Both the position numbers and the translations under genes were made by a program. Of a stretch of 34,137 nt of DNA, positions 1 to 34,137 are shown one piece after another. Numbering within the stretch: the stretch's first letter is position 1; each line of letters starts with the position of its first letter. The notes beneath the pieces were generated by a model. That model saw only the letters and a list, made by a program, of their open reading frames with translations, was not told the origin of the DNA and made no database searches. The stretch comes from Actinomycetota bacterium (GTDB taxonomy: Bacteria > Actinomycetota > Actinomycetes > Streptosporangiales > Streptosporangiaceae): NCBI GenBank assembly GCA_003168215.1, contig PMSW01000095.1:78407-112543 (forward strand). The letters run 5' to 3'.

Positions 1-509
1 TCGGCCTCATCCGCGAGGGCGACGGCGTCGCCGCCCGGGTGCTCGTCAAGCTGGGCGGCGACCTCGACACGGTCCGCCAGCAGGTCATCCATGTGCTGGC
101 CGGATACCAGGGCAAGGAGAAGACGCGGGCCGCACGCGCTGCCGCGGGCTCCGGCAAGGCTGGCCGCGGGAAGCGGAAGCTGCGGGCTCAGCTCATCGGC
201 CGTCTCGACTCGGTGGAGTCGCGCCTGGCGGCCCTAGAGCAACGCGTGGGCACCGAACCGGACGTGCGTGACCTCGACCAGGAGATCAAGCAGGTCCGCC
301 GCGACAAGGAATCCGCCATCGATGCCGAGGAGTTCGAAACTGCCGCGGTGCTGCGCGACAAGGAGAAGCAACTGCTCGCCGAGAAAGCCTCCCGCCGGGA
401 GGAGTGGGCAGCCACGCACGTACAACCTTCATCCCTGACTGACGAGATCGAGCGCCTTCGCGGCCTTCTCCGCCAGCACGGCATCGAACCGCAGGACGGC
501 GCCGCATAG
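1..509 (+). CDS. Clp N-domain/UVR-motif protein (3' part; 5' end outside window)
   Basis: The frame is open from base 3, so the gene begins upstream. The first visible residues (GLIREGDGVAARVLVKLG, then RQQVIHVLAGYQGKE) match the end of the second Clp N-terminal repeat of ClpC-type proteins, which binds substrates and adaptors. A basic linker follows (residues RAARAAAG to KRKLRAQL). After it comes a predicted coiled coil containing a UVR motif (DLDQEIKQVRRDKESAI, then FETAAVLRDKEKQL). The protein then stops, so no AAA+ ATPase module is present. This architecture (Clp_N plus UVR, no ATPase) is known in actinobacteria, where such proteins are often called Clp-N domain proteins; an adaptor-like or stand-alone role is inferred. 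An internal GTG at 39 could be mistaken for the start, but the homology runs through it. The S41 peptidase starts 18 bases downstream, suggesting an operon. Confidence 0.85.
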   Translation, partial: GLIREGDGVAARVLVKLGGDLDTVRQQVIHVLAGYQGKEKTRAARAAAGSGKAGRGKRKLRAQLIGRLDSVESRLAALEQRVGTEPDVRDLDQEIKQVRRDKESAIDAEEFETAAVLRDKEKQLLAEKASRREEWAATHVQPSSLTDEIERLRGLLRQHGIEPQDGAA

Positions 510-527
510 CTCACAGGGGAGGCAGGC

Positions 528-1892
528 GTGGAACGAGCCGTGATGGACCGCATTGAGCACCAGATTGACCGCGAGGTGAGGGCGCGCTTCCCCGACGGCG
601 CGGTGCGGCGGGTCGCGTTGCTGCGGCACGGCGACGACCCGGTGATAGAACCGGGAGAGCTGCTTGTCCGGGTATTCATCGGAGCGGCGGGCAGACCGGA
701 GGACCACCAGCCGGAGGACCACCCGCCGGAGGACCACCCGGCTGAGGCCCACCAGCGGTCTCTGGATGCGTGGGAGCACGCTCACAAGGCGAGGATGAGG
801 CAGTTGCGGCGTGAGCTCTCCCTGAGGCTTCCCGCCGCCAGGCTGCTGGAGTTCACCGTGGAGGACGCCAGCGGCCCTGATGCCGCTCCCCGGATCACGA
901 TGCCAGACGACCCCGAGCTGGCAGGCCAGCCATTGTCCGGGCGCGAGATCGTGCAGACCGCTCTCGGGCTGCTGCGCACCAGTTACGTGTTTCCCGACCG
1001 CGCCGAGCAGGCCGCCGCGGCGGTCGAGGCGCGGCTGGCCGCGGGCGAGTACGACGGCCTGGATGAGGCAGCGCTCGCTGAGCGGCTCACCGCTCAGCTC
1101 TACGAGACCTGCGCCGACAAGCACCTGCGGGTGCGCGTCGGCGGCCCTCGCAGGCGTGCGCCAGCCGAGCCGCCGGGTCCCGAGACGGCCCGGCGGGACT
1201 GGGAGCGGCCGGGCAACTGCGGCATTTACCGCGCCGAGCGGCTGGAGGGCAACATCGGCTATCTGGACCTGCGCGGGGTAGCTGACCCTGAGCACGCCGG
1301 CCCGGTCATCGCCGCGGCGATGGAACTAGTCGCCGGGACGTATGCGCTGATCATCGACCTGCGGCGCAACGGCGGCGGCTCCCCCGACGGGGTGGTCTTC
1401 TGGTGCAGCTACCTGTTCCCTGGCGCAGGGACCCATCTGAACGACATCTTCCACGCCGGCACCGGGGAGACCAGGCAGTTCTGGAGCCTGGCCTACGTGC
1501 CGGGCTCGCGCTACCTGGACCGGCCGGTCTACCTGCTGACCAGCCGCCAGACGTTCTCCGGCGGAGAGGACTTCTGCTACACCCTGCAGGCGCAGGGCCG
1601 CGCGGAGCTGATCGGCGAGACGACAGGCGGCGGCGCCCACCCGACCAGGACCGTGCCCATCTCCTCGACCATGGCGATCTCGGTGCCGTTCGCGCGGTCG
1701 GTTCACCCGGTCACCGGAACGAACTGGGAAGGCACCGGCGTGGTGCCGGACATCGCCGTGCCGGCCGCCGAGGCCTACGACGTGGCGTACAGCAAGGCGC
1801 TGCGGCACGTGCTGTCGATCACCGTGCCCCCGCCCATCGCGGACGAGGCCCGCGCCGCCCTTGCCGAGCTGCCGGCCACCGGCCAGGACTAG
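528..1892 (+). CDS. S41 family (tail-specific/IRBP-like) peptidase
   Basis: A 454-residue protein whose C-terminal half (about residues 235-435) reads as an S41 peptidase core. Visible are GNIGYLDLRGV, YALIIDLRRNGGG, the nucleophile region SRQTFSGGEDF (Ser followed by GGE) and GETTGGGAHP. A helical region before the core (LSGREIVQTALGLLRTSYVF onward) resembles the N-terminal domain of IRBP-type S41 proteins. The first 150 residues are unusual: a charged region with a pentapeptide repeat (PEDHQ, PEDHP, PEDHP, AEAHQ). No signal peptide is visible, so a cytoplasmic role is likely. GTG 528 is chosen because AGGGGAGG at 516-523 precedes it by a few bases; ATG 543 is the alternative. It follows the Clp-N/UVR gene after 18 bases, so the two may act together in proteolysis or quality control, but the substrate is unknown. 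Confidence 0.85.
   Translation: MERAVMDRIEHQIDREVRARFPDGAVRRVALLRHGDDPVIEPGELLVRVFIGAAGRPEDHQPEDHPPEDHPAEAHQRSLDAWEHAHKARMRQLRRELSLRLPAARLLEFTVEDASGPDAAPRITMPDDPELAGQPLSGREIVQTALGLLRTSYVFPDRAEQAAAAVEARLAAGEYDGLDEAALAERLTAQLYETCADKHLRVRVGGPRRRAPAEPPGPETARRDWERPGNCGIYRAERLEGNIGYLDLRGVADPEHAGPVIAAAMELVAGTYALIIDLRRNGGGSPDGVVFWCSYLFPGAGTHLNDIFHAGTGETRQFWSLAYVPGSRYLDRPVYLLTSRQTFSGGEDFCYTLQAQGRAELIGETTGGGAHPTRTVPISSTMAISVPFARSVHPVTGTNWEGTGVVPDIAVPAAEAYDVAYSKALRHVLSITVPPPIADEARAALAELPATGQD
696..755 (+). repeat. In-gene 15-bp tandem repeat (PEDHx)
   Basis: Four consecutive 15-base units at 696, 711, 726 and 741 encode PEDHQ, PEDHP, PEDHP and the degenerate AEAHQ. The unit length is a multiple of three, so copy-number change would keep the frame of the S41 peptidase gene. 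His/Asp/Glu enrichment makes metal binding conceivable, but that is only inference. Confidence 0.8.
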
Positions 1893-1903
1893 CCGCGCAC
1901 CGA

Positions 1904-1935
1904 CCTTCCGCACAGCCACCCTTCCGCACAGCCAC
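1904..1935. repeat. 16-bp perfect tandem duplication
   Basis: CCTTCCGCACAGCCAC occurs at 1904-1919 and again directly at 1920-1935, in the short gap between the convergent S41 and RHH genes. No hairpin terminator is evident here. Confidence 0.8.
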
Positions 1936-1961
1936 GCGGGCACATCCCGCACGGCCGCGCG

Positions 1962-2234
1962 CTAGTGCAGAACTACCTTCCGGACGCTGTTGTCCGGCTC
2001 TATCACCGCGATCTCGTTTCCGCGAGACTTCTCGTCTTCCAGGAACTTCCATACGGCTATCGCACGGCGGATACCTTCGGTGATGGAGAGCCCTTTGCGC
2101 TCAATCAGCGATTTGAAGACCTCGGCGGTCTCGATGCTCAAGTTCACTGACAAGCGCACGAAGCGGTCGCCGTTCTTGCCGGGCTTGAGGCCGAGGGGGT
2201 TGCCGTCGTCAGTATCTGCTGGCTGAGGACTCAT
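1962..2234 (-). CDS. Small ribbon-helix-helix-like DNA-binding protein
   Basis: A 90-residue protein. After a polar N-terminus, residues 24-66 (FVRLSVNLSIETAEVFKSLI, then ERKGLSITEGIRRAIAVWKFL) fit a ribbon-helix-helix fold: a beta strand FVRLSVNLS, helix A (IETAEVFKSLIERKG) and helix B (SITEGIRRAIAVWKFLEDE). Such proteins bind DNA as dimers of tandem units and include antitoxins and plasmid or phage repressors. The start at ATG 2234 is preferred over an in-frame upstream ATG at 2282 because GGAGA lies 8 bases ahead. No toxin gene is adjacent. Upstream lie a CATAC/GTATG palindrome and two TTAC-N5-GTAA sites 30 bp apart, which could be its operators. The target and function are not known; a stand-alone regulator is my inference. 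Confidence 0.75.
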   Translation of the reverse strand: MSPQPADTDDGNPLGLKPGKNGDRFVRLSVNLSIETAEVFKSLIERKGLSITEGIRRAIAVWKFLEDEKSRGNEIAVIEPDNSVRKVVLH

Positions 2235-2380
2235 GATTTCGTCTCCGACGCGTCGACCTGGGACGGGGTACGCACGCAGCATCCACCGGGTGGATGCGCC
2301 GAATAGTCTCGATCTGGCCGGTTTCTGTCGTCGCGTGCTGATCGGCGACCGTACTCACGGCTGACCGGGAGGTAACAGAA

Positions 2381-2396
2381 CATACCGGCCAGTATG
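2381..2396. promoter_or_regulatory. Palindromic operator-like site CATAC...GTATG
   Basis: CATACCGGCCAGTATG is a 16-bp inverted repeat with a single mismatched pair, 147 bases upstream of the RHH start. Its size and position fit a dimeric regulator site in the RHH promoter region. Regulator unknown. Confidence 0.45.
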
Positions 2397-2430
2397 AGTT
2401 CCGGCTCGCATAGCCTCTCCCTCCCCCGAT

Positions 2431-2475
2431 TATTACGCATAGTAACCTAGCCGCTATTTTTATTACACAGAGTAA
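2431..2475. promoter_or_regulatory. Two TTAC-N5-GTAA sites in tandem, 30 bp apart
   Basis: TATTACGCATAGTAA (2431-2445) and TATTACACAGAGTAA (2461-2475) differ at three positions. Each is itself an inverted repeat, TTAC-N5-GTAA. Start-to-start spacing is 30 bp, close to three helical turns, placing both sites on one face of the DNA as expected for cooperative binding. The neighbouring RHH protein is the obvious candidate ligand (inference). Confidence 0.55.
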
Positions 2476-2594
2476 TTTGGTGAACACATTACATTCAGCG
2501 AATGCGCACAGGAGTACGAGCATTCCACGGCCGGTTACGCGCAAACTACACGTCAGCTTGTACACGTTAGCTCACAACAATCGTTCTCATGCTG

Positions 2595-2623
2595 TTGATT
2601 TGCTCGATTTTGCCCGGTTTATA
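2595..2623 (+). promoter_or_regulatory. Sigma70-like promoter TTGATT-17-TTTATA
   Basis: TTGATT at 2595-2600 and TTTATA at 2618-2623 are separated by 17 bases, close to the housekeeping consensus. It reads toward the small membrane protein starting at 2818, which would give a leader of about 190 nt. Confidence 0.4.
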
Positions 2624-2817
2624 AGGGACTTACCTTGTTCTGATGCACATTGCACCCAACTGCGGCATGTCCCAGCATCACATCAAGTACGGGACCTTCA
2701 CCCAGCATCGGGGGATAACTGCACGTGTTTGAGTCGTATCGGTTAGTATCTGATATTGATCAGGCCAACCTCATCCCTGCCTGTCCGCCGGCGCACGGCG
2801 CGATACGGAGGTTCTCG

Positions 2818-3219
2818 ATGATCAATGATGACACCGACGACCTGACCGACGAAATCGCCGACAGTACAGGCCAGCGACCCGAATACGAACTCACCGACGA
2901 TAGCCATGCAGGCCAGCGACCCGAATGGGAACTCGTCGAGCACAGCCCGCCGCCGCCTGATGAAAAGGTTATTGACCTCGAGGAGGCCCGACGTCACGGT
3001 CAGCAGCGCAGCTGGCTCCTGTGCACTTTTATAGGAGTACTTGTTCTGGTTATCGCGTCAGACATCGCGCTGAGCACCGTTCTGCCTGCGCAAACATGGC
3101 TACAGGTAAAACCTGAGATGGACTACCTTAGAAACTCTATGTTCACTATACTGCTTATTATCATCGGCTATTATTTCGGCGAGAAGAAGAACTGCTTACC
3201 TCCGTCATGGGCATGGTGA
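2818..3219 (+). CDS. Small two-helix membrane protein with acidic repeat N-terminus
   Basis: A 133-residue protein starting at ATG 2818, with GGAGG at 2807-2811 six bases before it; an in-frame frame opening at 2725 lacks such a site. Residues 1-62 are acidic and contain a near-repeat: GQRPEYELTDDSHA then GQRPEWELVEHS. Hydrophobic stretches at about 65-88 and 107-120 are likely transmembrane helices, separated by a short loop with PAQTWLQVKPEMDY. The tail (GEKKNCLPPSWAW) is short. I recognise no family. Codon use is less GC-biased than the neighbours (many A/T third positions in the second half), suggesting transfer together with the AT-rich DNA upstream. It is divergent from the RHH gene; a shared regulatory region is possible. 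Function unknown. Confidence 0.6.
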   Translation: MINDDTDDLTDEIADSTGQRPEYELTDDSHAGQRPEWELVEHSPPPPDEKVIDLEEARRHGQQRSWLLCTFIGVLVLVIASDIALSTVLPAQTWLQVKPEMDYLRNSMFTILLIIIGYYFGEKKNCLPPSWAW

Positions 3220-3268
3220 GCATTACTCCGACGCCGGGCGCGGTGGCTCGGGAACTGCCGGCCTGGCC

Positions 3269-4111
3269 CTACTTCAGCAGCAGGCGGCCGATCCGGAGGC
3301 TGGCGACGTAGAGGCCGAGCAGGCCCATGACCGCCAGGTAGGCCACGTGCCAGAGCAGCGCCGGGCCGACCGCGCCGAGGGTGAGGCCGCGGAGCAGGGC
3401 GACCCCCTGATAGAGCGGCGTGCACTCGACCACGATCTGGATCGCCCGCGGGTAGACGCTCAGCGGGTAGAACGTCGTGGAGAACAAGAACATCGGCAGC
3501 GCCGCCAGCATCACGAACTCGAAGTGCTGCCAGCTGCGCATGTACGTGGTCGCGGCCATCCCGGTGGCGGCGAACGCGAACCCGATGAGCAGCGCCGAGG
3601 GCAGGCCGAGCACCGCCCATGGCGAGTGCACGAGCCGCATGGCCAGCATGACGATCATGAACGCCGCCCCGTACAGCCCGCCCCGGAGCAGCGCCCAGGA
3701 GATCTCGCCCAGCGCGATGTCGCCGGCGCGCATCGGGGTGGCCAGCGCGGCGTCGTAGAACTTGTTGTACTTGAGGCGGAAGAAGACATTGAAGGTCGAG
3801 TCGAAGACCGCCCCGTTCATCGACGAGGTCGCCAGCAGCGCCGGTGCCACGAAGCTGGTGTAGCTGACCGGGCCACTGGGGCCGGTGACCGTGCCGACGA
3901 GCTTGCCCAGCCCGACGCCGATCGACAGCAGGTAGAACAGCGGCTCGAAGAATCCGGAGAGGAGGACTAGCCAGGTGTGGCGGTAAACGCGGGCGTGGCG
4001 TTCGACCAGATGGCGGCTGCCGCGGCCGCCCAGGGACCCGCGCGCTAGCCAGGCCACCGGCAGCACCCGCAGCGGCAGGTCCCGGACGCTCGGCAGCTGG
4101 GCGCTAGACAT
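3269..4111 (-). CDS. ABC-2 type transporter permease (second permease)
   Basis: A 280-residue integral membrane protein of the ABC-2 family (NodJ/DrrB type). After a cytoplasmic N-terminus (residues 1-45) there are about six hydrophobic segments, beginning with TWLLLSGFFEPLFYLLSIGVGLG-like sequence near residue 47. The amphipathic stretch FFRLKYNKFYDAALATPM and the late PLSVYPRAIQIVVECTPLYQGVALLRG are typical of this family, whose members have a conserved region before the last helix. It overlaps the upstream permease gene by 8 bases and so is translationally coupled to it. It is the last gene of the ATPase-permease-permease operon. The two permeases probably form a heterodimer. The exported substrate (drug, lipid or polysaccharide) is not shown by the sequence. 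Confidence 0.9.
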   Translation of the reverse strand: MSSAQLPSVRDLPLRVLPVAWLARGSLGGRGSRHLVERHARVYRHTWLVLLSGFFEPLFYLLSIGVGLGKLVGTVTGPSGPVSYTSFVAPALLATSSMNGAVFDSTFNVFFRLKYNKFYDAALATPMRAGDIALGEISWALLRGGLYGAAFMIVMLAMRLVHSPWAVLGLPSALLIGFAFAATGMAATTYMRSWQHFEFVMLAALPMFLFSTTFYPLSVYPRAIQIVVECTPLYQGVALLRGLTLGAVGPALLWHVAYLAVMGLLGLYVASLRIGRLLLK

Positions 4112-4940
4112 AGAGCCGCCGCCGGTAGGTCCGGTTGCCGATAGCGATCCCGGCGGCGGCGAGCGCCGCGAGGTAGCCGACGTGCAGGAGCGTCTCGCCG
4201 ATCGTGGCCGTGCCCAGGCTCAGCGACCGGCACAGCGCGACCCCGTGCCAGAGCGGCGTGCCGTAGGCGATCGGCTGAGCCCACCCGGGCAGCTGGCTGA
4301 CCGGGAAGAACGTGCCGGAAAACAAGAACAGCGGGATCAAGCCGAACCGGAAGATCATGGCGAACGAGGTGTCCTTCGTGACCATGATCGCCCAGGCCTC
4401 GATCGGCGCCGCGAACGCAAGCCCGGTCAGGACGGCGACCGGAAAAGCCGCGATCACCCAGGCCGACTTGACCGCGCCGAAGGCGGCCATCACGGCGAGG
4501 AACACGGCGCAGTTCATCACCAGCCGCATCGTGGTGAACAGCAGGTGCCCGTGGAACACGTCCGCAGGGCGCAGCGGCGATGCCGCGGCAGCATAGTAGG
4601 TGCGCCGCCACTTGACCGACCCCAGCACGGGATAGGTCGACTCGCCGATCCCGGTTTCCATGGCGGCCGCGGCCAGCAGCCCGGGCGCGAGGAAGGCAAG
4701 GTAGCTGATGTGGCCGAGCCTGGCCGATCCGTGCTTGTTGACCAGCGTGCCCAGGCCGACGCCGATCGCGGCCAGGTACAGCACCGGGCTCAGCACGCTG
4801 GAGTAGATCGATCCCCGCCAGGTGCGGCGGTAGTTCGTCGTCCAGTACCGGAACTCGCGCACCGCGAAGGACCACGAAGACGGCGCCGGCACTGGCCCGG
4901 CGGGCGGTGCCTGCCGGGCGGCGGGAGCTTGCGGGGCCAT
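4104..4940 (-). CDS. ABC-2 type transporter permease (first permease)
   Basis: A 278-residue ABC-2 permease, paralogous to its downstream partner. An Ala/Pro-rich N-terminal tail (about residues 1-22) precedes WSFAVREFRYWTTNYRRTWRGSIYSSVLSPVLYLAAIGVGLG, the usual first amphipathic helix and membrane helix. The central GSVKWRRTYYAAAASPLRPADVFHGHL and the late PVSQLPGWAQPIAYGTPLWHGVALCRS match family-typical positions. The ATPase stop and this start share one base (TGATG), so translation is coupled. It probably pairs with the second permease around the ATPase to export an unknown substrate. Confidence 0.9.
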   Translation of the reverse strand: MAPQAPAARQAPPAGPVPAPSSWSFAVREFRYWTTNYRRTWRGSIYSSVLSPVLYLAAIGVGLGTLVNKHGSARLGHISYLAFLAPGLLAAAAMETGIGESTYPVLGSVKWRRTYYAAAASPLRPADVFHGHLLFTTMRLVMNCAVFLAVMAAFGAVKSAWVIAAFPVAVLTGLAFAAPIEAWAIMVTKDTSFAMIFRFGLIPLFLFSGTFFPVSQLPGWAQPIAYGTPLWHGVALCRSLSLGTATIGETLLHVGYLAALAAAGIAIGNRTYRRRLYV

Positions 4941-5875
4941 CAGTCCTCCAGCTGCCGGCCGGTCAGTCGCAGGAAGACATCCTCCAGCGTGCTGCGGCGA
5001 ACCAGTGATGTCAGCGGCACGAGACCGAGGTCGCGGACGGCAGTGAGCGCAATGTCCCCGTTCGGGATGTAAAGCAGTATCCGGTCAGCGAGAACCTCCG
5101 TGCGCTGCGCGCGCAGGTCCGCCAGCTTCTCGGCGGCCTGCTCGTGCTCGCCAGGATCGAAGCGGAGCTCGAGCACCTCGGCGGTCGAGTACTGCTCGAT
5201 CAGCTCGCGTGGTGACCCGGCGGCCGCGATCCTGCCGCCGTCCATCACCACCAGGCGGTCGCAGAGCTGCTCGGCCTCGTCCATGTAGTGCGTGGTCAGG
5301 ACCAGCGTCACGCCGCGTTGCTTGAGCCTGAACAGCCGGTCCCAGACCACGTGCCTGGCCTGCGGGTCAAGCCCGGTGGTCGGCTCGTCGAGCAGCAGGA
5401 TCTCCGGTTCGTTGATCAGCGAGCGGGCGATGGTGAGCCGCCGTTTCAGGCCACCGGACAGCGGCTCGACCTGATCTGCCCCGCGATCGGTCAGCTGCAC
5501 GAACTCCAGCAGCTGGTCGGTGCGCTCGCTGATCACGTTCCGCGGCAGGCCGAAATAGCGCCCGTAGATGAGCAGGTTCTCCCGCACGGTCAGCTCGACG
5601 TCGAGCGTGTCCTCCTGCGGCACCACGCCCAGCCTGGCCCGGATCGCGGGCCCGTCCGCGACCGGGTCCATGCCGAGGATGGAGAGCTCGCCGCCGCTCC
5701 GCGGCGAGACGCAGCCGATCATCCGCATGGTCGACGACTTGCCGGCCCCGTTCGGCCCGAGGAAGCCGAACGCCTCGCCGCGGCGCAGCTCGAAGTCGAT
5801 CCCGTCCACCGCCGTGAAGTCCCCGAACCGCTTCGTCAGGTCCTTCGCGCGAATGAGAACCTCAGGATCGGGCAC
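4940..5875 (-). CDS. ABC transporter ATP-binding protein (NodI/DrrA type)
   Basis: A 311-residue ATPase that powers the two permeases downstream. Visible motifs: Walker A GPNGAGKSS at 40-48, Q-loop VVPQEDT near 84-90, signature LSGGLKRR at 139-146, Walker B ILLLDE at 159-164 followed by a D-loop (TTGLD), and the H-loop histidine in TTHYMDEAEQL near 196. The roughly 90-residue C-terminal extension (EVLELRFDPGEHEQAAEKL, ending in LEDVFLRLTGRQLED) is typical of the DrrA/NodI class of exporters. The start is GTG 5875. It is the first gene of the operon and is divergent from the GtrA-like gene, with a hairpin-forming GC-rich repeat at 5922-5946 between them. Confidence 0.92.
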   Translation of the reverse strand: MPDPEVLIRAKDLTKRFGDFTAVDGIDFELRRGEAFGFLGPNGAGKSSTMRMIGCVSPRSGGELSILGMDPVADGPAIRARLGVVPQEDTLDVELTVRENLLIYGRYFGLPRNVISERTDQLLEFVQLTDRGADQVEPLSGGLKRRLTIARSLINEPEILLLDEPTTGLDPQARHVVWDRLFRLKQRGVTLVLTTHYMDEAEQLCDRLVVMDGGRIAAAGSPRELIEQYSTAEVLELRFDPGEHEQAAEKLADLRAQRTEVLADRILLYIPNGDIALTAVRDLGLVPLTSLVRRSTLEDVFLRLTGRQLED

Positions 5876-5921
5876 TAGGAGACACTATCCGGGACTGCTG
5901 ACATTTCCGAACGGGTATTCG

Positions 5922-5946
5922 CCGGCCCGGGAGGGGCGCGGGCCGG
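5922..5946. promoter_or_regulatory. GC-rich inverted repeat between divergent ABC and GtrA genes
   Basis: CCGGCCCG (5922-5929) and CGGGCCGG (5939-5946) are perfectly complementary, with a 9-base loop. It lies 47 bases upstream of the ABC ATPase start and 88 bases upstream of the GtrA start. It could be an operator or part of a leader hairpin. Confidence 0.35.
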
Positions 5947-6033
5947 ATGAACCGGGGTGATGGTCACGCGGCCGCCGGGCGGCCGGTAGCCTCACAGACA
6001 CGCCCGCATTCTGCGAGAAGGAAGGCCGCCCAG

Positions 6034-6516
6034 GTGAGCACCGTGCGTGATCTTTACCTGCGGTACCGGCAGCTGATCCACGAGGGCTTCAAGTTCTGCC
6101 TGGTCGGGGGCGTCGGCGTCATCATCACCGACGGCGGCACCAACCTGCTCGTGCAGGCCGGCCTGGGCTGGCTCGTTGCCGACGTCATCGCGACCATCGC
6201 GGCCATCGCCTTCACCTTCGCCGGCAGCCGTTACTGGACGTTCAAGCACCGCCAGAGCGCCGGCCGCCGCGAGAACGCCCTGTTCTGGGTCCTGGCCGCC
6301 ATCGGGCTGCTGATCCAGCTGGCCTGCCTCGGTTTCGTCACCAAGGTGCTCGGCGACACCAAGGGCCTGCTCCCCAACGTCGGGCTGCTGGTCGGCATTA
6401 TCGTGGCGACGCTGTTCCGATTCTGGTCCTACCGCAAGTGGGTGTGGACGGCGCCGCCCGCGTCCGCGCCGCCGCCGTCGCGCGTGCTGGTCAATGACCC
6501 GGCCAGCCCGAGCTGA
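6034..6516 (+). CDS. GtrA-like four-helix membrane protein
   Basis: A 160-residue protein with four hydrophobic helices and the GtrA/DPMS-like signature: FKFCLVGGVGVIITDGGTN in helix 1, then FTFAGSRYWTFKHR after helix 2, and FRFWSYRKWVW at the end of helix 4. GtrA family proteins are thought to help move polyprenyl-linked sugars across the membrane, or to act beside glycosyltransferases in cell-wall glycan assembly. GTG 6034 is chosen because AGAAGGAAGG ends 8 bases before it; an ATG at 5947 would add 29 residues without family similarity. The Pro/Ala-rich tail is likely cytoplasmic. No glycosyltransferase is directly adjacent, so the partner is not evident. It converges with the GT51 gene 18 bases downstream. 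Confidence 0.85.
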   Translation: MSTVRDLYLRYRQLIHEGFKFCLVGGVGVIITDGGTNLLVQAGLGWLVADVIATIAAIAFTFAGSRYWTFKHRQSAGRRENALFWVLAAIGLLIQLACLGFVTKVLGDTKGLLPNVGLLVGIIVATLFRFWSYRKWVWTAPPASAPPPSRVLVNDPASPS

Positions 6517-6534
6517 GCTAGGCCGCTCTTTCAG

Positions 6535-7350
6535 CTAGGCGGCGCAACGGCTTCCCGCGTCGCCGGCGCCGGAGATCAGGCGGGCAAGCGGCTGGGCGAG
6601 CGCCACGTCGGCCTGATGCTGGGTGATCTCGCCGGTCGCGGCAAGCCGGCCGACCACGTGCACCTCACGTTGCCTCGCCTGGCCCGGATGCTGCAGCGGA
6701 TCGTCCGCCGACGGCCCCTGGACGAGGCCGGCCAGCAGCGCCGCCTGCGGCCAGGAGATGCTGGCCGGCGGTACCCCGAAGTAGCCGCAACTGGCCGCGG
6801 CCAGGCCGTAGTCGTTGTTGCCGAAGTACGCGACGTCGGCGTACATCTGCAGGATCTGCTGCGAGCTGTAGGTCATGAACAGCTTGACGGCCAGGCCGAC
6901 CTGCTCCAGCTCGGCGGCCGGCCCGGACCGTTCGCGGGTGTACAGCAGCTTGGCAAGCTGCTGGTAGATGGTCGCGCCACCCTGGTCGCTGGCGCCGCCG
7001 CCGGTCAGCCAGCTGGCCGTGACCCGGGCGATCGCGAACGGGTCGATGCCTGGCTCGTAGCCGAACCGGTGATCCTCGGTGGACTCGATCGCCGCCGCGA
7101 ACCGGGCCGGGACCGGCGGCCCGGGAAAGGCGGCGTGATGCGCCCGGTCCTGCGCGCGGGCCAGGGCGCGGGCATTGCCGACCGACGGAGTGACCAGCAG
7201 CAGCCCACCGAACGCCACGACACCAACGACGATCAGCGCAGCCACGACGATCAGGACGCGGCGCATCAGCCTGCGCGGGCGTCGCCTGGCTGCCCCGTCA
7301 GTGCTCGTTGTGCCCGTTGTGCCGTTTATGCCGCTACCGCGTCCGCCCAT
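6535..7350 (-). CDS. Monofunctional peptidoglycan glycosyltransferase (GT51)
   Basis: A 271-residue protein with one N-terminal transmembrane helix (about 30-53) and an extracellular GT51 domain, which polymerises lipid II into glycan strands. Motif 1 is present as ESTEDHRF with the catalytic Glu at 92 and GID at 101-103. Motif 2 reads QGGATIYQQLAK at 123-134, where Tyr 129 replaces the usual Thr. The second catalytic Glu is probably E149 (LEQVGLAVKL). Motif YSSQQILQMYADVAYFGNNDYGLAAAS follows. No transpeptidase domain is present, so it is MtgA-like rather than a class A penicillin-binding protein. The N-terminus is Gly/Thr/Arg-rich. The unusual Tyr and the shortened glycine-rich motif region mean activity should not be assumed. 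It converges with the GtrA-like gene. Confidence 0.85.
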   Translation of the reverse strand: MGGRGSGINGTTGTTSTDGAARRRPRRLMRRVLIVVAALIVVGVVAFGGLLLVTPSVGNARALARAQDRAHHAAFPGPPVPARFAAAIESTEDHRFGYEPGIDPFAIARVTASWLTGGGASDQGGATIYQQLAKLLYTRERSGPAAELEQVGLAVKLFMTYSSQQILQMYADVAYFGNNDYGLAAASCGYFGVPPASISWPQAALLAGLVQGPSADDPLQHPGQARQREVHVVGRLAATGEITQHQADVALAQPLARLISGAGDAGSRCAA

Positions 7351-7731
7351 GGCCCTTGTGTCCCTTGTGCCGTAGCTGCTCGCGCCTCGGCTGCTGGCCC
7401 CTCGCCGGGGCGCGGTCGCACCGACATGTATATCGCTCCATCTGACCGCCAGCTGCGCCGGACCCGCCGGGCCGGGACCGGCCTGGCCAGTCCGGGCCGG
7501 TCCCGGCCGGGCCAGTCCGGGCCAGTCGGCTCAGGCACGGTCCCCGGCCAGGCAACGAACGGCACGGTCCCCGGCCAGGCAACGAACGACGGGACCGCTA
7601 AGTTGCCCGTCCCATGGGCGTTCGGGTTGGTCGGTCGCTGGACGCACAGATTGCCTTTCGCCCCGCTGGCGCACGCACTGCACGCGCGTTGCACCGCCGC
7701 GCCTCAAGTCCAGCGCCACTGCCGTCTGCGC
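7351..7731. other. Gene-free, repeat-bearing intergenic stretch
   Basis: Between the GT51 start and the hairpin behind the hexosaminidase gene there is no credible gene. Long frames here read as low-complexity Pro/Gly/Arg peptides. The stretch holds a 14-bp direct repeat GGCCAGTCCGGGCC (7485-7498 and 7510-7523) and a 27-bp tandem duplication (7534-7587). The GT51 promoter must lie here but is not clear. Confidence 0.6.
7534..7587. repeat. 27-bp perfect tandem duplication
   Basis: Two identical 27-base units, 7534-7560 and 7561-7587, beginning GGCACGGTCCCC and ending AGGCAACGAAC, lie head to tail in the intergenic stretch. Just upstream is the 14-bp direct repeat at 7485 and 7510. Confidence 0.85.
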
Positions 7732-7766
7732 GAAGGATCCGGCGCGCTGGGAGGCGCGGATCCTTC
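7732..7766 (-). terminator. Hairpin behind the GH20 gene
   Basis: GAAGGATCCG (7732-7741) pairs perfectly with CGGATCCTTC (7757-7766), with GCGC pairs possible inside the loop. It lies 37 bases after the stop of the hexosaminidase gene. It has no U tract, as is common in actinomycete terminators. Confidence 0.6.
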
Positions 7767-7803
7767 ACGTTCACGGGACGACGGGCTCCTTCGGCTCTTC
7801 CGG

Positions 7804-9579
7804 TCAGGGAACGCCTGGCTGCCGGGCGATTTCATCCAGGTGCGCCGCAATGGCCGCTATCCGGTGACCGGCCCGGTGGCGGCGTGGCCCGGAGCCGCCC
7901 TGCTGCCACGGGCGCGGGCCATCGAGCGGCCGGTACTCCACGCCGGCCGCATCCAGACGGCGCAGGTGCGCGGTAAGCCGACCGTGCCAGTCCGGTACGG
8001 CTGCGGCCTGGACAGGAGCGGCTACGGCCGGCGCGCACGCGGCCTGGGCAGGAGCGGCTGCGGCCGGGGTGGCTGCGGCCGGGGTCGCCTGGGCAGGCTG
8101 GCCGGACCAGGCCGCCTCCGCCAGCACGCACGCCCGCGGGAAAGCCATGTACTCGAGGGCGCGGCTATCGCGGATGTACTCGGTCCAGAGCTGGAACTGG
8201 GTGCCGATCAGCCGCCGTGCGGCGTGCCCGGGCCAGCTGACGGCCGCTGCGCCCGGCGCGAACGCGGCGACATCCTGCACCGTTACCGGGCCGCCGAGCG
8301 CTAGCGGCTCACGCGCATCGTCGGCCTGGTAGTAGTCGAAGTAAGTGGGCACGACCGGGGTGGCAATGACGTCATGGCCTGCCTCGGCCGCGCGGCGCGC
8401 GATGTCCATGCCGCGCCAGGCCATCACGATGGTGTCCGGCCGCAGTGCGCCAGCTGGCGTTCCCGCACCGCTGGCGAAGCCCTCGTCCCAGACGACTGCC
8501 CTCGCCCCGAACCGGCCGGCGAGCATGTCGGCGACCTGCCGGAGAAACCTGGCATGCAGTTCGTCGGCGCTGCCCAGGCCGAGCTCGCGCCGGCAGGCCT
8601 CGATCGCCGGGTTGTCCCGCCAGCTGTCGAGCACGCACTCGTCCCCGCCGATATGCACGAACGGAGCCGGGACGGCGCTGAGCAGCTCACCGAAGATCTC
8701 CCCGAGGAAGCCGAGAGCCTCCGGCAGCGGCGACATGATCTGCGGGAATATGCCCCAGTCGGGGGACACCTCGTACCGCCCGCCCGGCACGGAGCCAAGG
8801 TACGGAAGCGCGGCCAGCAGCGCCGACGCGTGCCCGGGGACCTCGATCTCGGGGACGACGGTCACCATCCGCGCGGCAGCATAGGCGCTGATCTCGGCCA
8901 GGTCGGCGAGCGTGTAGTAGCCGCCGTGCGGGATTTCCTCGTAGACGGCAGGATCGGCGCTGTGGCTGATCCTGGACCTCGGCCGGTGCGAGCCGATCTC
9001 GTGCAGGGCGGGGTAGCGCTGGCTCTCGATGCGCCAGCCCTGGTCGTCGGTGAGGTGCAGGTGAAAGCGGTTCAGCTTGTGGGCGGCCAGCATGTCGATG
9101 AAGCTCAGCAGCACGGGCTTGGGGAAGAAATGCCTGGCCACGTCGAGATGCCCGCCGCGCCAGGACAGCGCGGGAGCATCGTCGATCTCCGCGCACGGCA
9201 GCTGCCAGGCCGGCCCCGGCACCGGCGCGGCGCGCCATGCCTCGTCAGGGAGCAGCTGGCGCAACGTCTGCGTCGCGTAGAACGCGCCCGCCTCTCCCCC
9301 GGCCGTGATTCGCGCGCCGACGGGACTGATACGAAGCTGGTATCCCTCGTCCGGCAGCCGCTCATCGATGTCCACGGCGATGCCGCCAGCCGCCGCGCCG
9401 CGCTCGCGGCCGGTTCCGGCCGGCCAGGGCAGCGCGGCAAGCACCCGCCGGACCGCGGCAGCCGCGCGCTGCGCGCCTGGCCCGGCTGTGATCGAGGTCT
9501 CCGTGCTGATCTCGAAGCTGCCGGGCTGCGGGCGGACGGATTTTGGATACGGCAGCAAGGCCGCGAGGCGGTCAGTCAT
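7804..9579 (-). CDS. GH20 beta-N-acetylhexosaminidase
   Basis: A 591-residue enzyme that removes terminal N-acetylhexosamine residues (chitin or wall-derived oligosaccharides). The GH20b-like N-terminal domain (about 10-130) ends with GAFYATQTLRQLL. The catalytic barrel then shows SWRGGHLDVARHF, HKLNRFHLHLTDDQGWRIE, VPEIEVPGH and the catalytic Asp-Glu pair in HIGGDE (D313, E314). No signal peptide is visible, so it may act in the cytoplasm on imported sugars. Between about 480 and 525 there is an Ala/Pro/Gln-rich insert (repeats of ATPAAA and APAQAA) that is not part of the family core. The start at ATG 9579 (MTDRLAAL) fits the family; a longer open frame running to 9819 only translates the antisense of the tRNA gene. 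GGAG lies just before the ATG. Confidence 0.9.
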   Translation of the reverse strand: MTDRLAALLPYPKSVRPQPGSFEISTETSITAGPGAQRAAAAVRRVLAALPWPAGTGRERGAAAGGIAVDIDERLPDEGYQLRISPVGARITAGGEAGAFYATQTLRQLLPDEAWRAAPVPGPAWQLPCAEIDDAPALSWRGGHLDVARHFFPKPVLLSFIDMLAAHKLNRFHLHLTDDQGWRIESQRYPALHEIGSHRPRSRISHSADPAVYEEIPHGGYYTLADLAEISAYAAARMVTVVPEIEVPGHASALLAALPYLGSVPGGRYEVSPDWGIFPQIMSPLPEALGFLGEIFGELLSAVPAPFVHIGGDECVLDSWRDNPAIEACRRELGLGSADELHARFLRQVADMLAGRFGARAVVWDEGFASGAGTPAGALRPDTIVMAWRGMDIARRAAEAGHDVIATPVVPTYFDYYQADDAREPLALGGPVTVQDVAAFAPGAAAVSWPGHAARRLIGTQFQLWTEYIRDSRALEYMAFPRACVLAEAAWSGQPAQATPAAATPAAAAPAQAACAPAVAAPVQAAAVPDWHGRLTAHLRRLDAAGVEYRPLDGPRPWQQGGSGPRRHRAGHRIAAIAAHLDEIARQPGVP

Positions 9580-9715
9580 GGTGCTCCAAGCTCTCGTTTC
9601 CGGGGCTGGGCAGGTACCGGACGCTAACAGCCCTGGCTCGCGGGCAACGCCCCGTATCCCGCGCTGCGCTAAGGTATGTAAGCCCGCCCAGGTCGGAGGC
9701 GGGCGCGGTAAGCAC

Positions 9716-9789
9716 CGGGACGTGGCCCAGCTTGGTAGGGCACTTGACTGGGGGTCAAGGGGTCGCGGGTTCAAATCCCGCCGTCCCGA
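9716..9789 (+). tRNA. tRNA-Pro (anticodon GGG)
   Basis: A full 74-nt cloverleaf: acceptor CGGGACG/CGTCCCG, D arm GCCC/GGGC, anticodon stem CTTGA/TCAAG with loop CTGGGGG (anticodon GGG, reading CCC/CCU), T arm GCGGG/CCCGC with loop TTCAAAT, discriminator A. CCA is not encoded. The inverted repeat GCCCGCC/GGCGGGC at 9682-9704 sits just ahead. Confidence 0.97.
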
Positions 9790-9806
9790 CGAGAACGAGC
9801 AGGTCA

Positions 9807-9839
9807 GAGGCCATTTCACCAGCCCGGTGAAGTGGCCTC
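9807..9839 (+). terminator. Strong hairpin terminator behind tRNA-Pro
   Basis: GAGGCCATTTCACC (9807-9820) pairs with GGTGAAGTGGCCTC (9826-9839) over 14 pairs with one G-U, loop AGCCC. A TTTT run follows at 9846-9849. It lies 17 bases after the tRNA. Confidence 0.85.
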
Positions 9840-10177
9840 AAGATCTTTTGACCGCACCTTGACCGCAGGATTTTGCGGCATTCTGCAGTATCTCGTGAAC
9901 ATCAGATGTGGCGAACGTCACGCCAGACACAACGCGAGTTAACATCCGACCCTTGCGCGACCGCCGACCGCTGGTGCCAGTCGGGCCTAATGGTGGCGCT
10001 GCGAGAATGGGTGTCGCGGTGATCTTCTCGGGGGTGAAGTGCGTCGTGGCCCGCGAGCTGGCTGGCCGCAGTTCCGGTCATATCCCGAGAACCGGAACTA
10101 CACGCGTAAGGCTCGGATAGCCTGCTCGGCGTGAACCGCCGTGTAATGACGTGGCACAGGTGGCCGCCGGCGAGCAC
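9840..10177. other. Gene-free stretch ahead of the MraY homologue
   Basis: No gene is supported here. The frame on the minus strand across 9902-11305 is the antisense shadow of the MraY gene. TTGACCGCA is repeated directly at 9848-9856 and 9859-9867. The stretch carries the 9-bp inverted repeat at 10070-10099 described separately. No second copy of the tRNA 3' end was seen, so there is no sign of an attachment-site duplication. Confidence 0.5.
10070..10099. promoter_or_regulatory. 9-bp inverted repeat upstream of the MraY homologue
   Basis: AGTTCCGGT (10070-10078) and ACCGGAACT (10091-10099) are perfectly complementary around a 12-base centre. It lies about 80-100 bases before the possible starts of the gene. 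It fits an operator for a dimeric regulator or a leader hairpin. Confidence 0.5.
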
Positions 10178-11269
10178 ATGCGAGGGGCCGCCCGGTTGAA
10201 GACGATCATCGTCGCCGGGGCGGTGGCGCTGCTGGTCGCGCTGTTCGGAACGCCGCTGTTCACCAGGCTGATGCGGCGGCACGGCTATGGCCAGCCGATC
10301 CGGGTCGAGGGCCCCAAGTCGCACGAGACCAAGCGCGGCACGCCCACCATGGGTGGCACAGTCTTCGTGATCGCGGCGGTGATCGGCTACGTGGTAGCGC
10401 ACGCGGCCACCGACGATCCGTTTACGCCTTCGGGCGTGCTGGTACTGCTGCTGATGGCGGGACTGGGCCTCGTCGGGTTCATCGACGACTTCCTCAAGAT
10501 CTTCCGGCAGAACAGTACGGGGCTGCGCAGCCGGGCGAAGCTGGCCGGCCAGTTCGTGGTGGCGGTGGTATTCGCGGCGGGGGTGCTGCACTATCCGGAC
10601 AAAGTCGGACTGACGCCCGCTGACGCGTACCTTTCCTTCCTGCGGGACTTCGGCCCGGCTATCGGCACGCTGCCGTTCATCATCTGGGCAGTCATCATGG
10701 TGGCCGGCACCTCCAACGCTGTGAACCTGACCGACGGGCTGGATGGTCTGGCCACTGGATCCACAATCCTGGTGCTGGCCGCTTACGTGCTGATCGGCAT
10801 CTGGCAGGAGCGCAACGACTGCATCAACTTCCTCTCCTCGCAGTGCTACCCGGTACGTGACCCGCTCGACATGGCGGTGGTCGCCGCCGCGGTCCTCGGC
10901 GCCTGTTTCGGATTCTTGTGGTGGAATGCGCCACCGGCCAAGATCTTCATGGGCGACACCGGGTCGCTGGCCTTGGGCGGAGCGCTGGCTGGCCTCGCCA
11001 TCTGCACCAAGACGCAACTGCTCCTGCTGATCCTCGGCGGCCTGTTCGTGATCATCACCCTGTCTGACGTGATTCAGGTGAGCGTCTTCAAGGTGACCAG
11101 GAGCAGAACCGGGCGAGGGAAACGGGTCTTCAAGATGGCGCCGCTGCAGCACCACTTCGAGCTGGTGGGCTGGGCGGATACGACGATCCTGATCAGGTTC
11201 TGGCTGATCTCCGGTCTGTGCGTGGCGCTCGGCCTCGGGATCTTCTATGCGGCCTGGCTGCAGACCTGA
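10178..11269 (+). CDS. mraY: MraY-like phospho-N-acetylmuramoyl-pentapeptide transferase
   Basis: A polytopic enzyme that transfers phospho-MurNAc-pentapeptide from UDP to undecaprenyl phosphate, making lipid I. About ten membrane helices are seen. Family motifs: [15 protein letters not shown] at 46-60, VGFIDDFLK with the Asp pair near 103-104, [30 protein letters not shown] and [13 protein letters not shown] (the HHH-type active-site loop). The insert [10 protein letters not shown] before [10 protein letters not shown] is somewhat longer than in Streptomyces MraY. The start is uncertain: ATG 10178, or TTG 10196, which matches the family N-terminus ([10 protein letters not shown]) and has GAGGGG 8 bases ahead; GTG 10151 is less likely. 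The usual division/cell-wall cluster genes (murF, murD, ftsW) are absent around it, so this may be a second copy. Essentiality is not implied. Confidence 0.9.
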
Positions 11270-11433
11270 CGCAGGAAGGCTCCGGGATAGCTCTATGGAC
11301 GACATTTCGCCTGCTGGAGAACCACTGCACGAAGATCGAGCAGACCGCTAGCAGCTGATCCCGCCAAACCCTTCAGGAGATGGCCCGCTCGATGCGGCAG
11401 AACGGCACTCGTAGCCGTCGGGCTCGTGCAGCC

Positions 11434-12162
11434 TCACAGCCGGGATCTCAGCACGGCGATCTCGGGCCACGGGTCGAAGCCGTGCTCGACCAGCCAGCGG
11501 ACCACCCGCAGGCTTCGCAACGACCACCACGCGCGGATCACGTCGAGGTCGACGTCGGTTCCGTAGCCGGCGACGACGTCGCCAAGGTGCTCCTCGTGTC
11601 CGAGCGTCAGGCTGGCGAGGTCGTACAGGGCATCGCCCTGGCCCGCCTCGGACCAGTCGATCACGCCGATGATCTCGTCACCGTCGACGAACACGTGGGT
11701 GACCTGCAGGTCGCCGTGCGTGAACACCGGTGTCCACGGCCGGAGCGCAGCCTCGGCGACCTGGCGGTTGCGCGTGACCACGCCGACGGGAAGGACGTCG
11801 TTCGCGACGATCCACTCGCATTGGCCGTCGAGGTGCGATGCGATCTCGCCGGAGCTCCGGCCGGGCCATGGCGGCAGCGGCGCGTCGTGCAGCATCCGTG
11901 CGGCGGCACCCGCCGCGGCCCACGCCGCCGGCGACGCGGTCGACGGCTCGCCGAGGCGGCCGAGTGCCGTCCCTGGGAGGGCGGCGAGCGCGAGCACGGG
12001 CGGCTTCCGCCACAGGACTTCCGGAGTCGGGATCGGCGCCATGGCCATCGCCTCGACCTCGACGTCGGTGCGCGTCTGATCAGCGTCGATCTTCAGGAAC
12101 ACGTCGCCGACGCGCAGGGTCGCGCGCTCGTGATGGGCAACGACGACCTCGACCTCCTCCAC
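11434..12162 (-). CDS. APH-family phosphotransferase
   Basis: A 242-residue protein with the aminoglycoside/choline kinase-like fold in shortened form. The catalytic loop reads FTHGDLQVTHVFVDGD and the metal-binding motif follows as GVIDWSEAGQGDALYDLASL. In the loop, His stands where many APH enzymes have the Mg-binding Asn (HGDxxxxN); this HGDLQxxHVFVD form occurs in an actinobacterial subgroup. The N-terminal lobe begins VVVAHHERATLRVGDVFLKIDAD, where the Lys could be the ATP-binding residue. Start is GTG 12162. The substrate may be an antibiotic, a sugar or a small metabolite; it cannot be told from sequence. It is convergent with the MraY homologue. Confidence 0.8.
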   Translation of the reverse strand: MEEVEVVVAHHERATLRVGDVFLKIDADQTRTDVEVEAMAMAPIPTPEVLWRKPPVLALAALPGTALGRLGEPSTASPAAWAAAGAAARMLHDAPLPPWPGRSSGEIASHLDGQCEWIVANDVLPVGVVTRNRQVAEAALRPWTPVFTHGDLQVTHVFVDGDEIIGVIDWSEAGQGDALYDLASLTLGHEEHLGDVVAGYGTDVDLDVIRAWWSLRSLRVVRWLVEHGFDPWPEIAVLRSRL

Positions 12163-12560
12163 GCCGGCGATTATCGCGGGATGACCGCCGATTGTCGCCG
12201 GGTTTATCGCGTGCGACTGCGCGGCTATCCACCGCGCCAGGTTCGAGCAGCTCCGCTACGGGGCCTGGCGCAGGCCGCTCCCGCCGCCCGGGGCGACGCA
12301 GAGTAGGACAGGGGCGCCCCGGACAGCCGGGCTCGCGGCGGGCGCGGCCACTGCGGAGCCTTCCGCAGTCCAGCCGATCTGCCGGTAGCAGATACCAGAT
12401 ACCAGGGCACGCCTGGCCCGGGGCGTCCTAGCGTCACCGTGTGGGCGTCTTCGAGCTGATCCCGGGCCTGGGGTGGCTGCCGCTGTACTGGCAAGCGATC
12501 ACCCGTCACCGCCGGGCGGGTTAGAGCGCCGCTCGTGACCCGCTGCCGGCGAGCATCCCG
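12163..12560. other. Gene-free stretch with a hairpin
   Basis: No gene is supported. An inverted repeat ACTGCGGA/TCCGCAGT (12350-12369, 4-base loop) and a short tandem CAGATAC pair near 12390 are present. A 27-codon frame at 12441-12524 encodes a hydrophobic peptide but has no ribosome site. The stretch must hold the promoter for the phosphotransferase gene on the minus strand. Confidence 0.5.
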
Positions 12561-13073
12561 TTACGGGTCGATCGTGATGCTGAACCCCTGGCTCGCGGTG
12601 TCGCCGAGGCTGTCGGTCACTTTCATCGTGAAGGCGAAGGTGCCTGCCTTTGTGGGCGTCCCGGACAGGACGTTGTTGTTGTAGGTTCCGGGGTTTCCCG
12701 ACCTGAAGCTCAGACCGGGCGGGGCCTGCCCGGCGGCGACCGAGAACGTGTAGGGCGTCTCGCCGCCTGTGGCGCCGAAGGCGATGGCGGGATAGGCGGT
12801 GCCGACCGTGCCGGCATTGCAGCAGGGACCGGTCCCGCTGAGCAGGAGCGGCGGCATGGGGTCGATGGTGAGGCTGAATTGCTGGGTTGCCTGCTGCCCG
12901 TCGTAGTCGCTGACCCGCATGGTGAAGGTGTAGGTGCCGGCGGTGGTCGGCGTTCCGGCCAGCTCATCGTTGGCGTACCTCGGGCCGCAGCAGCTGTCGG
13001 TCTGCATGGTGAGGCCGGACGGGAGTTGCCCGGCGGTCAGGGCCCAGGTGTAGGGCGCGGCAGCCGCGGTGAG
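12561..13073 (-). pseudogene. Tandem Ig-like (He_PIG-type) repeat remnant
   Basis: About 170 codons of an extracellular-type repeat protein. Two copies of a putative Ig-fold domain are seen. The pattern is PYTWALTAGQLPSGL, then a Cys-Cys segment (SCCGPRY), then LAGTPTTAGTYTFTMRVSD, ending FSLTIDP. The second copy reads PYTFSVAAGQAPPGL, LSGTPTKAGTFAFTMKVTD, FSITIDP, with CCNAG between them. The frame starts immediately after the TGA stop (13074-13076) of the upstream prenyltransferase-like gene and is in the same frame. It has no start codon at its beginning. The only ATG (13007) is internal to the domain and has no ribosome site. So it is either a 5'-truncated remnant placed there by recombination, or a tail reached by stop-codon readthrough. 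I favour a remnant. It ends at a TAA. Confidence 0.65.
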
Positions 13074-14018
13074 TCAGCCTTCCCACCAGTCAAGCACCCG
13101 GAGCGCGCGGAGGGTGTTCCAGCGGCTCGGCTCCCCCGCGGGATCCTCAAGGGCGAAGTGGACGCGGCCGGGATGGATGCGGTCGAGCAGCCAGCGGCCG
13201 TCCGGCTGCTGCTTCGAGCGCACGATCTCCACGGCCTCGGCCATCCGGGAATCCGGCTCGGCGCCCGAACGCCGGAAGTAGTCGAGCGCACGCAGCACGT
13301 CGTAGCGCCAGTAATAGGGGAAGGCGAAGTCGAGATACTCCGGGTTGACGACCTCGCCGGTGCTCTTGCGGCGGAACAGGCTTCGCTCGAGCAGGTACTC
13401 CTCCCCGCTGCGTCGCGCCTCGCGCACTGCGGCGGACCCGCCGGTCGCGCGCTCAAATTCGAGTAGCCCGTCGAGCACGGTGATCGTCGTGTCGAACGAG
13501 GAGCGTACGGATCCGTTCTCGGCCTCGCAGTTCCATCCGCCGTCAGCGAGCCGCTCCCCGACGATCCGGTCGACGAGCGGCGCGACGTCCACCGTGTAGT
13601 AGGCGCCCGTCTCGATCGTCCTGCCGTTGATGCACGGCTCGACCTCGCCGTCGAAGTAGCGCTGCCCGGCGTGCTCCCATCGCCCGTGCTCGGCGATGAG
13701 CGCGATCGCGCGGCGTGCCGCCTCGGACGCCGGGTCGAGCCCGAAGATCTGCAAGGTCTGCAGGCTGTGCATCGTCGCTGTCCAGGGCTGCCCCGGTTCG
13801 CCGCCGGTGTAGGACGCCGGGAAGCAGGCGCCGCCGTCCCACAGCCCGTCGGCGCCCTCGAGCGCCAGCAGACGGGCGCCCCAGCCCACGCGCCCCACGC
13901 GCGCTCGTTCGGCGGCGACCTCGTCCGGCGAGGCGTCGGTGAGATCGCCTAGCACCTGCCAGCGGATGGCCGGGTCGGAGTCGAGCAGCCAGTCGATCAC
14001 GGACCTCGGGGTAGTCAT
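13074..14018 (-). CDS. Prenyltransferase/squalene cyclase-like alpha-toroid protein
   Basis: A 314-residue protein that reads as an alpha/alpha toroid of the terpene cyclase/prenyltransferase-like class. Repeated helix-turn patterns with aromatic/Gly motifs are visible: DGLWDGGACFP, ADGGWNCE and KQQPDGRWLLDR (QxxDGxW-like repeats), with WxxxxLRALRVLDWW at the end. Proteins of this kind are annotated in actinobacteria without a firm substrate, and no DxDD cyclase acid motif is seen, so enzyme activity is not certain. ATG 14018 is chosen because AGGAG lies 6 bases ahead; ATG 14063 would add 15 residues. The protein ends naturally (VLDWWEG) at a TGA, and the same frame then continues into the Ig-repeat remnant. 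It is divergent from the DUF899 gene. Confidence 0.7.
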   Translation of the reverse strand: MTTPRSVIDWLLDSDPAIRWQVLGDLTDASPDEVAAERARVGRVGWGARLLALEGADGLWDGGACFPASYTGGEPGQPWTATMHSLQTLQIFGLDPASEAARRAIALIAEHGRWEHAGQRYFDGEVEPCINGRTIETGAYYTVDVAPLVDRIVGERLADGGWNCEAENGSVRSSFDTTITVLDGLLEFERATGGSAAVREARRSGEEYLLERSLFRRKSTGEVVNPEYLDFAFPYYWRYDVLRALDYFRRSGAEPDSRMAEAVEIVRSKQQPDGRWLLDRIHPGRVHFALEDPAGEPSRWNTLRALRVLDWWEG

Positions 14019-14212
14019 CGACGACTCCTGGATGGTGGCGTTCAGGTTGGTGTTGTTCGTCATAAGGCTCAGTGTTTCCCGGGCTGTTCAGGTACTTCGG
14101 CTTCCCTGCCGCCTTGTAACATTGCCCGGCCGGGGCGATTAGTTCCGGGGACCCTGTTCGTCCAACTTCTTAACGGTGGCGTACGGAGCCCGCCTGAGGA
14201 CGGAGGAGAGTC

Positions 14213-14911
14213 ATGAGTCCGCGAGTCGTCTCGGCCGATGAGTGGGTGGCCGCACGCAAGGAGCTGCAGGCCGCCGAGGAGGAGGCCGTACGCACTCTCG
14301 GGCAGATCGCGAGCCGACGCCGCGAGATGCCGGCCGTCAAGATCGAGAAGGACTACGTCTTCGAGGGCCCGGACGGCAAGGCCAGCCTGCTGGATCTGTT
14401 CGAGGGCCGGACTCAGCTCATCGTGCAGCACTTCATGTTCGACCCGGCCTGGGACGAGGGCTGCCCGGTCTGCTCCTACCAGGCCGATAGCGTCGGTCAC
14501 CTGGCCCACTTGCATGCCCGCAATACCTCGTACGCGGCAGTATCCCGGGCGCCGATCAGCAAGATCGAGCCATTCCGGCAGCGGATGGGCTGGGCCTTCC
14601 CGTGGTATTCGTCGCAGGGAAGCGACTTTAACTACGACTTCCACGTGACTCATGACGAGAGTGTCACGCCCATCGAGTACAACTTCCGGACCGCGCAGGA
14701 GCTGGTCGACATGGGCCGGGCCTGGAGCGCCCGGCCCGGCGAGCAGGGCGGCATCAGCGTCTTCTTCCGGGACGGCGACACCGTACTGCATACCTGGTCA
14801 GGCTACGGCCCAGTCACCGACTTGGTCTGCGAGACCGACATCCTCCTCGACCTGACGCCGCTGGGCCGCCAGTACGAAGACGTCGAATTGCGCCACCACG
14901 ACAAGTACTAG
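14213..14911 (+). CDS. DUF899 family thioredoxin-like protein
   Basis: A 232-residue cytoplasmic protein of the DUF899 family. It starts with an amphipathic helix (EWVAARKELQAAEEEAVRTLGQIASRRREMP) and then the thioredoxin-like part. This carries LLDLFEGRTQLIVQHFMFDPAWDEGCPVCSYQAD with a CxxC at 84-87, YAAVSRAPISKIEPFRQRMGWAFPWYSS, and GGISVFFRDGDTVLHTWSGYGP. Family members are thought to be redox proteins, but their partner is unknown. ATG 14213 follows GGACGGAGGAG by a few bases, giving a good ribosome site. The DinB-like gene follows after 30 bases, likely in one operon. Confidence 0.88.
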   Translation: MSPRVVSADEWVAARKELQAAEEEAVRTLGQIASRRREMPAVKIEKDYVFEGPDGKASLLDLFEGRTQLIVQHFMFDPAWDEGCPVCSYQADSVGHLAHLHARNTSYAAVSRAPISKIEPFRQRMGWAFPWYSSQGSDFNYDFHVTHDESVTPIEYNFRTAQELVDMGRAWSARPGEQGGISVFFRDGDTVLHTWSGYGPVTDLVCETDILLDLTPLGRQYEDVELRHHDKY

Positions 14912-14941
14912 CCAAGCGATCGACCCGGCAGGAGGATGGAC

Positions 14942-15460
14942 ATGACCGGCAATCAGCCTGAGGACCCGGAGGGCCAGGCTCTGCTGGCCTTCCTCGCTGC
15001 CCAGCGCGACTCGGTGCTTTCCATTGTGGAGGGGCTGGATGAGGAGGCGTGGCACCGGCCGGTCGTGCCGTCGGGCTGGACGCCGGCCGGGCTGGTCGAG
15101 CACCTGGGCGGCGCAGAGTGGCACTGGTTCCAGGGGGTCGTGACCGGCGCAGTTCCCGAGCCGCCGCCCGGGGATGAGGACCTGCCTCCCTATGACCCGA
15201 CGGCAGCGTTCGTCAGTGACCTGCCCTCAGCGGAGATCATCCGCTTCTACCGTGACCAGTGCGCGAGCTCCGATGCGGTGCTGGCGGTGACGCCGCTGTC
15301 GGCGCCGCCGCGCGGCAGGCACGGTCGGCTGGAGAAGGACGAACCGCCGACCGTGCGCTGGATCGTGCTGCACATGATCGAGGAGACCGCGCGACATGCC
15401 GGTCACCTGGACATCGCCAGGGAACTGATCGACGGCCAGACCGGGCTCGGGCCGCGCTGA
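14942..15460 (+). CDS. DinB/DUF664 family protein
   Basis: A 172-residue four-helix protein of the DinB superfamily, DUF664-like. Histidines suited to metal binding are in the expected places: LVEHLGGAEWHWF (near residue 60) and HMIEETARHAGHLDIARELIDG in the last helices. In actinobacteria this group includes mycothiol-dependent S-transferases, so a mycothiol-linked reaction is a reasonable but unproven guess. ATG 14942 is chosen over ATG 14936 because AGGAGG (14930-14935) overlaps too closely with the latter. It probably shares an operon with the DUF899 gene. It converges with the MFS gene. Confidence 0.85.
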   Translation: MTGNQPEDPEGQALLAFLAAQRDSVLSIVEGLDEEAWHRPVVPSGWTPAGLVEHLGGAEWHWFQGVVTGAVPEPPPGDEDLPPYDPTAAFVSDLPSAEIIRFYRDQCASSDAVLAVTPLSAPPRGRHGRLEKDEPPTVRWIVLHMIEETARHAGHLDIARELIDGQTGLGPR

Positions 15461-15514
15461 CCGGCCTGACGCCATCCCTGCCGCCACGCCTAGTCGGCCA
15501 GCCAAATGGTTTAG

Positions 15515-16735
15515 TCAGCCGGGGTCATCGCCAGCTTTGCGCGATCGGGTCTCGGGGGCGAAGAGCCCGAGGACCGCGGCCAGGCCGAGCACAGCGGCAG
15601 CTAGTTCGAAGGCCGCAGCGTAAGAGGAGGTGTCGACGAGGTAGCCCGCCGCCACCGGTCCGGTGACGGTGCCAGCATCGCCGGCCATCTGGAAAGACGC
15701 GACCAGTGTCCCGGCCCCTCCGGCGAGGATGTCGCCGATCATTGCCGAAGGCGCGACGTCGAGCAGTCCTGATCCGAGGCCGGACACGGCTAGCGCGACC
15801 AGATACCCCGATAGGCCGGGCAGGAAGGCTAGCATCACCATGCCGCCGGCAGACACTGTGCAGCCAGCGACGATGACCGGCCGTCGGCCGAGCGCATCGG
15901 CCGCCCACCCGCCGGGCATGAGCGTCGCTGCGTTCAGCGCGGCGAAGACGACAAAACCGATGCCCGTCCAGAACGCTGACCGATGCAGGATGTCACGCAC
16001 GAACAGGGGAACGATGGCGCTTCGCACCCCCATTGCGGCGAAACCGTCCGCAAGGTTCGCCGACGCCGCGGCGCGGTATGCGCGGCTACGCAACGCGCCA
16101 GCTATCGCAGCGAACGGCCAGGCCGATCGCGGGTCCGCGACCGGCCTGCGCGGCGCGTCTGCCAATACGAGCGCAGCGATAGCCGCAGGAACGATGAGCA
16201 GGCAGCCATAGATGATGAACGGCGCCCGCAGTGACCATGCCGCGACCAGCCCGCCCACCGCTGGGCCGCTGATCCCGCCCAGTAGGAATCCGCCGCTATA
16301 CAGGCCGCTGGCCCGGCCCCGCTGCCCGCCGGGCACGCTGACCAGCAGCAGGGTCTGGGCGCTGACGCTGAACATCGCCGAGCCCAGGCCGCCTGCGCCG
16401 CGCAGGGCGATCAGTTGCACGAACGACCGGGAGAAACCGGCGAGCACACTGCTCACCGCGACGACAGCGATCCCGGCCGCCATGACCGCGTGCTGGCCGA
16501 ACCTGTCCACCAGGCGACCAGCGGGCAGCGCCCCAACCACCCGCATCAGCGCGAACGCACTGATCACGCTGGCAGCCGCGGTCGCGCTGACCCCAAACTG
16601 ACGGGCGAACTCCGGGATATCTGGAGCCACTATCCCGAACCCGAGGGCGACCGTGAACGAGACCACGGTAAGGATCGCCACTTCCCGCGGCAGGTCGCGG
16701 AAGGGGCCGCGATGGGAGCCTGGCACGAAGGACAT
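15515..16735 (-). CDS. MFS transporter
   Basis: A roughly 406-residue membrane protein with twelve predicted helices of the major facilitator superfamily. The first helix is AILTVVSFTVALGFGIVAPDIPEFARQFG. The loop 2-3 motif A is GRLVDRFGQHAVMAAG, and the matching loop in the second half is GWAADALGRRPVIVAG. The region GGFLLGGISGPAVGGLVAAWSLRAPF resembles motif C of drug/proton antiporters, so an efflux role is likely; the substrate is not shown. An ATG at 16735 (MSFVPG) is preferred, though a TTG four codons earlier is possible; no clear ribosome site precedes either. The gene converges with the DinB gene and follows the glycosyltransferase gene on the same strand. Confidence 0.88.
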   Translation of the reverse strand: MSFVPGSHRGPFRDLPREVAILTVVSFTVALGFGIVAPDIPEFARQFGVSATAAASVISAFALMRVVGALPAGRLVDRFGQHAVMAAGIAVVAVSSVLAGFSRSFVQLIALRGAGGLGSAMFSVSAQTLLLVSVPGGQRGRASGLYSGGFLLGGISGPAVGGLVAAWSLRAPFIIYGCLLIVPAAIAALVLADAPRRPVADPRSAWPFAAIAGALRSRAYRAAASANLADGFAAMGVRSAIVPLFVRDILHRSAFWTGIGFVVFAALNAATLMPGGWAADALGRRPVIVAGCTVSAGGMVMLAFLPGLSGYLVALAVSGLGSGLLDVAPSAMIGDILAGGAGTLVASFQMAGDAGTVTGPVAAGYLVDTSSYAAAFELAAAVLGLAAVLGLFAPETRSRKAGDDPG

Positions 16736-16788
16736 ATTGCCAGGCAACCCCTGGTCGCCATCTCCGGCGACGGGCCAATCTGCGCTTT

Positions 16789-16816
16789 GCCTGCGATTCC
16801 TGAACGAGCCGCAGGC
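16789..16816 (-). terminator. Hairpin behind the glycosyltransferase gene
   Basis: GCCTGCG (16789-16795) and CGCAGGC (16810-16816) are complementary, with a 14-base loop. It begins 13 bases after the glycosyltransferase stop on the minus strand, ahead of the MFS gene. No U tract is present, so it is only a candidate. Confidence 0.4.
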
Positions 16817-16828
16817 GCGCTCTGAAGC

Positions 16829-17983
16829 TTATACTGGCTGCTGTTGGCTGCTTTTCCTGCCGAGCTGCCACGTCAGGTGCGGGGAGCCCCGGCGCGATAG
16901 CGCGGCGAGGGCAGGAACCCGCTGCTGGCGGGTCGGCAGCAGCGCAACGTGACGCCGCCATCGCTGCCGGTCTACCGCCCAGGCCCTGAGGTAGCTTTCG
17001 CACAGGACTGGCGTGATGAGCGCCAGGCGGCCCAGGGATCCTTTCAGCGCAGCGATCTTGCGGGCCTTATCATTTGGCTCGAGGGTGTCCCCCTCTACCA
17101 TCTCCAGCACGCCCTCGACGAACTGACGGCGCTTCATCAGGAACCTGGCCCAGTGATCCTGGTCGGCGTCAATGATCGACCGGTCCTGATCCAGCAGCCA
17201 GTAGATCCCTTCGGCCAGTACATCGCCCAGCTCTTCGGCGCGGGCTCGTTCAGGATTCCTGAACGGGTCGTAGGGAGACTGGACAACTTTTCCGGTAACA
17301 GCGGTGGGCTGCAGCCATTTGTAGCCATCCAGCAGGAAAAACCAGTCATCGTTGTAGATGTCGGGAAAGAACGAGTTGCTGCGATTCACCTCGACGGCGA
17401 GCGCTCCGCCGCCGATGAACGACTGCTGTTTTCCACCAGCCTGCCGGTAGGCATGGCAGACGACCGAATTGTCAGGAAAGCCGGTGATCTGCAAGCCAAC
17501 CGCATTGTGGGTGTCCAGCAGGCCGCTCGCCTTCTGCACGTCATCCGGATTCAACGCGGTGATGTCATCGTCGACGAAGAGGATGCGCGACCAGCCGAGC
17601 ATGTGGCTGAGCATGAGGGCCAGGTTGCGCTTTGCGCTCAAGTCAGTCCGGCGTGCAAAGACGGTTCCGGCGAGCAGGCGGGAGGTCTCCCAGCACGGCA
17701 GCCGCAGCCGTGCTGGCTCTGGCACGTCGATGGCGATCAGGTCGATGCCAGCCGGAAGGCGCTGTGTCGCCTCCGCTGCCGACGTCCATTTCCCGCTGTG
17801 CAGCGTTACCAGAGTGCAGTTCAGGGCCAGGGCCAGGTTCGCCGCCTCGGCTAGGTGCGCCGGGCGCCGGGCAGTCGGCACGATGATGGCGTTGACTCCT
17901 TGCCGGCCCGGCGAGGAGTCAACGGGCGACCACAGCAGGTCCCGGTGTGAGCCATGGTGATAGAGCGCCCCGTTGCCCAGCAC
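16829..17983 (-). CDS. GT-A fold glycosyltransferase-like protein
   Basis: A 384-residue protein read as a GT2-like transferase. Near residue 33 a beta strand AIIVPTARRPAHLAEA opens a Rossmann-like nucleotide-binding half. SAKRNLALMLSHMLGWSRILFVDDDITAL follows with a DDD metal/sugar-nucleotide motif at 138-140. Then GGGALAVEVN and FFPDIYNDDWFFLLDG come at about 191-220, where an acceptor-side catalytic acid is expected. No transmembrane helix or signal peptide is seen, so it should be cytoplasmic. GTG 17983 is preferred. It lies four bases after the TAA of the XRE-type gene, so it is coupled; an earlier GTG at 18019 overlaps that gene and has no ribosome site. The donor and acceptor sugars are unknown. 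The pairing with a regulator that has an unassigned C-terminal domain is the notable point. Codon use is less GC-biased than the flanks. Confidence 0.75.
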   Translation of the reverse strand: MLGNGALYHHGSHRDLLWSPVDSSPGRQGVNAIIVPTARRPAHLAEAANLALALNCTLVTLHSGKWTSAAEATQRLPAGIDLIAIDVPEPARLRLPCWETSRLLAGTVFARRTDLSAKRNLALMLSHMLGWSRILFVDDDITALNPDDVQKASGLLDTHNAVGLQITGFPDNSVVCHAYRQAGGKQQSFIGGGALAVEVNRSNSFFPDIYNDDWFFLLDGYKWLQPTAVTGKVVQSPYDPFRNPERARAEELGDVLAEGIYWLLDQDRSIIDADQDHWARFLMKRRQFVEGVLEMVEGDTLEPNDKARKIAALKGSLGRLALITPVLCESYLRAWAVDRQRWRRHVALLPTRQQRVPALAALSRRGSPHLTWQLGRKSSQQQPV

Positions 17984-17987
17984 AGGT

Positions 17988-19082
17988 TTACTCGGCCCAC
18001 TCAAAGAGCGTGTAGTCACTAATGGTCCAGTCTGGGGTCAATGTCGCTCCGTTGACGATCGGCACACGGGTCAGGATGCAGTAGGAATCGCTGTCGCCAA
18101 ACCGTGATCGCAAGTACTCCGCATTGCGGTCACGGAATCTGGTATCTGTCAGCGCGCGGACAGCGCCATAGGTGCCGCGACCATACATGCCACTACAGAT
18201 GGTAACAGTCCGCTTCCGGTTGAAGGGATTTACCGCGCGGGCAAAGAGCGCGACATCTTCGAGGAGGATTATCTGGTCGCCCAACTTTTGCAGGACTGGC
18301 CTGTGCTGAGTCGTTGTCCCGTTTTCCTCCACTTCGAAATACTGTTCCCTCTCAGTGTCCCAGTCGGCTACCTGCTGCACCGGCAGTTGAAGCTTCTCCA
18401 GCGTTGAACTTGTTAGCGTATTCCAGTCAATGCCACCCAGCGTGACCAGGTGCGAAGTGTAGTCGTCACGCGCAAGTTTGTCGGCAATTCGAAGGTTCAC
18501 CTGATTAGCCGGATTGGCAGCACGAAGGTGACCGTACAGTTCGAACAGCGCGTCGAGCTCAGAGTAGGTCAGGAGCTCGATGTAGTCGGGATCCTTGACG
18601 TTCGTGTAGGGGATCTGGTCCAGCATGGGCCGCGGCCACTGGGCGCAGACGATCGTGATGTCGTCTCCATCCCTGAAGCGCCAGTGCCCGGCACCCAGCG
18701 ACGCATCTACCTGGCCGGATCGGCCAGGTTCCGCGGAGGTGGCGCCAGCCCGCAGCGCAGCGTTGCGCAACTGCGTCAACTCCCGCTTCAGCTCGTTCAT
18801 GGTCTGCTGTTCCTCATCACTCATGTCCTGCAAGCTGATGAGGTGAGCTGCATCCGCGTCGAAGGAACGCGCTGTGGCGAAGAGCGCAGCGTAGGCATCC
18901 AGCCGTGACAGGGGCGGGATCCGTGGATTGGTCTGTGACTCCCACGATGAGATGAGGGGAACGCTGACCCCGCCGAGTGCCTGCGCGAGCTGGGGTTGGG
19001 TGATCTTCCTACCTGGCCAGCGATCTTCCCGGAGAGCACGCAAACGCCGAGCAAGAAGCTGCCGCGGATCCTGACTGTCCAC
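17988..19082 (-). CDS. XRE-type regulator with unassigned C-terminal domain
   Basis: A 364-residue protein. Residues 7-72 form an XRE/Cro-C1 helix-turn-helix (RRLRALREDRWPGRKITQPQ, then LAQALGGVSVPLISSWESQT). Residues 88-112 are a short coiled coil. Residues 130-364 form an alpha/beta-looking domain: strand DITIVCAQ, a helix SELDALFELYGHLRAANPA, HLVTLGGIDWN at 211-221, LLEDVALFARAVNPFNRKRT, and CSGMYGRGTYGAVRALTD at 296-313. This layout suggests a ligand- or nucleotide-binding domain, but I do not recognise the family. GTG 19082 follows AGAGG with about 7 bases spacing. A perfect CTGAA-G-TTCAG palindrome lies 18 bases upstream of the start, a likely autoregulatory site. The glycosyltransferase gene starts directly after its stop, so the two are probably made together. 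Confidence 0.75.
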   Translation of the reverse strand: MDSQDPRQLLARRLRALREDRWPGRKITQPQLAQALGGVSVPLISSWESQTNPRIPPLSRLDAYAALFATARSFDADAAHLISLQDMSDEEQQTMNELKRELTQLRNAALRAGATSAEPGRSGQVDASLGAGHWRFRDGDDITIVCAQWPRPMLDQIPYTNVKDPDYIELLTYSELDALFELYGHLRAANPANQVNLRIADKLARDDYTSHLVTLGGIDWNTLTSSTLEKLQLPVQQVADWDTEREQYFEVEENGTTTQHRPVLQKLGDQIILLEDVALFARAVNPFNRKRTVTICSGMYGRGTYGAVRALTDTRFRDRNAEYLRSRFGDSDSYCILTRVPIVNGATLTPDWTISDYTLFEWAE

Positions 19083-19099
19083 ACCCTGCCTCTGTTCAT

Positions 19100-19110
19100 C
19101 TGAAGTTCAG
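19100..19110. promoter_or_regulatory. CTGAA-G-TTCAG palindrome ahead of the XRE gene
   Basis: An 11-bp perfect palindrome 18 bases before the XRE start. The same half-sites recur, more widely spaced, at 19298-19302 and 19316-19320, so a shared operator for the XRE protein is plausible. Confidence 0.5.
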
Positions 19111-19179
19111 GTTTCATGTAAACACCTCATACCACGATATAGGCATGACGAAACCGCAGGTAGGGGACCATCCAGGCAT

Positions 19180-19340
19180 CGCAAAGGCAACGGGACGCCT
19201 CCCTGGGGCTAGAGCCAACAGGCCATTAAGCGAGGGTTGATGAACATGAAGAGGGTAGAGGAAACTTAAGGAAGGCCGCTGGATAAGGGAGGCAGATCTG
19301 AATACTTTACTTAAGTTCAGAAGAACACGCAAAGGCAACG
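19180..19340. repeat. 13-bp direct repeat CGCAAAGGCAACG (two copies)
   Basis: CGCAAAGGCAACG occurs at 19180-19192 and 19328-19340. The second copy abuts the large hairpin that begins at 19341. Between the copies lie ACTTAAG (19264 and 19309) and the CTGAA/TTCAG half-sites, so this is a dense regulatory stretch between the divergent XRE and small membrane genes. Confidence 0.55.
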
Positions 19341-19433
19341 TGCCAGCAGGGCCGGCGGACCGCTCCCGGCGGTCGCTGCCCCTGCTGGCAGCACAGACTA
19401 CGCGGGCACCCTTGCGCCAACAAGGATGCCCGC
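19341..19433 (+). promoter_or_regulatory. Structured leader: two consecutive hairpins
   Basis: Hairpin 1: TGCCAGCAGGG (19341-19351) pairs with CCCTGCTGGCA (19380-19390), 11 perfect pairs, enclosing an inner stem GACCGC/GCGGTC (19358-19374). Hairpin 2: CGGGCACCCTTG (19403-19414) pairs with CAAGGATGCCCG (19421-19432) with one mismatch. Both lie within 140 bases upstream of the small membrane gene, so they could be attenuator-like RNA or protein-binding DNA. Confidence 0.55.
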
Positions 19434-19478
19434 CGCCAAGCAGAACCCCCGCGCGCTCTCAAACACGAAGGAAGTCCC

Positions 19479-19766
19479 GTGAACACAATAACTCCCCATC
19501 TGGCGGGGGCAACTGTCCTCGCCGTACGTCAGCTGATCTACCTTCGCCCTTCGGCCACTGCCCGGATGGCCGCCGACGCGGCCGGGGGGATGGCCCTGGC
19601 AGTTGTGGTCCTCGTCGTTGCCTTCCTGGCAGCGATGGCCTGGGCCGCGCGTAGCCTGGCCGCCCTGCTGTCTGAATTTCTGCAGGTAGCGGCCGCGATG
19701 ACGTCCGTCTTCTTCGCCATGGTGATAGCTGTCGTAGTGGCCGTAGCTCTGCTAGTCCACCACTAG
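19479..19766 (+). CDS. Small two-helix membrane protein
   Basis: A 95-residue protein with an N-terminal amphipathic stretch (VRQLIYLRPSATARMAADAAGG), a long hydrophobic helix (MALAVVVLVVAFLAAMAWAAR), a polar turn, and a second helix (FFAMVIAVVVAVALLVHH). GTG 19479 has AAGGAAG a few bases ahead. The composition and layout resemble the small Spd-type membrane proteins of actinomycete conjugative elements, but similarity is too slight to claim that; no transfer genes are present. It has its own terminator and a structured leader, so it is a separate regulated unit, divergent from the XRE gene. Function unknown. Confidence 0.6.
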   Translation: MNTITPHLAGATVLAVRQLIYLRPSATARMAADAAGGMALAVVVLVVAFLAAMAWAARSLAALLSEFLQVAAAMTSVFFAMVIAVVVAVALLVHH

Positions 19767-19767
19767 C

Positions 19768-19799
19768 GCTGGGCTCCAGCGGTGCCGCTGGAGCCCAGC
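19768..19799 (+). terminator. Near-perfect 15-bp hairpin terminator
   Basis: GCTGGGCTCCAGCGG (19768-19782) and CCGCTGGAGCCCAGC (19785-19799) are fully complementary. It starts directly after the stop of the small membrane gene. No U tract follows. Confidence 0.8.
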
Positions 19800-20103
19800 C
19801 CGATGGGCGCGAAGAGGCCGTGCTAACGCCCCGCCAGGCGAGGCTCGTGACGACCAGCAGACTCGGGGAACCCTCTGCAGAGCCTGCCAATCGTCTGGCC
19901 CGCCGGGTACACCAGATCCTCTGACCTAGCGGTAGCGGGCACGGCGAACGCGCCAGGTGAGCCGGCAAACCCACTACGTTCCGCCTTAACGCATATATAA
20001 TTAATTATTAACGAACTTCACTATAGAAAGTGAATTCATCTAGGGGGGCTGGCTACAACCAGAGGTTGCCAGCCCGGCCAGCACCATGTGAAAATCGGTG
20101 TTT
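19800..20103. promoter_or_regulatory. Gene-free stretch with AT-rich promoter region
   Basis: The first 180 bases show nothing beyond a CTCTGCAGAG palindrome (19873-19882). From 19985 to 20035 composition becomes extremely AT-rich, with TATAAT at 19996-20001 (no good -35), TAATTAATTA, and TTCACT (20017-20022) pairing with AGTGAA (20029-20034). This likely drives the GNAT gene and may bind a regulator or nucleoid protein. Confidence 0.45.
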
Positions 20104-20589
20104 ATGCCTTATATCAAGCTCCTTGCCCGCGACGAGTGGCATAGGCTGCGGGACATCAGGCTATCCGCACTGCATGAATCACCTCACGCATTTTTGTCGA
20201 CGTATGGGCGGGAGCAGGCGTACAACGAGGATCAATGGCGAGCCGAATTTACCCGGGGCGAGTGGAATATCGGCATCATTGGCAGCAGGGCAGTCAGTCT
20301 TCTGGGCACTACCCATGAGTCCGATACGCCTGTTCATGAGTGCTATTTAGAATACTTGTGGGTGTCACCCGAATGTCGAGGTTCTGGCGTCGCCTTCGAT
20401 ATGCTCACCATCATCCTTGACCGCCTGCAGACCTCCGGGGTGCGGACTGTCTTTCTATGGGTACTCGACGGTAATGACACCGCTATACGCCTGTATAAGA
20501 GGGTCGGCTTCGTCAGCACCAATCACCGCCAGCCGTTGTCAGCGGACCCGGAGCGCAGCGAGGAACGGATGCAGCTGGATCTGGGCTGA
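20104..20589 (+). CDS. GNAT family N-acetyltransferase
   Basis: A 161-residue acetyl-CoA-dependent acetyltransferase. The core shows YLEYLWVSPECRGSGVAFDML (the acetyl-CoA pyrophosphate loop, RGSGVA standing for the usual RGxGxG/A) followed by LDRLQTSGVRTVFLWVLDGNDTAIRLYKRVGFVST, the typical last helices with the Asn and the aromatic-Gly-Phe turn. ATG 20104 is preferred; GTG 20098 is two codons earlier. Neither has a clear ribosome site. Codons are clearly less GC-biased than the neighbours, so it looks transferred. The substrate is unknown. Confidence 0.8.
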   Translation: MPYIKLLARDEWHRLRDIRLSALHESPHAFLSTYGREQAYNEDQWRAEFTRGEWNIGIIGSRAVSLLGTTHESDTPVHECYLEYLWVSPECRGSGVAFDMLTIILDRLQTSGVRTVFLWVLDGNDTAIRLYKRVGFVSTNHRQPLSADPERSEERMQLDLG

Positions 20590-20679
20590 GCGACAATCAG
20601 GGGCTGACCATGCTTGGGTCAGCGAAGGAGACCTCGGAAGAAAAAGACCTTTACGTCAGCGGCTAGCGGGAGGACGTCG

Positions 20680-21450
20680 ATGGGGAGCAACGCCGTAGTC
20701 GAGGCGGCCCGCCAGGCACTGGGGCCGGTCGGCGCGTTCCTGCCGGTCCCGACCGACAGCGCGCCACCCATCGACCTGCAGCGGGACGCGGTCCGCCGGC
20801 TCGAACGGGCCGGCTACCGTGCCGCGTGGACCAACGAGACCGTCGGCGGCAAAGACGCCCTGGTGCAGCTGGCCGTGCTGCTGGCGGCCACGGAGCGGAT
20901 GATGTTCGGGACCGGCATCGCCAACATCGGGGCCCGGTCACCGCAGACCGCGCACGGCGCGGCGGCCCTGCTGGCGCAGGCTTACCCGGGCCGGTTCGTC
21001 CTCGGCCTGGGTGTCGGCTACCCGCAGCAGGCGGCCAGCGCCGGCCGGGAGTTCGGCCGTCCGCTGGCCACGATGCGCGGCTACCTGGACCAGATGGGCG
21101 CCCCCACCCAGCTGCCCGCACCCGACGTCCCTTACCCGCGGATCATCGGCGCGAACGGCCCGAGGATGCTCGCGCTGGCCGGCGAGCTCACCGACGGCGC
21201 GCTGCCCGCCGGGCAGCCGCCCGAATTCACCGCCCAGGCCCGGCAGGTACTCGGCCCGGACAAGCTCCTGGTCATCTTCCTGCACGCGGACACCGGGCCG
21301 GGCGGGCCAGCGGCAACCGCGGCCACGGTCCGCGAGCACCTCGCCGCCGGCGCGGACCACGTGCTCGCCGGCCTGCCGATCGGCACCGACTTCACCGCCG
21401 GCGTGGACCAGCTGGAGCAGCTGGCGCCGGCGCTGGCCGGGCTGGCGTGA
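20680..21450 (+). CDS. LLM class (F420-type) oxidoreductase
   Basis: A 256-residue luciferase-like oxidoreductase, shorter than the usual 280-350. The barrel shows GPVGAFLPVPTDSAPP, LERAGYRAAWTNETVGGKDALVQLAVLLAATERMMFGTGIANI, RSPQTAHGAAALLAQAYPGRFVLGLGVGYPQQ and AGELTDGALP. These match the subgroup of actinobacterial F420-dependent LLM enzymes, though which flavin it uses is inferred. ATG 20680 is chosen because GGGAGG lies 6 bases ahead. The SDR gene follows after 7 bases, so both probably act on the same compound. Substrate unknown. Confidence 0.82.
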   Translation: MGSNAVVEAARQALGPVGAFLPVPTDSAPPIDLQRDAVRRLERAGYRAAWTNETVGGKDALVQLAVLLAATERMMFGTGIANIGARSPQTAHGAAALLAQAYPGRFVLGLGVGYPQQAASAGREFGRPLATMRGYLDQMGAPTQLPAPDVPYPRIIGANGPRMLALAGELTDGALPAGQPPEFTAQARQVLGPDKLLVIFLHADTGPGGPAATAATVREHLAAGADHVLAGLPIGTDFTAGVDQLEQLAPALAGLA

Positions 21451-21457
21451 TCAGTGC

Positions 21458-22213
21458 ATGAGTGAGCTGAACGGCATCCGCGTCCTGGTGACCGGCGCCA
21501 GCAGCGGCCTGGGCGCGGCGATGGCCGCCGCGCTGGCCGGGGCGGGCGCCCGGGTGATGGTGACCAGCCGCGAGCAGGCCCGGGCGGAAGCGACGGCGCG
21601 GGAGCTCGGTCCCCCGGCGTTCCCGTGTCAGCTCGACGTGCGGGACGAGCGATCGGTTGCCGCTTGCGTTGGCCGGGCTCGCGAGGCGTGGGGCGGCATC
21701 GACATGCTCGTTAACAATGCGGGCATCGGCATGCGCACGGTCAACCCGCGGTTCATGTCGGAGCCGCAGCCGTTCTGGCAGGTCGGGCCGGCCGGCTTCC
21801 GGGACGTGGTGGAGACCAAGGTCGTCGGCTGCTTCCTGATGGCCCGCGCGGTGGTGCCGCTGATGCTCCGCGAGGGAGGCGGGCGGATCGTCAACATCTC
21901 GATGAACGAGCAGACGATGGTCCGCCGTGGCTTCGTGCCGTACGGGCCGGCGGGCGCCGGCGTCGAGGCGCTGTCGCGGGTGATGGCAGCGGATCTGGCC
22001 GGCAGCCCGGTGACCGTCAACATCCTGCTTCCCGGCGGGGCGACCCGGACCGGGATGATCCCCGACGAGGCTTCCGCTGAGGTCCGGGCCGCGATGCTGG
22101 ACCCGGCCGTGATGGGGCCGCCGATCGTGTGGCTCGCCTCCGGCCAGGCCGCCGGCGTGCATGACCGGCGCATCGTGGCGGCCGAGTTCGGCTCCGCGCC
22201 GGCCGCGCCATGA
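21458..22213 (+). CDS. SDR family oxidoreductase lacking the catalytic Lys
   Basis: A 251-residue classical short-chain dehydrogenase/reductase fold. The cofactor motif TGASSGLG is at 12-19, NNAG at 86-89, the catalytic Ser in NIS at 148, and Tyr 162 in PYGPAGAG. The usual Lys four residues after the Tyr (YxxxK) is Gly 166 here. Catalysis as a normal SDR is therefore doubtful, unless another residue takes over. It ends with an Ala/Pro tail. It starts 7 bases after the LLM gene (ATG 21458), so it is co-transcribed. Possible roles are a degenerate partner of the LLM enzyme or a substrate-binding protein. Confidence 0.82.
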   Translation: MSELNGIRVLVTGASSGLGAAMAAALAGAGARVMVTSREQARAEATARELGPPAFPCQLDVRDERSVAACVGRAREAWGGIDMLVNNAGIGMRTVNPRFMSEPQPFWQVGPAGFRDVVETKVVGCFLMARAVVPLMLREGGGRIVNISMNEQTMVRRGFVPYGPAGAGVEALSRVMAADLAGSPVTVNILLPGGATRTGMIPDEASAEVRAAMLDPAVMGPPIVWLASGQAAGVHDRRIVAAEFGSAPAAP

Positions 22214-22310
22214 CGATCCCGGCCGCCCGCCTGTTATGTAGCGAGCGGGAACGCGGAACGGATCTTCCTCGGCCATCCATTCACGCAGGTGGTCGAGAGC
22301 GCAGGCACGC

Positions 22311-23615
22311 TCACGGCGCCCAGCGCCCGCCCCTTCCACGATGAGCAGGGGACAGGCTGGCGCGGACGGGGACGATCTCGAAGCCGCGCAGCACGAGAAG
22401 CGGCCGCCGGGTAGGCGTCCCGGCCATCTCGAGTCCCGGGTACCGGCGCGTGAGCTCCTCTACCGCGATGCGGCCCTCGAGGCGGGCGAGCGCGGCGCCG
22501 AGGCAATGGTGGATCCCGAGCGAGAACGACAGGTGCCGCGAGGCGTCCGGCCGGTCGATCCTGAGGCGGTCGGGCTGGTCGAACACGTCGGGATCACGGT
22601 TGGCACCGCCGATGGCCACGATGATCGACGCGCCCCTCGGGATCACCACGCCGCCGACATCGGTGTCCTCGGTCGCGATCCGTGAGGTGAGCTGGACCGG
22701 GCTGTCGTAGCGGAGCAGCTCCTCGACGGCTGCGGGGACCAGGGCCGGCTCCTCCCGCAGCCGCCGCCAGTGCTCCTGCTCGCCGAGCAGGGCGACGGCG
22801 CCGTTCCCGATCAGGTTAACGGTCGTCTCGAAGCCGGCGACGAGGAGGAGCAGCGCGGTGCTGACGACCTCGTCGGAACTGAGCCGGTCACCCTCATCCT
22901 CGGCGGCCACGAGGGCGGAAAGGAGGCTGTCGTCGGGGTCGGCGCGACGTTTGCGCACCAGCTCCCGCAGGTACGCGGTCAGGGCCAGCTCCGAGGAGCG
23001 CGTCTGGCCCTCGACGGTCCGACCGGACTGAGGGTCGAGGCTGACGGCGACGTCGTGGCCCCAGACCCGGAAGCTGGCCTGGTCCTCGACCGGGACACCG
23101 AGAAGGTGGCAGATCACCGCAATGGGAAGCGGGAAGGCCAGGGCATCGATGAGGTCGAAGCCCGCCGCGGCATCGACTGGCGTGAGGAGCCGGTCGGTGA
23201 CGTCACGGATCCACGGCTCAAGGCCGGCTATCGCCCTCGGGGTGAACGCGCGGGACACGAGCCGCCGGAGGCGGGTGTGGTCGGGCGGGTCCATCGTGAG
23301 CAGGTCGGCGGCGGGAAGCTCGGCGCGAGGATCGCCGGCCGGGTAGGCCGGCGGCTGGTATCCGCTTTGGTGCAGGGGTGAGGAGCTGAACCGCTGGTCC
23401 CGGAGGACGCTCGTCGCCGTTGCGTGACTCGCCGTCGCCCAGGACCCGAGCGGGCTGCGGACGAGGCCGCGCCGGCGCAGATCGGCGTAGAGCGGGTACG
23501 GGTCGACCTTCGTCTCGGGCCGCATCAGCCTGGCGACAGGATCGCCACGCCATTGGTAGAAGCTCAGCACCGCGGGCTCCACGACGCGGCGCATCACGTG
23601 CTCTCCGAGGCTCAT
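22311..23615 (-). CDS. Cytochrome P450 monooxygenase
   Basis: A 434-residue soluble bacterial P450 that hydroxylates or otherwise oxidises small molecules using external electron partners. Visible: I-helix AGFETT at 260-265, ExxR motif at 299-302, and the heme loop FSLGIHHC with Cys 371, followed by LGAALARLEGRIAVEEL. The N-terminal PVARLMRPETKVDPYPLYADLRRRG is typical of the CYP107/CYP105-like actinobacterial group, but I cannot assign a family. No ferredoxin or reductase gene is adjacent. ATG 23615 has a GGGAG site about 8 bases ahead. It is divergent from the TetR remnant, which may once have controlled it. Confidence 0.92.
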   Translation of the reverse strand: MSLGEHVMRRVVEPAVLSFYQWRGDPVARLMRPETKVDPYPLYADLRRRGLVRSPLGSWATASHATATSVLRDQRFSSSPLHQSGYQPPAYPAGDPRAELPAADLLTMDPPDHTRLRRLVSRAFTPRAIAGLEPWIRDVTDRLLTPVDAAAGFDLIDALAFPLPIAVICHLLGVPVEDQASFRVWGHDVAVSLDPQSGRTVEGQTRSSELALTAYLRELVRKRRADPDDSLLSALVAAEDEGDRLSSDEVVSTALLLLVAGFETTVNLIGNGAVALLGEQEHWRRLREEPALVPAAVEELLRYDSPVQLTSRIATEDTDVGGVVIPRGASIIVAIGGANRDPDVFDQPDRLRIDRPDASRHLSFSLGIHHCLGAALARLEGRIAVEELTRRYPGLEMAGTPTRRPLLVLRGFEIVPVRASLSPAHRGRGGRWAP

Positions 23616-23665
23616 GCGCGTTCTCCCTCACCGAGTGACCCGCCAGACCCTGATCATTTATTCAT

Positions 23666-24008
23666 ATGCGCGAGCGGCTGGCAGAGTTCGGCCGCGCCAT
23701 GGCCGTCGACGAGGCCACCACGGACAAGGCCGGGCTGGCGGTGAGCCTCGAGTTCGTCGCGGCCCTCCTGCGCAGCCCCGACGCCCTGCGGCGGTACGGC
23801 GCGGACCTCGAAGCGGCGACTGGAGGAGCTGGCCGCGGAGGACGACGAGCAGCCTCGCCCCGGGACCACCCCCACCGAAGCCTGGGCCATCGGCCACGCG
23901 CTATTCGTAGGGCTGCAGATCTACCAGTGCATCGCGCCGGAGATCCTCACGCCCGCGGTGTTCGAGCGCGCCTCCGAGCTGCTCGCCGGGCTCTATCCCG
24001 AGCGCTGA
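23666..24008 (+). pseudogene. TetR-family regulator remnant (C-terminal part, frameshifted)
   Basis: The frame from ATG 23666 reads as the ligand-binding part of a TetR regulator (RERLAEFGRAMAVDEATTDK, FVAALLRSPDALRRYGADLEA). At about 23814 the coding sense moves by one base. It continues in another frame as RRLEELAAEDDEQPRPGTTP, AWAIGHALFVGLQIYQCIAPEIL and FERASELLAGLYPER to a TGA at 24006. The N-terminal helix-turn-helix is absent. So the gene is truncated and broken, unless a sequencing error made the shift. It lies divergent from the P450 gene, the usual place for its regulator. Confidence 0.7.
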
Positions 24009-24158
24009 GCTTCAGCGCAGCTCATTGACGAGTACGGCACCGACGCGGACGCGGCCGACGAGAGCTTCGATGCGTGGTGCGCCAGCCAGATTTCGCGGCA
24101 CGTGCCCCGCGGAACTGTCCCGTAACACCACGATCCTGGCCGCACTGCCTCGGGTCGC

Positions 24159-24614
24159 TCAGCAGCAGGAAGCGGCGGACGAGGGCATATCGCCGGATGC
24201 CTCGTTGCCGGTGCCGCAGCAGGCGGGGCCGTCGCCGTAGCAGGTCTGGCTGTCGGCCAGGACCGTGTAGATCTCCCAGGACTCGCCGTCGGGAGCACCC
24301 TGCACCCAGAACTTGTCCTGCTTGGCGTAACAGCAGGTGGTAGCCCGCTCGTCGACGGAGGCAAGCCCGCTCTCCGCGAGCCGGGCCTGCTCGGCATCGA
24401 CGGTGCCGATGTCGCTGACCTCGACGCCAAGGTGATTGAGGCTGCCACCCATGCCGGGCCTCTCCAGCAGAACGAGCTTCAGTGGTGGCTCGGTGACGGC
24501 GAAGTTGGCGTAGCCGGGACGGCGCTTGGCAGGCTCGGCGCCGAACAGCTTGCGGTAGAAAGCGACGGCCTCGTCGATGTCATTGACGTTGAGGGCGAGC
24601 TGGACACGGGACAC
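24159..24614 (-). CDS. ArsI/CadI family glyoxalase-fold protein
   Basis: A 151-residue vicinal-oxygen-chelate protein. It closely follows the pattern I recall for mycobacterial CadI: SRVQLALNVNDIDEAVAFYR, KRRPGYANFAV, PPLKLVLLE and LNHLGVEV. ArsI members are C-As lyases that demethylate trivalent organoarsenicals, using a vicinal Cys pair and a metal site. Here the pair is C94-C95 in ATTCCYAKQDK, with H61 and E114 as likely metal ligands. A Cys-rich tail (TCYGDGPACCGTG and a final SCC) adds further thiols. GTG 24614 is chosen: AGGAGG lies 5 bases ahead and the family N-terminus begins there. It is divergent from arsR, with operator-like repeats between. Confidence 0.85.
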   Translation of the reverse strand: MSRVQLALNVNDIDEAVAFYRKLFGAEPAKRRPGYANFAVTEPPLKLVLLERPGMGGSLNHLGVEVSDIGTVDAEQARLAESGLASVDERATTCCYAKQDKFWVQGAPDGESWEIYTVLADSQTCYGDGPACCGTGNEASGDMPSSAASCC

Positions 24615-24635
24615 GGGAACCTCCTGCGACTTGAA

Positions 24636-24711
24636 CATCGATGTGTGTCTATGTCTGATCGATGCCGAGCTTGCCATGGGACATCGGATCCTGTCAATAT
24701 AGACATATGTC
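24636..24711. promoter_or_regulatory. arsI-arsR operator/promoter region
   Basis: CATCGAT (24636-24642) and ATCGATG (24658-24664) form an inverted repeat. TGTC (24692-24695) pairs with GACA (24702-24705) across AATATA. GACATATGTC (24702-24711) is a perfect palindrome containing the arsR start codon. An AATATA/TATAGA -10-like box just ahead would put the transcript start at or next to the ATG, so arsR may be leaderless. ArsR probably represses both genes here (inference). Confidence 0.55.
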
Positions 24712-25066
24712 GAAGTCATTACTGGTGCTCGGCCCGGCGGAGACCGCGGCGTGCTGCTCGCCCTTGTCGTCCCAGCCGCTCTCCGCGCAGCAGGCCGGGC
24801 AGGTCGCGCCGCTGCTGAAGGCGCTGGCCGATCCGGTCCGCCTGCGCCTGATGTCCCTGGTGGCCTCGCACGCCGGAGGCGAGGCGTGCGTCTGCGACCT
24901 GAACGACGCGTTCGACTTGTCCCAGCCCACCATCAGCCACCACCTCAAGGTGCTGCACGACTGCGGGCTGCTGGACCGTGAGAAGCGCGGCGTGTGGGTG
25001 TATTACCGGGCGCGGACCGAGGCCCTGGCCAGCCTGGGCGCGCTGATCGGCAGTGCTTCGCCGTGA
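24707..25066 (+). CDS. arsR: ArsR-family metalloregulator
   Basis: A 119-residue winged-helix repressor that falls off DNA when As(III) or a similar thiophilic metal binds. The winged-helix core is LLKALADPVRLRLMSLVASH, then EACVCDLNDAFDLSQPTISHHLKVLHDCGLLDREKRGVWVYYR. Cys 61 and Cys 63 (CVC) are the ArsR-type ligands in the recognition region; Cys 16-17 and Cys 86 may add a third. ATG 24707 is chosen; it lacks a ribosome site, which fits a leaderless message. It is divergent from arsI; the pattern resembles the cadI-arsR pair known in mycobacteria. The ArsN1-like gene follows after 63 bases. Confidence 0.9.
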   Translation: MSKSLLVLGPAETAACCSPLSSQPLSAQQAGQVAPLLKALADPVRLRLMSLVASHAGGEACVCDLNDAFDLSQPTISHHLKVLHDCGLLDREKRGVWVYYRARTEALASLGALIGSASP

Positions 25067-25129
25067 CCGCGCGGCCGGGTCCGCCGAGCCGGCGATAACC
25101 TCCCCGACGGGCCGGAAGGCATCCAGACC

Positions 25130-25612
25130 ATGCAGATCACGCCCATGACCGCTGAGCATTCGGCCGCCGTCCTGGCGATCTACCAGGCAGGCATTGATGA
25201 TGGCAACGCCACCTTCGAGACCCGGGCTCCGGGCTGGGCGGAGTTCAGTGCCGCCAGGCTGCCCGATCACCGCTACGTCGCGGTCGCCGCGGGCAATGTC
25301 CTCGGCTGGGTCGCGGCGTCAGCCGTGTCCGGCCGCTGCGTCTACGCCGGAGTTGTCGAGCACTCCGTCTACGTCCACTCCGCCGCCCGCGGCCAGGGCG
25401 TTGGCCGCCAGCTCCTGGACCGGCTCATCGCCTCCACCGAAGCCGCGGGAATCTGGACCATCGAGTCAGGCATTTTCCCCGAGAACACCGCCAGCGCCGC
25501 GCTGCATAAGGCCGCTGGCTTCCGCGCAGTCGGAATCAGGGAGCGCATTGGCCAGCACCACGGCCGCTGGCGCGACGTCATGCTGATCGAGCGCCGCAGC
25601 CCCGCGATCTGA
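25130..25612 (+). CDS. GNAT acetyltransferase, phosphinothricin/ArsN1-like
   Basis: A 160-residue acetyltransferase of the phosphinothricin N-acetyltransferase group. Motifs: AIYQAGIDDGNATFETRAP near the start, then VVEHSVYVHSAARGQGVGRQLLDRLI with the acetyl-CoA loop RGQGVG, and SGIFPENTASAALHKAAGFRAVGIRERIGQHHGRWRDVMLIER. The family acetylates phosphinothricin; its relative ArsN1 acetylates arsinothricin, an organoarsenical antibiotic. The position next to arsR and arsI favours ArsN1, though this is inference and the GNAT could be unrelated. ATG 25130 has GGAAGG about 11 bases ahead; ATG 25145 is an alternative. Confidence 0.8.
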   Translation: MQITPMTAEHSAAVLAIYQAGIDDGNATFETRAPGWAEFSAARLPDHRYVAVAAGNVLGWVAASAVSGRCVYAGVVEHSVYVHSAARGQGVGRQLLDRLIASTEAAGIWTIESGIFPENTASAALHKAAGFRAVGIRERIGQHHGRWRDVMLIERRSPAI

Positions 25613-25659
25613 CCTCGCTCACGACCCCGGTGCCCCGATACAGGTCAGCACTCGCCTGG

Positions 25660-26277
25660 TCAGGGGCTGCGGAGAAGTTGCTCGAACGGCGTCGCGGCCG
25701 CGTATGGATCAGCTTCGGCCGCAGGCTGGCGCCGGCCGATCGCGGCGGCCAGTTCCGCGCCGGCCCGCTCGACCCGGGCGGTCAGAGCGGTGCGCGCGCC
25801 GGCCGAGCTGCCAGCCGAGCCCCAGTCCTCGGTGGCGGCGAAGACACCGGTGGGCACCGTCACTGCCCGCAGGTAGGTGAACAGCGGACGGATCGCGTGC
25901 TCCAGCGCGAGAGAGTGCCGGGCGGTGCCGCCGGTGGCCGCGATCAGCACCGGCTTCCCGGCGAGCGCGTCCGGGTCGAGCACGTCGAAGAACGACTTGA
26001 ACAGGCCGTTGTAGGACCCGCTGTAAAGCGGCGTGGCAGCGATAAGCCCGTCGGCGCTGAGTACCTGCTCGATGGCGTGCCGCAGCGCCGGGCTCGGGAA
26101 TCCGGTCAGCAGGTTGTTGACGATGTCATGGGCCAGCTCGCGCAGCTCGATCGTGACGATCCGCGTCCCGGCCGGCAGGTCCCTGGCCGTCGCCGCGGCG
26201 AGCTGGTCGGCCAGCAGCCGGGTGGACGACGGCTGGCTAAGCCCGGCCGAGACGACGGCGATGGTGCGTGCTGTCAT
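25660..26277 (-). CDS. NADPH-dependent FMN reductase (CE1759-like)
   Basis: A 205-residue flavodoxin-fold reductase. The phosphate loop SAGLSQPSSTRLLADQLA is near residues 10-27, and ATPLYSGSYNGLFKSFFDVLDPDALAGKPVLIAATGGTARHS marks the flavin and dimer region. Such enzymes supply reduced FMN to a partner monooxygenase. It overlaps the LLM gene by 4 bases (ATGA), so the two are coupled; in actinobacteria, this reductase and LLM pair is known as the CE1759 and CE1758 subfamilies. The Pro/Ala-rich C-terminal end is not conserved. It converges with the ArsN1-like gene. Confidence 0.85.
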   Translation of the reverse strand: MTARTIAVVSAGLSQPSSTRLLADQLAAATARDLPAGTRIVTIELRELAHDIVNNLLTGFPSPALRHAIEQVLSADGLIAATPLYSGSYNGLFKSFFDVLDPDALAGKPVLIAATGGTARHSLALEHAIRPLFTYLRAVTVPTGVFAATEDWGSAGSSAGARTALTARVERAGAELAAAIGRRQPAAEADPYAAATPFEQLLRSP

Positions 26278-27413
26278 CGGGCGCTCGTTTCCAGCCGACT
26301 GCCGGCCTCCAGAGTGGCGGCCTCCAGAGTGCCGGGCCCGGCCAGTGACGCTGTTACCAGGGCCTCGTGCGTGGGGCCGTCCGGCACGTTCGCCGGGCGC
26401 AGCGCGTCGAGCTCCCTGCGCAGCACCGGCACTACCTCACCGCCGAGCAGGTCCAGCTGCTCGAGCACGGTCTTCAGCGGCAGGCCGGCGTGGTCCATCA
26501 GGAACAGCTGGCGCTGGTAGTCACCGAAGTGCTCGCGGAAGGTCAGCGTCTTGTCGATGACCTCCTGCGGGCTGCCGACGGTCAGCGGAGTCTGCGCGGT
26601 GAATTCCTCCAGCGACGGGCCATGGCCGTAGACCGGGGCGTTGTCGAAGTAGGGTCGGAACTCGCGCACCGCGTCCTGGGAGTTCTTAGCCATGAACACC
26701 TGACCGCCCAGGCCGACGATCGCCTGCTCCGGCGTGCCGTGCCCGTAGTCGGCGAACCGCTGCCGGTAGTAGCCGACCAGCCGGACGAAATGCTCCGTCG
26801 GCCAGAAGATGTGGTTGGCGAAGAACCCGTCACCGTAGTAGGCCGCCTGCTCAGCGATCTGAGGGCTGCGGATCGAGCCGTGCCAGACGAACGGCGGCAC
26901 GCCGTCCAGCGGGCGCGGCGTGGAGGTGAATCCCTGCAGCGGCGTGCGGAACTCTCCGTCGAAGTCGACGACGTCCTCGCGCCACAACCGGTGCAGCAGC
27001 TGGTAGTTCTCCACCGCCAGCTCGATGCCCTTGCGGATGTCCTGGCCGAACCACGGGTACACCGGGCCCATGTTGCCGCGGCCGAGCATCAGGTCCACCC
27101 GGCCGTCGGCGAGGTGCTGCAGCATCGCGAAATCCTCGGCGATCTTCACCGGGTCGTTCGTGGTAATCAGCGTCGTCGAGGTCGACAGGATCAGCTTGCT
27201 AGTCTGCGCCGCGAGGTAGCCGAGCATGGTCGTCGGCGACGAGGGCACGAACGGCGGGTTATGGTGCTCGCCAGTCGCGAACACGTCCAGGCCGACATCC
27301 TCGGCCTTGCGGGCAATCGCGACCATCGCCTTGATCCGCTCATGCTCTGTCGGCGTGCGACCCGTCGCGGGATCGGTCGTCACGTCGCCCACGGTGAAGA
27401 TCCCGAACTGCAT
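26274..27413 (-). CDS. LLM class flavin-dependent oxidoreductase (CE1758-like)
   Basis: A 379-residue bacterial luciferase-like monooxygenase. Visible: MQFGIFTVGDVTTDP start, LDVFATGEHHNPPFVPSSPTTMLGYLAAQTSKLILSTSTTLI, DGRVDLMLGRGNMGPVYPWFGQD, and FVWHGSIRSPQIAEQAAYYGDGFFAN. It uses reduced FMN from the reductase encoded next to it; the substrate is unknown. The start is ATG 27413. The tail after about residue 350 is Ala/Thr/Glu-rich. The palindrome GTTGACCGTTCAAC, 58 bases upstream, may be its operator. The reductase gene begins 4 bases inside its end. Confidence 0.88.
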   Translation of the reverse strand: MQFGIFTVGDVTTDPATGRTPTEHERIKAMVAIARKAEDVGLDVFATGEHHNPPFVPSSPTTMLGYLAAQTSKLILSTSTTLITTNDPVKIAEDFAMLQHLADGRVDLMLGRGNMGPVYPWFGQDIRKGIELAVENYQLLHRLWREDVVDFDGEFRTPLQGFTSTPRPLDGVPPFVWHGSIRSPQIAEQAAYYGDGFFANHIFWPTEHFVRLVGYYRQRFADYGHGTPEQAIVGLGGQVFMAKNSQDAVREFRPYFDNAPVYGHGPSLEEFTAQTPLTVGSPQEVIDKTLTFREHFGDYQRQLFLMDHAGLPLKTVLEQLDLLGGEVVPVLRRELDALRPANVPDGPTHEALVTASLAGPGTLEAATLEAGSRLETSAR

Positions 27414-27470
27414 GACTGCTCCAGACTCCGCTCGTACCGGCCTCGCCTGGCTGCTAGACGTTCCAGGCTA

Positions 27471-27484
27471 GTTGACCGTTCAAC
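27471..27484. promoter_or_regulatory. GTTGA-N4-TCAAC palindrome
   Basis: GTTGACCGTTCAAC is a perfect inverted repeat of 5-base arms, 58 bases before the start of the LLM/FMN reductase operon. It is a plausible site for a dimeric regulator. Confidence 0.45.
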
Positions 27485-27553
27485 CACCTGAGGGCTGGCA
27501 GATATTCCAGCCGCGATTCAGAGTCCGTTCAGAAAGAACACCGAGTACGGCCT

Positions 27554-27583
27554 CAGCCTGCGGGAGAATTCTCGTTCAGGCTG
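27554..27583. promoter_or_regulatory. 30-bp nested dyad between the LLM and YceI genes
   Basis: CAGCCTG (27554-27560) and CAGGCTG (27577-27583) pair around a perfect inner palindrome GAGAATTCTC (27564-27573). All share one centre of symmetry, so 12 of 15 positions match. It lies about 60 bases upstream of the YceI start (27645), between divergent genes, so an operator is more likely than a terminator. Confidence 0.6.
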
Positions 27584-27644
27584 GGACGCACGCTGACCGG
27601 CGGACGCGATCGCGTCATCAGGCATAAAGCAGGAGGTACGCACA

Positions 27645-28379
27645 GTGGCGTCACGCGGCCGGCGCTGGCTACGGTGGGTGATCGCGGTGGTAGTCGCGGT
27701 CGCGGTACTCGCCGTGGCTGGCCCCTATGTTTACTTCCACTTCGTCGAAGGCAGCACTCCGGCGCCACTGAGCCTCAAGGCCGGCGCCAGCCAGAGCGCC
27801 AGCTCCGGCTCCGGCTCGGGCTCGGGCTCGGGCTCCGCGCAGGACGATTCGGATTCGGTCGCGGGCTCATGGAAGGCGGGTTCCGGCTCGCAGGTCGGAT
27901 ACCGGGTCCAGGAAGTCCTGGTCGGCCAGGCCCACACAGCGGTCGGGCGCAGCAGCTCGGTGACCGGCCAGATGGTGATCACCGGGAAGACCGTGCAGAC
28001 GGCCAGGTTCACCGTCAAGATGGCCACGATCCACACCAACTCGAGCCAGCGGGATGCGCAGTTCGACGGCCGGATCATGGACGTGGCCGCATATCCCGCC
28101 GGTACCTTCACGCTCACCAGGCCGATCAGCCTGGCACCGCTGCCGGCCCCGGGGAAGATCAAGGCTTACACGGCTACCGGCAACCTCACGCTGCACGGCC
28201 AGACCCGGTCGGTGACTTTCCCGCTGAAGGCGGAGCGCACCGCGGGCGGGATCGACGTGGCCGGGTCGATCCCGGTCCTCTTCTCGAAGTGGAACATCCC
28301 GAACCCGAGCTTCACCGGCTTCGTCACCACCCAGAATCACGGCATCCTGGAGTTCCTGCTCGACTTCAAGCACGCGTGA
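27645..28379 (+). CDS. YceI family lipid-binding protein, membrane-anchored
   Basis: A 244-residue protein. Residues 10-32 form a membrane anchor or signal sequence (WVIAVVVAVAVLAVAGPYVYF). A Ser/Gly-rich linker (about 47-75) follows, then the YceI lipocalin-like domain: VGYRVQEVLVGQAHTAVGRSSSVTGQM, ARFTVKMATIHTNSSQRDAQFDGRIMDVAAYPAGTFTLT, and NLTLHGQTRSVTFPLKAER. YceI proteins bind isoprenoids or other lipids in the periplasm or outside the cell. No lipobox is evident. GTG 27645 has AGGAGG with 8 bases spacing. It follows the nested dyad and is divergent from the LLM operon. Its ligand is unknown. Confidence 0.88.
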   Translation: MASRGRRWLRWVIAVVVAVAVLAVAGPYVYFHFVEGSTPAPLSLKAGASQSASSGSGSGSGSGSAQDDSDSVAGSWKAGSGSQVGYRVQEVLVGQAHTAVGRSSSVTGQMVITGKTVQTARFTVKMATIHTNSSQRDAQFDGRIMDVAAYPAGTFTLTRPISLAPLPAPGKIKAYTATGNLTLHGQTRSVTFPLKAERTAGGIDVAGSIPVLFSKWNIPNPSFTGFVTTQNHGILEFLLDFKHA

Positions 28380-28385
28380 CGCCGC

Positions 28386-28400
28386 AGCCGGCCGCCGGCT
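28386..28400. terminator. Short hairpin between convergent genes
   Basis: AGCCGG/CCGGCT with a CCG loop at 28386-28400 lies in the 33-base gap between the YceI gene and the secreted DUF4232 gene. It could end both transcripts. Confidence 0.4.
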
Positions 28401-28412
28401 CCTCGATCCGGG

Positions 28413-30530
28413 CTAACCGCAGCTGCCGTACACGCGGTTTCCGTCGAGCTGGTCGACACGGTAGTTGGTGATGCCGTTGCCCGTGGAACCGCCGGTCCAC
28501 TGCCAGAACAGTTCGCACCTGGCAGGCGGCGGCCGGCCGGCGAACCAGTCAGCGGTCACGCTGGTGCCCGGAATCGAGAATCCGGCCGGGTAGGCCGCGA
28601 TGGAACCCGTGGCGTCTTCGTACGTCCACTCGGCCGTGCTGGTGAGCGTCTGGGAACCGAAGATGCCCGCCCACTCGTAGGAACGCCTGCCGCCGGCGCT
28701 GTACACGCCCGGCAGCCACGGGGTGTCGTCCTTGATGTAGTCCCGGAATCCGCTGAAGTCGGCGCGGTCTATACGTGCCGGGATGTGCTTGAGCACTCGC
28801 AGCGGGCTGCAGGTGCTGCTCCAGGACTCGTTCCAGCCATTATCGAGACTGTCCTGGGTTTGCGCTTCGACGTCCATCAGCACGTACGGCAGGGACAGCG
28901 CCGTGCCACTCAGGTCCGAGGCCACCTGCTGCGCCTGGGCCTGGCCCCAGCTCGCTGCCGCGGACGCGCTGGCAGGGTCTGGATCACGGCCAGGGCCGGC
29001 CATCATCCAGTAGGCGGCGGCTCCGAGCCCTTCGCCGTACTGGACGAAATTGGCCTCGGCAGCGGCATAGTCGGACGAATTCCAGCCGCCGCCCACCGTG
29101 TCACAGCCTTCCCATGTATCCCACCGACCGACCTCCCCGAGATATCCGCCGTAGTAGCCGGCCGCGGGGTAGCAGGTACCGTCCGCGCCCACGATGGTGT
29201 AAGGCCCGGAGCCGCACGTCATTGTCCGGGGGCCGTCGGAGCCGTACCAGAATCCGGCCGGAATACCACCCGCGCCGGCCGCCGCGGAACCCTCCCCCGC
29301 TGCGGCAAGCGCGCCGCGAGCGACCGCCAGCACGCTGGCCCTCGGGCTGCCCGGCATGAACGGCAGTACCCGCAACTGCCCGCAGACGCTCACCGGCCGC
29401 GCGAAAGCCACCTGCACCCCGGCGCCCAGCCCGACCGCGGACGGGTACACCGTCGCGGACTCCGCTGGCCGGCACGCTCCGGACGCCACCGACACCAGCG
29501 CCACCGACACCCGTCTGCCCGGGCGCAGTGCAACCGCCGTCTGCTGCAGGCCGGCCCGCTGGTAGGTCACGTAAGGCGTATGGCGCATGCGCCACGCCTG
29601 CTGGTAGGGAAAGGCCTTGGCGATCGGGCTGGCGCCCCCCGGCAGGTGCAGCCGGGCGGCCGGCCAGCCCCCGGACAGCAGCACGCATTTTCGGTGCGCG
29701 GACAAGCGCAGCACGATGACCGAGCCGCCCGGGAGGTCCGCGGCGGAGGAAACCCGCGCCCGCAGCGCTCCGGCCGTGCACCCCGGCGGCTCCCGGCGGG
29801 ACGCCGAAGGGAAAGGGAGGTTCCCGGCCGGCGCGGTCAGTGCCCTGATGCTGCCGCGCAAGGCGCGCAGCGGGTAAAACGGGGACACCTGCATCGGCCC
29901 GGCCACGCACCTGCCCGCGACATCAGCAGGCAGCCGGACAGCAACCCGATTTGCCGCAGCCTGGTCCGGCACAGCCCGATCCGGCGCAGCCCGGTCCGGC
30001 GCAGCCTGGTCCGGCGCAACCCGATCCGCCGCGCCCGGCAACGCCAGCCCGAGCGACCACCTCGTCACGCACCCGCGCGCCCCGGCGGGACCAACCACCG
30101 TGACCACCGCGCTCTGGCCAGGGCGCAGCACTACCCGACTGACCGGGACATGAGCCAGATTGCTGAATCGCACGTCGGTGACGGTCACCGCCACCGCCCG
30201 TCCGGCAGGCCGGCGGATCATCAGGCCCGGCCAGCCGCGGAGCGAGCAGGAAGACCTGCCGCCGTTGCGCAGCACGACGTTCCACACCAGCTGTGCAGGC
30301 GCCGCGTCCGGATCCCCCGCGACGGCGGCAGGAACGCTGATGCGCAGCTGCCCCGGGCGGCACCCGGCAGCGGCCAGCCGCCACGTGCCAGCGCCCGCCG
30401 GCCGCGCCCAGGCCGGGCTGGCCGCCATCGCGGCAGCCACCGACGCGGCCGCGGTAACTCCCAGGATCGCGCGACCGGGAGATCGTCTCCGCCGCGGAGG
30501 CAGCGCACCTCGCCCAGGACGGCTCATCAT
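28413..30530 (-). CDS. Secreted DUF4232 protein with C-terminal GH25/DUF1906-like region
   Basis: A 705-residue protein with a basic start (RPGRGALPPRRRRSPGR) and a signal sequence to about residue 43 (AWA-RP). Two DUF4232-like Ig-type domains are inferred. The first holds CRPGQLRIS, AQLVWNVVLRNGGRSSCSLRG, then RVVLRPGQSAVVTV. The second is from about residue 255 to 420 and is looser. An Asp-Arg/Gln/Pro repeat region (APDQ, APDR) sits between (about 29955-30030). The C-terminal 250 residues hold GYYGGYLGEVGRWDTW, AYWMMAGPGRDPDPA, LPYVLMDVEAQ and PWLPGVYSA, which resembles a GH25/DUF1906-type barrel with a DxE motif. Enzyme action is not proved. ATG 30530 is chosen because its ATG shares four bases (ATGA) with the stop of the small upstream ORF. 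Likely a wall-associated secreted protein. Confidence 0.72.
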   Translation of the reverse strand: MMSRPGRGALPPRRRRSPGRAILGVTAAASVAAAMAASPAWARPAGAGTWRLAAAGCRPGQLRISVPAAVAGDPDAAPAQLVWNVVLRNGGRSSCSLRGWPGLMIRRPAGRAVAVTVTDVRFSNLAHVPVSRVVLRPGQSAVVTVVGPAGARGCVTRWSLGLALPGAADRVAPDQAAPDRAAPDRAVPDQAAANRVAVRLPADVAGRCVAGPMQVSPFYPLRALRGSIRALTAPAGNLPFPSASRREPPGCTAGALRARVSSAADLPGGSVIVLRLSAHRKCVLLSGGWPAARLHLPGGASPIAKAFPYQQAWRMRHTPYVTYQRAGLQQTAVALRPGRRVSVALVSVASGACRPAESATVYPSAVGLGAGVQVAFARPVSVCGQLRVLPFMPGSPRASVLAVARGALAAAGEGSAAAGAGGIPAGFWYGSDGPRTMTCGSGPYTIVGADGTCYPAAGYYGGYLGEVGRWDTWEGCDTVGGGWNSSDYAAAEANFVQYGEGLGAAAYWMMAGPGRDPDPASASAAASWGQAQAQQVASDLSGTALSLPYVLMDVEAQTQDSLDNGWNESWSSTCSPLRVLKHIPARIDRADFSGFRDYIKDDTPWLPGVYSAGGRRSYEWAGIFGSQTLTSTAEWTYEDATGSIAAYPAGFSIPGTSVTADWFAGRPPPARCELFWQWTGGSTGNGITNYRVDQLDGNRVYGSCG

Positions 30531-30688
30531 TGGCAGAGCCATTGGCAGAGCCGGCCGCATTGCGGCGAGATGCTTGCATTAGCCGCAAATGCCTTCGGCG
30601 CTGAGCGCGCGCCGCATGAGGTAATGCAGGTGATAATAGTGACCAGAACAGATGCAATGCCCGCGATGACGACTTTGCGCCTGCCCAT
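30527..30688 (-). CDS. Tiny lipoprotein-like peptide coupled to the DUF4232 gene
   Basis: A 53-residue frame with ATG 30688 and a GGGGGA site about 5 bases ahead. The N-terminus is basic (MGRRK), followed by a hydrophobic stretch (VVIAGIASVLVTIITCITSC). ITSC fits a lipobox, so the mature peptide would begin at Cys 25 and be lipid-anchored, with a Cys-rich end (SPQCGRLCQWLCQ). Its TGA overlaps the ATG of the DUF4232 protein (ATGA), the usual sign of coupled translation. No homologue is recognised. The lipobox and the coupling are the grounds for calling it; a chance frame cannot be excluded. Confidence 0.45.
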   Translation of the reverse strand: MGRRKVVIAGIASVLVTIITCITSCGARSAPKAFAANASISPQCGRLCQWLCQ

Positions 30689-30758
30689 GCATTCCCCCGG
30701 CATGGGCTTGATGATAGGTAACTGAACGCCGGGCGGAGGCCGCATTGGTGCCGAACGC

Positions 30759-30775
30759 CGGCCGGCCCCCGGCCG
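30759..30775 (-). terminator. GC-rich hairpin behind the CFA-like gene
   Basis: CGGCCGG (30759-30765) and CCGGCCG (30769-30775) pair around a CCC loop, starting 4 bases after the stop of the CFA-like gene on the minus strand. It lacks a U tract. Confidence 0.5.
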
Positions 30776-30778
30776 TAT

Positions 30779-32038
30779 TTACGGGCGTTGCAGCAGGAGC
30801 TGGTGGACGTCAAGGTAGCCGGAGCGGAACCCGGCTTCTGAATAGGCAAGGTAGAGATCCCACATCCGCCGGAATACGGGGTCGAATCCGAGCCGCCCGA
30901 CTTCCTCGGCGGCGGCGAGGAACCGGGTCCGCCACTCGTCCAGCGTGCGGGCGTAATGGTCCCCCATGGGAAAGTCCGCACCGATCCTGAGCCCGGTGTG
31001 CTCGTCCAGGGCGGCGCGGATGGCCTCCAGCGACGGGATCTGCCCGCCAGGGAAGATGTACTTGTGAATCCAGGTGTGCCCGCTGAGGGTGGCGAGCATG
31101 CGGTCGTGCGGCATCGTGATGGACTGCAGTCCCACCCGGCCGCCGGGCGCCAGCAGCCGGTCGAGCGTGCTGAAGTAGGCCGGCCAGTACGGCTCGCCGA
31201 CGGCCTCGATCATCTCCACGCTGAGAATGACGTCGTATCTTCCTGTGGCCTGGCGGTAGTCGCATAGCTGCACGTCGACGCGGTCAGCCAGGCCGGCCGC
31301 GGCGACGCGGGCGGTGGCCTTGGCGCACTGCGCCCGCGAGATGGTCAGGGTCGTCACCTGCGCCCCGCGGGCCGCGGCCTGCAGGGCGAGTTCTCCCCAG
31401 CCGGTGCCGATCTCCAGCACGGTGGTGCCGGGCCCGACCCTGGTCAGGTCGAGCAGGGCCGCGATCTTGCGCTGCTGAGCATCGGCGAGCGTGTCCCCGG
31501 CGGCGAACACGGCGCTGGAGTAGGTCATCGTGGGGTCGAGGAACAGGGCAAACAGGTCGTCGGACAGGTCGTAGTGCCGCCGGATGTTGGCCCTCGCGCC
31601 CTCCAGGGTGGCCTGCTCCGCCGCGGGCGACCGGGCGGCGTACCAGCGGCGCATCCGCAGCAGCGGCCCGGGCACGAGCGTGGTCAGGTGCCGGGAGCAC
31701 ACGGTGAGCAGGGCGACCAGGTCGGGACTGTCCCAGTCTCCGGCCATATAGCCCTCGGCCAGCCCGGTCACGCCTGCGCCAATGCGACGGTAGAACGGGC
31801 CGTCCCGGCGGATCCGCAGCAGCGGGGACTCTGCATCCCCGCTGCCGGACACCGCCCCGTCGGCGGCCTGAACCCGGATCGGCAGCCGCGCCGCGATGCG
31901 GTGCAGCAGCATCCGGGCCGCGAGGGCGCGCACCGGGCCGCCGGGGACGGCGGCCACGTCGGGCCACTGATCTGCGGCGGGCGAGCCTGGCTGGCCGCCG
32001 CCGGGCGAAGCGTTCGGGCGGATGGTCGCTGTCGTCAC
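30779..32038 (-). CDS. Cyclopropane-fatty-acid synthase-like SAM methyltransferase
   Basis: A 419-residue protein of the CFA synthase family, which adds a methylene or methyl group to the double bond of phospholipid acyl chains. Residues 140-175 contain ANIRRHYDLSDDLFALFLDPTMTYSSAVF, and the SAM motif VLEIGTGWGELAL is near 206. CDYRQATGRYDVILSVEMIEAVGE, THWIHKYIFPGGQIPS-like sequence and LGFDPVFRRMWDLYLAYSEAGF follow. The N-terminal region is longer and more charged than in E. coli Cfa. GTG 32038 overlaps the DUF1365 stop as GTGA. The DUF1365 and FAD partners form a set also known in proteobacteria and other actinobacteria; furan fatty acid, cyclopropane or methyl-branched lipid formation has been proposed for such sets. 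Which product forms here is not known. Confidence 0.85.
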   Translation of the reverse strand: MTTATIRPNASPGGGQPGSPAADQWPDVAAVPGGPVRALAARMLLHRIAARLPIRVQAADGAVSGSGDAESPLLRIRRDGPFYRRIGAGVTGLAEGYMAGDWDSPDLVALLTVCSRHLTTLVPGPLLRMRRWYAARSPAAEQATLEGARANIRRHYDLSDDLFALFLDPTMTYSSAVFAAGDTLADAQQRKIAALLDLTRVGPGTTVLEIGTGWGELALQAAARGAQVTTLTISRAQCAKATARVAAAGLADRVDVQLCDYRQATGRYDVILSVEMIEAVGEPYWPAYFSTLDRLLAPGGRVGLQSITMPHDRMLATLSGHTWIHKYIFPGGQIPSLEAIRAALDEHTGLRIGADFPMGDHYARTLDEWRTRFLAAAEEVGRLGFDPVFRRMWDLYLAYSEAGFRSGYLDVHQLLLQRP

Positions 32039-32760
32039 TGGACACCTTCCTGAGGACGATGGGCAGGCCGGGGGATGATCCGCTGACGCCGGGCCAGCAG
32101 CCTGATCGCCTGCCAGCGGATGCGGATGCTCACCTGGGCGGTGACCCAGGGATAGCGGAGGACATGGCTGATCAGCCGCCAGGTCGTGTAGGGGCTGCGC
32201 CGCCCGCTGACGGTGGCAACGAACACGGGCTGCCCGCCGATGTCGAGGGTGATGCCCAGCCGCAGGGTGCCGGCTGGCTCGGGCAGGCGCATCCGGTAGC
32301 TCCCGGTGACCGGCAGGAAGGGCGAGACGTAGAAGTCCTTGTCCGCCTCGGCGCGGCCGCGGGCGTCGGGGCGGAGCAGGTAGCAGTGCCGCTCGCCGTA
32401 GGTGTTGTGGACCTCGGCCACGACTGCCGCCAGCGTTCCGTCGGCGCGGTGGCACCAGTACACGCTGAGCGGGTTGAAGACGTGGCCGAGAACCCGGGCA
32501 TTGGCGAGCATGAGGACCTGGCCGCCGGCCAGGTCGATGCCATGGCCGGCGAGGTAGCCGTCGACGTTCGCCCGGATCGATGCGCCGGGGTCGCCCAGAT
32601 GATCGCGGGTGCGAAATCGGGCGAACGGCCGCAGCGGGCGGGCTACCGCCGGCAGGTCGTCGAGGTCGACCAGCCACAGGTAGCTGCGGTAGGAGAAGTC
32701 CCGCCGGATGGGCTGTGCCCGGACATGCGTGATGTCGCAGTCGAACAGGGCCGCGCTCAC
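32035..32760 (-). CDS. DUF1365 family protein
   Basis: A 241-residue protein of the DUF1365 family. Motifs: SAALFDCDITHVRAQPIRRDFSYRSYLWLVDLDDLP, HVFNPLSVYWCHRADGTLAAVVAEVHNTYGERHCYLL, and DKDFYVSPFLPVTGSYRMRLP. The family is almost always beside FAD amine oxidase-like and CFA-like genes, so it is thought to help in lipid modification; its chemistry is not known. GTG 32760 overlaps the FAD gene stop as GTGA. It is not secreted by sequence. Confidence 0.88.
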   Translation of the reverse strand: MSAALFDCDITHVRAQPIRRDFSYRSYLWLVDLDDLPAVARPLRPFARFRTRDHLGDPGASIRANVDGYLAGHGIDLAGGQVLMLANARVLGHVFNPLSVYWCHRADGTLAAVVAEVHNTYGERHCYLLRPDARGRAEADKDFYVSPFLPVTGSYRMRLPEPAGTLRLGITLDIGGQPVFVATVSGRRSPYTTWRLISHVLRYPWVTAQVSIRIRWQAIRLLARRQRIIPRPAHRPQEGVQ

Positions 32761-34052
32761 CAGTCCACCCCGAGTGAGCGCGCGGCCTGGATGCCCGAGC
32801 GGCAGCCGTCCTCGTGGAATCCCCAGCCGTGGTAGGCGCCGGCGTAGGCGATCACGCCGGTGTTCAGTTCCGGCAGGCGCCGCTGGGCCGCCACTGACTG
32901 TGGCGTGTACAACGGGTGCTCGTACATCATTCGGTCGATGACGGATTCGGGCCGGATCCTGTCGATGGTATTCAGGGTCACGATGTAGGCAGTCTGCTCC
33001 TGCAGGCCCTGCAGCCGGTTCAGGTCGTAGCTGACGTGCACGCGGTCGGCCGAGCCCGCGCAGTCGTGCAGCAGGTAGTTCCAGGAGGCGCGGGCTGCGC
33101 TGGCATGCGGCAGCAGCCCGGCGTCGGTATGCAGCAGCACCTGGCTGCTGCTGTAGCGGAAGTCGCCGAGGACTTCGCGCTCGGCGCGGGTCGGCGAGGC
33201 CAGCAGGCGCAGCGCCTGGTCCGGGTGAGTCGCTACCACCACCCGGGAGAAGCGCCGGGTGCCGCCGTCGCCGTCGTGGACGTCGGCGCTATCTCCCGCG
33301 CGGGTGATAGCCCGCACCGGGGCGCCGGCCCGGACCGACGTCAGCTGCTTCGCGATCTGGTCGACATAGCTGCGCGAGCCCCCGGTGACGGTCCGCCAGG
33401 GCGGCGTTCCTGTCACCTTGAGCATGCTGTGGTGGTCAAGGAACTGGAACAAGTACCTGGCCGGGTAGTTCAGCGCCTCGGCGGCCGAGCAGGACCAGAC
33501 CGCCGCCACCAGCGGGACCACGAAATGGCCGGTGAAGTACTGCCGGTACCCGCCCTGGCGCAGGAACTCCCCCAGCGTGAGCGGCAGCTGCCCGGGCGGG
33601 TCAGGGGAGTCAAGCAGCCGCCTCGCCTCCCGGTAGAAACCCGGGATCGCGGCGAGCATCGCCAGGTAGCGCGGCCGCGCCAGGGAGCGGGCCGTCGGGA
33701 ACAGCCCGTGCGGCCCGAGGGAGCCCGCGTACTCCAGGCCGCAGCCCTCGCAGCGCACCGACATGCTCATTTCCGTGTCCCTGGTCGCGACTCCGAGCTC
33801 GGCGAACAGGCGGATGAGATTCGGGTAGGTGCGCTCGTTGTGCACCAGGAACCCGGTGTCCAGGGCAAGCACCCGCCCGTCCGGCGTGGTGACGTCATGC
33901 GTATGCGCGTGGCCGCCCAGCCGGTCGTCCGCCTCATAGAGAGTGACGTCATAGGCCTGCTGGAGCACGTAGGCCGCAGTCAGGCCCGCCACCCCGGCGC
34001 CGACGACGGCCGCCTGCGGTCTCGCCGGGTAACGCGCGGATTCGCCAGTCAC
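32757..34052 (-). CDS. FAD-dependent oxidoreductase (amine oxidase-like)
   Basis: A 431-residue flavoprotein with the dinucleotide-binding motif VVGAGVAGLTAAYVL (GxGxxG at 18-23) and the acidic residue in LYEADDRLGGHAHT. Further features: ALDTGFLVHNERTYPNL, PPWRTVTGGSRSYVDQIA, and RVVVATHPDQALRLL. It resembles the NAD(P)-binding FAD proteins linked to CFA-like and DUF1365 genes; in that setting it is thought to dehydrogenate or reduce a modified acyl chain. GTG 34052 is chosen: the upstream frame stops as GTGA over it. It may also be a longer protein, since its own frame is open to the window edge, but the extra residues are Gln/Asp/Arg-rich with no start codon. Confidence 0.86.
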   Translation of the reverse strand: MTGESARYPARPQAAVVGAGVAGLTAAYVLQQAYDVTLYEADDRLGGHAHTHDVTTPDGRVLALDTGFLVHNERTYPNLIRLFAELGVATRDTEMSMSVRCEGCGLEYAGSLGPHGLFPTARSLARPRYLAMLAAIPGFYREARRLLDSPDPPGQLPLTLGEFLRQGGYRQYFTGHFVVPLVAAVWSCSAAEALNYPARYLFQFLDHHSMLKVTGTPPWRTVTGGSRSYVDQIAKQLTSVRAGAPVRAITRAGDSADVHDGDGGTRRFSRVVVATHPDQALRLLASPTRAEREVLGDFRYSSSQVLLHTDAGLLPHASAARASWNYLLHDCAGSADRVHVSYDLNRLQGLQEQTAYIVTLNTIDRIRPESVIDRMMYEHPLYTPQSVAAQRRLPELNTGVIAYAGAYHGWGFHEDGCRSGIQAARSLGVDW

Positions 34053-34137
34053 CGTCTGGTCCTGCTGGTCCTGGTCGTCATCATGATGCCTGTCCTCGCC
34101 GCCTTGTTCTCGTTCGCCTTGCTCTCGCTGGCGCTGC
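34049..34137 (-). CDS. C-terminal end of an upstream operon gene (partial)
   Basis: The last 28 codons of a frame ending in TGA at 34049. The tail is polar and basic (ASESKANENKAARTGIMM, then TTRTSRTRR). It is proposed because its TGA overlaps the GTG of the FAD gene as GTGA, as at the two other joints of the operon. Too little is present to name it. Confidence 0.35.
   Translation of the reverse strand, partial: SASESKANENKAARTGIMMTTRTSRTRR

Follow-up and report, generated by a model that had tools for sequence, protein, structure and literature searches.

Glycosyltransferases of family GT75, which include the NDP-pyranose mutase MtdL and the RGP/UAM proteins, have a GT-A fold with a DDD motif, a KRN or RRN motif, and a sugar-contacting aspartate in the nucleotide-binding half; in MtdL this aspartate is Asp87, and we use it together with Arg90, the autoglycosylated Arg159, Arg257, and Asp260 as points of comparison (PMC9937993). 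XRE-family one-component regulators carry an N-terminal XRE helix-turn-helix (HTH), have a palindromic operator in their own promoter, and adjoin a co-oriented enzyme gene. Among the components of conflict systems, surveys name glycosyltransferases, GCN5-like proteins, and cNMP cyclases (PMC7159879), and they report as effectors glycosyltransferase families other than the one described here (PMC7159879, PMC8195603). The module described here consists of a known regulator type and two protein families outside Pfam, and we found no description of its gene pair in the literature on its promoter motif and related systems.

A conserved regulator and glycosyltransferase gene pair

The window, a stretch of 34,137 nucleotides from a Streptosporangiaceae contig, encodes on its minus strand a 364-residue XRE-type regulator (REG, 17988..19082) and, directly after it, a 384-residue glycosyltransferase predicted to be cytoplasmic (GT, 16829..17983). 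As the first-pass annotation had read it, the TAA of REG (17990-17988) is followed after four bases (17987-17984) by a GTG at 17983. Further in-frame GTG codons lie upstream, at 18004 and 18019; we place the start of GT at 17983 because an HHGSHR motif then falls eight residues in, as it does in relatives. The same annotation noted a lower GC content in the codons of the pair than in the flanks. This holds locally, where GC3 is 0.71 for REG and 0.78 for GT and most genes of the window lie at about 0.85-0.9, and is marginal across relatives (0.871 for the module, 0.894 for its flanks; module lower in 52 of 80 loci). Elsewhere in the window, a gene that by eye resembles an MraY phospho-MurNAc-pentapeptide transferase (10151-11269) lies outside any visible dcw cluster, and a tRNA-Pro (GGG) gene (9716-9790) overlaps the start of a long GH20-like open reading frame (7804-9819), the true start of which must be further in.

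REG and GT belong together well beyond this genome. Each was found in 49 of 299 order-level genomes, both were found in 43, and six genomes carry REG alone and six GT alone (Fisher p = 9e-39). A profile search of GTDB contigs returned 201 GT-encoding loci, and the best 80 of these 201, from rare actinomycetes, were analysed: REG lies directly upstream of GT on the same strand in 77 of the 80, usually with an overlap of 4-22 bases. The hosts are Streptosporangiaceae including Nonomuraea, Pseudonocardiales (Amycolatopsis, Lentzea, Kibdelosporangium, Saccharothrix, Kutzneria, and Actinophytocola), and Micromonosporaceae (Dactylosporangium, Asanoa, and Actinoplanes); Actinomadura is also represented. 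The REG and GT trees mirror one another (r = 0.84; null maximum 0.12), and in both the Nonomuraea modules split into the same two lineages, which occupy two different neighbourhoods. The expectation that the pair would recur in other actinomycete genomes was thus borne out, with the two genes kept together while their surroundings, several unrelated gene neighbourhoods, vary. Co-occurrence, gene order, and the mirror trees rule out chance neighbours.

Mobile origins were considered and rejected. No REG relative was found in viral contigs, no GT in phages, nothing relevant in PHROGs, and nothing significant when the C-terminal domain of REG was compared with the viral structure library BFVD. 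A plasmid-borne module was set aside as well, since GT is absent from plasmids and REG appears only as a fragment, in a chromosome-like 11.9 Mb Nonomuraea record.

Folds and conserved residues of the two proteins

The XRE HTH proposed for REG from the outset maps to residues 10-71 (18870..19055, minus strand), where Pfam HTH_31 and HTH_3 match. In the window protein the HTH_31 match (E 7.8e-5) falls just under the Pfam cut-off, and the same model matches 20 of 24 REG relatives with a best E of 5.3e-8. The coiled coil that had been predicted to follow is borne out as a short coiled helix. The remainder of the protein, an alpha/beta C-terminal domain (CTD) of 234 residues (131-364; 17991..18692, minus strand), contains the previously remarked motifs HLVTLGGIDWN and CSGMYGRGTYGAVRALTD. 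Besides the HTH, REG matches no Pfam family, and the CTD matches no curated family above cut-off; NCBIfam models gave none above their curated cut-offs for REG or GT, with a weak sub-threshold NadS match for REG, and a search of solved structures with REG returned no match. The CTD did not turn out to be the domain of a known plain-regulator family. Among 296 genomes of the phylum it was seen with the module alone and never outside it, which led us to reject the idea of a widespread domain. REG resembles XRE-family one-component regulators in its HTH, its promoter palindrome, and its adjoining co-oriented enzyme gene, and differs from them in this private CTD.

An AlphaFold2 model of the CTD built with 80 sequences is a confident alpha/beta fold (pLDDT 94.5). 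Its nearest solved structure is BcsB, and the match is weak (Foldseek E 8e-4 to 1e-2, TM ~0.42); other weak matches are the N-terminal alpha+beta domains of glycoside hydrolases (GH67, GH84, and GH115) and an archaeal S-layer anchoring domain. The CTD fold is thus weakly like these domains and the flavodoxin-like domain of BcsB, but with TM values of ~0.42 or lower, no sequence similarity, and a different cellular context. The SLOG or nucleoside-binding fold that the first-pass annotation expected did not appear: the Foldseek PDB matches listed for the CTD include neither a SLOG domain nor a deoxyribosyltransferase, and a SLOG-type sensor was rejected. Near-invariant polar residues (GGxDWN, E-D, ICNG, RGxYG, TD, and TPDW) cluster at predicted strand ends in the model, as they would around a ligand site. 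Because of this conservation and the architecture of the protein, we infer that the CTD senses a ligand.

GT contains both motifs that had been read from it, DDD (residues 138-140; 17564..17572, minus strand) and NDDWFF (211-216). The four residues that open the latter (211-214; 17342..17353, minus strand) form an N[ED]DW motif in which D213 is a candidate catalytic base; DDD and N[ED]DW are invariant in 84 of 84 family members, and KRN and D114 are likewise invariant. GT has no Pfam match, and a search of solved structures gave just two sub-significant ones. Its AlphaFold2 model (pLDDT 93.9) has a GT-A fold of the metal-dependent type, and MtdL is both its best Foldseek match (E 5e-7) and its best PDB profile match (E 0.003), with an alignment that spans the half of the protein running from KRN to DDD. 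In this half, D114 appears to correspond to Asp87 and R119 to Arg90 of MtdL.

Despite the aforementioned similarities to GT75, namely the fold, the DDD and KRN motifs, and the sugar-contacting aspartate, the two families part company beyond DDD. The C-terminal half of GT is unrelated by sequence, with no detectable similarity to RGP/GT75 proteins, and PF03214 (RGP) matches neither GT nor its 84 relatives nor anything in its own genome. Residues 141-210 gave no alignment to MtdL and contain no invariant arginine, R180 being present in 79 of 84 members. Pairings made by eye in this half tentatively place D213 at Asp260 and Tyr210 at Arg257 and leave no invariant arginine for Arg159; the equivalents of Arg159 and Arg257 thus do not appear to be kept. 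GT therefore lies outside the GT75 family, though MtdL is its nearest relative. Since Arg159 seems to have no invariant counterpart in GT and Tyr210 seems to stand where MtdL has Arg257, we prefer, at low certainty, a transferase that uses an acceptor over a mutase. Similarity to the TET-associated glycosyltransferases (PF20691) is weak: seven of the 84 members show it below threshold (best E 0.0054), none passes the cut-off, and the window GT has no match at all. This is too little for membership, and no TET/JBP or DNA-modification genes were noticed nearby.

Operator-like palindromes and interchangeable partners

The region ahead of REG carries a conserved palindrome, CTGAAsTTCAG, some 22 bp from the start codon and, often, another copy roughly 200 bp upstream of that codon. 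When k-mers were counted without bias, CTGAAGT/ACTTCAG turned up in 72 of the 77 regions upstream of REG (expectation 3.2) and TGAACTTCA/TGAAGTTCA in 56 of the 77 (expectation 0.1). The refined motif, CTGAAsTTCAs followed by another TGAA about 11 bp on, gives a 20-bit PWM. Proximal sites (57 loci) sit at a fixed distance, with a median centre 22 bp before the REG start; distal sites (52 loci) have a median position 204 bp upstream, and their distance varies less when measured from REG (sd 39) than when measured from the divergent gene (sd 133). Both sites are present in 38 loci and at least one in 71 of 77, with no clear helical period between them. The window has both in the divergent promoter of REG: CTGAAGTTCAG at 19100..19110 (23.7 bits), centred 23 bp upstream of the start, and CTTAAGTTCAG at 19310..19320 (22.7 bits), 233 bp upstream. 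Apart from these two, the 34 kb contain a single match that exceeds 12 bits, one of 12.4 bits at 2137.

The simplest reading is that the palindrome is a candidate autoregulatory operator bound by REG; it could belong to another regulator. TGAAsTTCA is about 115-fold denser in REG promoters than in the rest of the loci, and the motif is found beside none of five GTs without REG and not beside one REG without GT. At one further locus, a strong site (L163:5848; 26.9 bits) precedes a GT that has no intact REG adjoining it and a REG relic nearby. In the 4.6 Mb genome, exact CTGAAsTTCAG sites number three, about the background or control number; the regulon is therefore probably local, and a wide regulon was rejected.

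The gene across the divergent promoter comes in alternative forms. In 44 of 77 loci it encodes a protein of 70-150 residues with two or three transmembrane (TM) segments; the window has one of 95 residues (19479..19766, plus strand; 2-3 predicted TM segments), which is under purifying selection (dN/dS ~0.33 against L104). In 22 of 77 loci it is instead a class III nucleotide-cyclase-like protein, a family that matches the class III cyclase Ma1120 (E 4.7e-5) and keeps both metal aspartates, but has an aspartate at the position of the catalytic asparagine and, unlike Pycsar cyclases, is not paired with a Pycsar effector; the window itself has no cyclase. In two Actinomadura loci (L107:2887-4410 and L108:2-1411) the divergent gene fuses TM segments, a cNMP-binding domain, and the cyclase-homology domain, and the match of the L107 fusion to Pycsar models is confined to its cNMP-binding domain. 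In five Amycolatopsis loci (L168, L173, L180, L182, and L183) a CRP-type regulator gene adjoins the cyclase-homology gene.

A GNAT acetyltransferase is the other frequent partner, inside the module in 54 loci and adjoining in most. It lies downstream on the same strand in Streptosporangiaceae, convergent in Pseudonocardiales, and upstream in some Micromonosporaceae. The window GNAT (20098..20589, plus strand; Pfam Acetyltransf_1, E 1.1e-13) lies past the small membrane gene, is loosely associated, and belongs to another subfamily than the usual module GNAT; locus L109 carries a related one at the same place.

Proposed mechanism and competing explanations

Our best overall explanation, to which we give equal weight for and against, is that REG autoregulates a small sensing and glycosylation module. 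REG would be a one-component regulator that uses its HTH to bind the TGAAsTTCA palindromes of its divergent promoter and so governs the REG-GT(-GNAT) operon, probably along with the divergent gene. Through the CTD it would sense a small molecule inside the cell, for which a sugar, a nucleotide-sugar, or a pathway-linked product is plausible, and this would switch its hold on the DNA, derepression being the simplest case. GT would be a cytoplasmic, divalent-metal-dependent enzyme that uses an NDP-sugar to glycosylate an acceptor in the cytoplasm. The same acceptor or a related one may be acetylated by the GNAT, and the divergent membrane or cyclase-like protein may link the module to the membrane or to cyclic nucleotides, as an input or an output. 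The Pseudonocardiales GNAT, being convergent and hence not co-transcribed, counts against the operon that includes it. The original suggestion of a sensor controlling a cytoplasmic transferase fits this layout and has gained a conserved operator, but lost the nucleoside-binding fold.

Sensing coupled to glycosylation seems the most likely purpose, with detoxification or conflict possible. If GT were instead a GT75-like NDP-pyranose mutase, it would make a furanose sugar nucleotide and transfer nothing to an acceptor. The structural and profile matches to MtdL and the retained KRN, DDD, and D114 fit such an enzyme; the unmatched C-terminal half and PF03214, the lack of an invariant arginine between DDD and NEDW, and Tyr210 at the Arg257 position make it very unlikely. 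A role in detoxification or self-resistance, in which REG senses an antibiotic-like molecule and induces GT and GNAT to inactivate it by glycosylation and acetylation, would account for the combination of a cytoplasmic GT, a GNAT, and a ligand-responsive-looking regulator. The GNATs are weakly similar to drug acetyltransferase models, but far under the cut-offs of the resistance models, and the window has an MFS gene after GT, but relatives do not keep one there. The well-known macrolide-inactivating glycosyltransferases, moreover, have a GT-B fold, and we regard this role as unlikely.

A conflict module would have GT, alone or together with GNAT, act inside the cell as an effector on a macromolecule of the host or of an invader, with REG silencing it until a trigger arrives and the small membrane protein or the cyclase serving as a further effector or signal. 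The case for it draws on the wider GT family. One GT homologue (L099:6310-9267) forms the C-terminal domain of a 985-residue WXG100_2 protein with a layout like that of secreted polymorphic toxins, and membrane-anchored GT paralogues, about 28% identical, adjoin NB-ARC NTPase genes at three loci (L143:7688-12457, L157:7084-10332, and L163:1660-5173), some of them with TPR-like repeats. These contexts hint at effector use of the family in conflicts, and the cyclase-like neighbours, the L107/L108 fusions, and the component types (PMC7159879) point the same way. Against this stand the lack of any PADLOC match for REG, GT, the GNATs, the small membrane protein, or the stand-alone cyclase, the absence of GT from the phages and plasmids searched, and a chromosomal position conserved within Nonomuraea and Amycolatopsis rather than in defence islands. 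Intact GT genes without REG (L105 and L106), and divergent ones likewise, led us to reject a strict type II toxin-antitoxin pair. We consider a conflict module unlikely. Separately, a small open reading frame that looks WXG100-like by eye lies beside extra GT genes in Lentzea aerocolonigenes (L143:12547-12903).

The first-pass annotation had left a choice of conflict, signalling, or modification system, each of which may apply: signalling is strengthened by the nucleotide-cyclase neighbour in 22 loci, whereas conflict gains circumstantially only, from the WXG100 fusion of one GT and the paralogues beside NB-ARC NTPases. A broader proposal, which we consider unlikely, is that actinomycetes have a signalling or conflict system not described before, in which an XRE regulator bearing a novel sensor domain controls effectors of a novel GT-A family and modules of membrane-protein or cyclic-nucleotide type are interchangeable, with members of this GT family also present in secreted WXG100 proteins and in NB-ARC systems. 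Under our preferred explanation of autoregulated sensing and glycosylation, filamentous actinomycetes have in the REG-GT pair a regulatory module that recurs, is self-contained, and has a precise operator, and through which a new intracellular reaction of sugar transfer, together with the signal that would control it, could be sought in organisms rich in secondary metabolism.
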